From assembly GCF_003121485.1 (NCBI RefSeq), contig NZ_QAVX01000025.1, positions 1 through 64,000 on the forward strand: a stretch of DNA of 64,000 nucleotides, written 5' to 3'. A program made the position numbers and the translations under genes. Under the pieces are notes generated by a model, which was given only the letters and a program-made list of their open reading frames with translations, did not search any database and was not told where the DNA came from. Below are positions 1 through 64,000 of this stretch, piece after piece (the stretch's first letter is position 1; each line of letters starts with the position of its first letter). The stretch is from Dyella sp. C11. GTDB taxonomy: Bacteria > Pseudomonadota > Gammaproteobacteria > Xanthomonadales > Rhodanobacteraceae.

Positions 1-126
1 TGTTGACGAGCCAGGGCGGCGACCGGGGCCGGGCGGGTTTTGGCTGAAATTCGGCGGGATGGCGCGGGTAACGTAGACTTTGCACTGTCGCGCCGGCCCT
101 GGCGCCTGCCTTTTGAAGGATGCGCC

Positions 127-498
127 ATGCGCGAGCTGATCGAACGTTACCTGGCAGCCTATAACCGCTTTGATGTGGACGGCATGGTGGCGACGATGCA
201 TCGCGAGGTGGTGTTCGAGAACTACACCGCCGGCGTGCTGAGCGTGCGTACGTTTGGTGTCGATGAACTGCAGCATCTGGCGCAGAGTTCGAGCTTTCTG
301 TTTTCGGCGCGCCGCCAGGTGATCCTGGCCTACGAAGAGCGGGATGGAACGGCGACGGCGCACATCCTGTTCGATGGAACGTTTGCCGTGGACCTGCCCA
401 ACGGCGTGCGGGCTGGCCAGTCGATTACGTTGAACGGGCGCAGCGAGTTCCGCCAGCGTGATGGGTTGCTGGTCTATATCGGTGACTACAGCGAGTGA
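127..498 (+). CDS. SnoaL/NTF2-like nuclear transport factor 2 family protein
   Basis: A 123-residue protein of the size and pattern of a single SnoaL/NTF2-like alpha+beta cone domain. It opens with the helix MRELIERYLAAYNRFDVDGM and continues through beta strands ending RDGLLVYIGDYSE. These domains form small-molecule pockets and serve as isomerases, hydrolases or binding modules; nothing here fixes the substrate. The ATG at 127 is preferred over an upstream in-frame TTG at 40 because GAAGGA lies just before it and the family fold starts at MREL. It converges on lhr, 119 bases away. The fold is recognised from pattern only; the function is unknown. Confidence 0.75.
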   Translation: MRELIERYLAAYNRFDVDGMVATMHREVVFENYTAGVLSVRTFGVDELQHLAQSSSFLFSARRQVILAYEERDGTATAHILFDGTFAVDLPNGVRAGQSITLNGRSEFRQRDGLLVYIGDYSE

Positions 499-617
499 GA
501 TGTTCGCTCCATCGCTTGATTGGTGCGAATGGACGAAGAGCGATGGCTGACGTTTCGATCAGGCCACCGAAGCGTTTCCAAGCACTTTTGTAGTGATGCA
601 CGCGGGCGCGAAGCGCT

Positions 618-3600
618 CTAGTCCTCGAAACCTGCAGCGCGCGCATCTTGCCTGAGCGCATCCACATCGGCACGGCGTAGTAATGCATTCCGCCAGCATT
701 GTTGCTGGATGGTGTTGGATTCCACCAGCCATTGCGGTTTGCCGGCGACCCAGGCCGCGACAGCGGCACCATCCTCGTAGAGCACGCGCGTGCCGGCAAC
801 GGCGGGAAGCTTGTTGCCGGCGAGTACGGTGCCCACGAGGTTGAGTGGATCGGAGCCGCTGACGAGGACGAGTTCGCCTTGTGGTTCCTGCTGGCGAACG
901 GCGCGCAGTTTGGCGATGGCTTCGGGCAGGGCGAATTGCTCGCCGACCAGGCCTTCGACGAAACGGCCGCCGCGAATTTCGCCACGGGCTTCCAGGCGGT
1001 GATAGACGCGCAGGAGTTCGCGCCAGCTGGGGAGCCAGGGAGCTTCGCGTTCGAGCAGCTTCCAGAAGATGACGCCGTAGCGGCGCAGGAGGCTGCGGGC
1101 GATGTGTTCGAGTTGGTCGGGGTCGAGCTTTTGGGTTGAGATAGGTCGGGCTTTCTCGAGCACCCGACCTTTATCCCCTTCCCGGGACTCATCTGCCCTG
1201 CCGGGCATCTTCTCCCCGGAGGGGAGAAGATTTGCTCGGTTTGACCTTACTAGCGACCATCTGCCTGCGTCTTCGATGCCGGTGAGCATGTGGCGGCGCA
1301 GGCGGCGATGACGATGGGCGTCGCGTTTGGCGGCGGGTACGAGGAGCGCGCGCAGGCCGGCGAAGCTGTCGGCGGTGACGCGGCCGGCGGCGACGAGTTC
1401 GCCGAGGGCGTCTTCCAGCTCGGTGCGAAGCAGGTGCGTGTCGGTCAGCAGTTCGTCGAAGAACAGCGCGCCGTGATCGCGCAGTGCATCGAGCACGGCC
1501 TGGGCGCGCGACGATACAACGACGTCTTGCAGATTGGCTTCGGCATTCGCGGCTTGCGACCACACGGAAAGACTGCGGCGTGGCAACAGCACGATGGGTG
1601 TAGCGCGCACGGGACCGCCGCCGCTGCCATTGCCGTTGCGCAATCGGCTCCAGCTCACGCGGCCGGCGCGGATCTGTTCGTCCAGCCAGGTGATGGAGTA
1701 GTCGTCGATGCGCGTGGGCAGCAGTTCGCTTTCCCATGCGCCCGCGGCAGCTTCGAAGCCCTCCAGTTGCGTGAGCACGGCAGGCAGTGCGTCCGGGCCA
1801 CTGAGGCGTGCGCCGGGTGCGACGTGCTGCCAGTCGAACAGGAAACGCATCAGGTCGCGGCGGCTGACGGGTTCGATTTCACGACGCAGGCGACCGATGG
1901 TGTAGCGATGGATGCGCGCGAGCAGATGGCGTTCGCACCATTCCACGTCATGCGTGCCGGGCGTGAAATGGCCCTGCATGACGTAGCCTTCCGATTGCAG
2001 GCGCAGAAGGGTGAGGTCGATGTCGCTTGGCTCGACGTGGAGCACCGTCGCGAGTTGAGCGACGGTGATGGGGCCGGAGCCGGTGAGGCGGCCTCGAGTG
2101 AGTTCGAGGAGGGCGTCTTCGCGGGACCATCCTTCCGACGCGTATTCGGGTGGGGCGTCGATGGGTGGTTGTAGCGTGGCGGTCGGGTGGACGGCTTGCC
2201 ACTTGGGCAATGCCTCCGCAGTGACCCAAATGGCCAAAGAGCGGGACTGAGGCGAGATTGACCCCTCACCCCGGCCCTCTCCTCGCTCCTCAGAGCCGCG
2301 GCCATCCATGGCCGCTCCCCGCGTACCCCGGAGGGGAGAGGGAGTAAGGTGTGTCGCTCGATGGTTCTTTGCGAGACTCTTCAGCCACTCGTTCCAGCCT
2401 TCGTTCGCATCGGCTTCGCTTTGCTTGATGCCGCCCAGGATGGTGAGCGCCTCATGCATCTCATCTGCGCTGCGCACTTGCGGCCACGCTTCTTCGCGCA
2501 CGGAGGCGATGGCTTCCGGGTCCAGGCGGCCGAGATCGTCGGCGCTTTCCGGGTCGGACCAGCGGCGTGATTGCACGGCTCGCGTGCGGCGTTCTTCCAG
2601 CGGTGCGTCGTCGAGGTACGCGTACGGTGCAGCGGTGAGTACTTCGCCGGCCAGGGGGCTGGGCGCAGCGAGGTCGCGTGCGACGACGGCGATGTTGCCG
2701 TCTTCAAGCCCATGCAGGATATGCAGCAAGCCATCGACATCCATCGCTTCGCGCAGGCAGTCGTGCATGGTCTGGTTGACCAGCGGGTGGTCGGGAATTT
2801 CGCGCTCGCCGACAATGTTTTCCAGGCACGCCACCTGATCGGGAAATACGGTGGCGAGCAGGTCTTCGCTCTTCATGCGCTGCAATTGCGGCGGCACTTT
2901 CTTGCCGCCCTGGAAGCGCGGCAACGCCAGCGAGGTGGTGGCGTTCCAGCGCCATCGCGCGGGGAACAGCGGCGCGTCGAGCAATGCCTGCACCAGCACA
3001 TGTTCGGCGGTGTTGGAGTGCAGGTAGCGGGCCACTTCGTCCAGCGGGAAGCTGTGGCTGGTGGAAAGCGACAGTACGATCGAATCTTCCGTGGCCGCGG
3101 CCTGCAACTCGAAGTTGAACTGCCGACAGAAGCGCTTGCGCAGCGCCAGGCCCCACGCGCGATTGATGCGGCTGCCCCACGGCGTATGGATGATCAGCTG
3201 CGTGCCGCCTGATTCGTCGAAGAAGCGCTCGAACACCAGGTTGTTTTGCGTCGGCAGCACGCCGAGTGCCGCCTTGGCCGCCGCCATGTATTCGGCCAGC
3301 TGCTGCGCGGACGATTCGTTCATGCCCAGCGTGTGCATCAACCAATGCATGACGGCGGGAGTGCCACCATTGTCCAAGCGCGTGGCGATCTCTTCGCGCA
3401 GACGCGATACGCCGTGCGACAACTCGGCGCTGCGGCCCGGCGCTTCGCCCAGCCAGAAAGGAATATTCGGTGGCACGCCTTGCGCGTCTTCCACGCGCAG
3501 GCGATCGCGTTCCACACGCAGGATGCGGTAGCTGGTATTGCCCAGCTGGAATACGTCGCCGGCGAGGCTTTCCACGGCGAAGTCTTCGTTTACCGTGCCG

Positions 3601-5333
3601 ATGATGGTGGCCTGCGGTTCCAGCACCACCAGGTAGTCGGCGGTGTCGGGAATGGCGCCGCCGGATGTGACCGCCGTCAATCGTGCGTTGCGACGCGCAC
3701 GCAATTGTTTGTGTACAGCATCGCGATGGATATACGCACCACGCGGACCGTGACGTGTCGTGAAGCCGTCGGCCAGCATGCGTACGGTAGCGTCGAACTG
3801 TTCGCGCGTGAGGTCGCGGTAGGGATACGCGCGGCGTACGACATCGTAAAGCGCGTCTTCATTCCATTCCTGGCAAGCCACTTCGGCCACGATCTGTTGC
3901 GCGAGTACGTCGAGCGGTTGCGGCGGCTGGATAAGCGTGTCGAGTTCACCGCGGCGAACGCAATCGAGCAATGCCGTGCACTCCACCAGGTCATCGCGCG
4001 AGGTGGGGAATAGGCGTGCTTTCGGCGTGCCGTTCACCGCGTGACCGGAACGGCCGGCGCGCTGCAGGAAGGCAGCGATGGAACGTGGCGAGGCGAGCTG
4101 GCAGACGAGATCCACATCGCCGATGTCGATGCCCAGTTCCAGCGACGCGGTAGCGACCAGCACGCGCAAATCACCGCGCTTCAGGCGTTGTTCGGCGTCC
4201 AGGCGTTGTTCCTTGGCAAGGCTGCCGTGGTGCGCAGCGACGGCTTCCTTGCCAAGACGTTCGGAGAGATGGCGCGCCACGCGCTCGGCCATGCGCCGCG
4301 TGTTGACGAAGACGAGCGTGGTGCGATGCGACTCCACCAACTGCGCGAGGCGGTTGTAGATGAGTTCCCAGCAGTCGTTGGACATGACGGCTTCGAGGGG
4401 AACGGGTGGGACTTCGATGGCGAGGTCGCGTTCGCGGGTGTGGCCGACGTTGATGATGGTGACGGCGTCTTTTTCCTTCTCCCCGCCGGGGAGAAGGTGG
4501 CCCGAAGGGTCGGATGAGGGGGCGGGGCGTGCTTCGGTTTTTTTCGGAGCGCGCTTGTGGGTGGACTTATCGCCAGACTGGCCCCTCACCCCAACCCTCT
4601 CCTCGCTCCTCAGAGCCGCGGCCATCCATGGCCGCTCCCCGCGTACCCCGGAGGGGAGAGGGAGTTGAGCGTTGGCACCGACGAGGAATTTCGCGACGTC
4701 TTCGATCGGCTTTTGCGTGGCCGACAAACCAATGCGCAACAGCGACCGCTGGCAGAGTGATTCCAGTCGCTCCAGCGACAACGCCAGATGTGCACCACGC
4801 TTGCTCGATGCGAGCGCGTGGATTTCATCCACGATCACCGTGCGCGTGCCCTTCAACATCGAGCGGCCCGATTCCGAGCCAAGCAGGATGTAGAGCGATT
4901 CGGGTGTGGTGACAAGGATGTGCGGTGGTTGCTTGCGCATCAACGTGCGCTCGCCCTGCGGTGTATCGCCCGTGCGTACCGCCGTGCGGATGGCTACATC
5001 CGGCAAGCCCATTTTTTCGAGCTCCGCGCGAATGCCTTCCAGCGGTGCATCGAGGTTGATGCGGATGTCGTTGGACAGCGCCTTCAGCGGTGAGACGTAG
5101 ACCACGGTGGTCTCGTCGGGCAACGCACCGTCGTGCGCCACGCCCTCGCGCACCAGCGTATCAATGGCGGAGAGAAAGGCGGTGAGTGTCTTGCCTGAGC
5201 CTGTCGGCGCGGCCACCAGCGTGTGATGGCCTGACCGTATGGACGGCCATGCGGCTTTTTGCGGCGACGTCGGTTCAGGAAAGGTGCCCTGGAACCAGGC
5301 GGCGACGGCCGGATGAAAGTCGTGCAGGGGCAT
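618..5333 (-). CDS. lhr: Lhr-type ATP-dependent DNA helicase (long form) with repeat-derived insertions
   Basis: Superfamily 2 DNA helicase of the Lhr (long helicase-related) family, implicated in DNA repair. About 1571 residues from the start MPLHDFHPAVAAWF. Visible are Walker A APTGSGKT near residue 44, the DEIH box near 170, helicase C motifs (TASLELGIDIGDVDLV, QRAGRSGH), and the long C-terminal Lhr extension with LLRRYGVIFWKLLEREAPW. Three stretches look foreign to the family: residues about 222-288, 996-1025 and 1364-1394. Their DNA is palindromic intergenic-type repeat (see repeat entries). Two longer starts exist at 5375 and 5411, but the family start is closest to MPLHDF. No strong ribosome-binding site precedes any of them. 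Divergent from the receptor gene at 5535. Confidence 0.93.
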   Translation of the reverse strand: MPLHDFHPAVAAWFQGTFPEPTSPQKAAWPSIRSGHHTLVAAPTGSGKTLTAFLSAIDTLVREGVAHDGALPDETTVVYVSPLKALSNDIRINLDAPLEGIRAELEKMGLPDVAIRTAVRTGDTPQGERTLMRKQPPHILVTTPESLYILLGSESGRSMLKGTRTVIVDEIHALASSKRGAHLALSLERLESLCQRSLLRIGLSATQKPIEDVAKFLVGANAQLPLPSGVRGERPWMAAALRSEERVGVRGQSGDKSTHKRAPKKTEARPAPSSDPSGHLLPGGEKEKDAVTIINVGHTRERDLAIEVPPVPLEAVMSNDCWELIYNRLAQLVESHRTTLVFVNTRRMAERVARHLSERLGKEAVAAHHGSLAKEQRLDAEQRLKRGDLRVLVATASLELGIDIGDVDLVCQLASPRSIAAFLQRAGRSGHAVNGTPKARLFPTSRDDLVECTALLDCVRRGELDTLIQPPQPLDVLAQQIVAEVACQEWNEDALYDVVRRAYPYRDLTREQFDATVRMLADGFTTRHGPRGAYIHRDAVHKQLRARRNARLTAVTSGGAIPDTADYLVVLEPQATIIGTVNEDFAVESLAGDVFQLGNTSYRILRVERDRLRVEDAQGVPPNIPFWLGEAPGRSAELSHGVSRLREEIATRLDNGGTPAVMHWLMHTLGMNESSAQQLAEYMAAAKAALGVLPTQNNLVFERFFDESGGTQLIIHTPWGSRINRAWGLALRKRFCRQFNFELQAAATEDSIVLSLSTSHSFPLDEVARYLHSNTAEHVLVQALLDAPLFPARWRWNATTSLALPRFQGGKKVPPQLQRMKSEDLLATVFPDQVACLENIVGEREIPDHPLVNQTMHDCLREAMDVDGLLHILHGLEDGNIAVVARDLAAPSPLAGEVLTAAPYAYLDDAPLEERRTRAVQSRRWSDPESADDLGRLDPEAIASVREEAWPQVRSADEMHEALTILGGIKQSEADANEGWNEWLKSLAKNHRATHLTPSPLRGTRGAAMDGRGSEERGEGRGEGSISPQSRSLAIWVTAEALPKWQAVHPTATLQPPIDAPPEYASEGWSREDALLELTRGRLTGSGPITVAQLATVLHVEPSDIDLTLLRLQSEGYVMQGHFTPGTHDVEWCERHLLARIHRYTIGRLRREIEPVSRRDLMRFLFDWQHVAPGARLSGPDALPAVLTQLEGFEAAAGAWESELLPTRIDDYSITWLDEQIRAGRVSWSRLRNGNGSGGGPVRATPIVLLPRRSLSVWSQAANAEANLQDVVVSSRAQAVLDALRDHGALFFDELLTDTHLLRTELEDALGELVAAGRVTADSFAGLRALLVPAAKRDAHRHRRLRRHMLTGIEDAGRWSLVRSNRANLLPSGEKMPGRADESREGDKGRVLEKARPISTQKLDPDQLEHIARSLLRRYGVIFWKLLEREAPWLPSWRELLRVYHRLEARGEIRGGRFVEGLVGEQFALPEAIAKLRAVRQQEPQGELVLVSGSDPLNLVGTVLAGNKLPAVAGTRVLYEDGAAVAAWVAGKPQWLVESNTIQQQCWRNALLRRADVDALRQDARAAGFED
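1151..1240. repeat. Palindromic repeat element inside lhr (copy 1)
   Basis: The stretch contains TTCTCCCCGGAGGGGAGAA plus the flanking block GAGCACCCGACCTTTATCCCC. The same flanking block and hairpin recur between genes at about 27433-27500. It is translated as an in-frame segment of Lhr (residues about 1364-1394), reading LLPSGEKMPGRADESREGDK on the minus strand. Confidence 0.8.
2262..2344. repeat. 83-bp palindromic repeat inside lhr (copy 2)
   Basis: Starts CCCCTCACCCC and ends GGAGGGGAGAGGGAG, with an inner palindrome GCGGCCATCCATGGCCGC. It differs from the copy at 4582-4664 at only two visible positions. Lhr reads it as TPSPLRGTRGAAMDGRGSEE, a different frame from the other copy. Confidence 0.9.
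4470..4520. repeat. Hairpin repeat inside lhr (CCTTCTCCCC type)
   Basis: CCTTCTCCCCGCCGGGGAGAAGG followed by a GTGGCCCGAAGGGTCGGATGAGG block, a pattern typical of intergenic repeats in xanthomonads and pseudomonads. Here it is translated within Lhr, next to the 83-bp copy at 4582-4664. Confidence 0.8.
4582..4664. repeat. 83-bp palindromic repeat inside lhr (copy 3)
   Basis: Near-identical to 2262-2344. In Lhr it is read as LPLPSGVRGERPWMAAALRS, so the same DNA is open and used in two frames at two sites of one gene. It interrupts the segment joining the two helicase lobes, where family members normally run directly from LVGA into the INVGH...DLAIEVP block. Confidence 0.9.
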
Positions 5334-5534
5334 GGACTTAAGTGTGGCGCAACGCGCTCTCAGAGAGCGAGACATAGGGGCGCCAAGCGGTTTTCGCAAC
5401 GCTGGCCGCAAAAATCCGCTTCAGTCCCACACGAAATTACGTGACAATATCGTTAAGCCGCGCCTACAGAATGGTTTCTTGCGGCTCTCTTGCACCACTT
5501 CTTCCTTTGCTCTTCCACTCTCCGGGGAAACTCA

Positions 5535-7796
5535 ATGACCGCCGCCAGCCAGACGCGTTTCGCGTTGCTCGCCCTTTCCATTGCCAGCGCCCTTGCCGCA
5601 GGAACCAACGCTTTCGCACAGGACGCGAACCCGCCCGCCGCCACCCAGGCGAAGGGCAGCAATGGCAAGCCCGTCCAGCTCGAAACCGTCAACGTGACCG
5701 CTGAAAAGCGCGTCGAAGACATCCAGAAGGTACCGGTGTCGATGTCCGTCATCACGCCGGAACAGTTGAGCAACTACGGCCAGTCGGGTGACACCGTGCT
5801 GCAGCTCGCTGGCCGCGCGCCGAGCGTGTATGCCGAGACATCCTACGGTCGTGAGTTCCCGCGCTTCTACATCCGCGGCCTGGGCAACAGCGATTTCGAT
5901 TTGAACGCATCGCAGCCGGTGTCGATGGTGTACGACGACATCGTGCAGGAGAACCCTATCCTCAAGGGTTTCCCGCTGTTCGATCTGGAGCAGGTGGAAG
6001 TGCTGCGCGGTCCGCAGGGCACCATGTTCGGCCGCAACTCGCCGGCGGGCGTGATCAAGTTCGATTCGGTGAAGCCGAGCCAGGAAACCAGTGGCTACGC
6101 GAAGGCCTCCTACGGCACCAAGGGCACGGCCAATGCCGAAGCCGCGCTGGGCGGTTCGCTCGGTGGCAACTGGTCGGGTCGCATCTCCGCGCTGGCGCAG
6201 CATCGCGACGGCTGGATCGACAACGACTACACCGACAAGAAGGACGCGCTGGGCGGCTACAACGATCGCGCCGTGCGCCTGCAGGCCATGTATGACGTGC
6301 AGGATTTCAACGCACTGATCAACGTGCACGGCCGCTGGCTGGACGGCAGCGCCATGGTGAATCGCGCGAACGCCATTCCGCTCGGCGGCGACAGCCTGGT
6401 CGAAGGTTTCGACCGCAATGTGGTGTACCAGGATGGCCTGAACCGTCAGCACCTGTTCTCGTGGGGCAGCAACCTGCACCTGACGTGGAATCTCGGTGAC
6501 TACACGCTTACCTCTATCACCGGTTTCGAGAAGGCCACCACGTACAGCCTGGGCGACGTGGACGGCGGTATCGCCATTCCGCAAAACGCGAGCCAGCTGC
6601 CGTACGTGACACCGTTCCCGTCGGAGACGGCCGATGCGCTGCCGCACGATCGCCAGATCACGCAGGAAGTGCGGCTGGCCAGCAACCCGCAGGATCGCCT
6701 GAACTGGCAGGTGGGCGCGTACTACTTCTACGAAGACATCGCGATCGTCAATTACGACTACAACACGCTCGACAACCACGCGCTGGATGGCTACGCGCAG
6801 CAAAGCCAGACCACCAAGGCGTACGCGGTGTTCGGTTCGGCCGACTATCACATCACTGATGATTTCGACGTGCGTGCGGGTACGCGCTGGTCGCACGATT
6901 CGCGTGACTTCAACGTGGATCGCATCCTGTCGCCGATCGGCGGTGGCCCGCTGTCGCTGAGCGCCAATCCGCACGACGCGCGCTGGAGCGGCGACCTCAC
7001 CGGCACGTGGACACTCAATCCGAACGTGAACGTGTATGGCCGCATCGCCAACGGTTTCCGCGCGCCGAGCGTGCAGGGCCGCGTGCTGTTCTCGGACTTC
7101 ATCTCGCAGGCCAAGCCCGAGACCATCACCAGCTACGAGCTGGGCGTGAAGACCACCGGCATGGACAACCGCCTGCGCTTCAACGCGGACGTGTACGACT
7201 ACACCATGCACAACCAGCAGCTCACCGCGGTGGGTGGTGCGGTGAACGTGACGCAGCTGGTCAACGCGAAGAAGACCGAGGGCTACGGCGCCGAGTTCGA
7301 CATGGAAGCGTACGTAACGCCGAATTTCGTGCTCACCGCCGGCGGCAGCTACAACCACACCAAGCTGGTGGACCCGAACCTGGCCGTGGCTATCTGCGGC
7401 GCCGGCTGCACCGTGCTCAACCCGCTCAATGCGGACGGCAACGCGCTGATCAACGGCAACCCGCTGCCGAACGCTCCCGAGTGGATCGGCAACCTCACCG
7501 CGCGTTATGGCATTCCGTACGGCGAGAGCGGCGAGTTCTTCATCTACACGGACTGGAGCTACCGCAGCGAGGTGAATTTCTTCCTGTATGACTCGGAGGA
7601 ATTCCGCGGCAAGCCGATGCTGCAGGGTGGCGTGCGCGTGGGCTACAACTGGGATTTCGGCAAGCGCGAAATCGCCCTGTACGGCCGCAACATCACCAAC
7701 AAGCAGTACATCACCGGTGCCATCGACTTCGACAACCGCACCGCGTTCGTCAACGACCCGCGCATCATCGGCGTGGAGTTCCGCGCGGACTTCTGA
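5535..7796 (+). CDS. TonB-dependent outer-membrane receptor
   Basis: Outer-membrane beta-barrel transporter of 753 residues that would take up an unidentified ligand (siderophore, cofactor or carbohydrate) using TonB energy. The signal peptide TRFALLALSIASALAAGTNAFAQ is followed by a TonB-box-like ETVNVTAEKR. The plug carries VEVLRGPQGTMFGRNSPAGV. The C-terminus ends GVEFRADF, the usual terminal aromatic. A loop has a close cysteine pair, AICGAGCTV. The start at 5535 is chosen because the signal peptide begins there and GGGGAAA precedes it. Monocistronic, divergent from lhr and followed by the 35-bp repeat array. Substrate cannot be assigned from sequence. Confidence 0.93.
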   Translation: MTAASQTRFALLALSIASALAAGTNAFAQDANPPAATQAKGSNGKPVQLETVNVTAEKRVEDIQKVPVSMSVITPEQLSNYGQSGDTVLQLAGRAPSVYAETSYGREFPRFYIRGLGNSDFDLNASQPVSMVYDDIVQENPILKGFPLFDLEQVEVLRGPQGTMFGRNSPAGVIKFDSVKPSQETSGYAKASYGTKGTANAEAALGGSLGGNWSGRISALAQHRDGWIDNDYTDKKDALGGYNDRAVRLQAMYDVQDFNALINVHGRWLDGSAMVNRANAIPLGGDSLVEGFDRNVVYQDGLNRQHLFSWGSNLHLTWNLGDYTLTSITGFEKATTYSLGDVDGGIAIPQNASQLPYVTPFPSETADALPHDRQITQEVRLASNPQDRLNWQVGAYYFYEDIAIVNYDYNTLDNHALDGYAQQSQTTKAYAVFGSADYHITDDFDVRAGTRWSHDSRDFNVDRILSPIGGGPLSLSANPHDARWSGDLTGTWTLNPNVNVYGRIANGFRAPSVQGRVLFSDFISQAKPETITSYELGVKTTGMDNRLRFNADVYDYTMHNQQLTAVGGAVNVTQLVNAKKTEGYGAEFDMEAYVTPNFVLTAGGSYNHTKLVDPNLAVAICGAGCTVLNPLNADGNALINGNPLPNAPEWIGNLTARYGIPYGESGEFFIYTDWSYRSEVNFFLYDSEEFRGKPMLQGGVRVGYNWDFGKREIALYGRNITNKQYITGAIDFDNRTAFVNDPRIIGVEFRADF

Positions 7797-7859
7797 CGTG
7801 CTGGCGGGCGGCGACGCCGGTCGTGCAGTGCACAAGGGGAGCGGCCTGGCCGTTCCCCT

Positions 7860-8097
7860 TTTTCTTTGGCGGCACAAGGCGCCGACATTCCCCTCTTCCT
7901 TGGTGCCACGAGGCGCCGGCATTCCCCTCTTCCTTGGCGCCACAAGGCGCCGACATTCCCTCTCTTCTTTGGCGCCATGGGGCGCCGGCATTCCTTCTCT
8001 TCTTTGGCGCCATAGGGCGCCGGCATTCCTTCTCTTCTTTGGCGCCATAGGGCGCCGGCACTCCCTCTCTTCTTTGGCGCCATAGGGCGCCAAAGAG
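7860..8097. repeat. Seven-copy 34-35-bp tandem repeat with GGCGCC palindromes
   Basis: The unit reads roughly TTCTTTGGCGCCATAGGGCG followed by CCGGCATTCC and a pyrimidine run. GGCGCC-type cores begin at 7868, 7902, 7936, 7971, 8006, 8041 and 8076, so the period is 34, 34, then 35 four times. Each unit holds two GGCGCC hexamers forming a short hairpin. The array fills most of the 318-base gap between the receptor and hydrolase genes. No unique spacers separate the units, so it is not CRISPR. Confidence 0.95.
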
Positions 8098-8114
8098 CCG
8101 CCGCTTGTTGCAGA

Positions 8115-8996
8115 ATGTCTCGCCATTTCCAAACAGAGTGCGATGTGAACCACCCGGGCGACCACGGCAGCGAACGCTCCCTTACCCTCACCATGGCCGA
8201 TGGCCAGACCCTGTTCGTGCGCGACTGGCCCAACAGCCGCGCGCAGGACTCGGTGCTGATCGTGCATGGGCTAGGCGAGCACAGCGGGCGCTACCAGCGG
8301 ATGGCCCAGTGGTTCCGCACGCGCGGTTTCTCCGTGCGCTGCTACGACCAGCGCGGCCACGGCCAGACGCCGGGCCGCCGTGGTGCGCTTGCTCACGCGG
8401 ACGACTTGCTGGAAGACCTGGCCACGGTCTACAACGACTATGCCCAGTCCCAGCCGACGCCCCCGCTGCTGCTCGGCCACAGCATGGGCGGCCTGGTCGC
8501 CGCGCGTTGCGTGCTGGATGGCCGTATCCAGCCGCCGGCGATGGTGTTGTCCTCCCCTTCCCTGCGCACCTGGGAACCGGTCTGGCGACAACAGCTGGCC
8601 GCCGTGCTGGCCAAGGTGTTGCCCAGCCTTCCGCTGCCGAACGGCTTGCCGTTCGACAAGCTCTCGCACGATCCGCAGGTGGAAGCGGCCTATCGCGCCG
8701 ATCCGCTGCGGCACGGGTGGATCACGCCACGCCTGGCGGATTTCATTTTCCGGGCGGGCGACGCATCGGTTGCGGACGCCTCCAAGCTCACCATTCCCAC
8801 GCTGCTGCTGGTGGCGGGTGCGGACATGCTGGTGAACCCGGCGGGCAGCCGCGATTTCTCATCCGGCAACTGGGCCGGCAACAAGCTGACCACGCGCTAC
8901 TTCGACTCGCTGTACCACGAGCTGTTCAACGAAGCGGAACCCGCGCGCAGCCAGGTGTTGAAGCAGCTGGGTGATTGGTTGCAGAAGCGGGGCTGA
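8115..8996 (+). CDS. Alpha/beta hydrolase, monoacylglycerol lipase/lysophospholipase-like (S33)
   Basis: Serine hydrolase of 293 residues in the Hydrolase_4 / lysophospholipase-monoacylglycerol lipase group. The oxyanion motif is VHGLGEHSGRY, the nucleophile elbow GHSMGG, the acid residue GADMLVNP, and the histidine YHELFNE. It would cleave acyl esters of lysophospholipids or monoglycerides, probably in the cytoplasm because no signal peptide is seen. The ATG at 8115 is used; an in-frame GTG at 8145 is an alternative. The last 49 bases of the gene (from CAGCCAGGTG at 8948) recur downstream as part of the 287-bp triplication, so the gene's 3' end seeded a tandem duplication. Confidence 0.9.
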   Translation: MSRHFQTECDVNHPGDHGSERSLTLTMADGQTLFVRDWPNSRAQDSVLIVHGLGEHSGRYQRMAQWFRTRGFSVRCYDQRGHGQTPGRRGALAHADDLLEDLATVYNDYAQSQPTPPLLLGHSMGGLVAARCVLDGRIQPPAMVLSSPSLRTWEPVWRQQLAAVLAKVLPSLPLPNGLPFDKLSHDPQVEAAYRADPLRHGWITPRLADFIFRAGDASVADASKLTIPTLLLVAGADMLVNPAGSRDFSSGNWAGNKLTTRYFDSLYHELFNEAEPARSQVLKQLGDWLQKRG

Positions 8997-9800
8997 GCAG
9001 CGTTCGCCTCGTCTTGTTGGTGCCAGCTCTTCTGTAGGAGCGCCCTCGGGCGCGACCGCAGCGTGGCTGCTGGCGATTTCGTGCGTGCCTGTCGCGCACA
9101 AGTGCGCTCCTACATAGAGCCTTGGGCGCCGGATTCTGTTGTGGGAGCCCACCCTGTGGGCGACAAGCTGACGGAGCGAGGATGCGTGATGCCCGTGTCG
9201 CGCACAGGGTGCGCTCCCACAAGTGCACTTCCATGCAGCCAGGTGCTGAGGCAGTTGGGGATTGATTACAGAAGCGGGGTTGAGCAGCGTTCGCCTCGCC
9301 TGTCGGTGCCAGCTCTTCTGTAGGAGCGCCCTTGGGCGCGACCGCAGCGTGGCTGCTGGCGATTTCGTGCGTGCCTGTCGCGCACAAGTGCGCTCCTACA
9401 AAAAGGCTTGGGCGTCGCGTTTCCTTTGTGGGAGCCCACCCTGTGGGCGACTAGCTGACGGAGCGAGGATGTGTGATGCCCGTGTCGCGCACAGGGTGCG
9501 CTCCCACAAGTGCACGTCCATGCAGCCAGGTGCTGACGCAGCTGGGGATTGATTACAGAAGCGGGGTTGAGCAGCGTTCGCCTCGCCTGTCGGTGCCAGC
9601 TCTTCTGTAGGAGCGCCCTTGGGCGCGACCGTAGCGTGGCTGCTGGCGATTTCCTGCGTGCCTGTCGCGCACAAGTGCGCTCCTACAAAAAAGGCTTGGG
9701 CATCACGTTTCCTTTGTGGGAGCCCACCCTGTGGGCGACTAACTGGCGGAGCGGGGATGCCGTGATGCCCATGTAGCGCACAGGGTGCGCTCCCACAAAC
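8948..9800. repeat. Three tandem copies of a ~287-bp unit (hydrolase 3' end plus REP-type hairpins)
   Basis: CAGCCAGGTG starts units at 8948, 9236 and 9523, and GTTCGCCTCG recurs at 9002, 9289 and 9576, giving a period of 288 then 287. Unit 1 includes the real end of the hydrolase gene. Units 2 and 3 carry a mutated copy of that end (one deletion plus substitutions). Each unit also holds two inverted pairs: TGTAGGAGCGCCC...GTGCGCTCCTACA, and TGTGGGAGCCCACC...GTGCGCTCCCACA. The third unit stops before the next gene tail. This fills the 817-base gap to the CDF transporter; no gene is seen in it. Confidence 0.95.
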
Positions 9801-9813
9801 GTAGCGCGGCGCT

Positions 9814-10722
9814 TCACATCCATTCGCGCTTGGCGGTGAAGACGATGGTGAGCCACTCGGCGCGGATGTCGCTGCCGAGGCGTCGCGCGATCTCGTCGCG
9901 TACCGCGTCCACATCACCCATGTCGCCGAGCGGACGTGTGGTTTCCACCAGGATGTGGATGTCGATGAAGCGCATGCGGCCGATCTTGGCGACATAGCTG
10001 GAGAAATCCAGGTAACCGCGCTCCTGCACCATCGCGCCCATGACATCGCGCACGCGCTGGTCCAGCGCATCGGGCGCTACTTGCAGCACTTCGCGGAATG
10101 CCTGCCACAGGCTGCCCAGTGGCAAAGGCAACAGCGCTATGGTCAGTACCAGCAGGATGGTGGAATCGATATAGCGGGTCCAATGACTCAGCGGTCCGCC
10201 CTGGATGATGGACGCCAGCGCAAAGCCCACCAGCACGGCGATGCTGATGCAGCCACCGATGAACCACCCCTTCGCATCCAGCTGCAGCAGCACGGAGCCC
10301 AGGGCCTTCGATTCGCGGCGCATGTAGAGCGCCATGCCCAGGCTGGCCACGCCCATGATCGCCGCCCACGCCGCGCCAAACCCGAATGCCAGTTCGTGCC
10401 CGCCGGTAAGCAGGCCGTGCAGCGCGGTGAAGCCACCGTAGCTGCAGATGGCGGTCAGCACTGCCGCATTGAACACCAGCACCAGGGGTTCCAGGTGCCA
10501 GTAGCCGAACTGGAAACGGCGGCTGCCTTCGCTGGTGACGAGGTGCGACACCATCAGGGAGCCGGCGGTGAGCACCACGTCCACCAGCGAATAGAAGCCA
10601 TCGAAGGCAATGGCCTGTGAATGCATCAGCAGGCCCACGGCAACGCAGGCCACGCCCACGAGGAACGTCACGCCGATGGAGAAGCGCAACTGCCGTTGTT
10701 CGCGGGAGGTGTCCATGGCCAT
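9814..10722 (-). CDS. Cation diffusion facilitator (CDF) family transporter
   Basis: Inner-membrane protein of 302 residues with about six hydrophobic segments and a cytoplasmic C-terminal domain, the CDF/ZnT architecture for proton-coupled export of divalent metals. TM2 carries DGFYSLVDVVLTAGS, the DxxxD-type metal-site motif of the family (aspartates where some zinc members have histidine). TM5 carries DSTILLVLTIALL. The C-terminal domain reads IDIHILVETTRPLGDMGDVD. Zn, Mn, Fe or Co cannot be told apart here. ATGs at 10722 and 10716 are both possible. Runs away from the adiA region and ends against the REP triplication. Confidence 0.88.
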   Translation of the reverse strand: MAMDTSREQRQLRFSIGVTFLVGVACVAVGLLMHSQAIAFDGFYSLVDVVLTAGSLMVSHLVTSEGSRRFQFGYWHLEPLVLVFNAAVLTAICSYGGFTALHGLLTGGHELAFGFGAAWAAIMGVASLGMALYMRRESKALGSVLLQLDAKGWFIGGCISIAVLVGFALASIIQGGPLSHWTRYIDSTILLVLTIALLPLPLGSLWQAFREVLQVAPDALDQRVRDVMGAMVQERGYLDFSSYVAKIGRMRFIDIHILVETTRPLGDMGDVDAVRDEIARRLGSDIRAEWLTIVFTAKREWM

Positions 10723-10893
10723 GGCGGCAGGTTAGAGGGACGGCGGGCCGGACGGAAGGCTCTGGCGTGAGCAGCAGAGCGGGACAAAGCGGAAGCGCCG
10801 GATGACCCTTTTCGCCGCTGGAGAGCGCCTCCGGCTTTCGACGGAATGCCTGTGAGGAAACCAGGAAGCAAACGGCGATAGCCCAACCTATCC

Positions 10894-10971
10894 GTCATTC
10901 CGGCGCAGGCCGGAATCCAGTGGCGATCACCTCACACTGAGGCTCTGGATTCCGGCCTGCGCCGGAATGAC
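10894..10971. repeat. Perfect 27-bp inverted repeat (CATTCCGGCGCAGGCCGGAAT type)
   Basis: The left arm at 10894-10920 and the right arm at 10945-10971 are exact reverse complements, with a 24-base spacer. Each arm is itself partly palindromic (CCGGC...GCCGG). Related single copies lie at about 33515-33542, 41130-41158 and 42113-42140. It sits between the converging ends of adiA and the start region of the CDF gene and could act as a strong hairpin on either strand. Confidence 0.95.
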
Positions 10972-11008
10972 GAACAAAAGGCGCTTCGACTTCAGGGTTG
11001 GCGAGGAC

Positions 11009-13309
11009 TTACTTCTTCAGCACTTCCACCACATACCTATCCCCATCCGGGTGCTGCTCGATGATCAGCCCGTGGATATCCGATTCAAAGCCCGGGAAGC
11101 GCGCATTCTGTTCCTTCGCCGTGCGCAGGCTTTCGATGATCGGCGAATCCTTCGCGCCAAACTTTTCGCCCGGCATGATCACCGGGATACCCGGCGGATA
11201 CGGCACCAGCATGGTCGCGGCCAGGCGGCCGGCAAGCTTGTCGATTTCCACGCGCTCCACTTCGCCGCGCACCAGGCGGTCGTAGGCCTCCCACGGCGGG
11301 ATCACCGGGTCGGGCAGCTCCACGTACATCTCGCGCATCACCTGCGCGATCTTGCTCTTGGTGTTGAACGCGTGCAGCTCGTCGCACAGGTCGCGCAAGC
11401 CGGTGTTGGCATAGACGTCCGGATACGACTGATACAACGATGGCAGCGACTTGCTGAGCGGCGTATTGGCGTCGTACAGCTCCTTGAACGCCAACAGTTC
11501 GGTGGTGAGCGTGCTCCACTTGCCCTTGGTGATGCCCATGGAGAACAGGATCAGGAACGAATAGAGGTTCGTCTTCTCCACCGTGATGCCACGACCCCAC
11601 AGGAAGCGGCTCACCACGGCCGCGGGAATGCCCTGCTTTTCCATGCGACCATCCATGGTCAGGCCGGGCATCATCAGCGTGACCTTGATCGGATCGATCA
11701 TCACGAAGTCGCGTGCGAGGTCGCCGAAGCCGTGCCATGCAGCCTTGGGTACCAGCTTCCAGTCCGCCTGCTTGGTGGTGACCGGCTGCGCGGCACGCTC
11801 GCCTTCGTCCAGGCGTTCCTTCAGGTTGTCCGGCTGCCACACGCTGAACCACCAGTCGCCCTTCTTGATGTCATCGCCCACGTGCAGCACGGCGCGGCGG
11901 AAAGCGATGGCTTCCTTATGCATCTGCTCGATCAGGCTGCGTCCGGCGCGGCCTTCCATCATGCGCGAGGCGACGTCGCACGAGGCGATGATGCCGTAGT
12001 GCGGCGAGGTGGACGTATGCATCATGTACGACTCGTTGAAGCGCTCGGCGTCCAGCGCGCGCGTGCGGCTGTTGCGCGCGTGGATCATCGAGGCCTGCGA
12101 GAACGCCGCCAGAAGCTTGTGCGTGGAATGCGTGGCAAAAATGATCGGGTCCTGGTCACGCGGCTTGCCCTTGGCCATGGCGTAGTGGTTGTCGTACATC
12201 TCGTGGAACGCGGCATACGCGTACCAGGCTTCGTCGAAGTGCAGGTAATCCACGCCGCCGCCAATGTCCTTGGCAATCTTCTCCACGTTGTAGCAAAGGC
12301 CGTCATAGGTGGAGTTGGTCACCACGGCGATCTTGGGTTTGAAATCCTTGCCCTTGGCCTTGGCCGCCTTGCTCGCCAGCGGATTGGCGGCAATGGCCTT
12401 GGCCATCGCCTTGGGTGTGAACTGGTCGAGGCTGATGGGACCGATGATGCCGTGCGCATTACGACTCGGCGTGAAGTACACCGGAATCGCACCCGTCATC
12501 ACCAGCGCATGCAGCAGGGATTTGTGGCAATTGCGATCCACGAACACCACGTCGCCGCGCGCCACCACGCCGTGCCACACCATCTTGTTCGCAGTGGACG
12601 TGCCGTTGGTGACGAAGAAGGTGTGATCCGCGCCGAAGTTGCGTGCCGCTTCCTTTTCGGCCGCCTTGATGGGGCCCGTGTGATCGAGCAGCGAACCCAG
12701 TTCCGGCACCGACACGGACAAATCGCTGCGCAGCGTGTTTTCACCAAAGAACTGGTGGAACGCGCGACCCACCGCCGACTTGGTGAACGCCACGCCGCCA
12801 CCGTGTCCCGGCGTATGCCAGGAGTAATTGGATTCGGCCGCATGCTCCACCAATGCCTTGAAGAACGGCGGCATCAAATTGTTCATGTACTCATCGGCGG
12901 CACGCATCACCTGCTTGGCGATAAAGGCCTTGGTGTCCTCATAGAGGAAAATGAAGCCATGCGTGATGCCGAGCAGCTTGGTCGGCACCTGTTCCACGGT
13001 GCGGCGCTCACCGTAGAGGAAGATCGGCAGATCCTCGCGATAAGCCAGCTGGGTATTGAGAAAATCGTAAAGGCGATCGAACTGGTGGGGCCCCTCTTCC
13101 TCGCCATCGATGGAAATCAACACCGCCGACGCGGCGTTATACGTGCGTGCGCCCGCTTCCGCATCACTCATGGTGAGGCCGCTCAGCACACGATGGCTGT
13201 AGCCACGGATCTCATCAGCGAGTGCACGGATCAGGATGCCGTTGATGCGAGGTGAATCGTAGTCAGCGTCGATGATGACGACGGGATAGTCGAGGGAATT
13301 GAAATACAT
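11009..13309 (-). CDS. adiA: Biodegradative-type Orn/Lys/Arg decarboxylase, probably arginine decarboxylase
   Basis: PLP-dependent fold-type I decarboxylase of 766 residues, close to E. coli AdiA (about 755). An N-terminal wing domain is followed by the PLP domain with SWHTPGHGGGVAFTKS near 163-178, HFDEAWYAYA near 357-366, and the Schiff-base lysine in FATHSTHKLL (Lys398). The C-terminal domain includes YPPGIPVIMPGE. It would convert arginine to agmatine plus CO2, consuming a proton. Arginine is favoured over lysine because the gene lies 41 bases downstream of an antiporter carrying AdiC's key residues. A GGAG site precedes the ATG. Substrate specificity remains inferred from context. Confidence 0.9.
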   Translation of the reverse strand: MYFNSLDYPVVIIDADYDSPRINGILIRALADEIRGYSHRVLSGLTMSDAEAGARTYNAASAVLISIDGEEEGPHQFDRLYDFLNTQLAYREDLPIFLYGERRTVEQVPTKLLGITHGFIFLYEDTKAFIAKQVMRAADEYMNNLMPPFFKALVEHAAESNYSWHTPGHGGGVAFTKSAVGRAFHQFFGENTLRSDLSVSVPELGSLLDHTGPIKAAEKEAARNFGADHTFFVTNGTSTANKMVWHGVVARGDVVFVDRNCHKSLLHALVMTGAIPVYFTPSRNAHGIIGPISLDQFTPKAMAKAIAANPLASKAAKAKGKDFKPKIAVVTNSTYDGLCYNVEKIAKDIGGGVDYLHFDEAWYAYAAFHEMYDNHYAMAKGKPRDQDPIIFATHSTHKLLAAFSQASMIHARNSRTRALDAERFNESYMMHTSTSPHYGIIASCDVASRMMEGRAGRSLIEQMHKEAIAFRRAVLHVGDDIKKGDWWFSVWQPDNLKERLDEGERAAQPVTTKQADWKLVPKAAWHGFGDLARDFVMIDPIKVTLMMPGLTMDGRMEKQGIPAAVVSRFLWGRGITVEKTNLYSFLILFSMGITKGKWSTLTTELLAFKELYDANTPLSKSLPSLYQSYPDVYANTGLRDLCDELHAFNTKSKIAQVMREMYVELPDPVIPPWEAYDRLVRGEVERVEIDKLAGRLAATMLVPYPPGIPVIMPGEKFGAKDSPIIESLRTAKEQNARFPGFESDIHGLIIEQHPDGDRYVVEVLKK

Positions 13310-13350
13310 GAGCAGACTCCATCAATCGCGGGGGCGAGGGAAAGCGTGTG

Positions 13351-14694
13351 TCAGGTGCGCGGCGTGCCGGGAAGCGTGGCTTTGGCGGCCTTGTCCTGCC
13401 GCCGCTGTTCGCTGAAGAACGGGTAGAACACCGTGATGAACAGCATGAACAGGAAGGCGTAGGTCACCATCTGGCCGTTGGTGCCGAAGATGGCCCACAG
13501 GCAGTACACCACGGTGATACTGGTGAGGAACCAGTAGATGCCGGTGTGCGTGGTGGTGTGGCTGAGTTCCACCGCGAAGTAGCAGGCCACGCACGAATAG
13601 ATGTACGGCAGCAGCGTCAGCACCACGGCTGCCTGCGTAATCACTTCGAACTGCTCCGAGGCCGACGGCGATGCGGCAGTGATCAACACGATCAGCGACA
13701 TCAGCACGCCGACGATCAGCAGGCCTTGGACCGGCGTGTCGTCCTTGTTCGCCTTGCTGAAGATCTTGGGGAACAAGCCGTCGTCACCAGCCGCCTTGGC
13801 GCTGAGCGCCGTCAGCAGAATCCAGCCTCCCAGCGAACCGCCGGCGCCCAACGCCGCGCACAGGCTGACGATGCCACCACCGATGTTGCCCACCGCCACC
13901 TGCGCCGCAAGTGCGAACGGCGCATCCGCCACTTGCAGCTGATCGTTGGGGATCATGCCCATGATCACGGCGGAGCTCGAGATGTACACCACCGCCGCCA
14001 GCGCCACGCCGGCGATGGTGGCAATGGCCACGTTCTTCTCGGGATCTTTCACCACCGCGGCCGACACCGAGGCGGACTCCACGCCGATGAACGCCCACAG
14101 CGTGAGCGAGGCCGCGCCGGAAATCGCCTGGAAATCGCCCTTGCCGGTGACGTTGTACGCAGAAGAGAACAGGTCGCTCTTGAAGAAGAACCAGCCGAAG
14201 ATGGCGATGCCGAACAACGGCACCAGGGCAAACGACGTGGTGATCGACTGGATGCGCGTTACCACCTGCGCGCCGAGAATATTGGCGAAGGTGAAGACCC
14301 AGATCAGCACCAGCACCACGATGGTTCGCACCATCGGTTGTGACAGCGCCGGAATGAAATAGCTGAAATAGCCCACCGCCGCGACCGGCAGTGCCACGTT
14401 GCCGATCCAGTTGGCGAACCAGTAGATGGTGTTGGTCTGGAAGCCCATGTAGGGACCGAAGGCATCGCGCGCATACGCGTACGGGCCGCCCGCCTTGGGT
14501 GCGAGTCGCCCCAGCTTGGCGAACACGAACGCCAGCAGCAGCGAGCCGATGGTGGTAACCACCCATCCCCACATCGACACCGCGCCAATCTTGGCGAGGC
14601 TGCCCGGCAGCAGGAACACGCCTGAGCCCATCATGTTGCCGGCCACCAGGAAGGTCGCGGCGACGACGCCGATCTTTCGCTTTTCATCTGCCAT
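13351..14694 (-). CDS. adiC: Arginine:agmatine antiporter, AdiC-like
   Basis: APC-superfamily antiporter of 447 residues with about twelve membrane helices. Residues known to matter in E. coli AdiC are all present with a constant offset of two: Ser26 in GNMMGSG (Ser24 here), Tyr74 in GGPYAYAR (Tyr72), Tyr93 (Tyr91), Asn101 (Asn99), Trp202 and Glu208 in LWAFIGVESA (Trp200, Glu206), and Trp293 in GGSLGGWILL (Trp291). It would exchange external arginine for cytoplasmic agmatine at the inner membrane, completing the acid-resistance cycle with the adjacent decarboxylase. First gene of the pair; a CCGGAGCC ribosome site precedes the ATG. Confidence 0.93.
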   Translation of the reverse strand: MADEKRKIGVVAATFLVAGNMMGSGVFLLPGSLAKIGAVSMWGWVVTTIGSLLLAFVFAKLGRLAPKAGGPYAYARDAFGPYMGFQTNTIYWFANWIGNVALPVAAVGYFSYFIPALSQPMVRTIVVLVLIWVFTFANILGAQVVTRIQSITTSFALVPLFGIAIFGWFFFKSDLFSSAYNVTGKGDFQAISGAASLTLWAFIGVESASVSAAVVKDPEKNVAIATIAGVALAAVVYISSSAVIMGMIPNDQLQVADAPFALAAQVAVGNIGGGIVSLCAALGAGGSLGGWILLTALSAKAAGDDGLFPKIFSKANKDDTPVQGLLIVGVLMSLIVLITAASPSASEQFEVITQAAVVLTLLPYIYSCVACYFAVELSHTTTHTGIYWFLTSITVVYCLWAIFGTNGQMVTYAFLFMLFITVFYPFFSEQRRQDKAAKATLPGTPRT

Positions 14695-15186
14695 GACATG
14701 GCTCCGGTAGGGCGAAGGGGGAAACGCAGTGCTCCGTCATCACGCCAGCGGCATGAAGCGGAGACATCGGAAAGCGCACAGCCCTGGCGGGCGCGGCATG
14801 CAGAACCTTGCACATGCGTTGTTCCATGCACGTCATGCAGGTCATGCGTCGAGCGGTTGGATGGACCATCGCGTGACACGCTCCATGTCGCGACTGACCT
14901 TACGTGTCAACGGTCCGCACGAGGGGCGCACCCCACCCCTGCGGTCAATTCCGCACCACGACCGACATGCACATGCATCGGCCCCTGCGTCCGGCGACAC
15001 CCTGAGCGTGAATTGTCGCCACGCATGCGGTGCACATACCGTGAAGGATGGGCGTCCAAACACGATGGTAGAAATACCTATACGGCAAGCCTTTTACGCG
15101 TACTCGCGGTGGCGCATTCACGTTTTGCATTCACCTGTCGCGTCAGCATCAACCGGCGCGCGGCGCGCAAAAATACGGGGAGTGTC
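14695..15186. promoter_or_regulatory. 492-base divergent control region between adiC and the dehydrogenase operon
   Basis: No convincing gene is seen. The region must carry both promoters. It contains TGACACG at 14874-14880 and CGTGTCA at 14903-14909, a 7-base inverted repeat with a 22-base spacer. It also has several ATGCA/TGCAT motifs (for example GACATGCACATGCAT near 14970) and an AT-richer stretch near 15065-15085. Which element serves which gene cannot be told from sequence. Confidence 0.5.
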
Positions 15187-15912
15187 ATGTCGAACAAGCC
15201 GAGCTCGCGATCGCGTCGCGACTTCCTGCGGCAATCGCTGGTGGCCGTTCCTGCCGTCAGCCTGCTGGGCACATCCGCCATTGCGCAGACGCAGGCCAGC
15301 AGCACCGCGGCACCGGCTGCCACGGCGACCTCCAAGTACACACCGCGCTACTTCACGGCACCCGAGTATGAATTCCTCGAGGCTGCCGTCGACCGCCTGA
15401 TTCCCGCCAATGCGGATGGCCCCGGCGCCGTGGAAGCCGGCGTGCCGGAGTTCCTTGATCGGCAGATGGAAGCGGCGTACGGCCATGGCGGACTCTGGTA
15501 CATGCAGGGGCCCTTCACTCCGGATGCGCCCGCCACGCTCGGCTACCAGCTGCGCTACACGCCACGCGAGTTCTATCGCAAGGCCATCGCCACCATCGAC
15601 GACTGGTGCCAGAAGCAGCACAACCAGAAATTCGCGGCCCTGTCCGCAGACCAGCGCGATGCCATCCTGCATCAGCTGGAAAAAGGCGAGATCAAGCTCG
15701 ACGACGTGCCGGCCACCACGTTCTTCTCGCAGCTGCTCACCAATACGAAGGAAGGCTATTTCGCCGACCCGATGTATGGCGGCAACAAGCAGATGGGCGC
15801 CTGGAAGATGATCGGCTTTCCCGGTGCGCGCGCCGACTTCGCCGACTGGGTGGAGCAACCCGGCAAGGTGTATCCGTTCGGTCCGGTTTCCATCGAAGAG
15901 GCCAAGTCATGA
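15187..15912 (+). CDS. Gluconate 2-dehydrogenase subunit 3 family protein (Tat-exported small subunit)
   Basis: Small subunit of a periplasmic flavin dehydrogenase, 241 residues. The N-terminus has a twin-arginine signal, SRSRRDFLRQSLVAVPAV, ending at an AIAQ-like cleavage site, so the folded complex is probably exported by Tat. The mature part has the family pattern YFTAPEYEFLEAAVDRLIP and ends VYPFGPVSIEEAKS. The small subunit is thought to carry the flavoprotein partner, which lacks its own signal, across the membrane. ACGGGGAG precedes the ATG at 15187. The stop overlaps the next start in ATGA, so the three genes form a translationally coupled operon. Confidence 0.9.
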   Translation: MSNKPSSRSRRDFLRQSLVAVPAVSLLGTSAIAQTQASSTAAPAATATSKYTPRYFTAPEYEFLEAAVDRLIPANADGPGAVEAGVPEFLDRQMEAAYGHGGLWYMQGPFTPDAPATLGYQLRYTPREFYRKAIATIDDWCQKQHNQKFAALSADQRDAILHQLEKGEIKLDDVPATTFFSQLLTNTKEGYFADPMYGGNKQMGAWKMIGFPGARADFADWVEQPGKVYPFGPVSIEEAKS

Positions 15913-17684
15913 TGCGCATGAAACCGGTCGACGTGGTGCTGGTCGGCTTCGGCTGGACGGGCGCCATCATTGGCATGGAACTGGTGGATACGGGGTTGAA
16001 GATCCTTGCGCTGGAGCGCGGCGCCTGGCGCGACACGTCGCCCGACTTCACCTATCCGCACAATGCCGACGAGCTGGCCTACGGCATCCGCGGCGAACTG
16101 TTCCAGCCGCTGGCGCGAGAAACGGTAACGATCCGGCACAACCTCAACGAAAATGCCGTGCCGTATCGCCAGTACGGCTCGTTCCTGCTCGGCAACAACG
16201 TGGGCGGCGCAGGCATTCACTGGAACGGCCAGCACTACCGGCCCTCGCCGGAAGACCTGGAATTCCAGAGTCACAACGCCAAGCGCTACGGGGCGAAGTT
16301 CATGCCCCCGGACATGCAGATCCAGGATTACGGCGTCACCTACGACGAGCTCGAACCCTTCCTGGATCAATTCGAATACCTGTGCGGCACGTCCGGCCGC
16401 GCGGGCAACCTCAACGGCGAGATCAAGGAAGGCGGCAATCCGTTCGAAGGCGTGCGCAAGCGCGAATATCCCAATCCGCCGGTGGCCGACAACTTCGGCG
16501 CCAAGCTCTTCGCCGATGCCGCGCGTTCCAAGGGTTACAAGCCCTTCCCGCAGCCTTCATCGAACGCTTCGCGTCCTTATACCAACCCGCATGGCGTGCG
16601 CCTTGGCCCGTGCAACCTCTGCGGCTACTGCGAGCGTTTCGGCTGCTTCATGTATTCCAAGGCCTCGCCGCAGACGACCATTCTTCCCGTGCTGATGCGC
16701 AAGCCGAATTTCCAGCTGCGTACCAACAGCCATGTGGTGAAGATCAACCTGGACTCCACCGGCAAGCGCGCCACGGGCGTCACCTATATCGACGCGCAAG
16801 GCCAGCAGGTGGAGCAGCCGGCGGACCTGGTGATCGTGTCGGCCTTCCAGATGCACAACGTGCGCTTGATGCTGCTCTCCGGCATCGGCACACCGTACGC
16901 CCCGAATACCGGCAAGGGTGTGATCGGCAAGAACTACGCGTACCAGATGATGAGCAACGTCACCACGTTCTTCGACAAGGATGTGGCGATCAATCCGTTC
17001 ATCGGCGCTGGTTCGGGTGGCAACCAGATCATCGACGAATTCAACTCCGACCACTTCGATCATGGTCCGCACGGCTTCGTCGGTGGCGGTTACATCCTGG
17101 GCGGACAGACCGGCGGTCGGCCGATCCAGCAATTGCTGCTGCCGCCGGGTACGCCTGCGTGGGGCGAAAAATGGAAGCGCGCCGCGAAGGACAGCTACCT
17201 GCATACCACCGGCGTGCAGACGCACGGCTCGGTGATGTCCTATCGCGATCGCTATCTCGATCTCGACCCGACCTACAAGGATGCGTTCGGCCTGCCGCTG
17301 CTGCGCATCACCTTCGACTGGCACGACAACGAATACAAGATGACGCGCTTCCTGACCGATCGTGCGCAGGAAATCGCAGATGCCATGAAGCCGAAGCAGA
17401 CGTCGCAGACGATCCGCAAGCCCGGCGATCACTACGATGTGCGGCAATACCAGACTACGCACACCACGGGCGGCGTGATCCAGGGAACGTCGCCGGAAAC
17501 CAGTGCGCTCAATCGCTTCCAGCAGAACTGGGACGTGCACAACGTGTTCGTCACCGGCGCATCCGCCTTCCCGCAGAATCTCGGCTACAACCCCACCGGT
17601 TTGATCGGCGGCCTCACGTACATGTCCGTCAAGGCCATTCGTGAAACCTACCTCAAGAATCCCGGACCCCTGGTGCAGGCATGA
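15909..17684 (+). CDS. GMC-family flavoprotein subunit of a membrane-bound polyol/gluconate-type dehydrogenase
   Basis: FAD-dependent catalytic subunit of 591 residues in the glucose-methanol-choline family, gluconate 2-dehydrogenase type. An N-terminal dinucleotide fold, VDVVLVGFGWTGAIIGMEL, is followed by GMC motifs (NNVGGAGIHWNGQHYRP). A cysteine-rich strip, GPCNLCGYCERFGCF, lies at about 235-250 and may hold an Fe-S cluster as reported for related dehydrogenases. The C-terminal GMC block is HTTGGVIQGTSPETSALN plus NPTGLIGGLTYMS. It would oxidise a sugar acid or polyol in the periplasm and pass electrons to the cytochrome encoded next. Overlaps both neighbours by four bases (ATGA). Substrate not determinable. 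Confidence 0.92.
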   Translation: MMRMKPVDVVLVGFGWTGAIIGMELVDTGLKILALERGAWRDTSPDFTYPHNADELAYGIRGELFQPLARETVTIRHNLNENAVPYRQYGSFLLGNNVGGAGIHWNGQHYRPSPEDLEFQSHNAKRYGAKFMPPDMQIQDYGVTYDELEPFLDQFEYLCGTSGRAGNLNGEIKEGGNPFEGVRKREYPNPPVADNFGAKLFADAARSKGYKPFPQPSSNASRPYTNPHGVRLGPCNLCGYCERFGCFMYSKASPQTTILPVLMRKPNFQLRTNSHVVKINLDSTGKRATGVTYIDAQGQQVEQPADLVIVSAFQMHNVRLMLLSGIGTPYAPNTGKGVIGKNYAYQMMSNVTTFFDKDVAINPFIGAGSGGNQIIDEFNSDHFDHGPHGFVGGGYILGGQTGGRPIQQLLLPPGTPAWGEKWKRAAKDSYLHTTGVQTHGSVMSYRDRYLDLDPTYKDAFGLPLLRITFDWHDNEYKMTRFLTDRAQEIADAMKPKQTSQTIRKPGDHYDVRQYQTTHTTGGVIQGTSPETSALNRFQQNWDVHNVFVTGASAFPQNLGYNPTGLIGGLTYMSVKAIRETYLKNPGPLVQA

Positions 17685-19120
17685 ACACGTATGCCCCTCC
17701 CCGTCGACGCGGTGGCGGCCTGTTGCGCCTCATCGTAGTGCTGGTCTTGCTGGTGATCATTGCGTGGGTAGCCGCCATGCTGTTTCCCGGTGGCGGAGGC
17801 GACGCTGCCGCCACGGCGCCCGAAGCCACGCCCGATCAGATCAAGCAGGGCGAATACCTGGCGCGCCTTGGCGATTGCGCGGCATGCCACACGGCGCCTG
17901 GCGGGCAAGCGTTCGCAGGCGGCCTGCCCATCGCTTCGCCCATCGGCACCATCTACAGCACCAACATCACGCCTGATCCCGAGTCAGGCATCGGCAAGTA
18001 CACGTACGGGCAATTCGAGCGCGCGGTGCGTCGTGGCATCAACGCCGACGGCCACACGCTGTATCCGGCCATGCCCTACCCTTCGTATGCGAAGGTCAGC
18101 GACCAGGACGTGCAGGCGCTGTACGCCTACTTCATGCACGGCGTGCAACCGGTGAAACAGGAGAACCGCGCCGAGGGCATTGCGTGGCCGCTCTCCATGC
18201 GCTGGCCGCTGACGTATTGGCGTTGGCTGTTCGCACCCAAGGTGGAACCGGTACAGACCGCCTCCGGTGACGCGGTACTTTCGCGTGGCCAGTATCTGGT
18301 GGAAGGTCTTGGCCACTGCGGCGCGTGTCACACGCCACGCGCTTTCACCCTGCAGGAAAAGGCGCTCGGCCCGAGCAATGGCTCGGCCTACCTGAGTGGC
18401 GGCGACAGCGACAACTGGGTCGCTCCCAGTTTGCGCGGCGAACTTGCCAGCGGTCTGGGCAGCACCAGCGAAGAGGACATCGCGACCCTGCTGAAGTCCG
18501 GCCGCACGGAACGCAGCGCGGTATTCGGCGGCATGAGCGACGTGGTGGAACACAGCACGCAATACATGAGCGACCAGGATCTCGCCGCCGTCGCGCATTT
18601 CCTGAAGTCCTTGCCGCCCAATCGCCAGGAACAGGCCGTGACGTATGACGACGCCACGCACACCGCCCTGTACAGCGGCAACGTCAGCGCAGCGGGCGCG
18701 CAACTCTACGTGGACAACTGCGCCACCTGTCATCGCACGGATGGCCACGGCTACGGCGCCGTGTTCCCGGCATTGGCTGGCAATCCGGTGCTCAACGGTG
18801 AAAAGGCATCCTCGGCGATTCGCCTGGTCCTGCATGGCGGCACCATGCCGGCGGGTCGCGATGCACCCACGCAATTTGGCATGCCCGCGTTCCGCGAACG
18901 ATTAAACGATCAGCAGATCGCCGACATCCTTACCTTCGTTCGTTCCAGCTGGGGCAATCGCGGCGGCGCCGTATCCGCCCAGGATGTTGCCCATTTCCGC
19001 GCCCTGCCACCCGGTGGCCAGCCGTTGATGACGGGTTACGACCCTCGCATTCAATCGCCCGGCGAACCGGGGCCCACGGCCGAGGAACAAGCCGCGGGCA
19101 CACCGGTGACGAACAAGTAG
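17681..19120 (+). CDS. Triheme cytochrome c subunit of the GMC dehydrogenase
   Basis: Membrane-anchored c-type cytochrome of 479 residues, the electron-transfer subunit that hands electrons from the flavoprotein to ubiquinone. One N-terminal hydrophobic segment (residues about 14-34) serves as signal/anchor. Three CxxCH heme sites are visible: CAACH at 66-70, CGACH at 213-217 and CATCH at 347-351. This is the usual three-heme arrangement of gluconate, sorbose and alcohol dehydrogenase cytochrome subunits. The start ATG at 17681 overlaps the flavoprotein stop. Last gene of the operon; converges on the efflux operon with 19 bases between stops. Confidence 0.93.
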   Translation: MNTYAPPRRRGGGLLRLIVVLVLLVIIAWVAAMLFPGGGGDAAATAPEATPDQIKQGEYLARLGDCAACHTAPGGQAFAGGLPIASPIGTIYSTNITPDPESGIGKYTYGQFERAVRRGINADGHTLYPAMPYPSYAKVSDQDVQALYAYFMHGVQPVKQENRAEGIAWPLSMRWPLTYWRWLFAPKVEPVQTASGDAVLSRGQYLVEGLGHCGACHTPRAFTLQEKALGPSNGSAYLSGGDSDNWVAPSLRGELASGLGSTSEEDIATLLKSGRTERSAVFGGMSDVVEHSTQYMSDQDLAAVAHFLKSLPPNRQEQAVTYDDATHTALYSGNVSAAGAQLYVDNCATCHRTDGHGYGAVFPALAGNPVLNGEKASSAIRLVLHGGTMPAGRDAPTQFGMPAFRERLNDQQIADILTFVRSSWGNRGGAVSAQDVAHFRALPPGGQPLMTGYDPRIQSPGEPGPTAEEQAAGTPVTNK

Positions 19121-19139
19121 CTGCGTTTCGTGGCGGCGC

Positions 19140-20657
19140 TCAACGTGCCGCCACGGCCTTTGCGTCGATAGTGCTGCCCGACCAGCCGCCGCCCAGCGCG
19201 CGGAACGTGGCGACAGCGGCGCGCGCGTCGTCGGCATGCACGCGGGCGAGTTCGTCGCGGGCGTTGAGCAGCTGGCGATCTTCATCCAACACTTCGATCA
19301 GGCTGACGGCGCCGCCCTTGTAGGCATCCTGGGCGGCATCGCGCGCCTGCACGTGGGCCTGCACTTCGGCTTCCAGGTCGCGATGCTGTGTTTCCAGCTC
19401 GGCCAGGGAGACGATGGCGTTTTCCACGTCTTCGGTGGCGCGCAGCATCGACTGGCGGTATTGCGCCAGCGCTTCGGCATTCGCGCCTTTCGCCTGCGCC
19501 ACCTCGGCATCCACGCGACCGAAATCGAACAGGCGCCAGTGCAGCCCAAGCACGGCCTGCGGCTGGAATGCCTGCGAGGAAAACAGGGAACCGCTGGACA
19601 GGCTCTCCGCACCGAGCAACGCGCCCAGCGACACCTTGGGGTAGTACTCGGCCGTGGCGACGCCAATGCGTGCATTGGACGCAGCAAGCCTGCGCTCGGC
19701 GGCAATGACGTCCGGGCGGCGACGCAGCAGCATGTCAGGGCCGCCATCCGTGCCAATTACCGGCACGGTGAACGTCTGCGGGCTGTCCTTGAGTTCGGCG
19801 GCATACGTACCGGGTGCGGCACCCATCAACACATCAAGGCGATTGAGCTGCTGTTGAAGTGCGGTGCGCAACGGCGGCAACGTGGTCTTGGCCTGCAGCA
19901 CCAGCGCCTGTGCCTGCGCCACTTCGCGCGACGTAGCCAAGCCACCCGCGAGGCGAACCTTCACCAGTTCAAGCAACTGGCTTTCGGTGTCGATCTGCTG
20001 CTGGGCCAGGCGAATACGCTCCTGCGCGCCGCGTACCTGGAAATAGCTGTCGGCCGCCTCGGCAGCCACGGACACACGCACGCCATCCTGTGCGGCCTCG
20101 GCTGCTTGCGCCTCGTCATCGGCAGCCTCGGCTCCGCGATGCAGGCCGCCGGCCACGTCGATTTCCCAGCTCGCGCCGACACCGAGCGTTTCCAGCGTCT
20201 GTGTGCGCTTGTAGCCCGGGAACTGGCTGGCGATTTCGCCCAGCGGACCTTTGGTGGACTGATGCTGCTGCACCACCTGGCCGTCGAGGCTGCCTTGCGG
20301 GGCAAGTTGCGCGCCGGCTTCGCGTGCCGCGGCGCGGGCCTGGTCCACGCGTGCCATGGCAGCGGCGAGATCCAGGTTCTGTGCCATCACGCGGCTGATG
20401 ATGCGCGCCAGCTCCGGATCATCGAAGCCGTTCCACCACGTGTCCAAGGCGGGCGCTGCACGCGTTGCATCGCGTGCTTGCAGCAGTGACCGGCTGGTGT
20501 AGTCGGTGTTGGTCTTCACGTCGGGGCGAACGTAATCGGGGCCCACCGTGCAACCGGCCAGACCGATCAACGCCGCGGCGATGGCGCCCAGGCGAAGGGA
20601 GGAACGACGCGACGATGATCGTGACGCGCCAACGGGGGACGAAATCGAAATGTTCAT
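19140..20657 (-). CDS. TolC-like outer-membrane efflux lipoprotein (NodT family)
   Basis: Outer-membrane factor of 505 residues, the exit duct of a tripartite multidrug pump. A lipoprotein signal ends at LIGLAGC (Cys36), followed by TVGPDYVRPD, the hallmark of the NodT/OprM family. Two repeats rich in long alpha-helical stretches follow (LARIISRVMAQNLDLAAAMA and its second-half counterpart LRRRPDVIAAERRLAASNAR). Last gene of the HxlR-EmrA-EmrB-OMF operon, 33 bases after the permease, so a dedicated partner of these two proteins. Confidence 0.93.
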   Translation of the reverse strand: MNISISSPVGASRSSSRRSSLRLGAIAAALIGLAGCTVGPDYVRPDVKTNTDYTSRSLLQARDATRAAPALDTWWNGFDDPELARIISRVMAQNLDLAAAMARVDQARAAAREAGAQLAPQGSLDGQVVQQHQSTKGPLGEIASQFPGYKRTQTLETLGVGASWEIDVAGGLHRGAEAADDEAQAAEAAQDGVRVSVAAEAADSYFQVRGAQERIRLAQQQIDTESQLLELVKVRLAGGLATSREVAQAQALVLQAKTTLPPLRTALQQQLNRLDVLMGAAPGTYAAELKDSPQTFTVPVIGTDGGPDMLLRRRPDVIAAERRLAASNARIGVATAEYYPKVSLGALLGAESLSSGSLFSSQAFQPQAVLGLHWRLFDFGRVDAEVAQAKGANAEALAQYRQSMLRATEDVENAIVSLAELETQHRDLEAEVQAHVQARDAAQDAYKGGAVSLIEVLDEDRQLLNARDELARVHADDARAAVATFRALGGGWSGSTIDAKAVAAR

Positions 20658-20690
20658 CGTGATGTCTCGAAGGATGGAAGAAGAAGGGAA

Positions 20691-22289
20691 TCAGTGCGCG
20701 TCGGCCGACGGGCCCTTCGGCGGGGCCACCTTGCGCATCAGCGGCACCATCGCCGTGGCGACGACAAAGCACAGGCCAATGGCGAGGAAGGCATCCGCAT
20801 AGGAAAGCGTCTGCGCTTCGCGATAGGCGAGCAGCCACAACTGATGCAGCGAACCATCGCTGGCGTCATTCGGGTTCTGTCCCAGTTCGGACAGATGACT
20901 ACTCGCGGTGGCAAGCCAGCCGTTCATGGCTTCGTTGCTGGCGTTGAGTCGCTCGGCCAGGTGATAGAAGTGTTCGTTGGTGCGATCGTTGAGGATGGTC
21001 GCGCACACGGCGATACCGATGGCGCCGCCCAGGTTGCGCATGAGATTGAACAGGCCCGAGGCCAGCTTGAGTCGCGCCGGCGCAAGGCCGCCCAGCGTAA
21101 GCGTCACCGCCGGCGGCACCGCCAGCTGTTGCGCCATGCCGCGCAAGGCTTGCGGCAACAGCAATTCGCGACTGCTCCAGTCGTGCGTGATCGGCGTGAA
21201 GTCCCACATGGAGACAGCGAAGAGCGCCAGGCCAGCCATCATGATCCAGCGCAGGTCGTAGCGTTTCGCCAGGAACGTATACAGCGGGATCGTCATGATC
21301 TGGAACACGCCCGTGGAGAACACGGCTTCGCCGATCTGCAGCGCGCTGTATCCGCGAACGCGACCGAGAAACAGCGGCGTCAAGTAGATCGTGGCGAACA
21401 GGCCAATGCCGGTCACGAACGAGAAGAAGCTGCCGAGTGCAAAGTTGCGGTCTTTCAGAGCCCGAAGATCCACCACCGGGTGTGCATAGAGAAGACTGCG
21501 CGCAATGAAGGCGACACCGGCAATACCCGACAACCAGGCGTTGGTGAGGATCACGCGATCGCTGATCCAGTTCCAGCGCGGGCCTTCTTCCAGCGTGTAT
21601 TCCAGGCAGCCCAGGAAGATGGCCAAGAGCACCATGCCGAGGTAGTCGGCGTTCTTCAGCAGGGAAAAATCGGGGCGATCGATGTTGACCAGCAACGGCA
21701 CGGCAACAGTGACGAACACGCCCGGGACAAGATTGATGAAGAACAACCAGTGCCACGACGAGTTGTCCGTGATCCAGCCACCCAGTGTCGGCCCAAGCGT
21801 GGGCGCCAGCGATGCGATGGCGCCGATGGTGGCAGCTGCCACCACACGCTGCTTGTTTTCGAAGAAGACGAATGCTGTGGTGAACACCGTCGGGATCATC
21901 GAACCGCCGAGAAAACCCTGCAGCGCGCGGAACACGATCATGCTCTGGATATCCCAGGCCGCGCCGCAGAGCATGCTGGTGATGGTGAAACCAGCGGCAG
22001 AAACGGCGAACAGCCAGCGCGTGGACATGACGCGGGAAAGCCAGCCCGACAATGGAATCACCACGATTTCCGCGATGAGATAGCTGGTTTGCACCCACGC
22101 CGTTTCATCGGTGCCGGCAGAAAGGCCGCCACCGATGTCGCGCAGCGAAGCGGACACGATCTGGATATCCAGCAACGCAATGAACATGCCTACGCACATG
22201 GTCGCGAAGGCGAAGACTTTCTGTGCCATCGACAAGGCGGCCGGGTCGATCGGCTCTGCAAACATGCCGCGAGAGGCGATGGCGTTCAT
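20691..22289 (-). CDS. DHA2 family MFS drug:proton antiporter, EmrB-like
   Basis: Inner-membrane exporter of 532 residues with about fourteen hydrophobic helices, the DHA2 (EmrB/QacA) architecture. Family motifs include ALLDIQIVSASLRDIGGGL in TM1 and the following loop, TAWVQTSYLIAEIVVIPLSGWL, and GFLGGSMIPTVFTTAF. With the membrane fusion protein and TolC-like protein beside it, it should expel hydrophobic or aromatic toxicants using the proton gradient. The start at 22289 overlaps the stop of the upstream fusion-protein gene in ATGA; the reading frame stays open further upstream, but that part is only shadow of that gene. Confidence 0.93.
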   Translation of the reverse strand: MNAIASRGMFAEPIDPAALSMAQKVFAFATMCVGMFIALLDIQIVSASLRDIGGGLSAGTDETAWVQTSYLIAEIVVIPLSGWLSRVMSTRWLFAVSAAGFTITSMLCGAAWDIQSMIVFRALQGFLGGSMIPTVFTTAFVFFENKQRVVAAATIGAIASLAPTLGPTLGGWITDNSSWHWLFFINLVPGVFVTVAVPLLVNIDRPDFSLLKNADYLGMVLLAIFLGCLEYTLEEGPRWNWISDRVILTNAWLSGIAGVAFIARSLLYAHPVVDLRALKDRNFALGSFFSFVTGIGLFATIYLTPLFLGRVRGYSALQIGEAVFSTGVFQIMTIPLYTFLAKRYDLRWIMMAGLALFAVSMWDFTPITHDWSSRELLLPQALRGMAQQLAVPPAVTLTLGGLAPARLKLASGLFNLMRNLGGAIGIAVCATILNDRTNEHFYHLAERLNASNEAMNGWLATASSHLSELGQNPNDASDGSLHQLWLLAYREAQTLSYADAFLAIGLCFVVATAMVPLMRKVAPPKGPSADAH

Positions 22290-23389
22290 GGCGTGGCGGC
22301 CTTGGCGCGCGTGTCGACATTGGCCACCACGGAAAGTCCGGGGCGCAGCACGCCCAGGTCGCCGTCGCTCTTGTCCAGCAACACGCGCACGGGCACGCGC
22401 TGCACGACTTTGGTGAAGTTGCCTGTGGCATTTTCCGGCGGCAGCACGCTGAATTGCGCACCCGTGGCCGGCGCCAGGCTGGCAAGGTGACCGTGGAACA
22501 CGCGACCAGGCAGCACGTCGGCGCGAATCTCCACGGGCTGGCCGGCGCTCATGCGGGCGAGCTGGTCTTCCTTGAAGTTGGCATCCACCCACAAGCCATG
22601 CGCCGGGACCACGGACAGCAGCTGCGATCCGGCCGGCGCATAGGCGCCGTTGCGTGCGCGGCGGTTGCCAACCACACCGTCCACCGGTGCGCGCAGCTCG
22701 GTGTAGCCGAGATTGAGCCTGGCGATATCGCGTTCGGCCTTGGCCTGATCCAGCGCCGCGCGTGCCTGCTGCTTCTGCGATTCGATGACATCGATCTGGC
22801 GCTGTGCCGCGATAAGCGAGGCTTGTGCCTTGTCCGAATCGGCACGTGCCGTCTTGAAGGTGGCGTCGGCACGCTGTGCACTTTCGATGGAAACAGCGGC
22901 GCGGCTGGACAGATCGCGATAACGCGCTTCGTCATCGCGTGAGCGCTGCGTTTCCGCATCCGCTGCGGCGACACCCGCTTGCGCCTGGCGAATCACGGCT
23001 TCCTGCAGCTTTTCATTGGCGTCGAGATTGGCGAGCTGTGCGTTCTCTGCGGCGACAGCGCCTTCGGCCTTGGCCAGCGCGGCACGGTAATCGCGATCGT
23101 CGATCTTCACCAGCAGATCGCCGGCATGTACGAACTGGTTGTCCGTCACGGCGACTTGCTGGATATAGCCGGGCACCTTGGGTCCGACGACCGTGACATC
23201 GCCGCCGACGTAGGCGTCGTCGGTGTCTTCAAAGAAGCGACCGACGCTCCACCAGTGACCACCGTAGATGACGCCGGCCACGATGGCCGCACCAACGGCA
23301 ATGCTGAGCAGGCGTTTCTTTCTGTTGCGCGGTGTGGGGTCCACGAGGACCGGGATTTCCGCGCGTTCCGCGGCAGTAGCGACGTTCAT
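22286..23389 (-). CDS. HlyD/EmrA-like periplasmic membrane fusion protein
   Basis: Adaptor of 367 residues that joins the inner-membrane exporter to the outer-membrane duct. A single membrane span lies at residues about 28-48 (LLSIAVGAAIVAGVIYGGHWW). The first biotinyl-lipoyl half follows, DDAYVGGDVTVVGPKVPGYI, then a long coiled-coil hairpin with many Ala/Gln (QAGVAAADAETQRSRDDEAR), and the second lipoyl half and beta barrel (LGYTELRAPVDGVVG). This is the EmrA pattern. Start and stop are in ATGA overlaps with hxlR-type regulator and permease genes, so translation is coupled along the operon. Confidence 0.93.
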   Translation of the reverse strand: MNVATAAERAEIPVLVDPTPRNRKKRLLSIAVGAAIVAGVIYGGHWWSVGRFFEDTDDAYVGGDVTVVGPKVPGYIQQVAVTDNQFVHAGDLLVKIDDRDYRAALAKAEGAVAAENAQLANLDANEKLQEAVIRQAQAGVAAADAETQRSRDDEARYRDLSSRAAVSIESAQRADATFKTARADSDKAQASLIAAQRQIDVIESQKQQARAALDQAKAERDIARLNLGYTELRAPVDGVVGNRRARNGAYAPAGSQLLSVVPAHGLWVDANFKEDQLARMSAGQPVEIRADVLPGRVFHGHLASLAPATGAQFSVLPPENATGNFTKVVQRVPVRVLLDKSDGDLGVLRPGLSVVANVDTRAKAATP

Positions 23390-23943
23390 GGCAGTGACTC
23401 CGGAAGGTTGGGATCGGAAAGGGTCTGGCGCGCCAGCGCGCGCGAATTCCTGAATGCGATGCGCGCCTTCATGCGCTCGCTGGCGGCAGGGCCGGCGCGC
23501 ATTTCGTGGCGTTCGCGAGTAATGGGTTCGCCCGTGTGGCGATCGATGAGCTGCGGTTCCACCACGTGGCCCGTCTGCCGGTCGACCAGCTCGATGGCTT
23601 GTCCTTCGTCGGCAAAGTGGCGATTGCCCCAGGCCATCATGGCCAGCAGCACGGGACGGAAATCGCGGCCGCGCTCGGTAAGCACGTAGTCGTAGCGAAG
23701 GGGGCGATTGCAGTAGCGGCGGCGCTCCAACATGCCCACCTCGACCAGCTTGGTCAGCCGGCGACTGAGGATGTTGGGTGCGATGCCCAGGCTGGTCTGG
23801 AAGTCGTCAAACCGGCTGAGCCCATAAAAGGCATCGCGAAGGATCAACATGCTCCACCACTCGCCCACGTGGTCGAGCCCGCGGACGATGGGACATGGCG
23901 TGTTTTCAGAGCTGCTACGGCGCACGTCGGCGGCCCATCTCAT
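23386..23943 (-). CDS. HxlR family winged-helix transcriptional regulator
   Basis: DNA-binding regulator of 185 residues. The HxlR domain is visible as CPIVRGLDHVGEWWSMLILRD, then FQTSLGIAPNILSRRLTKLV (recognition helix) and RYDYVLTERGRDF (wing). The N-terminal Cys17 in ENTPCPI aligns with the redox cysteine position used by quinone- or aldehyde-sensing HxlR members such as YodB, which is established for those homologues and only inferred here. An atypical C-terminal tail of about 70 residues follows the domain. First gene of the efflux operon and divergent from a dehydrogenase, so probably autoregulatory. The start at 23943 is preferred over 23985, which would run through the control region. 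Confidence 0.92.
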   Translation of the reverse strand: MRWAADVRRSSSENTPCPIVRGLDHVGEWWSMLILRDAFYGLSRFDDFQTSLGIAPNILSRRLTKLVEVGMLERRRYCNRPLRYDYVLTERGRDFRPVLLAMMAWGNRHFADEGQAIELVDRQTGHVVEPQLIDRHTGEPITRERHEMRAGPAASERMKARIAFRNSRALARQTLSDPNLPESLP

Positions 23944-24129
23944 TGAATGATGTGCATCATATAAATGGTAACTTGCGGAATGCAAGTGACTTTTTGTGAT
24001 GGGACCGTGAAACGGGATGACCGGAAAAAAGTTTCGGGAGCAGCCTTGAAAGGCCGCGCGGCGTCCTTTATATGATTTTCGTCATTTTATGGCTGCAGCA
24101 CTTCTTCCCCTCTTTCAGGAACCATGCTC
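23944..24129. promoter_or_regulatory. Divergent promoter region with two inverted repeats (candidate HxlR operator)
   Basis: ATGATG-TG-CATCAT at 23947-23960 and ACTTGC-GGAAT-GCAAGT at 23971-23987 are perfect inverted repeats within 45 bases of the regulator start. The region is AT-richer than its surroundings. Positions directly upstream of the regulator suit autorepression. A second ATGAT-like motif lies nearer the dehydrogenase gene (TATATGATTTTCGTCAT, 24070-24086). Operator assignment is inference. Confidence 0.55.
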
Positions 24130-24828
24130 ATGAAAATCCAAGGCTCAACCGTTCTCGTCACCGGCGCCAATCGCGGTCTCGGCCTCGCCTTCGCGAAGGC
24201 GTTCCTCGCTGCCGGCGCGAAGAAGGTTTATGCCGGCGCGCGCGATCCTTCCACCGTCACGTTGCCGGGCGTTGTGCCGGTGAAGCTGGATGTGACGAAT
24301 GCGAAGGATGTCGCCGCCGCGGCGGTGCTGGCGTCGGACGTCGACATCGTGGTGAACAACGCCGGCATCAACGGACTTCCTTCGGTGCTGGATGCACAAG
24401 CCGACGGCAATCTGCGTCACATCATGGAAACGAACCTGTACGGCATTTTCAACGTCAGCCAGGCGTTCGCGCCTGTGTTGAAGAGGAATGGCGGTGGCGC
24501 GCTGGTGAACATGCTTTCTGCATTGAGCTGGCTCAGCCTGCCGACCACGGGCGCATATTCGGTATCCAAGGCGGCGGCGTGGGCGCTTACCAACAGCCTT
24601 CGCAATGAATTGCGCGAGCAGCACACGCAGGTGCTCGGCATCCACGCGGGCTATATCGATACCGACATGGTCGCCAGCGTCGACGCACCCAAGACCAGCC
24701 CGCACGACATCGCCGCACGCACGCTCGAGGCGCTGGAGCGCGGCGATTCGGAAGTGCTTGCGGATGAGACGTCCAGGCAGGTGAAAGCCGGCTTCAACGC
24801 CACGCCTGCGGCGTATCTCGGCGGTTGA
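24130..24828 (+). CDS. Short-chain dehydrogenase/reductase (SDR)
   Basis: Classical SDR of about 232 residues. The glycine-rich cofactor loop TGANRGLG, the NNAG strand cap, serine in the NMLSALSW segment and the catalytic YSVSK are all present. It reduces or oxidises an aldehyde, ketone or quinone with NAD(P)H; Arg after the glycine motif suggests NADPH, as does AGARD at the end of beta2. Transcribed divergently from the HxlR regulator, so a likely target and detoxifying partner of the pump. AGGA lies nine bases before the ATG at 24130; the ATG at 24124 is only three bases from it and less likely. Confidence 0.92.
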   Translation: MKIQGSTVLVTGANRGLGLAFAKAFLAAGAKKVYAGARDPSTVTLPGVVPVKLDVTNAKDVAAAAVLASDVDIVVNNAGINGLPSVLDAQADGNLRHIMETNLYGIFNVSQAFAPVLKRNGGGALVNMLSALSWLSLPTTGAYSVSKAAAWALTNSLRNELREQHTQVLGIHAGYIDTDMVASVDAPKTSPHDIAARTLEALERGDSEVLADETSRQVKAGFNATPAAYLGG

Positions 24829-24839
24829 TCGACACCGGC

Positions 24840-24868
24840 ATGACCGGGGCGTGTAGCGCCCCGGTCAT
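24840..24868 (+). terminator. 12-bp perfect hairpin after the SDR gene (no T tract)
   Basis: ATGACCGGGGCG at 24840-24851 pairs with CGCCCCGGTCAT at 24857-24868 around a 5-base loop, starting 12 bases after the SDR stop. Very stable, but no run of T follows, so it may stabilise the 3' end or act with Rho rather than be a classical intrinsic terminator. Confidence 0.6.
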
Positions 24869-24997
24869 GATGGACGGCCGGACGGCCAGCCATTCGGAAG
24901 CGAATGGCCAAAAAATAGCGGAACGAGGCGCCCGCAGTACTGGACGAAAAAGCCCGAGGGAGTCAGGCTTACTGTCTCCCCAAGTGCAGGATCGTCC

Positions 24998-26017
24998 ATG
25001 AGAACACCAGCCCGTGCCGCCCCGACCTTGCTTGCTGACCTTGGCGGCACCAATGTGCGGTTCGCCCTGGCTGATACGGGCCGTGCCAACCCGCTGATGG
25101 ACGACAGCGTGCGGCGCTATCGCGTGAAGGACCATGAGTCCCTCGCCGAAGCCATCCGCCAGTACTTCACCGACACCGGCCTGACCGCATCGCGCGCGGT
25201 CATCGCGGCCGCCGGTCGCGTGAGCGAAGGCGAGACGGTCAAGGTCACCAACAATCCGTGGCAGGTCGCGGCGCATTCGCTGCAAGCCGAGCTCAACATG
25301 GAATCGGTGCACCTGGTGAACGACTTCGCTGCACAGGCGATGGCGGTGCCGCTGCACACGGCGCAACAACTGGCCTCGGTCGGCCCGCAGGCGATGCCGG
25401 CATTGGGCACGCGCGATACGCAGACGTTCGTGGTGGTGGGCCCGGGCACCGGCCTGGGCGTCGCCGGCCTGATGCGTCGCGAGGGCCGCTGGATGGTGCT
25501 GGAAACCGAAGGTGGTCACGCCGGTTTTGCCGCGCACACGACTGAAGACGTGGAAATCCTGCATCGCCTCAACGATCGCTTCGGCCGCGTTTCCAACGAA
25601 CGCATGATCTGCGGCAACGGCCTGGTGAATCTCTACCTTGCACTGGCCGACATCGCGGGCCAGCCGCCCGAGGAATACACGCCCGAAGACATCACCGCGC
25701 GTGCCGAGGCCGGCTCCGATCCGTTGTGCGTGCGCACGGTGGAAACGCTGGCCGGCATCTTCGGCAGCGTGGCGGGCGACCTGGTGCTGAACCTTGGCGG
25801 CTGGGACGGCGTGTTCCTCACCGGCGGCATGCTGCCCATCCTGCTGCCGTGGCTGAAGCACGGCGGTTTCCGCGAACGTTTCGAAGCCAAGGGCCGCTTC
25901 CGCGAAACCATGGAACAGGTGCCCACCGTCGCCATGATGCATCCGGACCCGGGCCTGCTCGGCGCCGCAGCACTGGCCGTGCTCGACGCCGGCAAGCCGC
26001 TGATGCCCAGCGCCTGA
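24998..26017 (+). CDS. glk: Glucokinase
   Basis: Cytoplasmic ATP-dependent glucose kinase of 339 residues, bacterial Glk family (E. coli enzyme 321). The ATPase phosphate-1 motif LLADLGGTNVRFAL opens the protein. NDFAAQAMA, GPGTGLGVA and the ETEGGHAGFA sugar-site motif (Glu, His) follow, then FLTGGM and PGLLGAAALAVLDAG near the end. It supplies glucose-6-phosphate to glycolysis, Entner-Doudoroff and the pentose phosphate route (gnd lies 13 kb away). Transcribed alone; a perfect hairpin lies 36 bases after its stop. Confidence 0.95.
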   Translation: MRTPARAAPTLLADLGGTNVRFALADTGRANPLMDDSVRRYRVKDHESLAEAIRQYFTDTGLTASRAVIAAAGRVSEGETVKVTNNPWQVAAHSLQAELNMESVHLVNDFAAQAMAVPLHTAQQLASVGPQAMPALGTRDTQTFVVVGPGTGLGVAGLMRREGRWMVLETEGGHAGFAAHTTEDVEILHRLNDRFGRVSNERMICGNGLVNLYLALADIAGQPPEEYTPEDITARAEAGSDPLCVRTVETLAGIFGSVAGDLVLNLGGWDGVFLTGGMLPILLPWLKHGGFRERFEAKGRFRETMEQVPTVAMMHPDPGLLGAAALAVLDAGKPLMPSA

Positions 26018-26053
26018 CGCCAACCCGAGGCGTCACGTCCGTCCAGCAATAAA

Positions 26054-26077
26054 CGGCGACACGCTCGCGTGTCGCCG
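26054..26077 (+). terminator. 10-bp perfect hairpin after glk (no T tract)
   Basis: CGGCGACACG at 26054-26063 and CGTGTCGCCG at 26068-26077 with a CTCG loop. No T tract follows. Same type of strong, T-less hairpin as the one after the SDR gene. Confidence 0.6.
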
Positions 26078-26172
26078 CTGCGATCCATGCTGCAGTTCAT
26101 CAGCCGCATGCCCGACCCACGCGCTTTGCAGTGCTACGCTGTCGTGCCCTCCCCCGACCAGGCGAACCTGCC

Positions 26173-26856
26173 ATGCCACGCGCCGACACCGCGTTCCTGT
26201 TCGATCTCGACGGCACTCTTGTCGACAGCGTCTACCAGCACGTACTGGCCTGGAAAGAAGCACTCGACCGCGAAGGCGTGGAGCTTTCCGTGTGGCGCAT
26301 CCATCGCAAGATCGGCATGAGCGGCGGCCTGTTCGCCAACATCCTGTTGCGCGAAACCGGCATCGAAATCACCGAGGAACGCCTCGCCCGCCTGCGCACC
26401 TGGCACGCCGAGGCGTACAACCGCCAGGCGACGCAAGGCTCGGTGCGTCCGCTGCCCGGTGCGCGTGAGCTGCTTGCCTTCCTGACCGACGCCGAGATTC
26501 CCTGGGCCATTGCCACCAGCGGTCGCATGACCACCGCAGCTCACAATCTTGAAGCGCTGGGCGTAGACCCGTCGAAGGTGCCGGTGGTGACGCGCGATCA
26601 GGTTCGCCACGCCAAGCCCGATCCGGATCTCTTCGTTACCGCCGCGCAGCGACTTGGCGTGGATATCCATTACAGCCTCGTCATTGGCGACAGCATCTGG
26701 GACATGCTTGCCGCGCAACGTGCACGCGCACTCGGCGTGGGCCTGCTGTCGGGCGGTTACGGAGAGGAAGAACTGGAAGACGCCGGCGCATTCCGCGTGA
26801 ATGAAGATCCCGCTGATCTGCTCAAGCACATCGACGAAGTCGTCGCGCGTAGTTGA
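26173..26856 (+). CDS. HAD-superfamily hydrolase (phosphoglycolate phosphatase-like)
   Basis: Cytoplasmic phosphatase of 227 residues. HAD motif I is FDLDGTLVDS, motif II is the serine in IATSGR, motif III is KPDPDLF, and motif IV is IGDSIWDMLAAQRA. A helical C1 cap lies between motifs I and II, the beta-phosphoglucomutase/Gph layout. The substrate is a small phosphorylated metabolite that cannot be named. The start at 26173 is chosen because MPRADTAFLFDLDGTL begins there; an in-frame ATG at 26131 would add an unsupported 14 residues. Confidence 0.88.
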   Translation: MPRADTAFLFDLDGTLVDSVYQHVLAWKEALDREGVELSVWRIHRKIGMSGGLFANILLRETGIEITEERLARLRTWHAEAYNRQATQGSVRPLPGARELLAFLTDAEIPWAIATSGRMTTAAHNLEALGVDPSKVPVVTRDQVRHAKPDPDLFVTAAQRLGVDIHYSLVIGDSIWDMLAAQRARALGVGLLSGGYGEEELEDAGAFRVNEDPADLLKHIDEVVARS

Positions 26857-27012
26857 AGAGCATGCGTTAGCGCAGAAGAAGGACAATGGAGTGAGATGTC
26901 TGCCCTCTCACTTCTTGCTCCTTAACTCGCTCCTTATATTTCCTTGCGATTCATCGCCTCGCGGCAGCTTGCGGTTAGTCTCCCAAGTTGATCAGGAAAC
27001 CAGGAGGCCGAC

Positions 27013-27339
27013 ATGCGCCGCTTTCTTGCCATGCTTCCTCTCGCACTGCTCGTGGCGTGCTCACCGGCGTCACCGCCGCCCGACCAGAAGCCACCGCAAC
27101 CCAAATCCGAAGCAGCCAGTGCACCGGACAACGCGGAACTGGGTTCACCGCAATGGTTCGAGTGGGTCGACGAACGCCTGCAGATCAGCGACGACGGCCA
27201 TGGCCCCGACCGCGGCTCCGCCGAGTGGAATCGCGCTGTGCAGCACAAGCTGGGACAGGAAGCGCCGCAGTCGCAACCGGGTTCGCCGCAGTGGCAGCAG
27301 GCGGTGGATGCGTTGTTGAGGACCAGGCCGGCGATGTAG
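27013..27339 (+). CDS. Small lipoprotein with three GSxxW repeats, unknown function
   Basis: Predicted lipoprotein of 108 residues. The signal MRRFLAMLPLALLVAC ends at lipobox Cys16. A Pro/Ser/Lys-rich linker follows. The rest is three related units: GSPQWFEWVDERL, GSAEWNRAVQHKL and GSPQWQQAVDALL. A strong AGGAGG site (CCAGGAGGCCGAC) precedes the ATG, so the gene is well supported. No family recognised; +2 is Ser, so outer-membrane sorting is expected. Faces the SNF2 gene end to end, with a repeat between them. Confidence 0.8.
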   Translation: MRRFLAMLPLALLVACSPASPPPDQKPPQPKSEAASAPDNAELGSPQWFEWVDERLQISDDGHGPDRGSAEWNRAVQHKLGQEAPQSQPGSPQWQQAVDALLRTRPAM

Positions 27340-27432
27340 GGCGGCTGGCTCGCTCAAATCGCTCACGCGGAGCTTGGGGTTAATTGCTTTAAACGAGCGC
27401 ACCCTGAGGCGTCAGAAAAAGAAACGCTTTCG

Positions 27433-27500
27433 CGAGCACCCGACCTTTATCCCCTTTTCGGGACTCACCCCAACCCTCTCCCCGAAGGGGAGAGGGAGTA
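27433..27500. repeat. Intergenic copy of the GAGCACCCGACC/CCCTCTCCCC repeat
   Basis: CGAGCACCCGACCTTTATCC followed by ACTCACCCCAACCCTCTCCC, then CGAAGGGGAGAGGGAG. The hairpin CCCTCTCCCC-GAA-GGGGAGAGGG is perfect. Same element as within lhr at 1151-1240. Lies between two converging genes and may double as a terminator. Confidence 0.85.
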
Positions 27501-27508
27501 ATGCGGCA

Positions 27509-30500
27509 TTAGCCTGGCGCCAGCAGCGCGTCCAGATCGGCCTGATCGAAGCTGAGCTTCTCGCGCGTGCCGCCGCCTTCGAGCACGGCTTCGGCAAGCT
27601 CCGCCTTGCGTGCCTTCAGTTCTTCGATGCGCTCTTCCACGGTGCCGCCCGTGATCAGGCGGAATACGAACACCGGCTTGTCCTGCCCGATGCGATGCGC
27701 GCGATCGGAGGCCTGTGCCTCGGCTGCCGGGTTCCACCACGGGTCGTAGTGAATCACCGTGTCGGCGGCGGTGAGGTTGAGTCCCACGCCGCCGGCCTTC
27801 AGCGACAGCAGGAACAACGGCACCTCACCTTCCTGGAACTGGCGTACCGGCTCGGCGCGATCGCGCGTCTCGCCGGTGAGCGTGACGTACGAGATGCGAT
27901 GACGATCAAGCTCGTGCGCAATCAGCTTGAGCATTTCGGTGAACTGCGAGAACAGCAGCACCTTGCGGCCTTCCGCAAGCAACGCGGGCAGCATGTCCAT
28001 CAACAATTCGAACTTCGCCGAATCGCGCACGCCACGTGCCGCCTCCAGTTTCACCAGTCGCGGATCGCAGCACACCTGGCGCAGCTTCAGCAGTGCGTCG
28101 AGCACCACGATGCCGCTGTGCGCGATGCCGCGTTGCGCGATAACCTCGCGCAGCTCTTCCGCCAGCGACAAGCGCAGGCTTTCGTAGAGTTCGCGCTGCT
28201 TTCCTTCCAGCACCACGCGACGGGTGATTTCCGTCTTGGGCGGCAGTTCGCTTGCCACCTGCGACTTGGTACGACGAAGGATGAACGGCGCAAGGCGACG
28301 GTTGAGTCGATCCTGGCAATCCGTGTCGCGATGACGTTCGATCGGCACGCGGTAGTGACGACGGAACGCACCTTCGTCACCGAGCAGACCCGGCACGGAA
28401 AGATCCACCTGCGACCACAGCTCGCCCAGATGATTTTCAAGCGGCGTGCCGGTGAGGCAGATGCAACGCGGCGCGCGCAGGCTGAGCACCGCGCGACGCG
28501 CCTGCGTACGCGGGTTCTTCACCTGCTGCGCCTCGTCCAGCACGATCAGCGAGAACGGCTGCTTGCGCAGCGACACCACGTCGCGTGGCAACAGTGCGTA
28601 GCTGGTGAGAATGACGTCATGCGTGGCGATCTGCGAGAAATCACCGCTGCGTTGCGGACCGTGCAACGCAAGCACACGCAACGCCGGTGCAAAACGCGCC
28701 ACTTCGGCCAGCCAGTTCGGAATAAGGCTGGTGGGCACGACGACGAGTGCAGGCTCGGTGAGCGCGCCGCTGTCTTTCAATGAAAGCAGATGCGTGATGA
28801 GTTGCAGCGTCTTGCCCAGACCCATGTCGTCCGCAAGCACGCCGCCCACGCCGGCTTCGGCGAGCGCATTGAGCCAGCGCAGGCCTTCACGCTGATACGG
28901 ACGCAGTTCGACGGTAAGGCCTTCGGGCACCGCGTCGCTGGCACGCTCGGCCGCGTCGCGCAGGCGCGCGGTAAAACCGCGCAGCGCGTCCGGGGCTTCG
29001 AGTTCGCCGCCGGTGGGCAGCGCTTCCACGATTTCTTCGAGACGACCCGCCTGCACGCGTGGCAGGTGGAGCTTCTTGCGCGGGCGTTCGAGGTATTCGG
29101 CCAACGGCGCCAGCAGGCCGCGCAGTTCCTTCAGGCGCACGGGCACGCGGCGGCGCTCGTCGACCGGCGCGTACCACACGGCGTCCTCCGGCTCGTTCGG
29201 TACCGGGCTCAGGTTCAACTGATGATCGGCCAGCGCCTGCGCCACGGCGGGCAGCAGGTTGTGGCGCTTGCCTTCCACTTCGATGCCGATTTCCAGATCG
29301 AAGGCGTGATCGTCGGTGTCTTCCACCGCGTTGCCGTACCAGCGCACCGGCCCTTCGAGCACTTCGAACGGGAAGCTGGGCGCGTAATCGAGCACGAAGC
29401 CTTCCGCTTCCAGCTTGGGGCGAAGCGCCAGCCAGCGTGCCGGCGTGTTCACTTCCAGCGCACCGGCGTAGCCCTTGCCGGGGAACAGCCAGGCGTCATC
29501 GGGCAGCGTGTCGGCCAGATCCCAGGGCAGGCCCTCGGTATCCACGCCGGGCGTGAGGCCGGCGCGTTCCAACTGTTCCATGGCGGAGAGTTCTTCCGCA
29601 CGGCGGCGCGTGATCTCGACCAGGTGACCGTTGCGCACGCGACGCACCAGCGGCTCGCCACCACGGCCAGGCAGGCGCTCGCCTGCGTAGTCGAAGGCGA
29701 GGCGCGCATACGCGAGCGGCGGCGTGCCGGCAGCGAGCCGCGCGTGCCGCGTGAGCGCATGCAGGGTCAACACGGGCTTGGGCGCCAGCTCCGCGCGACG
29801 CATTTCGCCCAGCACCTGCGGCAGCGGCAGGCGATGCGAAAGACGGCTGGTGGGCAACACGTCGCGCAGGGTCTGGCTGTACTCGTGTTTCAGCGGCGGA
29901 AGATCAAGCCACGATGTTTCTTCGATGGGTGCATCGAGGTGCCCCATCTCCGCGCGCTCGGCATCGAGGTACCAGAGGGCATCGATGCGCAGCACGCGAT
30001 GGTTGGCCGGCATGCAGGGCAGCAGCCGCTGGCTGCCGTCGTTCTCCAGATGCCACTGCCAGTTGAGCTGATGCCCCTTGCCGCGCGACAGGCGCAAGCC
30101 GGCAAGGCCGCCGAGGAAGCACGGCGTGGTGTCGAGGATCTCGGCCAGTAGCGCATCGCCAACGTGACCCGCGAGGCGCGCGTAGCTGCGGCTCTTGCGC
30201 AAGGTCTGCGGCAAGCCAAGCACCGTGGCGGCGAGGCGTTGCTCGTGCGGCTGCAGCGGCTGTTGCGAGAGATGTTTGCTGTCCAGCGGTGCGGGGCGCA
30301 CGTAACGCCCCTGTTCGGCCATCGCCAGCAGCACGGGCGCGATGTCCACGTGTGCGTAGGGCTGACCTTCTTCGGGCACCACGTCCACGAAGAAGCCGAG
30401 CACCAGCGGCTCGGGCGGCACTGCCGGCGTGGGCGCGGCCAGCAGCTTGCGCCAGACGCCAGGCAGCGGCTCGCCGACGCTGTCGTCGCGTTGCGTGGTC

Positions 30501-30541
30501 AGACGGTCGTGCCGTTTATCGTCCGGTGACTGCATGCGCAT
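27509..30541 (-). CDS. SNF2-family DEAD/DEAH-box helicase
   Basis: Swi2/Snf2-type ATPase of about 1010 residues that translocates on double-stranded DNA and remodels protein-DNA complexes. Walker A ADDMGLGKTLQL lies near residue 570 and the box II VLDEAQQVKNP near 665. The helicase C lobe has LLSLKAGGVGLNLTAADTV and the hallmark YDPWWNPAAEAQASDRAHRIGQ near 940-960. The long N-terminal half is the bacterial SNF2-associated region and has no motif I can name. ATGs at 30541 and 30535 are both possible; a TTG at 30562 opens the frame but lacks a ribosome site. 143 bases downstream of gpsA. Confidence 0.93.
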   Translation of the reverse strand: MRMQSPDDKRHDRLTTQRDDSVGEPLPGVWRKLLAAPTPAVPPEPLVLGFFVDVVPEEGQPYAHVDIAPVLLAMAEQGRYVRPAPLDSKHLSQQPLQPHEQRLAATVLGLPQTLRKSRSYARLAGHVGDALLAEILDTTPCFLGGLAGLRLSRGKGHQLNWQWHLENDGSQRLLPCMPANHRVLRIDALWYLDAERAEMGHLDAPIEETSWLDLPPLKHEYSQTLRDVLPTSRLSHRLPLPQVLGEMRRAELAPKPVLTLHALTRHARLAAGTPPLAYARLAFDYAGERLPGRGGEPLVRRVRNGHLVEITRRRAEELSAMEQLERAGLTPGVDTEGLPWDLADTLPDDAWLFPGKGYAGALEVNTPARWLALRPKLEAEGFVLDYAPSFPFEVLEGPVRWYGNAVEDTDDHAFDLEIGIEVEGKRHNLLPAVAQALADHQLNLSPVPNEPEDAVWYAPVDERRRVPVRLKELRGLLAPLAEYLERPRKKLHLPRVQAGRLEEIVEALPTGGELEAPDALRGFTARLRDAAERASDAVPEGLTVELRPYQREGLRWLNALAEAGVGGVLADDMGLGKTLQLITHLLSLKDSGALTEPALVVVPTSLIPNWLAEVARFAPALRVLALHGPQRSGDFSQIATHDVILTSYALLPRDVVSLRKQPFSLIVLDEAQQVKNPRTQARRAVLSLRAPRCICLTGTPLENHLGELWSQVDLSVPGLLGDEGAFRRHYRVPIERHRDTDCQDRLNRRLAPFILRRTKSQVASELPPKTEITRRVVLEGKQRELYESLRLSLAEELREVIAQRGIAHSGIVVLDALLKLRQVCCDPRLVKLEAARGVRDSAKFELLMDMLPALLAEGRKVLLFSQFTEMLKLIAHELDRHRISYVTLTGETRDRAEPVRQFQEGEVPLFLLSLKAGGVGLNLTAADTVIHYDPWWNPAAEAQASDRAHRIGQDKPVFVFRLITGGTVEERIEELKARKAELAEAVLEGGGTREKLSFDQADLDALLAPG

Positions 30542-30605
30542 TCGGTCCGCTAGGGCGACCAAAAGATTCAGCTTAGCAAGGCTCTAGCAGATGTGCGCGT
30601 CTCAG

Positions 30606-30629
30606 CCTCCGGTTTTTTCAAACCGGAGG
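30606..30629 (-). terminator. 10-bp perfect hairpin between gpsA and the SNF2 gene
   Basis: CCTCCGGTTT at 30606-30615 and AAACCGGAGG at 30620-30629 with a 4-base loop. On the minus strand it lies 56 bases after the gpsA stop and about 65 before the SNF2 start. The loop side is A/T rich, but no clear U tract follows, so terminator or processing hairpin are both possible. Confidence 0.55.
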
Positions 30630-30684
30630 AGAGCGTCTTCAGGAGAGCATTCAGCGTGAACGAACGGCGCGATGGACCAAAGGC

Positions 30685-31713
30685 TCAAGCGGGCGGCGTG
30701 AAGAGGCCCCGGGGATATTCAGGCTTCTGCTCGCGGCTCATCAGCCTCTTGAGCCCTTCCGCGGGCGTCACTTCGCCATGCAGCACCGCACGCACGCCGC
30801 TGCTGATGGGCAGATCCAGCCCATGCTTGGCGGCCAGGCGAGCGACTTCGTCGGCCGTGAGCACGCTTTCGACCACCTGGCCGATCTCGCGAACGGCGTC
30901 GTCAATGGCCTTGCCACGTCCCAGCGCCAGGCCGAGACGGCGATTGCGCGACAGGTCACCCGTGCAGGTAAGCACCAGGTCGCCCAGTCCGGCGAGACCC
31001 ATCAGGGTTTCCGGGCGGGCACCCAGCGCCACGCCAAGGCGGAGCATTTCGTTCATGCCGCGCGTGATGAGACCCGCGCGCGCATTCAGGCCCAGATCCA
31101 TGCCGTCGGCCACACCCGTGGCCACCGCCAGCACGTTCTTCATGGCGCCACCGAGTTCCGCGCCCAGCACGTCGTTGCCCGAGTAAGCGCGGAAGTTCGA
31201 CGCGTGCAGTATCTGCGCCAGCTCGTGGCCGAAGGCTTCGTCTTCCGAATGCACGGTGACGGCACTGGGCATGCCCGAGGCCACTTCCTTGGCGAAGGAA
31301 GGGCCGGTGACGACGGCCGCCGGACGGTCCGGGAAGCGCTCGGCCACCAGTTCGTGCAGGAAACGGCCGGTGCCGGGCTCGAAGCCCTTGGTGGCCCACG
31401 CGATGCGGGCGCCGGGTTCCAGGTACGGCTTCATCTCCTCGAGAATCGAGGCGAAGGCGTGACTGGGCACCACGATCAGCACCACCTGGGCGCCGCGCAG
31501 CGCAGCGACCAGGTCGGGTTCGTACGTGAGTTCGGCCGGCAGCTCGATGTCGGGCAGGTAGCGCTGGTTGCAACGGGTTTGCTCCATTGCCTTCAGCGCA
31601 GCCGCGTCCCGTCCCCACAGGCGGGTGGGGACGTGATTGCGGGCCGCCAGGGCCGCCAGCGCGGTGCCCCAGGAACCCGCACCGAGGACGGCCAGGGTTG
31701 GACGCTCAACCAT
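30685..31713 (-). CDS. gpsA: NAD(P)H-dependent glycerol-3-phosphate dehydrogenase
   Basis: Reduces dihydroxyacetone phosphate to sn-glycerol-3-phosphate, the backbone for phospholipids (used by PlsB, encoded 30 kb away). 342 residues. The N-terminal Rossmann motif is [30 protein letters not shown] and [18 protein letters not shown] follow. The catalytic-lysine block [21 protein letters not shown] and the C-terminal [20 protein letters not shown] complete the family signature. Fifteen bases downstream of secB, so co-transcribed, an arrangement known from many gammaproteobacteria. Confidence 0.97.
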
Positions 31714-31728
31714 GAGCAGACCCTTGGA

Positions 31729-32220
31729 TTAGCTGTTGAGCGTCGGCGCGGCACTGCCGCTGAGGATGCGACGCTGCTGTTCAGCGTAGAGCGCATCGAA
31801 ATTGATCGGCTGCAGCAGGAACGGCGGGAAGCCGCCTTCCAGCACCAGCGACGACAGCATCTGGCGGGCATACGGGAACAGCAGGTTCGGGCAGTAGCTG
31901 TTCAGCACGCCAGCCTGGTCTTCTTCCGAGAAACCAGCAATGCCGAACACGCCGGCCTGGTGCACTTCGGCCAGATAGGCGGTGCGCTCGCCCAGCGAGC
32001 AGGTCAGCGTGAGGCTGAGCACCACTTCGAACATGTCGTTGCCGAGGTCGGTGGACTTCTGGCCCAGGTTCAGCTGGACCTGCGGCTGCAGGTCGGTCTC
32101 GCCTACATCCTGGAAGATCTGCGGGGCGTTGGGCGCCTCGTAGGACACGTCCTTGATGTAAATCTTCTGCAGGACCAGCTGCGGCTGGCCGGCCTGGCCG
32201 TTGGCGGAGACGTCTGCCAT
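31729..32220 (-). CDS. secB: Protein-export chaperone SecB
   Basis: Cytosolic tetrameric chaperone that keeps precursors unfolded and delivers them to SecA. 163 residues. Family segments QLVLQKIYIKDVSYEAPNAP, LGNDMFEVVLSLTLTCS, and the highly conserved CPNLLFPYARQMLSSLVLEGG-type block (with FPPFLLQPINFDALY) are all seen. Ribosome site AAGAGGAA lies before the ATG. First gene of a secB-gpsA unit, divergent from rpmB. Confidence 0.97.
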   Translation of the reverse strand: MADVSANGQAGQPQLVLQKIYIKDVSYEAPNAPQIFQDVGETDLQPQVQLNLGQKSTDLGNDMFEVVLSLTLTCSLGERTAYLAEVHQAGVFGIAGFSEEDQAGVLNSYCPNLLFPYARQMLSSLVLEGGFPPFLLQPINFDALYAEQQRRILSGSAAPTLNS

Positions 32221-32325
32221 GGGGTATTCCTCTTAAGTGTTCGGTGCGTGAAAACGCAAAGGGTTTGATTGTTCCATACATCCCCGCGGCCTGCCATGCG
32301 CCCGAGGCCCGAAAGTGAGCAAATA

Positions 32326-32355
32326 TTGCGCACCGACCTGTTTTTCTGGGAGAAT
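32326..32355 (+). promoter_or_regulatory. Candidate sigma-70 promoter for rpmB-rpmG
   Basis: TTGCGC at 32326-32331 and GAGAAT at 32350-32355 with an 18-base spacer, about 170 bases before rpmB in the 311-base secB-rpmB gap. The rest of that gap holds no gene that I can support. Promoter call is by pattern only. Confidence 0.4.
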
Positions 32356-32531
32356 AGCCGGCTCGACCATGCCGACCCGGTCTTCCGGGCACGTCCGCAA
32401 CGCGATGCGGCCCTCACGGCAGACGCGAAAAGCTCCATCTCCAGCATCGCGTGGCCTTGTGCCGCTGGGCCGATGCCGCCCTGGCTAACGGGTGGCAAAC
32501 GCGCCCCAGGGCGCCTACACAGGAGGTCATC

Positions 32532-32768
32532 ATGGCCCGTATTTGCCAAGTCACCGGAAAGGGTGTGCAGACTGGTAACAACGTCTCGCACGCTAACAAC
32601 AAAACCCGTCGCCGCTGGTTGCCGAACCTGCATGAGCGCCGCTTCTGGGTCCCGAGCGAGAACCGCTGGGTGAAGCTGCGCGTTTCCAACCACGCCCTGC
32701 GCACCATCGACAAGAACGGCATCGAGTCCGTCCTCGCCGACCTGCGCGCCCGCGGCGAAAAGATCTGA
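32532..32768 (+). CDS. rpmB: 50S ribosomal protein L28
   Basis: Large-subunit protein bL28, 78 residues, the usual length. Shows [20 protein letters not shown], the basic [18 protein letters not shown] segment and [17 protein letters not shown]. The strong site AGGAGGTCATC precedes the ATG. Followed ten bases later by rpmG, the standard bL28-bL33 pair. Confidence 0.98.
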
Positions 32769-32778
32769 GGATTAAGCC

Positions 32779-32946
32779 ATGGCTAACAGCAAGCAAGACA
32801 AGATCCGCCTGATCTCTTCGGCCGGCACCGGCCACTTCTACACCACGCAGAAGAACAAGAAGAACACCCCGGAAAAGTTCGAGTTCAAGAAGTACGATCC
32901 GGTGGTTCGCAAGCACGTGATCTACAAGGAAGGCAAGATCAAGTAA
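32779..32946 (+). CDS. rpmG: 50S ribosomal protein L33
   Basis: Large-subunit protein bL33, 55 residues, translated by hand from the sequence: begins [20 protein letters not shown], contains [20 protein letters not shown], and ends [11 protein letters not shown]. The Cys4 zinc motif of some L33 proteins is absent, as in the zinc-free form found in E. coli. Ten bases after rpmB, and followed by a clear intrinsic terminator, closing the operon. Confidence 0.97.
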
Positions 32947-32974
32947 GCCCTCGGGTTTACTGATGCTTACCACG

Positions 32975-33003
32975 AAAAACCCGCCGAAAGGCGGGTTTTT
33001 TTG
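32975..33003 (+). terminator. Intrinsic terminator after rpmG
   Basis: CCCGCC-GAAA-GGCGGG stem (32980-32995) followed by seven T, 33 bases after the rpmG stop. A classical Rho-independent terminator, with an A-run on the left that could also serve the other strand. Confidence 0.93.
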
Positions 33004-33063
33004 TTTCTGCGTTGGGAAAAAATCGGACGAACGCTTTCGCGAAACGCCGCCATGTCGGGCCTT

Positions 33064-33190
33064 GGCTCTTTGCCCTTCGCTCTTCGCTCTTCGCTCTTCG
33101 CTCTTCGCTCTTTGCTCTTTGCCCTTTGCTCTTTGCCCTTTGCTCTTCGCTCTTCGCTCTTCGCTTTTCGCTTTTCGCTTTTCGCTTTGG
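33064..33190. repeat. Heptanucleotide tandem repeat (CTCTTCG-type), about 18 units
   Basis: A run of 7-base units CTCTTCG, CTCTTTG, CCCTTTG and CTTTTCG in succession. The strand asymmetry (pyrimidine-rich on the plus strand) is strong. Frames through it stay open and give low-complexity peptides; these are not genes. Likely a variable-number tandem repeat. Confidence 0.9.
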
Positions 33191-33224
33191 CTTCTAGCTC
33201 TTCCGGGCCCCGTATGACAGCGGC

Positions 33225-33487
33225 GTGCGGGTGGAGGACCAGCCCGAAGGGTGGCTGGCATGGATGCCAGCCAGTTTGTCGTCAGGGCAGGATGCCCTGT
33301 CGACAAACCCCGTAACCCGTACGCGAACCTGGAGGCCGAAGGCCGGAAGGCGCGTCATCCGGGGTGCCCTTCTCTTTGGTTACTTTCTCTTGGGCAAGCA
33401 AGAGAAAGTGACCCGGCCTCCGGCAGGAGGTCGGAAGCCCGCGGCATGCGAGCCAGGTTGTGGGATCGCCGCATAAGAGCGACCGAC
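33225..33487. repeat. Composite hairpin-rich repeat, copy A
   Basis: Contains CTGGCATGGATGCCAG, then CAGGGCAGGATGCCCTG, the block TTGGTTACTTTCTCTTGGGC with AAGAGAAAGTGACCC, and GAGGTCGGAAGCCCGCGGCA. The same blocks recur in the same order at about 41806-42105. No gene is supported in it. Confidence 0.8.
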
Positions 33488-33514
33488 TAAACAATGACGA
33501 CCCAGCGCAAAGTC

Positions 33515-33615
33515 ACTGGATCCCGGCCTGCGCCGGGATGACGGCTAAAAAATGAAACGTTGAGGCGAGCACCCGCCCCTCACCCCAGCCCTCTCCCCGG
33601 CGGGGAGAGGGAGCA
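33515..33615. repeat. Two short palindromic repeats (GGATCCCGGCCTGCGCCGGGAT and CCCTCTCCCC types)
   Basis: 33515-33542 is a single arm of the CATTCCGGCGCAGGCC family. 33570-33615 is a CGAGCACCCGCCCCTCACCC copy with the hairpin CCCTCTCCCC-GGC-GGGGAGAGGG. Both are dispersed families seen elsewhere in the window. Confidence 0.8.
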
Positions 33616-33667
33616 GAGCGTTAGGCCGCTCGGCGTCATCGCACACCCAAAAAAAAAACGACAAGCG

Positions 33668-33698
33668 AAAAAAAGCCCGCCAGATGGCGGGCTTTTTC
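33668..33698. terminator. Intrinsic terminator for the desaturase gene (bidirectional)
   Basis: AAGCCCGCC-AGAT-GGCGGGCTT stem (33673-33694) with an A-run on the left and a T-run on the right. It lies about 20 bases after the desaturase stop on the minus strand and can end transcription from both sides. Confidence 0.9.
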
Positions 33699-33718
33699 TT
33701 TCAGCTGGTGAACACCGA

Positions 33719-34915
33719 TCAGGCGTTCGCCGCCACCGAATAACTCTTCAGGCGGCCCGCGAATTCCTGCAGTGCACGAATGCCACTCTGCTCAGCCTCG
33801 GCGATCCACTGCTGCAGGCCCTTCAGCGCCTGATCCGCACCACGCTGCTCCATCAGGGCAGCCAGGCGATTGCGGAAATCACACACGGTGCTGAGCGTCG
33901 GGCGCTTGGCCAGCACGGCCTGCATGCGGTCACGGCCTTCGTTGTCCAGCCAGCGGCCGCCGTCGGCCAGCGCAAGGCGCATGCGGCGCGGCACCGACTT
34001 GATGCTCTCGCCGGCGTGCTGCGCTTCGTCGCGCAGGGTCGGCGTGATCACGTTGCGGTAGTAGTCGGTCATCGCGGCGAAGCGGTGGGTGAGCACGCCC
34101 TTGAGCGTCTCGGCATCCGGCAGGTGCACGTTCGGGCGGACGTCGAGCGTCGGCGCCACGCGCAGCACCTTGGCAAGGCCGACCGCGCGCAGGACGCAGA
34201 TGGCAGCCCAGCCAATGTCGAACTCCCACTTGCGCAGCGCGAACTTGGCCGAGCTGGGGAAGGCGTGGTGGTTGTTGTGCAGCTCTTCGCCACCGATCCA
34301 GAAACCCCACGGAATGAGGTTGCGCGCGGTGTCGGCGCTTTCGAAGTTGCGGTAGCCCCACCAGTGGCCGATACCGTTGACGAAGCCGGCCGCCCAGAAC
34401 GGGATCCAGATCATCTGCACGGCCCACAGGGCAGCACCGATCACGCCGAACAGGGCGAGGTTGATGATGAGCATCAACGCCGGGCCCCAGTACGGGTGGG
34501 CGGAGTAAAGCTTGCGCTCGATCAGGTCGTCGGGGGTGCCGCGACCGTACTTCTCGAGGTCTTCCTTCACTTCGCTGGCGTCGCGGTACAGCGACACGCC
34601 GTCCCAGAACACCTTCTTGATGCCGTAGATCTGCGGGCTGTGCGGATCTTCCTCGGTCTCGACCTTGGCATGGTGCTTGCGGTGCACCGCCACCCACTCC
34701 TTGGTGACCATGCCCGTGGTGAGCCAGCCCCAGAAGCGGAAGAAGTGCGAGATGGACCAGTGCAGATCCACGCCACGGTGGGTCTGGCAGCGGTGCAGAT
34801 ACAGCGTCACCGTGAAGATGGTGAGCTGCGTCATCGCCAGCATGTAGATGAGCATGGTGCCCCAGCCGGCGTGCGTGAGGCCGTTGGAGAGGAAGTTAAG
34901 TACTGCGTCGAGCAT
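33719..34915 (-). CDS. Membrane fatty-acid (acyl-CoA type) desaturase
   Basis: Integral-membrane di-iron desaturase of 398 residues that inserts a double bond, probably delta-9, into acyl chains. The three histidine boxes are HRCQTHR at 41-47, HRKHH at 78-82 and HNNHH at 213-217, with hydrophobic pairs before and between them. A C-terminal soluble tail of roughly 150 residues is longer than in minimal family members. The ATG at 34915 is preferred; an in-frame GTG at 34924 would add three residues. Divergent from the ABC exporter operon. Likely role is adjusting membrane fluidity. Confidence 0.93.
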   Translation of the reverse strand: MLDAVLNFLSNGLTHAGWGTMLIYMLAMTQLTIFTVTLYLHRCQTHRGVDLHWSISHFFRFWGWLTTGMVTKEWVAVHRKHHAKVETEEDPHSPQIYGIKKVFWDGVSLYRDASEVKEDLEKYGRGTPDDLIERKLYSAHPYWGPALMLIINLALFGVIGAALWAVQMIWIPFWAAGFVNGIGHWWGYRNFESADTARNLIPWGFWIGGEELHNNHHAFPSSAKFALRKWEFDIGWAAICVLRAVGLAKVLRVAPTLDVRPNVHLPDAETLKGVLTHRFAAMTDYYRNVITPTLRDEAQHAGESIKSVPRRMRLALADGGRWLDNEGRDRMQAVLAKRPTLSTVCDFRNRLAALMEQRGADQALKGLQQWIAEAEQSGIRALQEFAGRLKSYSVAANA

Positions 34916-35090
34916 GGGAAGCACCCAGGTGTATGAAAATTCAGTCTAAACGAGGGGTTTCCGTACCCGCCAGCATGGACCAGCAAAATATTGTCGCACT
35001 CATTTGCGGCAGCGACGTTAATGTGCTGTAGCGCCCATTCGACGGCCCCACCCCGTTGTGTGAAGTTGGGGGCCCCGTGACAATCATGCA

Positions 35091-35846
35091 ATGACCGCGC
35101 CTACTCCCGTTCTGGAACTGGATCACATCACCCGACATCGCGCGGGCCGACCCGCCGTGGCGGATCTCAGCCTGACGCTGGACGCGGGACAGGTACTGGG
35201 TTTGCTGGGCGTCAACGGCGCCGGCAAGAGCACCACGCTGGCGATGATCGCCGGTGCGCTGACACCCGATAGCGGCGCCATCCGGCTGAACGGCAGGGAC
35301 TTCATCGAACACCCGGAACTGGCGCAGCGCGGCATCGGCTGGCTGCCGGAACGTGCCCCTTTGTGGCCGGAACTGACAGTGCTGGAACATCTGGACGCCC
35401 ACGGGCGCCTGCGTGGCCTGGGCGGCGCGGCGCTGGCCAAGGCGCGCCAGCGCATCGTGGAACGACTGGAACTTGGCGCGCTTTCGCGTCGATTGGCCGG
35501 CGTGTTGTCGCAGGGCCAGCGCCAGCGCCTGGGCCTGGCCTGCGCGTTGCTGCATCAGCCGTCGCTGCTGGTGCTGGATGAACCGGCCAACGCGCTCGAT
35601 CCGGTGCAGGTGGCGTCGCTTCGCGCGGTGATACGCGAGCAGGCAGCTGCAGGCACCGCGGTCATCCTTTCCACGCACCTGCTGGCGGAAGTCACCGCGG
35701 CCTGCGACCGCGTGGCCATCCTGCACGAAGGCAGGCTGCGTCATGACGCCGCCATTGCCGGTGACGATCACAAGATGCTCGAACAGACCTTCTTCGATAT
35801 CGCCATGCGAGGCGACGGGAACAACGACAAGGTGCAGGCCGCATGA
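35091..35846 (+). CDS. ABC transporter ATP-binding protein, GldA-like
   Basis: ATPase subunit of 251 residues. Walker A GVNGAGKST at about 41-49, the signature in an LSQGQRQR form, Walker B LLVLDEPANALDP, and the switch histidine in STHLL. Relatives power ABC-2 exporters such as GldA of Bacteroidetes. First gene of four with successive start/stop overlaps (GCATGAG at 35843), so it works with the permease and the GldG/DUF4340-like proteins that follow. Substrate unknown. Confidence 0.92.
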   Translation: MTAPTPVLELDHITRHRAGRPAVADLSLTLDAGQVLGLLGVNGAGKSTTLAMIAGALTPDSGAIRLNGRDFIEHPELAQRGIGWLPERAPLWPELTVLEHLDAHGRLRGLGGAALAKARQRIVERLELGALSRRLAGVLSQGQRQRLGLACALLHQPSLLVLDEPANALDPVQVASLRAVIREQAAAGTAVILSTHLLAEVTAACDRVAILHEGRLRHDAAIAGDDHKMLEQTFFDIAMRGDGNNDKVQAA

Positions 35847-36628
35847 GTGTGTTCGCCGTGACGCGGCTGGAGCTGCGCCGCCTGTTTGTCCGTCCGCTCG
35901 CCTGGGTGCTCGCCGCGTTGACGCTGGCGCAGCTGGCGTGGCGTTTCACGTTGCTGCTTGGTGGCTTTCTCGCGGGACAGATCAAGCTGGCGGCCCTGCC
36001 CGGCGGTCCCGGTTACACGGACCTGGTGGGCGTGCCGATGCTCAGCAGCATTCTCACCGGCGGCATCCTGCCGTTCGGCGTGGTGGAGCTGGCGCTGGTG
36101 ATCGTGCCGCTGCTCACCATGTCCACGCTGGCTGGTGAACGCAGCAACGGCACGTTGCCGTTGTGGTTCTCCGCCGGCCTGCCCGCCTCGCGCATCGTGC
36201 TTGGCAAATACCTCGCGCTGATGCTTTGGCTGGTGCTGTGGCTGGCCATCGCACTCGCCATGCCGTTGAGTCTTTCGCACGGCATCACCCTGGACTGGGG
36301 CAAGCTGGGCGCCGCGGCGCTCGGTACGTTGCTGACGCTCGCCGCGCTCGCGGCGATTGGCATGGCCAGTTCCGCCTACGCTTCCCACGCATCCATCGCC
36401 GCCACCATCGCACTCACCATCGGCCTGGCGCTTGCGGGCATGAACATCGCTGCGCAGAAGGCAGGTGCGAGCGATGGCGTGTTCAATTGGCTGGCGCTCA
36501 GCAGCCATCTGGAAAACATGTTGCGCGGACTGGTGTCGACCGCCGACGTCGCCTGGTTCCTGATCCTCATCGTGGTGGCGCTTGCACTCGCCACGCAACG
36601 ACTCGCCGCTGAAAAGGAGCGTGGCTGA
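35843..36628 (+). CDS. ABC-2 type permease, GldF-like
   Basis: Inner-membrane subunit of 261 residues with about six hydrophobic segments: VLAALTLAQLAWRFTLLLGG, the ILPFGVVELALVIVPLLTMS span, and IVLGKYLALMLWLVLWLAIA. The motif LAGERSNGTLPLWFSAGLPA is typical of ABC-2 permeases. Overlaps the ATPase stop by four bases and the next start by one base, so all are coupled. Confidence 0.9.
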   Translation: MSVFAVTRLELRRLFVRPLAWVLAALTLAQLAWRFTLLLGGFLAGQIKLAALPGGPGYTDLVGVPMLSSILTGGILPFGVVELALVIVPLLTMSTLAGERSNGTLPLWFSAGLPASRIVLGKYLALMLWLVLWLAIALAMPLSLSHGITLDWGKLGAAALGTLLTLAALAAIGMASSAYASHASIAATIALTIGLALAGMNIAAQKAGASDGVFNWLALSSHLENMLRGLVSTADVAWFLILIVVALALATQRLAAEKERG

Positions 36629-37983
36629 TGGCGCGCTTCTTCCGGCACGTGAATGGATGGCTATTTGCGCTGGGCCTGTTGCTGGCCGCTGGCGCGGTGG
36701 GCTACCTCACCACGCGGCACGCGAGTGTCGGCGACTGGACGTTCGGCGGCCGTGCGAGCCTTTCCGCCGAGAGCCGCGCCGTGCTGGCCACGCTGCACGG
36801 CCCGGTGGAGATCGTCAGCTACGCCAATCCACAGGGCGATCTGCGCCATACCGTGTCCGGCTTTGTCGAACGCTACCAGCGTGCGAAGCCGGACCTGACG
36901 CTGCGCTTCGTCGATCCACAGCAGGACCCGGCGGCGATGCGCGAACTGGGCATCACGGTGGATGGTGCCCTGATCCTGCATTACCAGGGCCGCGAGCAGC
37001 GCCTCGACGAATTGAACGAGCGCGCGCTCACCAATGCGCTGGAGCGTCTTGCACGCGGCGGCGAACGCATCGTCGCGTTCGTTTCAGGTGACGGCGAGCG
37101 ACGCCCGGTCGACAAGGGCAACGCCGACCTCGGCACGTTCATGGCGCAGCTGGAAGGCCGCGGCATGCGCGCAGTGCCGCTGAACTTCGCGCAGGTCACG
37201 TCGGTGCCGCAGCACACGGATCTGGTGGTGCTCGCCAGCCCCGAGCTCGCGCTGCCCGATGGCGCGGTGAAGGCATTGACGGACTACGTGGCCAACGGCG
37301 GCAACCTGCTGTGGCTGAGCGAGCCGACCAACGACGACCTGCATCTGGAACCGCTCGCCGATGCGCTGGGCATTCGCGTCCTTCCCGGCGTGCTGGTGGA
37401 TGGACAGGGGGCTGCCTTGGGCCTGAAGGACCCGCGCATGCTGGCGCTGGGCGATTACCCGCAGCATGCGATCACGCGCGGCTTTCAGTTGACCACGTTG
37501 TTCCCCCAGGTTTCCGCGCTGGCCATGGCCGCGCGTACCGACTGGAAAGTGGCGCCCTTTCTTCGCTCCAGCGCGCAGAGCTGGACGGAGTTCAAGCCCA
37601 TCGACAACGCGCAGGCGTCCACCATCCAGTACGACGCCAGCGCGGGCGAGTTGAAGGGCCCGCTGGATTTCGGTTTTGCGCTGAGCCGCCTCTCGCCGAG
37701 TCCCGACAAGGCCGAGCAGCGCGTGGTGGTGATTGGTGACGGCGATTTCCTTTCCAACACGTTCCTCGGCAACGGCGGCAACCGCGCGCTGGGCGAACGC
37801 ATCTTCGACTGGTTGCTGGGTGACGATGCACTGGTGAACCTGCCGCCGCGTGGCGCGCCGGATCGCGTGCTGCAGATCACTCAGGCGCAGCTGAGCGTCG
37901 TGACGCTCGGCTTTCTCATCGTGTTGCCGTTGCTGTTGCTGATCATCGGCGGCTTCATCGTGTGGCGCCGTCGCCGGGCATGA
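36628..37983 (+). CDS. GldG-like ABC-transporter auxiliary protein
   Basis: Membrane-anchored periplasmic protein of 451 residues. An N-terminal span (WLFALGLLLAAGAVGYLTT) and a C-terminal span (VVTLGFLIVLPLLLLIIGGF) flank a large periplasmic region of the ABC-transporter auxiliary type, related to GldG and IFT52-like folds (VEIVSYANPQGDLRHTVSGF, then TDLVVLASPELALPDGAVKA). ATG lies in TGATG with the permease stop. In gliding Bacteroidetes GldAFG acts in motility; in proteobacteria the role is unknown. Confidence 0.88.
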   Translation: MARFFRHVNGWLFALGLLLAAGAVGYLTTRHASVGDWTFGGRASLSAESRAVLATLHGPVEIVSYANPQGDLRHTVSGFVERYQRAKPDLTLRFVDPQQDPAAMRELGITVDGALILHYQGREQRLDELNERALTNALERLARGGERIVAFVSGDGERRPVDKGNADLGTFMAQLEGRGMRAVPLNFAQVTSVPQHTDLVVLASPELALPDGAVKALTDYVANGGNLLWLSEPTNDDLHLEPLADALGIRVLPGVLVDGQGAALGLKDPRMLALGDYPQHAITRGFQLTTLFPQVSALAMAARTDWKVAPFLRSSAQSWTEFKPIDNAQASTIQYDASAGELKGPLDFGFALSRLSPSPDKAEQRVVVIGDGDFLSNTFLGNGGNRALGERIFDWLLGDDALVNLPPRGAPDRVLQITQAQLSVVTLGFLIVLPLLLLIIGGFIVWRRRRA

Positions 37984-38486
37984 AGCGCGCAGCGAAGCAG
38001 CGCCTGGGCATCGCTGCAGGCGTGGTCGTGCTGCTGGCGCTGGCCGGCTGGCAGTGGCAGCAGGATCGTGCGCAGGCACCGGGCACGCTGCTGAAGCTCG
38101 CACCCGGGGCCATCAGCCGCGTGGCGCTGGCCATCGGCAGCGCACCGACCGAACACTTCGAGCGACGCGACGGCCACTGGTGGCGCACGGACGGCACGCC
38201 CGTGCGTGCCGACGACGGGCGCCTCGGCGAACTGACCGACACGGCCAGCGCCGCCGTGCTGAGCTGGCGCCCTGCCAGTGACTTCGACCCGGCCCGTATT
38301 GGACTGGCATCGCCCGTGGCCGTGCTGACCCTGGACGATCAACGGCTGGAGTTCGGCGAGACCTCGGTCACCGGCCCGCAGCGCTATGTGCGCGTGGGCG
38401 ATCGCGTAGCACTGGTGCCCGTGCGTTACACGCCACGACTGGCCACGTCGGAAAGCCGCACGCTGCAGGCCGGCAAGGACCAGTAA
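37980..38486 (+). CDS. DUF4340-like membrane-anchored protein of the Gld-type operon
   Basis: Protein of 168 residues with one N-terminal span (LGIAAGVVVLLALAGWQW) and a periplasmic beta-rich part (ISRVALAIGSAPTEHFERRD, then HWWRTDGTPVRADDGRLGEL). DUF4340 proteins commonly end GldA-GldF-GldG-like operons. Overlaps the preceding stop in ATGA. Shorter than most DUF4340 proteins, consistent with a single-repeat form. Function unknown. Confidence 0.78.
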   Translation: MKRAAKQRLGIAAGVVVLLALAGWQWQQDRAQAPGTLLKLAPGAISRVALAIGSAPTEHFERRDGHWWRTDGTPVRADDGRLGELTDTASAAVLSWRPASDFDPARIGLASPVAVLTLDDQRLEFGETSVTGPQRYVRVGDRVALVPVRYTPRLATSESRTLQAGKDQ

Positions 38487-38608
38487 CTGGCCGGCGTCGG
38501 TTTTCGCCCGCTGTGGCGCGCCTTCACCCCATTCTTCACCCGAAAGCGTACCTTGCACCGTCTCCCTGACTCCCCATATGGGATTCATTCCTCGACTGGA
38601 GCGATGAC

Positions 38609-40018
<1,410 letters not shown>

Positions 40019-40068
40019 GCGGGCCGCTAACGCCTCGCCATGTTCGCGCGGCGCGCTGGAGCGCATCG

Positions 40069-40131
40069 GTCGCGCCCAAGCGCGCTCCTACAGGAGCATC
40101 GGTTTTATGTAGGAGCGCACTGGGGCGCGAC
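40069..40131. repeat. Inverted REP-type pair between gnd and mutM
   Basis: GTCGCGCCCAAGCGCGCTCCTACA-type copy at 40069-40092 and its inverted partner at 40108-40131 (TGTAGGAGCGCACTGGGGCG...). Same family as the hairpins in the 287-bp triplication at 8948-9800. Confidence 0.9.
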
Positions 40132-40186
40132 AACAATGCTCACGGTAGCGACCGCCGACCTCTGAAACGAATCATCGAGACGCGCA

Positions 40187-41014
40187 GTGCCCGAACTACC
40201 CGAAGTCGAAACCACCCGCCGCGGCATTGCTCCGCATCTGATCGGACGACGCGTCACCTCCGTGACACTGCGTCGTCCCGATCTGCGCTGGCCGATCCCG
40301 CCGGAAATCAGCTCGCAATTGCCAGGCCAGCGCATCGATGCCGTCGAGCGCCGGGCGAAATATCTGTTGCTGCACACACAAGTGGGCAGCGCCCTGCTGC
40401 ACCTGGGCATGACCGGCGTATTACGCGTGCTCCCGCCTGATGCGCTGGTGGGCAAGCATGATCATGTCGACATCGCCCTCGAACCCACCGCAACGGAAGG
40501 GCCGCGCGTGCTTCGCTTCACCGATGCCCGCCGTTTCGGCAGCCTGCTGTGGCAGCCCGCAGGCGAAACACACGAACTGCTGGCTGACCTGGGGCCCGAA
40601 CCGCTAACCGATGATTTCGACGGCGACCTGCTGTGGGGCCTGTCGCGCGGACGCACCGCGGCGGTGAAGTTGTTCCTGATGGACAACGCCATCGTGGTTG
40701 GCGTGGGCAATATCTATGCAAGTGAAGCGTTGTTCGCCGCGGGCATTGATCCCCGCAAACCTGCGGGCTCCATTTCACGCGCGCGCTATGCGCGACTCGC
40801 TGCTGAAGTGAAACGCATCCTGGCGTGGGCAATTGAGCGAGGCGGAACGACGTTGCGGGATTTCATCAACCCCGATGGTGCGCCGGGCTACTTCTTTCGC
40901 GAGTTGCAGGTGTATGGGCGTGAGGGGGAGCCGTGTCGGGTGTGTGGAACGGCGATCAGGCAGGTGGTGTTGGGGCAGAGGTCGACGTTTTGGTGTCCGC
41001 GGTGTCAGAAGTAG
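40187..41014 (+). CDS. mutM: Formamidopyrimidine-DNA glycosylase
   Basis: Base-excision repair enzyme that removes 8-oxoguanine and formamidopyrimidines and nicks the strand. 275 residues. The N-terminus is the family's invariant [13 protein letters not shown], with Pro2 as the Schiff-base nucleophile and Glu3 next to it, which fixes a GTG start at 40187. [11 protein letters not shown] carries the conserved lysine. The helix-two-turn-helix region has [19 protein letters not shown]. The C-terminal zinc finger is CRVCGTAI...FWCPRCQ. Preceded by the REP pair. Confidence 0.97.
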
Positions 41015-42299
41015 TGGGATAAAAGGGGTGGGTGTTTACGGTAGATCTTCGTTTTTCTTGCCTTAGCTTCTTGAAGGTTTTGCGCTTCAGCCTTCGCGCT
41101 CTCAAAAGCCTTCGGTACCCCCTCACCGTCACTCCCGCGAAGGCGGGAGTCCAGTGACTTCGCTTTTGTTTTTTGCGTTTTTGGTCGTTCGCAACTTCGA
41201 GCGCGTCCGCGATCTGGCCGCTCACGCCGCGGCGGCGTTTCGATCGTCTGCCGACGCTCGAGTCACTTTTCTTTTGCTGGCCCAAAAGAAAAGTAACCCA
41301 AAGAAAATGGCCTTCAGAGCCAAGGCTCCTAGCATTGCGATGGGATAAGCCCGAACGGTTGAGGTGTGTTGCTGCTTGGCAACCTCCGCCGAGACACAGC
41401 GGGTACTTCCAAGCGCTTCGCAACGCGCCGATGCCAAGAGGGCTTAAAACAGGTGGCCGCTACCCTTCCCGACCGCTCCGATAGTTCAAAGCGAACGCTC
41501 CGCTTCCCGACCGCTATAGTGGTGTAAAGCCCGCGCGCTGCTTTCCGACCGCAGGGTCGATTCAAGAGACTCGCTTCGCTTTCCGACCGAAATGGGCAAT
41601 GAGCTCCATTAAACACGCCATTGCGCAACCGCCGCTTTGGCTCCCTCTCCCCTCCGGGGAGAGGGTTGGGGTGAGGGGCCAATCTAGCCTCTCCCCTTCC
41701 AAGTGCTTCTTCTTGAAGGCAGGAGCTCAGCGACCTGCCCACGACGCGATGTGCAGCGCAGCTGCACGAGCCGTCCGCTCCGCTCTTGATCTTGGGCCCC
41801 CTGTGCGGCGGTGAGGGGTGGACGAGCAGGCCCCGCAGGGGTGCCTGGCAGGACGCCAGGCACTTTTCGTCCGGGCAGGAGCCCGGTCGAAAGGCCCGGC
41901 CGCCCCTCACGGACTGGCTGGGCTGAAAGCCCAGACAGCGCCAAGTGGGGGTGCCTTTTCTTTTGGTTACTTTCGACGCGAAGCTAGTCCCGTGGGATCT
42001 TTGGGCAAGCAAAGAAAAGTGACCCGGACTGCGGCAGCAGTTCGGAAGCCCGCGGCAGGCGAGCTAGGTCGAGGTAACGCTTCAACCGAGCGACAGAGCT
42101 AAGGCAAAGTCCCTGGATTCCCGCCTTCGCGGGAATGACGGTGAGGGGTAGAGACGTCGTCGTCAGAATGGCGGATAGAGACGAATAGAGATAGGAACGT
42201 CATCGCGACGATGCCGGTGAGAGATAGAAACGGTATCGCAAGCACCCACCCCTCACCCCAACCCTCTCCCCGGAGGGGAGAGGGAGCAGAGCATTGCGC
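41015..42299. repeat. 1.3-kb gene-free island of dispersed repeats
   Basis: Holds a CTCCCGCGAAGGCGGGAG copy (41130-41158), a perfect 12-bp hairpin ACTTTTCTTTTG/CAAAAGAAAAGT (41265-41294), a CCCTCTCCCC hairpin (41641-41680), composite copy B (41806-42105), a CTGGATTCCCGCCTTCGCGGGAAT copy (42113-42140), and a CACCCCTCACCCC hairpin (42246-42292). Frames remain open through parts of it, but they show no family features and read straight through the repeats, so no gene is called. Confidence 0.85.
41806..42105. repeat. Composite hairpin-rich repeat, copy B
   Basis: Same order of blocks as 33225-33487: CCTGGCAGGACGCCAGG, then CCGGGCAGGAGCCCGG, TTTTGGTTACTTTC, GGGCAAGCAAAGAAAAGTGA and TTCGGAAGCCCGCGGCA. 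Sequence has drifted but the hairpins are preserved by compensating changes (for example CATGGATG versus CAGGACG loops with matching stems). Confidence 0.8.
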
Positions 42300-43058
42300 T
42301 CACTCCGGCCAGCGAAACTCGACAAACGTATTGTTGAAATCCGGATCCTCGATCCCGCCACCCAACGTAGCGGCAAACGTCAAACCATCCGCCTCCAACT
42401 CCTGCCCCTCTTCAAAGCGGGCACCGAGCGCCTCCAATTCCACCAACCGCTCGCACAACATCCCTGCCCGATCGCTGTCGGCCTCGGGCACGTTGCGCAG
42501 GCTTACATCGGGACGGCCGAACTTGCGCATGCCGCGCGTGTGAATCCAGTAGCGGCCTTTCTCTTCTTCCTGGTCGCGCAGGATCAGCAGATGGTTGCGG
42601 ATCGGCGCACCCTCGCGCACCACGAAGTGGCGGCGCCACGTGTCGGCGTCGTAGAGGTTCAGCGTCTGCGGATCAAGAATGGCCACGCCACCCACATCAA
42701 GCAGTGCCGCCAGCACGCCAAGCGTGTCACGCAGGTAGCCCGTGTCGGCGCTGTCGGGCAGGCGGCCGCGGATCACCAGCACTTCCGGCGCGTCGAGGGC
42801 TTGGCGATAGGCTTCGGGTGCATCTTCCTTGAACATGCGACCCACGCTGCCCTTGAGCGGATAGCCTTCCCACTGGCGCAGCTGTGCATGGTTGTGGCTG
42901 GTCAGTTCCACCCCTTCCGGCAGGCCTTCGCTGCCGTAGTCGAGCGAGGGCGCCCGGCCCGACTGGAATTTGCCGAACACGAAGAACTGCAACAGGATCT
43001 CTTCGTTGCTGGACTGCCAGTGCGGGCGTTGCCAGGCGGGAAAGGGGATCTTGGACAT
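42300..43058 (-). CDS. Conserved-looking hypothetical protein
   Basis: Soluble protein of 252 residues that I cannot assign to a family. Begins MSKIPFPAWQRPHWQSSNEE. Contains GLPEGVELTSHNHAQLRQWE, an acidic/charged middle, an RYWIHTRGMRKFGRPDVSLR segment, and ends NTFVEFRWPE. No signal peptide or membrane segment. A clear AAGGAA site (CTAAGGAACGGT) precedes the ATG. It lies 27 bases after tdk on the same strand and is probably the last gene of that operon; the repeat island begins immediately at its stop. Confidence 0.82.
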   Translation of the reverse strand: MSKIPFPAWQRPHWQSSNEEILLQFFVFGKFQSGRAPSLDYGSEGLPEGVELTSHNHAQLRQWEGYPLKGSVGRMFKEDAPEAYRQALDAPEVLVIRGRLPDSADTGYLRDTLGVLAALLDVGGVAILDPQTLNLYDADTWRRHFVVREGAPIRNHLLILRDQEEEKGRYWIHTRGMRKFGRPDVSLRNVPEADSDRAGMLCERLVELEALGARFEEGQELEADGLTFAATLGGGIEDPDFNNTFVEFRWPE

Positions 43059-43085
43059 ACCGTTCCTTAGGTCAATGCGAAGGGC

Positions 43086-43718
43086 TCAATGCCCCTCGCC
43101 CAGCGGCAGCACCGGCTGCTGCAGTTCTATCCTGCCGTGTCCTTCCGTAATGTTCTTGAACTCGGCGCGACTCACGGAGACATAGCGGTCGTTGCCGCCG
43201 ATCTCAACCTGCGGACCTTCGGTCACCGCCCGGCCCTGTTCATCCACGCGCACCACCATGGTGGCCTTGCGGCCGGTGTGGCAGATGGTCTTGATCTCGT
43301 CGAGGTTGTCCGCCCACGCCAGCAGGTAGCGGCTGCCCTCGAACAGCTCACCGCGGAAATCGGTGCGCAGTCCGTAGGCCAGCACCGGGATGTTGAGCTT
43401 GTCGACCACGTCGCTCAGCTGCCACACCTGCGCCTTGGTAAGAAACTGCGCCTCGTCCACGAACACGCAATGCAGCGCCCCGCGCGCCGCGATATCGGCC
43501 TGGACCAGTGCCAGCAAATCCTCTTCCCCGCCGAAACGGCGCGCGTTGGCCTTCAGGCCGATGCGCGAGGCCACCACGCCTTCACCGAACCGGTTGTCCA
43601 GCGCTGGCGTGAGGATGAGCGTGCGCATGCCGCGCTCGTGGTAGTTGTAGGCGCTCTGCAGCAAGGTCGTGGTCTTGCCGGCATTCATCGCCGAATAATA
43701 GAAATAGAGCTTGGCCAT
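43086..43718 (-). CDS. tdk: Thymidine kinase (zinc-site cysteines lost)
   Basis: Salvage enzyme phosphorylating thymidine to dTMP, 210 residues. Very similar in layout to E. coli Tdk: [20 protein letters not shown] (Walker A), [11 protein letters not shown] (Walker B), [20 protein letters not shown] and [12 protein letters not shown]. The structural zinc site of type II kinases is degraded: the ICxCGRKA motif reads ICHTGRKA and the VCRKH motif reads VSRAE. Some bacterial relatives may lack zinc; here three ligands are missing together. Between the halogenase-like gene (56 bases upstream) and an unknown gene. Confidence 0.95.
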
Positions 43719-43774
43719 GGCGGTTCCTGTGGCGGGGCGCCGATGTTACCCGGTTGTCCTGCGGTGTTCAGCGC

Positions 43775-45115
43775 TCAAGCCTTGTCCAGTGGTGTGTTGC
43801 CACCCGTGAACTGCGAGCGGGCCTGGGCCAGCCGGTAGCGCCGCTCCGCCTTCCAGCGGCGCCAGTTGCCTAACGCCAGCACGCCATAGACGACGCGGAA
43901 GGCGGCGATGCGCGACCACACCTTGAACGAGTCGAACACATCGCCCGCCAGCATGGAGATCACGCCCTGCTCGATCTGGAAGACATTGTTCGGCGACCGG
44001 AACAGCTTGCGCATCACGGGCCCGTTGAAGCGGTAGATGAAGAAGCCGAACCGCCGCATGCCGCGACGCTGGCGTCGTTCCAGGCGCCGTTGCAACGCGG
44101 CTTCCCGCCCGGGGCTTCGCAGCGCTTCGTCAACCACCTCCACCGCCTGCTCCGCGCCGCTCATGGCCAGGTAGACGCCCGAGGAAAACACCGGATCGAG
44201 GAAGGCGAAGGCGTCGCCCACGAGAATCCAGCCCGGGCCACCCATGCGCGCCGAGTCATAGGAATAGTTGCCGGTCACACGCACATCGTTGCCCATCAGT
44301 TCGGCGTGCTCGATGCGCTCCCACAGCGCCGCGTTCTGGCGAAGGGTATCGAGCAGGAATTCCACGGTGCGGCCACGTCGCTGCTTGAGATAATCGGGGC
44401 GGCACACCGCGCCTACGCTCATCACGCCGTTCGGCAGCGGAATCATCCACATCCAGCCGTGATCGAAACGGTAGATGCTGATGTTGCCCGCGTCCTTGCC
44501 GGGCCGAAACGTGGCGCCACGGAAGTGGCCGAAAATGGCCGCGCTCTGGTGTTCGGCGTTCTTGCGCTTGAGCTTCTTTTTGCCGGAGAGAAACGCATCG
44601 CGACCTGACGCATCCACCACGTAACGTGCATGAAGCTCGTAGTCGCTGCCATCGGCGGCGGTCACACGCAGAAGCCAGTCACGCGGCCCGCGCTGCTCCA
44701 CGCCACGCACTTCGTGTCCCTCGCGCGCATCCACGCCGTTCTCGCCTGCGTGGCGATAGAGCATGCAATCGAAATCCTGCCGCCACACTTGATACGCGTG
44801 CGGCGGGCTGTTGCCGAGGGCGCGTGAGAAATCGAACGTGTTGTAGCCCTGCTCGTTGTCGGCTTCGAAATCCGCGCCAGGCTTGTGCACACCCAAGGCT
44901 TTCACCTTCTCCATCACGCCCAGGCGCGTGAAGATGGGCAGGTTCATCGGCAACAGCGATTCGCCGATATGAAAACGGGGATGGTGGTCCTTCTCCAGCG
45001 CAATGACGCGGTGGCCACGCCGAGCAAGCAACGTGGCCGCCGTGCTCCCCGCGGGACCGCCGCCGATCACCACCACGTCGCACGCATGCCCGGAAGGCCG
45101 TTCGTCCGCCGTCAT
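43775..45115 (-). CDS. FAD-dependent oxidoreductase of the flavin-halogenase-like group
   Basis: Flavoprotein of 446 residues. The N-terminal FAD fold is VVVIGGGPAGSTAATLLARRG (about residues 15-35). HPRFHIGESLLP and VHKPGADFE follow, the latter resembling the conserved-lysine region of carrier-dependent halogenases. The halogenase hallmark WxWxIP is present as WMWMIP at about 217-222, and GDAFAFLDPVFSSGVYLAMSG lies near 300. The nearest relatives are likely halogenase-like monooxygenases; some lack halogenation. No carrier protein, ketosynthase or other biosynthetic gene is nearby. The start at 45115 overlaps the stop of a 30-codon ORF (ATGA); a GTG at 45160 is an alternative start. Substrate unknown. 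Confidence 0.85.
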   Translation of the reverse strand: MTADERPSGHACDVVVIGGGPAGSTAATLLARRGHRVIALEKDHHPRFHIGESLLPMNLPIFTRLGVMEKVKALGVHKPGADFEADNEQGYNTFDFSRALGNSPPHAYQVWRQDFDCMLYRHAGENGVDAREGHEVRGVEQRGPRDWLLRVTAADGSDYELHARYVVDASGRDAFLSGKKKLKRKNAEHQSAAIFGHFRGATFRPGKDAGNISIYRFDHGWMWMIPLPNGVMSVGAVCRPDYLKQRRGRTVEFLLDTLRQNAALWERIEHAELMGNDVRVTGNYSYDSARMGGPGWILVGDAFAFLDPVFSSGVYLAMSGAEQAVEVVDEALRSPGREAALQRRLERRQRRGMRRFGFFIYRFNGPVMRKLFRSPNNVFQIEQGVISMLAGDVFDSFKVWSRIAAFRVVYGVLALGNWRRWKAERRYRLAQARSQFTGGNTPLDKA

Positions 45116-45204
45116 GCCGCCACCCACGCGTCGATGTCGTGCCCGCGTGCCGCGCGACACACATCCCTGTTCCTGATCGCATCATCGAAGTACCGCTTGA
45201 CCAT
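45112..45204 (-). CDS. Small 30-residue ORF translationally coupled to the flavoprotein
   Basis: Begins MVKRYFDDAIRNRDVCRAAR and ends GHDIDAWVAA, translated by hand. AGGGAG lies five bases before the ATG (45210-45215), better than most ribosome sites in this window. Its TGA overlaps the flavoprotein ATG as ATGA. It lies 34 bases after the Sel1 gene stop. Third-position GC is about 79 percent, near the level of real genes here, though two AGG codons are used. It could be a small protein, a leader peptide for coupling, or the remnant of a longer reading frame. No family recognised. Confidence 0.5.
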   Translation of the reverse strand: MVKRYFDDAIRNRDVCRAARGHDIDAWVAA

Positions 45205-45238
45205 GCCGGCTCCCTGAAACAACGCCACGACCGTTGAA

Positions 45239-45979
45239 CTAGGCTGCCGGTCGCGTCGGATTGACGGGTGGTGGCGCGACCTGTTCCGGATCGCCCACCT
45301 TGACGTGACCACTCATCTGCATCTGCCACTGCAAATCCTTCACCTGCAGATACTCCGCGGTGTTCATGTGCAGTGCCTTGTCGAACTTGCTCAAGTCCTC
45401 GACCGTATTGTCGCCATACGTCGCGTAGCCATTGCCCACCCAGCCCAGATGACTGCCGGTGACCTGGCTGCGGCTTGTACCGATCTCCAGTGTGAGTCGA
45501 CGGGCACCCACGTCATCGCCGTAGTCGGCATCGAGCGTGCCGCGCAACACCATGGCCTTGGCGCGCTCCTCGTCGTTCAGCTGACTCCAGTAGATCCGCA
45601 GCTGGCGTTGCAGCTCGGTGTAGCCGCGGCTGGCGGCAAGCTCCATCCATGCATAGCCAAGCGGGCGATCCCTGGCCACGCCATCGCCCGTCCAGTACAT
45701 CACGCCAACGAGGGCCTGCGAGGTCTTGTCGGCGTAACGCGACGCCAGGCGGAAGTAGTTGAAGGCATCGCGGTGGTGGCCGTCGCCGTAGGCTTCCATA
45801 CCCTTGATGCGGTAACGCAGATCGCTGTGGGCGTCGATGAATACAGGCGACGCCATCCCGCCGAGCAGTTCGGTGCTGCGCTTGGCTTCCGCGTCGCCGG
45901 TGGCCGGTTGCTGCGCCCCTGCATGGCTGGCGCAAGCCAGCACCATCACGCCTACGCCTACGTTCGTCAGTCTGCCCAT
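45239..45979 (-). CDS. Exported Sel1-repeat/TPR-like protein
   Basis: Protein of 246 residues with a signal peptide (LTNVGVGVMVLACASHAGAQ, cleavage near AQ). The middle carries Sel1-like units: DAFNYFRLASRYADKTSQAL, then VGVMYWTGDGVARDRPLGYA and WMELAASRGYTELQRQL. Such repeats form alpha-solenoids for protein-protein contacts in the periplasm. The C-terminal third is acidic and ends in proline-rich PPPVNPTRPAA. GGGAG precedes the ATG at 45979. First gene of the minus-strand run to 42300 and divergent from rep. Confidence 0.85.
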   Translation of the reverse strand: MGRLTNVGVGVMVLACASHAGAQQPATGDAEAKRSTELLGGMASPVFIDAHSDLRYRIKGMEAYGDGHHRDAFNYFRLASRYADKTSQALVGVMYWTGDGVARDRPLGYAWMELAASRGYTELQRQLRIYWSQLNDEERAKAMVLRGTLDADYGDDVGARRLTLEIGTSRSQVTGSHLGWVGNGYATYGDNTVEDLSKFDKALHMNTAEYLQVKDLQWQMQMSGHVKVGDPEQVAPPPVNPTRPAA

Positions 45980-46098
45980 CTCACGCTCCCGTGATCTGCA
46001 GGTTCCTGTGCTACATCGCCAGCGGCCAAGGCAGCATAGCCTGCTTTGGCCGGGGGTGCTCTGCTAACATCAGGCGCCGCCAAACCACCGCGTCCACC

Positions 46099-48078
46099 AT
46101 GCTCAATCCCCAACAATTGGCCGCCGTCGAACACTGTGACGGACCACTGCTGGTATTGGCGGGCGCCGGTTCGGGCAAGACATCCGTGATCACGCAGAAG
46201 ATCGCGCATCTCATCGCCCGCAAGAAACTCGCACCGTCGCGCATTGCCGCCATCACCTTTACCAACAAGGCGGCGAAGGAAATGCGCGAACGCGTGGCCA
46301 AGCTGATCAGCAGCGAAGACGCCGCCGCGCTCACCGTGTGTACGTTCCACGCGCTGGGCCTGAAATTCCTGCAGATGGAGCACGCACGCGCGGGCCTGCG
46401 CAAGGGTTTTTCCGTGCTCGACGCGGACGACAGCGAAGGCATCATCAAGGAGCTGTCGCCCAAAGGCGTGAAGCCCGACGTGCTGTTCGGCATCCGCAAC
46501 CTGGTGAGCCGTGCGAAGAACGCTGGCCTGTCGCCCGAAGAAGCTCTGGCCGCTGCACGCAGCCCGCGTGAGATCGACGCCGCGACCATCTACCAGATGT
46601 ATCAGCAGCGCCTGAACGCATTCAACGCCGTCGACTTCGACGACCTGATCCGCCTGCCGTTGCGCATTCTGGAAAGCGACGAAGAATGCCGCACGGTGTG
46701 GCGCGAACGCCTGCGCTACTTGCTGGTCGACGAATACCAGGACACCAACGACGCACAGTTCCGCCTGCTGAAGGCACTGGCCGGCGAGCGCGGCAGCTTC
46801 ACCTGCGTGGGCGACGATGACCAGTCGATCTACGCATGGCGCGGCGCCAATCCCGAGAACATCGACCAGCTCGGCAAGGATTGGCCGAGCCTGCGCGTGA
46901 TCAAGCTTGAACAGAACTATCGTTGCGGCAAGCGCATCCTGCGCGCGGCCAACAAGCTGATCGCCAACAATCCACATCTTCATGAAAAGAAGCTGTGGAG
47001 CGAGCATCCGGAAGGCGCGCAGATCCGCGTGCTCGAATGCAAGGAAAACGAACACGAGGCCGAACGCGTCGCCGCCATTGCCGCGACGCTGGCGGAAAAG
47101 CACAAGGCACGCTGGCACGACATCGCCATTCTTTATCGCGGCAACTTCCAGGCGCGACCACTGGAAAAGGCCTTGCGCCTGGCACGCGTGCCCTATCACC
47201 TTTCCGGCGCCTTGAGCTTCCTCGACCGCGCGGAGGTGAAGGACCTGCTCTGCTATTTCCGCCTGCTCACCAACCCAAGCGATGACGCCGCCTTCCTGCG
47301 CGTGGTGAATGTGCCCAAGCGCGAAATCGGCTCCACCACGCTGGAGAAGCTCGGCGAGATCGCCCAGACACGTCACGCGCCACTACTGGAGGCGGCACGC
47401 AGCGACAGCGTGTTGCGACAGCTTTCGCCGCGTCCCGCATCCGCACTCGCTTCATTCACGCAGCTGATGGACGAGCTGCGCAGCGCCTCGATTCACCAGA
47501 GTGCGGCGGATCTCGTGGAAACGGTTTTGCAGCGCACGGGTTACGCCGCCCACGTTGCCGCCAGCACCCCCGACGCGACGCTGCGCGAGCGTCGCCTGGG
47601 CAACCTGCGCGAACTGGCCGACTGGTTCCGTGCCATGCAGCGCAACGACAACACCACCGGCGACCTGGCCGCGCAGCTTGCCTTGCTCACGCATGCCGAT
47701 CGCGACGAACCCGGCAACGCCGTGCGCATGATGACGCTGCATGCAGCGAAGGGCCTGGAGTTTCGCTTCGTCTTCATCGTGGGCTGCGAGGAAGGCACGC
47801 TGCCGCACGATGGCGCCATCGACGAAGGGCGCATCGACGAAGAACGTCGCCTGATGTACGTGGGCATCACCCGCGCCAAGGAAATGCTCACGCTGTCGTG
47901 GTCGGCCAAGACCAAGCGCTACGGCGAAGTGCACAGCAACCAGCCCAGTCGCTTCCTGCACGAGCTGCCGCAGGACGACCTGCACTGGCAGGGCAAGGAC
48001 CCGGAAGCGGACAAGGAAGTGGTGCGCGAAACCGCCGAGTCGCACCTGGCCAAGATCAAGGCCATGCTGGCGGGCTAA
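46099..48078 (+). CDS. rep: ATP-dependent DNA helicase Rep
   Basis: UvrD/Rep-type SF1 helicase of 659 residues (E. coli Rep 673) that clears proteins ahead of replication forks. N-terminus MLNPQQLAAVEHCDGPLLVL, Walker A GAGSGKTSVI, ITFTNKAAKEMRERV, DEYQDTNDAQ, CVGDDDQSIYAWRGA, MTLHAAKGLEF and YVGITRAKEMLTLSW are all in order. The start at 46099 matches the family start; the upstream open frame is intergenic. Divergent from the Sel1 gene. The TPR-sulfotransferase gene begins 57 bases downstream. Confidence 0.97.
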   Translation: MLNPQQLAAVEHCDGPLLVLAGAGSGKTSVITQKIAHLIARKKLAPSRIAAITFTNKAAKEMRERVAKLISSEDAAALTVCTFHALGLKFLQMEHARAGLRKGFSVLDADDSEGIIKELSPKGVKPDVLFGIRNLVSRAKNAGLSPEEALAAARSPREIDAATIYQMYQQRLNAFNAVDFDDLIRLPLRILESDEECRTVWRERLRYLLVDEYQDTNDAQFRLLKALAGERGSFTCVGDDDQSIYAWRGANPENIDQLGKDWPSLRVIKLEQNYRCGKRILRAANKLIANNPHLHEKKLWSEHPEGAQIRVLECKENEHEAERVAAIAATLAEKHKARWHDIAILYRGNFQARPLEKALRLARVPYHLSGALSFLDRAEVKDLLCYFRLLTNPSDDAAFLRVVNVPKREIGSTTLEKLGEIAQTRHAPLLEAARSDSVLRQLSPRPASALASFTQLMDELRSASIHQSAADLVETVLQRTGYAAHVAASTPDATLRERRLGNLRELADWFRAMQRNDNTTGDLAAQLALLTHADRDEPGNAVRMMTLHAAKGLEFRFVFIVGCEEGTLPHDGAIDEGRIDEERRLMYVGITRAKEMLTLSWSAKTKRYGEVHSNQPSRFLHELPQDDLHWQGKDPEADKEVVRETAESHLAKIKAMLAG

Positions 48079-48135
48079 CACGCCCGCGTCATGCAGTTAC
48101 TATCCGGTTTCGCATGTTCTGCGCCGCCGGATGCC

Positions 48136-49713
48136 ATGACCGATTTCTCCCAGATCTACGAACAGACCCTGGCAGCGTTCAACCGCCGCGAGTGGCCGCG
48201 TGTAATGCAGCTTGGCACGCCCTTGCTGCGCGGGCTGTCGGAGAACGCAGGGCTTCATTACGTACTCGGCATTGCATCGCTGGAGCTTGGCCAGTTGCAG
48301 GCAGCAGCCCGCCACATGGGCTATGCGGCCGCGCTTGAGCCGGCCAGCAGCCTCTATGCGAGCCAGTTCGCGCGCATACTGTCCGCCTGCAATCTCACCG
48401 CGGAAGCGCTCGCCGAAGCCGATCGCGCGTTGGCACTGGCGCCCAGCGATGCCATGCAGCTCGATACGCTTGGCGTCATCTACACGCTGGCCAACGCGCA
48501 CCAGAAGGCGTGTGTCGCCTTCGAGCGCGCAACGGCGCTGGCCCCGGATAGCGCTCATCATCACTACAACCTTGCTTCGTCCCTGATCGCGACGGGACGA
48601 CTGGACGATGCCGAGCGCGAGCTGGAAACCTGTATTGCCCTCCAGCCGAACGCGTGGCGCGCGCACTTCACACTGGCGCATGCACGCAGGCAGACGCCGG
48701 AACGGCATCACCGGGAGCGCCTGGAACACTTGCTTCCTGCAACGGGCGGCGACGATCAGGCGCACATGTACGTACACCTTGCGCTGGCCAAGGAATGCGA
48801 AGACCTTGGCGACTATGCCGCGGCCTTTGACCACCTGACGAAAGGCAAGGCAGCAGGAGGCAAAGGGCGCGGTTACCGGCGCGAGAACGACCAGGCCCTG
48901 TTCGATGCGCTGACGAAGGCGTTTCCCGAAACCCCAACCGTCCATCGCGGACACGACAGCGCCGAGCCCATCTTCATCATCGGCATGCCGCGCTCGGGCA
49001 CGACGCTGGTGGAGCGCATCGTGAGCAGCCATCCGGACGTGCAGACGGCCGGCGAACTGCAGAACTTTGGCCTGGTATTGAAGCGGTTGTCGGGCAGCCG
49101 TACGCCCGCGCTGCTGGACGAAGACACCATTACGCGCGCCCTGCAGGCCGATCCCGCGCTGGTCGGGCGCAACTACATCGCCAGCACGCGCCCGGGCACC
49201 GGCACGCGACCTCGCTTCATCGACAAGCTGCCCCACAATTTCCTCTATGCCGGCTTCATCGCGCGCGCGCTGCCCAACGCGAAAATCCTCTGCCTGCGGC
49301 GGGACCCCATGGACGTTTGCCTGAGTAATTTCAGGCAGCTGTTCAGCCTTACATCGCCCTACTACGACTACGCGTTCGACCTGCATGACACGGGCTACTA
49401 CTACGCCCAGTTCGATCGTCTGATGTCGCACTGGCAGCGCGTGTTGCCCGGTCGCATTCTCGAGGTGGACTACGAGACCCTGGTCGATGAACAGGAAGCG
49501 CAGTCGCGGCGCATCATCGATTTCTGCGGATTGGCCTGGAACGATGCGTGCCTGGACTTCCATGAAAACCGCTCGCCGGTTTCCACCGCCAGCGCCGTGC
49601 AGGTACGTGAACCCATGAATCGCCGTTCGCTGCAGCGCTGGAAGCGGTATGGCGCGCCAATGGAGCGCCTGCACGCGCTGCTGGAAAGCGAAGGCGTCGC
49701 GCTGCGTAACTGA
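48136..49713 (+). CDS. Tetratricopeptide-repeat sulfotransferase
   Basis: Two-part protein of 525 residues. The N-terminal half is a run of TPR units (LGIASLELGQLQAAARHMGY, AEALAEADRALALAPSDAMQ, DDAERELETCIALQPNAWRA). The C-terminal half is a PAPS-dependent sulfotransferase: the 5'-phosphosulfate loop IIGMPRSGTTLVERI near 280-294 and the 3'-phosphate region CLRRDPMDVCLSNFRQ. It would transfer sulfate to a protein, lipid or glycan acceptor presented by the TPRs. Convergent with a TonB-dependent receptor across one shared terminator. Acceptor unknown. Confidence 0.92.
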   Translation: MTDFSQIYEQTLAAFNRREWPRVMQLGTPLLRGLSENAGLHYVLGIASLELGQLQAAARHMGYAAALEPASSLYASQFARILSACNLTAEALAEADRALALAPSDAMQLDTLGVIYTLANAHQKACVAFERATALAPDSAHHHYNLASSLIATGRLDDAERELETCIALQPNAWRAHFTLAHARRQTPERHHRERLEHLLPATGGDDQAHMYVHLALAKECEDLGDYAAAFDHLTKGKAAGGKGRGYRRENDQALFDALTKAFPETPTVHRGHDSAEPIFIIGMPRSGTTLVERIVSSHPDVQTAGELQNFGLVLKRLSGSRTPALLDEDTITRALQADPALVGRNYIASTRPGTGTRPRFIDKLPHNFLYAGFIARALPNAKILCLRRDPMDVCLSNFRQLFSLTSPYYDYAFDLHDTGYYYAQFDRLMSHWQRVLPGRILEVDYETLVDEQEAQSRRIIDFCGLAWNDACLDFHENRSPVSTASAVQVREPMNRRSLQRWKRYGAPMERLHALLESEGVALRN

Positions 49714-49732
49714 CACGTTATCCGCCGCAAAA

Positions 49733-49766
49733 AGAAAGGCCCCGCTTGCGCGGGGCCTTTTGTGTT
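49733..49766. terminator. Bidirectional intrinsic terminator between sulfotransferase and receptor genes
   Basis: AAAGGCCCCGC-TTGC-GCGGGGCCTTTT stem with A-run on the left and T-run on the right, exactly between the converging stops at 49713 and 49788. Confidence 0.93.
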
Positions 49767-49787
49767 GCGACATCGAAAAACGAACGC

Positions 49788-52613
<2,826 letters not shown>

Positions 52614-53018
52614 GTTTTTCTCCCCTACTAAACGCAATGATTTGCTGTCGTTGCTGCCGTGTTTTGAGCGATGCCGGCTCCCTCCCGGCATAACCCTTCG
52701 TTGAAAAACGCGATACGACTACGGCTTGTATAGCTGACGGCTAGCTGAACGCACCGCAAAATCATGTTTAGCACGAGACAAATTTTTCACACAACCGTTT
52801 CTTTTTGCGAATTCGCAAGTGTGTGTTTTTACGTATGTTTTTCGCAAAAATGTGACGTAAAGTTGTAGGGTTTTTCCTACAAGCGATGCAACGAAGCCAG
52901 AAAAGGCCTACCGCTGGAGGGGTAAAACGGCAGCGTATGGAACAAAAAAACCCCGCCACGAGGGCGGGGTTTTCTGTCAGCCGAGGGGTTGCCTGGGCAA
53001 CCCTGGATTCAACACGAA
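52614..53018. promoter_or_regulatory. 405-base region upstream of receptor paralogue 1, with palindromes
   Basis: No gene seen. It holds the perfect 14-base palindrome TTGCGAATTCGCAA (52805-52818), a second TTCGCAA (52841-52847), and a 7-bp hairpin TTGTAGG/CCTACAA (52863-52882). The terminator of the second receptor follows at 52946-52974. The stretch 52740-52860 is much more AT-rich than the coding regions. The palindrome lies about 192 bases upstream of the ATG, so it may be an operator for the receptor. Confidence 0.55.
52946..52974 (-). terminator. Intrinsic terminator of receptor paralogue 2
   Basis: CCCCGCC-ACGAG-GGCGGGG stem (52951-52969) with a run of A on its left, which is the U tract on the minus strand, 45 bases after the paralogue 2 stop. 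Confidence 0.9.
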
Positions 53019-55874
53019 TCAGCCGTTGGTGTGGCCTCCGAAGCGCCACTGCAGCTGCAGCATCACTTCGCGGCCATACACGTTGTAGTTCTCGGTGTTG
53101 TAGTACGGGAACGTGCCCACATACGAACCGTCCTTGGGTGGCATCTTGTTCGTGATGTTGTTGGTCAACAACGAGACGTCCACATCCCTGGTCGGCGAGT
53201 AGGTGAAGCTCCAGTTCCAGGTGATCCACGGTGCCACCTTGGCATCGCCCGGATAGTTCGGACCATTGATGGTGCCGGTGTAGTTCGGCGACGGTCCGTT
53301 GCGATGCCAGTACAGCGTGCTCGCCCAGGTGTCGTGGAACGACCAGCCCAGCGAACCGCTGATGATGCTCTTGAATTCCTGGCTGTACAGCGGATTGGTG
53401 AGCTGGTTGATGGTCGGGCCGCCCGGGTAGATCTGGTACGCATGCTTGAGCATGTCGTTCCAGTCCAGCTGCACGTTGAACTGGCCAATCGGGCTGGGAT
53501 GGAACAGATACTTGATCTGCGACGTCACCGATTCGGTCTGTTCGCTCGACACGTTGATGTAGTACTGCGTGATGCTGGTGACCTGGCCGGTCAATGCGTC
53601 GCGCTGCACCTGCGAGGTGGCCGCCACGCAGTCCGGCGAGTTGGCCGGCAACTGGCCTTCCAGACACTGGTCTTCCTGGCGCATCAGCAAATCAGCAGGC
53701 TGCGGTGCGATTTCGTTGCTGATGTTGATGTGCAGGTAGTCGCTGGTGATGCTCAGGTTGTCGATCGGCGCCCACACGAAGCCCACCGACCAGCTCTTGG
53801 CCGTAGTCGGCTTGAGCTTGGGGTTGGCCAACGTGGTGCCTGACACTTCGTAGTAGTAGTTCTGCGTGCAGTTCTTGCCACCGCCCTGCGTGTTGCACAG
53901 GTAGTAGTCGGTGATGTCCTGGTAGTTGCCGCTGGGGCCCAGGTACAACGCCGACATGTCGGGGGCGAGGAACGCCGTGGAGTAATTGCCACGCAGCAAC
54001 AAGGTGTCGAGCGGGCGGAATTCCAGGCCGGCCTTGTACGTGAACTTGCCGTTGTCGCTGTTGGACGCGCTGTAGTGGTCATAACGACCCGACAGGTCGA
54101 GCGTCAGCATCTTCCAGATCGGTGCGTTGAACTCGAACGCCGACGCCGCATGGTTGCGCGTGCCGCCACCGGAGTTGCCGGTAAGGCCCCACACATCGCC
54201 ATTGAGGATCAGCGGGTTCAACGGCTCGTACCACGCCTGGCTGCCGCCTTCCACCAGCACGGCCAAGGCCGCGTCACCGCCCGGCAACGAGAACAGGCTG
54301 CTGTTGGTGATGGTGGCGCGCGTGTTGTTGACCCAGGTGTTGGATTCGCTGCTGATGTTCTGCATGAAGCTGGCGAGCTGTGCCGGCGTCAGCGGCGTGT
54401 AGAACTGCTGCCAGTTCGGGTTGTAGACGTTCAGACCGGTGTTCGGGTCCTGCCCCAACGAGGGTCCCAGGATATTGCCGAAGTAGCTGTCTACCGCGGC
54501 AGCCATGCGTTCGGGCGTGCTCGAGGTGGTCTTGTCGCCCGAGCGCACGAAGTACACATCCCACTGCCAGTTCGAATCACCAAACGTACCGTTGGCGCCG
54601 ATGTCGGCCTGGTACATCAGGTCATCCTGACGACCCAGCTGGTTGTAGTAGTTGTTGCCCACTTCTTCCGGACCGAACACGCGCTCGGGATAGAGGATGT
54701 GGCCGTTGGGGGCTTCGATCAGGCCGCCCGGGTAATCGATGGGGCCCCACCAGTTGAAGTCCGAACCCGGCGTCCACTTCTGCTGCTGCCAGTCGACCAG
54801 GGCATCGCCGTAGAAGCGCACGTAGTCGTTGAGGTCGTACTTCAACTTCAGCATGCCGTCGTAGCTGCGGCTCTGGTTCTGCAGCGTGGTGTAGCCGTAG
54901 ACGTCATTCGAACCGCAGAACGTGCCGGTACGCGTGGCGATCGTGGAATGGGCGTCGACCGTGGTGCCATGGAACAGGCCGCTCATGGCGGAGCAGTTGT
55001 CCGGCGGGCTGATGTAGCCCTGCACACCGCCGGTGTAGGTGTCGAGCGTGCCGTAGTCGAGCACGCGCGCCACCGTGACGGGCGTCGGGTTGGTCGCGGT
55101 AAGCGAACGCTGGTAGGCCCAGATCGGCGACTGGTTGTCGAATTCGATCGAGCCCAGCACATCGAGCTTGCCGAACTGGTGGCCGAAGCTGAGCGACATG
55201 CGCTGGCTGGAGCCACCGCCGCCGTCGTAACCGCCCGCGCGCACCAGCACTTCGGCACCGTCCATGTGCTGCTTGGTAACAATATTCACCACGCCCGCGA
55301 TGGCCTGCGAACCGTAGATGGACGACGCGCCACCCGGCATCACGTCGATGTGATCAATCATCGACAACGGAATGTTGGAGATGTTGGTGAAGTTGCTCTC
55401 GCCGTTGTAGAGCTGGCCGAACTGGGTGATGGGACGACCATCGATCAGGGTCAGCGTGTACTCGGGGTTCAAGCCGTAAAGGCTGATGGTCTGCGCGCCC
55501 TGGGTGAAGCCGCCGCTGGCCTGCGGACCCTGCACGGAGCCTGTAGCCATCACGGAGCTCTGCAGCACTTCGCTCACGCTGTTGAAGCCGCGCGCTTTGA
55601 TTTCCTGGCTGCTGATCGTGTAGATCGGCGCGGCCGTCTGGATTTGCGCGTTGTTGATCAGCGTACCGGAGACGCTGACGGTATCGAGTCGCTTGGCCTT
55701 CTTCTCATCGGCCTGCGTAGCGGACTGGTCCTGCGACGCGTCCTGAGGCTGGTCGGTTGCGGTGTTGCTACCCGGCTGGGCATTGCTGCTTGAATCGGAG
55801 GTAGCGGCGAACGCTGGCACGCAGCCGAACGCCAAGGCCGCCAGCACGGCGACCGTGAGCTTGGACTTCAACAT
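53019..55874 (-). CDS. TonB-dependent receptor, paralogue 2
   Basis: Outer-membrane receptor of 951 residues, paralogue of the gene at 49788. Signal MLKSKLTVAVLAALAFGCVP, a long Ser/Gln/Asp-rich linker, TonB-box-like RLDTVSVSGTLINN, plug motifs TLIDGRPITQFGQLYNGESN and GGASSIYGSQAIAGVVNIVT. The C-terminus is unusual: the barrel-ending LQWRF is followed by GGHTNG, so the last residue is not aromatic as the Bam recognition signal normally requires. The same GGGGAG site precedes the start. The pair looks like an old tandem duplication that has diverged. Confidence 0.94.
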   Translation of the reverse strand: MLKSKLTVAVLAALAFGCVPAFAATSDSSSNAQPGSNTATDQPQDASQDQSATQADEKKAKRLDTVSVSGTLINNAQIQTAAPIYTISSQEIKARGFNSVSEVLQSSVMATGSVQGPQASGGFTQGAQTISLYGLNPEYTLTLIDGRPITQFGQLYNGESNFTNISNIPLSMIDHIDVMPGGASSIYGSQAIAGVVNIVTKQHMDGAEVLVRAGGYDGGGGSSQRMSLSFGHQFGKLDVLGSIEFDNQSPIWAYQRSLTATNPTPVTVARVLDYGTLDTYTGGVQGYISPPDNCSAMSGLFHGTTVDAHSTIATRTGTFCGSNDVYGYTTLQNQSRSYDGMLKLKYDLNDYVRFYGDALVDWQQQKWTPGSDFNWWGPIDYPGGLIEAPNGHILYPERVFGPEEVGNNYYNQLGRQDDLMYQADIGANGTFGDSNWQWDVYFVRSGDKTTSSTPERMAAAVDSYFGNILGPSLGQDPNTGLNVYNPNWQQFYTPLTPAQLASFMQNISSESNTWVNNTRATITNSSLFSLPGGDAALAVLVEGGSQAWYEPLNPLILNGDVWGLTGNSGGGTRNHAASAFEFNAPIWKMLTLDLSGRYDHYSASNSDNGKFTYKAGLEFRPLDTLLLRGNYSTAFLAPDMSALYLGPSGNYQDITDYYLCNTQGGGKNCTQNYYYEVSGTTLANPKLKPTTAKSWSVGFVWAPIDNLSITSDYLHINISNEIAPQPADLLMRQEDQCLEGQLPANSPDCVAATSQVQRDALTGQVTSITQYYINVSSEQTESVTSQIKYLFHPSPIGQFNVQLDWNDMLKHAYQIYPGGPTINQLTNPLYSQEFKSIISGSLGWSFHDTWASTLYWHRNGPSPNYTGTINGPNYPGDAKVAPWITWNWSFTYSPTRDVDVSLLTNNITNKMPPKDGSYVGTFPYYNTENYNVYGREVMLQLQWRFGGHTNG

Positions 55875-56227
55875 GGATCTCCCCTACTGCTTTATGTAAT
55901 GAGTGATGTCGAGCACGCACGCTTTAAGCAAGTCGATGATTCCGGCGTCCCGTCTCCCCACGGTTCGCATGTCATTTGGACGCCCAAATGAAATCACCTG
56001 CCTATTTTTCTAACACAAAGCTGACGTGTCGCAACAGCCCTTGGACGATCGCAAATTGTTGAATCGCAAGAAGTATTTTTTAACGTCAAGAGATTGCGCG
56101 TTATTCGCAGGAGTGCGCCGGATTCGCAGGTTCACCATGCCGTCGCGCAAGAATGCGTTCACGCTTCGCAAGCGCGAACGACCAAAGCATGAAAGTTTGC
56201 GACGCGCGCCGCGAAGCTTGAGGCGGG
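55875..56227. promoter_or_regulatory. 353-base region upstream of receptor paralogue 2
   Basis: No gene seen. TCATTTGG-ACGC-CCAAATGA (55972-55991) is a perfect 8-base inverted repeat about 100 bases before the ATG. Direct repeats TCGCAA at 56049-56054 and 56064-56069 and TTCGCAA at 56165-56171 echo the TTCGCAA motif upstream of paralogue 1. The region 55990-56095 is AT-rich. Confidence 0.5.
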
Positions 56228-57256
56228 TCAGATCAGCCGCTCGGCTTCCAGCTCGCTCTTGAGGTACGCGTAGTAGATCGGCGCAGCAATCAAGCCTGCA
56301 AGGCCGAACGCCGCCTCCATCAACAGCATGGCCACCAGCAGTTCCCATGCACGTGCACGGATCTGGCTGCCCACGATGCGCGCATTGAGGAAGTATTCAA
56401 GCTTGTGGATGAGGATGAGAAAGCCCAGCGCCGCGATACCGACCCCAAGCGAGATGGAAAGTCCTGCAATCGTGATGGCGGTATTGGAGATGAGGTTGCC
56501 GATTACCGGCAGCAGACCCACGATGAAGGTGATCACCACCAGCGTCTTCGCCAGCGGCACGTGGATGTCCAGCAGCGGCAGCACGCCGAGCAGGAAGATT
56601 GCCGTGAACACGGTATTGAGCAGCGAAATCTTTATCTGCGCGAACACGATGTTGTGGAACGCTTCCGCCAGTCGCTGCGCACGCAAGCCGAGCGCCGATG
56701 CGAGCGGCCCCACCTGGTGTGCCGGCCGTGCGCGGCTGAGCGCCACGATGGCACCCAGCACCATGCCGATCAGGATGTGCACGAACACGCGCGCCGCTTC
56801 CTTGCCGATGGTCTGCAGGCTCACCGAGTGCTTGCGCGTCAATTCCATGGCCATCAGGCGAAGGTCGTCCACGCTGTCCGGCAACCAGCCCACCACGGTG
56901 GCCGGTAACTGCTCGCGCGCCTTCTCCACCAGTGGCATCAGCTGCTGCTGCCACAACAACTCCGGATTGCCGATTTCATTGCGCAGGAAGCTCACCGCGC
57001 TGAGGATCAGCAACACCAGCAGCCCGACCACGATGGTGGCTAGCAACGCCACCACCAGCACGCGCGCCCGATCACCCGGCACACGCTTGCCAAGCAAGGG
57101 CGCCGTGGACTGCACCAGTTCGTATACCAGCAGGCCGGCCAGCAGGGCCGGCATCAACCTCAGGCCCAGCAGCAGCACCAACGCGAGGCCGGTCAGCACG
57201 TAACTCGTGATGCGGATGGCGGGCGACGGAGGACGGACGATCGGTGCAGGGTCCAT
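56228..57256 (-). CDS. AI-2E/PerM family inner-membrane transporter
   Basis: Polytopic membrane protein of 342 residues of the AI-2E (PerM) family. The hydrophobic N-terminal pairs ITSYVLTGLALVLLLGLRLM and VLVVALLATIVVGLLVLLIL flank a large soluble region with LLWQQQLMPLVEKAREQLPA. The C-terminal bundle includes VVITFIVGLLPVIGNLISNT and LGFLILIHKLEYFLNARIVG, the family signature. Named after the autoinducer-2 exporter TqsA; most members are of unknown substrate and some are Na+/H+ antiporters. Single gene on the minus strand. Confidence 0.9.
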   Translation of the reverse strand: MDPAPIVRPPSPAIRITSYVLTGLALVLLLGLRLMPALLAGLLVYELVQSTAPLLGKRVPGDRARVLVVALLATIVVGLLVLLILSAVSFLRNEIGNPELLWQQQLMPLVEKAREQLPATVVGWLPDSVDDLRLMAMELTRKHSVSLQTIGKEAARVFVHILIGMVLGAIVALSRARPAHQVGPLASALGLRAQRLAEAFHNIVFAQIKISLLNTVFTAIFLLGVLPLLDIHVPLAKTLVVITFIVGLLPVIGNLISNTAITIAGLSISLGVGIAALGFLILIHKLEYFLNARIVGSQIRARAWELLVAMLLMEAAFGLAGLIAAPIYYAYLKSELEAERLI

Positions 57257-57416
57257 GCAAAATCATGCGAACGATGGGGATGCGTGCAGTCTGTCAGCAG
57301 ACCATGACGGCCGCCAGCCTCACGGGTAAACCGTCAGGACGGAGCGGCGCGCCATTCAGACCGGCGGCCGGGCGTTCGGTGGCCTGGCCCCACCCACCGT
57401 CAGCCGTCTGCCGCGC

Positions 57417-58316
57417 TCACTTGTTGCCGTCCATCTGCAGGAACGGGATCGGCGCATTGGCATAAATATGCTGCGGCAGCTCACCGTTCCACTTCTCGGC
57501 CTTGATCTTTTCAACTTCGATGCGGCGCAGTTCCAGAACATCCTTGCTCTTGGCCAAGGCATCGCTCTGCGCCCTGAGCGCTTCGGCCTGGGCATTGGCG
57601 GCGGTCACGGTGGCATAGGCCTCACCATCCGCCTGGGCTTTCAGCGCATCCGCATCGGCCTGTGCGGTGACCACCTTGGCGCGCTGCTCCGCCTCCACCG
57701 TGCGCACCTTGTTCTCGGCTGCCAGGCGCAGCTGCTCCTGCGTGACCTTCTCGTTGATGGCGTGCATGTAGGTATCGGAGAAGGAGAAGTTGCGCATGTC
57801 GATATTGATCACCTGCGCGCCATACATGTTGAGTTTTTCCTTCAGCGCCAGGTTGATGTCCGAGGAGACCTGCGAACGCTTGGCAATCAGGTCCGGCGCG
57901 GAATAACGCGCAGTGACGGCCTTGAAGACTTCCTGCGTGGCCGTTTGCACATAGGACGAAAGATCGCCGTTGTGGCTGTATTTCTCGTACACCTCGGAAA
58001 CGCGATCCGTCTGGATGCTGTAGCGCACGGTCAAGCTCACCTTTACCGGCTGCGTATCGCTGGTGCTGCCATCGGCTTCGTCGATCTGCGCCTCTTCGGC
58101 GCGAATGCTGAAAAGCGCCAGGTTCTGCCACGGCGGCACCACGACCAGGCCTTCGGGCTCGATCTTCCTGATGGCGCCAAACTGCGTCAGCACACCGCGC
58201 GATCCGGTGGGCACCGTGCGGAACGGCCAGAACGCGATGAGCACGATCAGCACCACGACCCCGATGATCACGTTGCGCAGGAGCTTGAAGCGGTTGCTGC
58301 TTTCGATTGCAGGCAT
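57417..58316 (-). CDS. Prohibitin-like SPFH/Band 7 membrane protein
   Basis: Membrane-anchored scaffold of 299 residues. One N-terminal span (LLRNVIIGVVVLIVLIAFWP), then the SPFH domain (TVPTGSRGVLTQFGAIRKIE, then GLVVVPPWQNLALFSIRAEE). A long Ala/Glu-rich coiled coil follows (AENKVRTVEAEQRAKVVTAQ) and a C-terminal QHIYANAPIPFLQMDGNK. Such proteins oligomerise into ring or microdomain structures and often modulate proteases; HflC/HflK are distant relatives. No protease partner is nearby, so the role here is open. Divergent from the phosphatase gene. Confidence 0.9.
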   Translation of the reverse strand: MPAIESSNRFKLLRNVIIGVVVLIVLIAFWPFRTVPTGSRGVLTQFGAIRKIEPEGLVVVPPWQNLALFSIRAEEAQIDEADGSTSDTQPVKVSLTVRYSIQTDRVSEVYEKYSHNGDLSSYVQTATQEVFKAVTARYSAPDLIAKRSQVSSDINLALKEKLNMYGAQVINIDMRNFSFSDTYMHAINEKVTQEQLRLAAENKVRTVEAEQRAKVVTAQADADALKAQADGEAYATVTAANAQAEALRAQSDALAKSKDVLELRRIEVEKIKAEKWNGELPQHIYANAPIPFLQMDGNK

Positions 58317-58489
58317 CGATGGACATCCTTGTGGAGAAAAGAGACAGCCACAGGCGCAGGCGCGGTCCAGCCGTCACCGGGCCTGTGGCCAGCGAGAGTG
58401 TGAGATGAATCCCCGGGGCGAATGTAGGGTGACCTCTCACTGTCGTAAAGTTGCGCGATCCTGCGCGACCCGCTTTCAGAGGTTTTCCC

Positions 58490-59392
58490 ATGTCCGTTCG
58501 TTTGCCGGCAGCCCTTGCCGCCCTGGTCCTGCTCGCCGGTTGCACCAGCACTGCGCCCACCAAGACACCCGCGCCGAGCGTGCCTGCAACACCCGTTGCC
58601 ACGGCGCCGGCACCCAGCACGCCCGCCGATGACAACCTCAATGCGGTGGCCTGGAGCCAGACGGCGATCGAGCACGACCTGATCTATCTGCAGACTTATC
58701 GCGATGCCGAATCGCGCCTGCTGGCCGCCCTCGCCGACAAGCAGTGGGACGCGCTGCCCAAGGACGACCGCCTGACGCCCATCAAGGATCTCAAGCCGGC
58801 CGTGGTGCTGGACATCGACGAAACCGTGCTCGACAACTCGCCGTACCAGGCGCGCCTGATCAAGAGCGGCGGTGAATACAACGAAGCCGACTGGGCGGCC
58901 TGGTGCAACGAGCAGCGCGCCCGCGCGCTGCCCGGCGTGGTCGAATTCACCCAGTTCGCGGCCAAGCACGGCATCGCGGTAATCTATATCTCCAACCGCG
59001 CCAAGGACCTGGACCAGTCCACGCTGGCCAACCTGCGCAAGGAAGGCCTGCCGGTGTCCGGTCCGGAAGCGTTCCTGGGCCTGGGCACCTTTGTCGAAGA
59101 CTGCGAGCAGGTGGGCACGGAGAAGGGTTGCCGCCGCCAGCTGATCAGCCACAAATACCGCGTTTTGATGCAGTTTGGCGACCAGATCGGCGATTTTGTG
59201 ACGGTTCTGGCCAACAACGCCGCCGGCCGCCAGAAGGCCATGGCGCCCTACATGGACTGGATTGGCACCCGTTGGTTCGTGCTGCCCAACCCGACCTATG
59301 GCGCGTGGGAGCCCGCTCTGTTTAATAATGACTACACGGCCCCGCGCGACGAGCGCCGTCGCCAGAAGGTCCAGTCGCTGCGTTTCGACTGA
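58490..59392 (+). CDS. Lipoprotein e(P4)-type 5'-nucleotidase / acid phosphatase
   Basis: Outer-membrane lipoprotein phosphatase of 300 residues, HAD class B acid phosphatase family. Lipobox LVLLAGC (Cys18), then a Pro/Ala/Thr-rich linker. Motif I LDIDETVLDN at 108-116 (nucleophile Asp108, acid Asp110), ISNRAK as motif II, and the C-terminal GDQIGDF as motif IV-like segment. In Haemophilus e(P4) removes phosphate from NMN and other nucleotides so that they can be imported. The start at 58490 has AGAGG before it. Ends just before the AT-rich, possibly structured region at 59393. Confidence 0.93.
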   Translation: MSVRLPAALAALVLLAGCTSTAPTKTPAPSVPATPVATAPAPSTPADDNLNAVAWSQTAIEHDLIYLQTYRDAESRLLAALADKQWDALPKDDRLTPIKDLKPAVVLDIDETVLDNSPYQARLIKSGGEYNEADWAAWCNEQRARALPGVVEFTQFAAKHGIAVIYISNRAKDLDQSTLANLRKEGLPVSGPEAFLGLGTFVEDCEQVGTEKGCRRQLISHKYRVLMQFGDQIGDFVTVLANNAAGRQKAMAPYMDWIGTRWFVLPNPTYGAWEPALFNNDYTAPRDERRRQKVQSLRFD

Positions 59393-59600
59393 TAGCGATC
59401 AAATAAAAACAATCACTTACGCTATTAAAGCTAAAGTATTGCTTTAGGTTTAACGGGGAAGTAAGATCCTCCCCGCCAACACCTGCTGACCTTGATAATT
59501 CCGCAGGCAAGGCCATTTCCCTTCCGGCTCTGCCGGATTACCCCGTGAGGCCAAACGCCCGCGGGGTTTTCTTTTGGGCGTCCCCAACATCGGGACAACC
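59393..59600 (+). ncRNA. Candidate structured RNA or 3'-UTR element
   Basis: Unusually AT-rich start with CTAAAG-TATTG-CTTTAG (59431-59447). Hairpins CGGGGA/TCCCCG (59454-59475) and CCGGC-TCT-GCCGG (59524-59536) follow. Between them CCTGC (59482-59486), CCTTG (59490-59494), GCAGG (59503-59507) and CAAGG (59508-59512) form two interleaved complementary pairs, as in a pseudoknot or two competing stems. It ends in an ACCCCG...CGGGGTTTTCTTTT terminator (59540-59575). It could be an sRNA, the phosphatase 3'-UTR, or a leader for the next gene. Not assigned to a known RNA family. Confidence 0.4.
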
Positions 59601-59723
59601 CAAAGCTGGCTTGAACGGGCTCCCGGGCCGGCGCCCCGACCCCTTGTTCACGTGAAGCCTGCGCCCTTACGCTCCGCCGACCGCCCGGCGAACGTGCCAG
59701 GCGCCATCCGATACCGAGACTCC

Positions 59724-60716
59724 ATGCGTCGCTCATCCGTTTTCTACGCCGTTGGTGCGTTCATTGCCCTGCTGGTGCTGGCCACGGTGGCCGCGTTGTT
59801 CATGACATCGCACAAGCCCGCCAGCGGTCCCGGCACCGTGCCCGTGGTGGTCGGCGGCGACACGCCGGAAGCCTCGGTGCAGCAGTCGATCGCGCTGATC
59901 AAGGCGGCCGACTTCGCCGGCTTCTGGAAGCACGCACTGCCACCGGCCGACTACGACACGCTGCGCGCCGACTGGACCCGCCCGCGCCCTGACGACCATC
60001 CGCTGTCGGCCGAAGAGCGCGCGGATTTCGTCAAGGACATGCAGCAGCTGACCGAGCCGGACGCGGAAACCAAGCTGTACGCCGTCGCCAAGCCGAAACT
60101 CATGCAGCTGAAGCAGCAGTATTCCGATCAGGTGCCGGTGATGATCGGCATCTTCCAGGCCATTGCCGCCACCGGCGTGGCGCAGAGCAAGGAACTGACC
60201 AACCAGCAGAAGCAGCAGGCGACCGAGGTGATCAACGTGCTCGCGCCCTGGGCGCAGAACGTGCCCTGGTTCGACCAGACCCGCGCCAAGCAGGTGATCG
60301 ACGTGGCGGTGGCCCCCGCCCGCAAGCTCGACCTGAAGACGCCCGAGCAGCTGAAGTCGATGGATTTCGACACCGCCATGCAGAAGTACAGCGTGGGCTT
60401 CCTCGGCATCAAGCAGGCGCTGGCGGTCTACGGCCTGTCGGTGGACGACATGCTGGACTCGGTGAAGATAACGACCACGGAAAACCGCAACGGCCATGCG
60501 CATGTGCGTATCGACTACACCTTGCTCGGCAAGCCGTTGTCCACCGAATCGGACCTGGTCGAACAGGATGGCCGTTGGTACAGCGCCGATGTGCTGCAGA
60601 ACGTTCGCGAGGCCCACGAACGCCTGCTTGCCCCGGCACCGCCGAGCAGCGTGGCACCGCCCAGCGCAGCCTCAACCATCCAGGCCATGACGGTCACGCC
60701 GGCAACCAGGCACTAA
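59724..60716 (+). CDS. Membrane-anchored protein of unknown function
   Basis: Protein of 330 residues with one N-terminal span (VFYAVGAFIALLVLATVAAL) and a helical soluble domain exported to the periplasm. Segments PEASVQQSIALIKAADFAGF, DAETKLYAVAKPKLMQLKQQ and NVPWFDQTRAKQVIDVAVAP suggest an alpha-helical fold, followed by a beta part with HAHVRIDYTLLGKPLSTESD and RWYSADVL resembling an NTF2-like or lipocalin-type sheet. The tail is Pro/Ala/Ser-rich. No family recognised. Start at 59724 because the signal-anchor begins there; the frame is open upstream to 59574 through a GC-rich noncoding stretch. Confidence 0.78.
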   Translation: MRRSSVFYAVGAFIALLVLATVAALFMTSHKPASGPGTVPVVVGGDTPEASVQQSIALIKAADFAGFWKHALPPADYDTLRADWTRPRPDDHPLSAEERADFVKDMQQLTEPDAETKLYAVAKPKLMQLKQQYSDQVPVMIGIFQAIAATGVAQSKELTNQQKQQATEVINVLAPWAQNVPWFDQTRAKQVIDVAVAPARKLDLKTPEQLKSMDFDTAMQKYSVGFLGIKQALAVYGLSVDDMLDSVKITTTENRNGHAHVRIDYTLLGKPLSTESDLVEQDGRWYSADVLQNVREAHERLLAPAPPSSVAPPSAASTIQAMTVTPATRH

Positions 60717-60773
60717 GCCAAGCACCAAGGTGAAGACGCCCGAGACGGGCGACAGAACATCTTGTTTACCCAC

Positions 60774-60794
60774 GCCCCGGTAAAAGGCCGGGGC
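60774..60794 (+). terminator. Hairpin between the unknown gene and plsB
   Basis: GCCCCGG-TAAAAGG-CCGGGGC stem with no T tract. A second stem CGCCCG-AGA-CGGGCG lies near 60737-60751. Both are in the 150-base gap before plsB and could end the upstream transcript or structure the plsB leader. Confidence 0.45.
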
Positions 60795-60866
60795 GATGGG
60801 CATGCCGCCTGATCAGCAGATTCCGGAACAACCGGGCTCACCAGTTACAATTGGGGAATGCAGAAT

Positions 60867-63500
60867 ATGTCGACCACGGACACGCCCGCCCGTAGCCGCG
60901 CCCCCTGGTGGTTCAACCTGGTCGGGCAGTTGCTCGAGCCCTGGGTACGCATCCGCCGCGATCCCGCCGAACCCGCCGCCCTTCTCCAGGCCGGCGTGCC
61001 GGTTTGCTATGTGATCGAACGCGATGGCCTTTCCGATGCCCTGATCCTGGAGCGCGCCTGCCGCGAGGCCGGCCTGCCCACGCCCATGCAGCCGCTGTCC
61101 GGCACGCGCCGCAAGCGCTCGGTGTTTGCCCTGGCGCGCCGCGATGGCTGGCTGTTCGGTCGCAACCGCAAGCGCTCGCCCAACGACACGCTGGGCCAAT
61201 TGGTGCGCTCGCTGGATGGCGTTCCGGATCGCGACGTGCAGATCGTGCCCGTTTCCATCTACGTCGGCCGCGCGCCCACCCGCGAGTCGGGCTGGTTCAG
61301 CGTGCTGTTCTCGGAAAACTGGGTGGTGGTCGGCCGCTTCCGCCGCATGCTGGCGCTGCTGCTCAACGGCCGCGACACCGTGGTGCATTTCTCCACGCCG
61401 GTGTCCCTGCGCACGGTGGTGAACGAAGCGGGCGAGATTCGCCCTGAGCGCCTCACCCGCAAGATTGCCCGCGTGTTGCGCACGCACTTCCGTCGCATCC
61501 GTGCGGCGGTGATCGGCCCCGACCTCTCGCATCGCCGTACGGTGGTCGATGCGGTGTTGAACGCCGAACCCGTGCGCGCGGCGATTGCCGCGACCGCCGC
61601 CAAGGAAAACATCAGCCAGGCCAAGGCGTGGCGTCGCGCGCACGATCTGGTGATGGAAATTGCCGCGGACTATTCGCACCCGGTGGTGCGTTCGGCGTCG
61701 TTCCTGCTGTCCAACTTCTGGAACAAGCTTTACGACGGCATCCACATGCATCACTTCGACAAGGCCCGCGCCGCCGCGCCTGGCCATGAAGTGGTGTACG
61801 TCCCATGCCACCGCAGCCACGCGGACTATCTGCTGATGTCCTATCAGCTGCACATGTCCGGCGTGGTGGTGCCGCACATCGCGGCGGGCGTGAACCTCAA
61901 CCTTCCGGTGATCGGGCCCATCCTGCGTCGCGGCGGTGCGTTCTTCCTGCGCCGCAGCTTCAAGGGCAACGCGCTGTATTCGGTGGTGTTCAACGAATAC
62001 GTGGCGCAGCTGATCGACCGCGGCGTGCCGATGGAATACTTCATCGAAGGCGGCCGCTCGCGCACGGGCCGACTGTTGGCGCCGCGCGCCGGCATGCTGG
62101 CCATGACGGTGCGTGCCTTCCTGCGTGCGCCGCGCCGACCGGTGCTGTTCCAGCCCGTGTACATCGGCTACGAGAAGCTGATGGAAGGCAAGAGCTACAT
62201 CGGCGAACTCTCCGGCAAGCCCAAGGAGAAGGAATCGCTGATCGGCCTGCTGCGCGGCCTGAAGGTGCTGCGCCAGCGCTACGGCCACGTGGCACTGAAT
62301 TTCGGCGAGCCAATCGAACTCAATCCGATGCTCGACGCCGCCAGCCCCGACTGGCGCACCGATGATCCCGATGCCAAGCCCGAGTGGCTGGGCCGCGTGG
62401 TGGACGATCTGGCCGACAAGATCCAGATCAACATCAACCGCGCCGCCGACGTGAACCCGATCAACCTGCTCGCGCTGGCGCTGCTCGCCACGCCCAAGCA
62501 CGCCATGGCGGAAAACGACCTGCTTTCGCAGATCGAACTGATGAAGGCGCTGCTGGAAGAGCTGCCGTATTCGGATCGCATGACGCTCACCTCGATGGAC
62601 CCACCCGGCATCATCGCTTATGGCGAGCAGATGGGCTGGATTCGTCGCGTGCGCCATCCGCTGGGCGACGTGCTGGTCACCGAAGACGAGCAGGCGGTGT
62701 TGCTGAGCTACTTCCGCAACAACGTGCTGCACCTCACCGCCACGGCGGCGTGGGTGGCCTCGTGCTTCCTCAACAATCGCCGCATGTCGCGCGCGTCGGT
62801 GCTGCGCCTGGGCCGCATCATCTATCCGTTCATCCAGGGCGAGCTGTTCCTGCCGTGGGACGCGGATGGCTTCTGCCAGCAGCTGCAGGCGACCATCGAT
62901 TTCTTCGTGCGTCGCGGCCTGCTCGAAGCCACCGGCGAAGGCCGTGTGCTGGAGCGTGGCCCGGGCCAGGACGATGCCGCATTCCAGTTGAAGATCATCG
63001 CGCGCAGCCTGATCCAGGCCTTCGAGCGCTACTACATCACCATCGCGGCACTGGTGAAGAACGGCCCGCACACGCTGTCGTCGGCGGAGCTCGAAAACGC
63101 CTGCACGCTTACCGCGCAGCGCCTGAGCCTGCTCAACGAATTGTCGGCGCCGGAGTTCTTCGACAAGGCGCTGTTTCGCGGCTTCATCCAGAAGCTGCGC
63201 GAGAAGCGCATCGTGTGGACCGACGACGCCGGCAAGCTCGATTACGACTCCGCGCTGGAAGACATGGTGCGCGATGCACGCGTCATCCTTGCGCGCGAAG
63301 TGCGCCATTCCATCCTCAAGATCACCCCGGGTGGCGATGGCGAGAAGGACAACGGCACGACCGAGAAGCCGCTGCCGGCGGACGCCACCAGCGAAGCGCT
63401 GCACGAACGCCACGTAACCGCCGAGCAGCACGAGCACGCGCCGGTGGAAACGACCGTGATCGAAGAAAGCGCGACCAGCGAGACGTCCTCCAAGGACTGA
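60867..63500 (+). CDS. plsB: Glycerol-3-phosphate 1-O-acyltransferase PlsB
   Basis: Inner-membrane-associated enzyme making lysophosphatidic acid from glycerol-3-phosphate and acyl-CoA or acyl-ACP. About 877 residues (E. coli 807). The HX4D acyltransferase motif is CHRSHADYLLMSY near residue 314, followed by GAFFLRRSFKGNALY (block II), IEGGRSRTGRL (block III) and ALNFGEPI. The Ser/Glu/His-rich tail after residue 820 is extra. GGGGA is ten bases before the ATG at 60867 but only one base before the ATG at 60858, so 60867 is preferred. Completes the lipid pathway begun by gpsA. Confidence 0.96.
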   Translation: MSTTDTPARSRAPWWFNLVGQLLEPWVRIRRDPAEPAALLQAGVPVCYVIERDGLSDALILERACREAGLPTPMQPLSGTRRKRSVFALARRDGWLFGRNRKRSPNDTLGQLVRSLDGVPDRDVQIVPVSIYVGRAPTRESGWFSVLFSENWVVVGRFRRMLALLLNGRDTVVHFSTPVSLRTVVNEAGEIRPERLTRKIARVLRTHFRRIRAAVIGPDLSHRRTVVDAVLNAEPVRAAIAATAAKENISQAKAWRRAHDLVMEIAADYSHPVVRSASFLLSNFWNKLYDGIHMHHFDKARAAAPGHEVVYVPCHRSHADYLLMSYQLHMSGVVVPHIAAGVNLNLPVIGPILRRGGAFFLRRSFKGNALYSVVFNEYVAQLIDRGVPMEYFIEGGRSRTGRLLAPRAGMLAMTVRAFLRAPRRPVLFQPVYIGYEKLMEGKSYIGELSGKPKEKESLIGLLRGLKVLRQRYGHVALNFGEPIELNPMLDAASPDWRTDDPDAKPEWLGRVVDDLADKIQININRAADVNPINLLALALLATPKHAMAENDLLSQIELMKALLEELPYSDRMTLTSMDPPGIIAYGEQMGWIRRVRHPLGDVLVTEDEQAVLLSYFRNNVLHLTATAAWVASCFLNNRRMSRASVLRLGRIIYPFIQGELFLPWDADGFCQQLQATIDFFVRRGLLEATGEGRVLERGPGQDDAAFQLKIIARSLIQAFERYYITIAALVKNGPHTLSSAELENACTLTAQRLSLLNELSAPEFFDKALFRGFIQKLREKRIVWTDDAGKLDYDSALEDMVRDARVILAREVRHSILKITPGGDGEKDNGTTEKPLPADATSEALHERHVTAEQHEHAPVETTVIEESATSETSSKD

Positions 63501-63587
63501 TCGGCCAAACGTCCAGGGGTGACTTTCGTCACCCCTCTTGCGGCGTGAAGCTCGCCTAAGATGACCTCTTCATCCGGGGAGCTCATC

Positions 63588-64000
63588 ATGATCAAGCGCG
63601 TTGCTTCAGCCATCGCCGCAGCCCTTGTGCTGCCGGCCGCCATCGCCGCCGAACCGGCACAGCCCGCTCAGAACATCACCGTGTTGCAGTGCGCGCGCAT
63701 GGTCGATACCGCGGCCGGCAAGATGCTTGGCCAGACCACGCTGATCATCGAAGGCAAGCGCGTCAAGGAAATCAAATCCGGCGCGGTCGACCCCAAGCCG
63801 TATGAGGATGCCGCCAAGTCATCCGGCGCCACCTTCGCCTTCTACAACGTGGCCAGCGGCACCTGCCTGCCCGGCCTGATCGACTCGCACACACACCTCA
63901 CCAGCGAAACCAGCCCCACCGGTTACACCGACCAGTTCCGCTGGAACGTTTCCGACTACGCCATCCGCTCCACCGTCTATGCCAAGCGCACGTTGATGGC
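63588..64000 (+). CDS. Exported amidohydrolase family protein (N-terminal part, runs off the window)
   Basis: Translated by hand: a signal peptide MIKRVASAIAAALVLPAAIA ending at an A-E junction, then VLQCARMVDTAAGKMLGQTT and the metal-binding GLIDSHTHL, typical of imidazolonepropionase-like amidohydrolases with periplasmic location. Only the first 137 codons are present; the frame is open at 64000. GGGGAGCTCATC precedes the ATG at 63588. Possible peptidase or lactonase activity cannot be told from this part. Confidence 0.88.
   Translation, partial: MIKRVASAIAAALVLPAAIAAEPAQPAQNITVLQCARMVDTAAGKMLGQTTLIIEGKRVKEIKSGAVDPKPYEDAAKSSGATFAFYNVASGTCLPGLIDSHTHLTSETSPTGYTDQFRWNVSDYAIRSTVYAKRTLM

Follow-up and report, generated by a model that had tools for sequence, protein, structure and literature searches.

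Short palindromes linked to an enzyme gene that they flank are known from REP and REPIN sequences and their RAYT (TnpA-REP) genes, together termed "REPtrons" (PMC3116915, PMC8266576, and PMC3733652). The Rickettsia palindromic elements (RPE) of Ogata et al. are palindromic repeats that lie in frame within protein genes (as cited in PMC3733652). Di Nocera et al. (2013) described REPs within genes for repair proteins and helicases, recB of two Xanthomonas having them at nearly the same position, and the tolerance of intragenic REPs in linkers and loops has already been suggested (PMC3733652).

We investigated palindromes translated within the lhr gene of Dyella sp. C11, and these turn out to belong to a widespread repeat class that brackets genes for DUF559 endonucleases. 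The best reading is a REP/RAYT-like partnership on an unrelated nuclease, with copies in helicase loops (lhr, hrpA) overwritten by variants. Like REPtrons, the Dyella system has many extragenic short palindromes, inverted pairs (22 of 27 in the "-+" arrangement), and an associated enzyme gene with the palindromes on its flanks. Unlike REPtrons, the enzyme is a PD-(D/E)XK-type endonuclease of family DUF559 and not a HUH Y1 transposase, the RAYT (PF01797) genes of the genome are flanked by neither of the two element types described below (type 1 and type 2), and the constant GTAG/CGTC tag is absent from type 1. A tag search of the 97 type-1 copies returned no GTAG within 12 nt before the hairpin, and CGTC or GACG in, or within 8 nt of, 3 copies; in some other Dyella, one copy at the DUF559 locus is followed by GTAG. 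The REPs that Di Nocera et al. (2013) found within genes are of the GTAG/CGTC families, whereas the Dyella case concerns another element class, at three sites in 18 species, with repeated exchange of type. The resemblance to RPE proposed in the preliminary description of this DNA stands for the outcome, i.e., palindromes inserted in frame in protein genes (lhr and hrpA); unlike RPE, the Dyella elements are mostly extragenic and nuclease-linked.

The window, i.e., the whole stretch of 64,000 nt that was analyzed, is part of contig C17 in a 4.73-Mb draft genome (G000; both are working labels). The lhr ORF occupies 618..5411 on the minus strand (1597 aa from a TTG; Pfam DEAD, Helicase_C, WH_Lhr, DEAD_assoc, WH3_Lhr, and WH4_Lhr) and encodes an Lhr helicase that likely starts at the ATG at 5333 rather than at the TTG. 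It contains four elements at three sites. The linker between RecA1 and RecA2 holds a long 83-nt type-1 element (site 1a; 4582..4664, plus strand), with the tail CCCCTCACCCC and a hairpin with a 45-nt inner cassette, and a type-2 element (site 1b; 4476..4520, plus strand), with the hairpin CTTCTCCCC/GGGGAGAAG, a small hairpin, and the tail GATGAGGG. A second long 83-nt type-1 element, read in a frame different from that of site 1a, follows DEAD_assoc (site 2; 2262..2344, plus strand), and another type-2 element, identified by arm-pattern scan and folding, precedes WH4 (site 3; 1189..1229, minus strand). The preliminary description had noted one palindrome translated twice in two frames, and we found the same: the two 83-nt copies differ at 2 of 83 positions in pairwise comparison, and are read in different frames on the same lhr strand to give the peptides TPSPLRGTRGAAMDGRGSEERGEGRGEG and LPLPSGVRGERPWMAAALRSEERVGVRG. 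Its three repeat-encoded segments agree with our three sites but not with the number or kind of elements, because there are four, of which the smaller palindromes within the ORF at 4476-4520 and 1189-1229 differ in type from the 83-nt pair.

Two arm patterns matched the window 3 and 6 times, compared with means of 0.00 and 0.05 in shuffled windows. Three of the four lhr elements, at 4582-4664 (both strands), 4476-4520, and 1189-1229, plus one intergenic copy, were folded as single-stranded DNA; z was between -2.16 and -3.54, and folding was equally good in 0 to 6 of 200 shuffles. Pfam placed DEAD at residues 48-237, Helicase_C at 354-457, DEAD_assoc at 719-921, WH3 at 1182-1256, and WH4 at 1432-1512, so the segments fall into the linker between RecA1 and RecA2, behind DEAD_assoc, and directly ahead of WH4; the alignment to the solved Lhr structure 7lhl is interrupted at 246/320 and 999/1063, i.e., at the first two of these loops. 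The earlier statement that the insertions lie at loops is supported. An Rfam scan of the lhr region returned no family above cut-off, and one chance miRNA match below it. The proposal of a consensus whose openness particularly suits it to entering genes was not upheld: five of its six frames are open, as is usual in a genome rich in GC (windows drawn at random from this sequence have on average 4.88 open frames if 38 nt long and 3.93 if 83 nt long, with 69% and 31%, respectively, reaching five).

The 38-nt type-1 element consists of CCCCTCACCCC, two bases, a 10-bp hairpin CCCTCTCCCC/GGGGAGAGGG, and AG. A pattern search for copies with the exact left arm found 97 in the genome, representing 43 distinct sequences, and none with the reversed control pattern; 94 copies are 38 nt long and three are 83 nt, two of these three being in lhr. 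The 83-nt form is the 38-nt form plus 45 bases that make an inner hairpin. Among Dyella copies (37 distinct matches), this inner hairpin shows compensatory changes in 2 of 7 stem pairs (16 cells, a value reached by 0 of 500 shuffles), the count of covarying pairs itself being matched by 354 of 500 shuffles; the covariation fits selection on, or copying through, the folded form. The same 45-nt cassette is also found inside type-2 elements of lhr in G007 and G011. The strict type-2 pattern misses the GTGGCCCGAAGGG form and, therefore, its count covers one variant only; it matched in 7 of 20 Dyella genomes, and there solely inside lhr. A looser type-2 scan of 98 stretches of the C11 genome (266,288 bases including overlaps) found none outside lhr.

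Elsewhere in the window lie a short 38-nt type-1 element (33576..33613, plus strand; hairpin of -11.6 kcal/mol), the left arm of a further copy with one mismatch (27461..27481, plus strand; arm only), and, from the arm-pattern search, an inverted pair of short type-1 elements (41641..41678, minus strand, on the left; 42249..42286, plus strand, on the right) that encloses a repeated island of 570 nt without an evident gene (41679..42248, no strand assigned), which resembles 14 other islands within such pairs. Genome-wide, neighboring type-1 copies <1500 nt apart (n = 27) are arranged as "-+" in 22 cases, "--" in three, "++" in one, and "+-" in one, i.e., mostly with tails inward, as around DUF559. 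The 22 "-+" pairs enclose 15 mutually similar islands of 470-711 nt, one DUF559 gene, and six stretches of 61-247 nt, so that most inverted pairs in the genome surround islands and not DUF559. The islands (41641-42286 in the window and 14 other loci) consist of composite repeats and resemble each other, like non-autonomous units. No transposase gene was evident between the inverted pairs in the islands read (few loci, the others being covered by sequence comparison).

As the preliminary description held, the repeats are dispersed and, as far as screened, mostly lie outside recognizable genes. At least 4 of the 97 type-1 copies are in genes (lhr and hrpA). In hrpA, which encodes an HrpA-type helicase (G000:C23:138552-141256), an inverted type-1 pair is read through in an open stretch of 901 codons, at aa 423-434 and 462-473 of that stretch, between HA2_C and OB_NTP_bind (OB fold). 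Two strict coding screens caught one and two element sites and both missed lhr site 2, whereas a looser screen (stop-free over at least 200 codons) included 24 of the 97 elements in 26 distinct stretches. Twenty of the 26 were scanned with Pfam (the DUF559 locus is among the six left out), and four gave hits and 16 none. Among the four, hrpA has domains on either side of the element; the OEP, abhydrolase, and PhoU stretches have it N-terminal to the domain, where it could perhaps precede the true start. With 20 of 26 open stretches scanned, the remaining type-1 copies look extragenic. Two orthologous intergenic places retain type 1, sometimes altered, in 16 of 20 and 8 of 16 Dyella species read, and the species without it have a different palindrome instead; at one of the two, the substitute resembles the GTAG-bearing repeat beside a RAYT of the C11 genome. 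Neither place, filled or replaced as it is, showed a clean empty site or a target duplication of the kind expected for a MITE. DUF559-type and other palindromes replace each other between species at these intergenic sites (L301-L320, L321-L336), as if competing for one slot.

The tie to DUF559 could not be seen from the window alone. The genome has a single DUF559 gene (C23:160749-161060; 140.1 bits against PF04480, Pfam cut-off 20.6), which lies exactly between an inverted pair of short type-1 elements with tails inward. Of 20 Dyella genomes, 17 have the same bracket at a single orthologous locus, with the gene truncated in G016 and carrying an internal stop in G001 and G014; of the other three genomes, G005 and G013 have lost DUF559 and G017 retains a relic. 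Seven further Dyella DUF559 loci have other palindromes on both sides (judged by eye). No type-2 element was found around Dyella DUF559 genes; type-2-like elements bracket DUF559 in L182 (Pseudoxanthomonas) and L174 (a proteobacterial MAG).

We compared the inverted similarity of left and right flanks of DUF559 genes against 200 dinucleotide shuffles, a locus passing when 0 of 200 were as good. Flanks that were too short (L110, L197, and L210) or contained a run of N (L194) were left out. Of the loci from the same taxonomic class, 22 of 28 passed (29 taken, one without enough flank). Among the named DUF559 loci, which are the best 80 of at least 572 and hence not a random sample, 69 of the 78 tested passed, compared with 2 of 148 shifted pseudo-gene controls from the same loci; many in this set are metagenome bins whose taxonomy may be wrong, and three are Dyella already counted. 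In a plasmid collection, from which 13 of 30 hits were chosen for variety, 8 of 13 passed, including Deinococcus (3 of 3, new phyla being already reached with two), Synechocystis, and Pseudanabaena. The loci that did not pass numbered 9 of 78 in the named set, 6 of 28 in the class, and 5 of 13 in the plasmid collection, the last being E. coli, Photobacterium, Shinella, A. brasilense, and Picosynechococcus (3 of 200). A simple scan detected a hairpin in 61 of the 69 passing named repeats, and a strict pattern detected a GGG(T/A)G(A/G)GGG tail towards the gene in 29 of these 61, sometimes with a second small hairpin between. Sequences differ among DUF559 loci, and the plan of hairpin plus tail recurs. 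At L345, on pSymB of Sinorhizobium meliloti, long near-identical inverted flanks surround a DUF559 gene near an IS4-like element.

The DUF559 profile matches the solved endonuclease-like structure 3HRL (E = 1.6e-41) and, weakly and not significantly, the mobile-intron protein 3R3P (E = 0.047). 3R3P is a homing endonuclease with a Vsr fold, and E. coli Vsr is among the known proteins closest to the Vsr-like DUF559 family; no intron or intein was seen in the Dyella case. Caulobacter VsrA, which shares the domain family with the Dyella protein, is held responsible for the DNA-damage response in vivo in a methylation mutant and is treated as a mismatch-repair protein (PMC12907096); the string "palindrom" is absent from the main text of that paper. 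In Legionella, a segment with a transposase and DUF559 is listed among mutational and recombination hotspots (PMC12308824). Among the open-licence papers searched, PMC12306157 included, we found none linking DUF559 to palindromes.

We lean towards an explanation in which the palindromes are nuclease-linked, such that DUF559 recognizes or cuts the hairpin and repair spreads or converts the elements, some of them landing in lhr loops. The elements are each a GC-rich hairpin with a tail (G-rich on one strand), and the likely founder copies are the inverted pair around the DUF559 gene, whose product is PD-(D/E)XK-type and Vsr-like, with tails facing the gene. The founder pair would belong to the enzyme gene and the dispersed copies would be its offspring, by analogy with REP and RAYT (PMC3116915 and PMC8266576). 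The nuclease would recognize the folded hairpin plus tail and cut or nick at or near it, and repair of the break would copy the element elsewhere or convert one element into another, so that elements would multiply between genes and rarely land inside them. Bracketing, orientation, breadth, and dispersal of the palindromes, and the repeated changes at lhr sites, are what we observed; what we infer is the role of DUF559 as the agent, its action on the hairpin, and conversion as the route.

The main alternative is that DUF559 is a passenger, with host processes (slippage, gene conversion, and replication or RNA intermediates) or another enzyme spreading the palindromes and DUF559 surviving best as cargo between two of them. 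We consider this unlikely, although several results are in its favor, the first being the 15 of 22 inverted pairs that enclose mutually similar islands without DUF559. Copy number within Dyella is also unlinked to an intact DUF559 of this type (14 intact vs. six broken or absent by our reading, P = 0.59), G013 and G017 having 75 and 71 copies despite a lost and a relic gene, respectively. This lack of a drop in copy number on DUF559 loss fits slow turnover and, equally, a passenger nuclease. Codiversification is weak as well: the similarity of DUF559 and that of its palindromes are correlated with r = 0.18 (a value reached in 1 of 2000 permutations), whereas the correlation between classes lacks significance (197 of 2000). 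Against a passenger, most of the tested DUF559 loci have the bracket, which is gene-specific relative to the shifted controls, and the presence of DUF559 is predictive of the dispersed palindrome in a set of 185 genomes from the taxonomic class: a strict type-1-like pattern, whose reversed control gave 0 in all 185, occurs in 25 of the 38 that have DUF559 (E 1e-20) and in 20 of the 147 that lack it (odds ratio = 12.2, P = 5e-10), or in 24 of 37 with DUF559 when the C11 genome itself is excluded. Four genomes (G064, G066, G112, and G129) have 30-44 copies of the pattern without a DUF559 match at E 1e-20, through loss, divergence, or another partner. Our confidence that the nuclease drives the spread is slightly lower because of the missing copy-number effect within Dyella and because only two stem pairs covary.

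It is improbable that the elements are ordinary REPs or REPINs mobilized by a RAYT (HUH Y1 transposase). They are similar to REPs in size, copy number, inverted pairs, and intergenic habit, and two RAYT-family (PF01797) genes are present in the genome, but neither RAYT locus contains an exact-arm type-1 copy and the type-2 scan of both was empty. GTAG or its complement is inside 3 of the 97 type-1 copies and within 8 nt after the hairpin in 1 of 97. Moreover, RAYT L061 (G000:C45:15738-19058) is flanked on both sides by a different, GTAG-bearing repeat with the sequence TGTAGGAGCGC, so two systems, one of RAYT and REP and one of DUF559 and palindromes, seem to coexist in this genome. We dropped RAYT as the mobilizer on account of these two PF01797 loci, which lack type 1 and type 2.

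Comparison of lhr among relatives bears on a further alternative, i.e., that the segments are ordinary functional linkers, repetitive by chance, with the palindromes incidental. A long lhr match was found in 19 of 20 Dyella genomes, G000 included, the one without being G004 (an 86% complete draft). Most of the 18 intact Dyella lhr ORFs hold palindromes in the same three loops, and type and length change repeatedly. Site 1a is occupied in 13 of 18, with a remnant in G017; site 1b holds type 2 in seven, a type-1-like element in six, and nothing clear in five; site 2 is occupied in 16 of 18 (empty in G016 and G018), the long form being present in G000, G002, G006, G008, and G017; and site 3 is occupied in 16 of 18 (unclear in G010 and G016). 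The linker between RecA1 and RecA2 has no element in G010 and G018. The minimum number of state changes on the lhr tree is eight at site 1a, eight at 1b, five at 2, and five at 3, and the eight at site 1b compare with a mean of 8.8 under shuffled labels, i.e., clustering no stronger than shuffled. Site 3 is read in two frames among species because element and flank lengths differ by compensating amounts. Conservation at fourfold sites is 0.77, 0.78, and 0.69 in the element regions vs. 0.67 in the rest of the gene, with 95% of control windows <0.786; conserved element DNA as proof of conversion or selection was therefore dropped, being not clearly above the rest of the gene.

Outside Dyella, lhr was read in 27 of 38 genomes with a match, and one of these (L135) was misread, leaving 26. 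Only one of the 26 readable loci, L122 of the same family, has comparable elements, and in it each of the three sites is filled. Site 2 of L123 holds a possible remnant, and the remaining Lhr from outside the genus, L146 and L147 aside, are short at these places. L146 and L147, from other orders, have another short insert at site 2, the peptides of which (SRLRGND and LPRNDE) resemble a translated other repeat family. The preliminary description had proposed a comparison of Lhr among relatives, and it shows the segments to be missing from nearly all Lhr outside Dyella and overwritten or exchanged within the genus. Because comparable elements are nearly absent outside Dyella, the lhr loops are permissive places that were filled mainly in this lineage and have been rewritten since. 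Functional linkers would agree with the filling of the same sites in most Dyella and with the in-frame lengths in 18 of 19, but not with types, lengths, and frames that differ at the same site in sister species, with the empty linker of G010 and G018, or with comparable segments in 1 of 26 readable loci outside the genus, and we regard this explanation as very improbable.

The frame is kept open through the elements in 18 of 19 Dyella lhr. The earlier claim that no element interrupts the frame thus holds for the lhr of C11, but not for G013 (L048/L051, a one-contig genome), in which lhr is split into three frames with frameshifts at two elements, reflecting either decay or sequencing error, which are indistinguishable here. 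Sequencing or assembly error as the source or misplacement of the lhr copies themselves is scarcely credible: repeats are error-prone and the G013 frameshifts fall at elements, but the majority of 18 separate Dyella genomes likewise have elements at these sites and an open frame through them.

Returning to the DUF559 nuclease as the agent, three flexible lhr loops would have been hit, probably early in Dyella history, after which selection would have kept the total length of lhr in frame while elements were lengthened by the inner cassette, swapped in type, or lost. hrpA is a second helicase gene with the same outcome. The observation that palindromes are translated in lhr is, therefore, confirmed, on ground wider than lhr, and its original interpretation is supported in part. 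In a broader and more tentative form, for which we see nearly even chances, DUF559 endonucleases, which occur in many phyla, may be the engine of an HUH-independent palindrome system, a restriction- or homing-like nuclease that spreads the folded palindrome it recognizes along the chromosome and that, in Dyella, repeatedly rewrote the Lhr loops and entered HrpA, adding peptide to conserved proteins.

These results offer a candidate role for DUF559, a family often named just "endonuclease domain-containing protein", and a possible origin for a common type of GC-rich bacterial palindrome. If the nuclease spreads the palindrome, such repeats need no transposase, and the system would allow a direct test of REP-like persistence. 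The lhr sites present repeats rewriting protein loops again and again in one genus, and lhr makes it possible to ask by experiment whether palindromes that enter genes shape the proteins, a question of long standing. Our study points to a possible and little-noticed route, based on a nuclease, by which repeats spread within genomes and now and then enter proteins.
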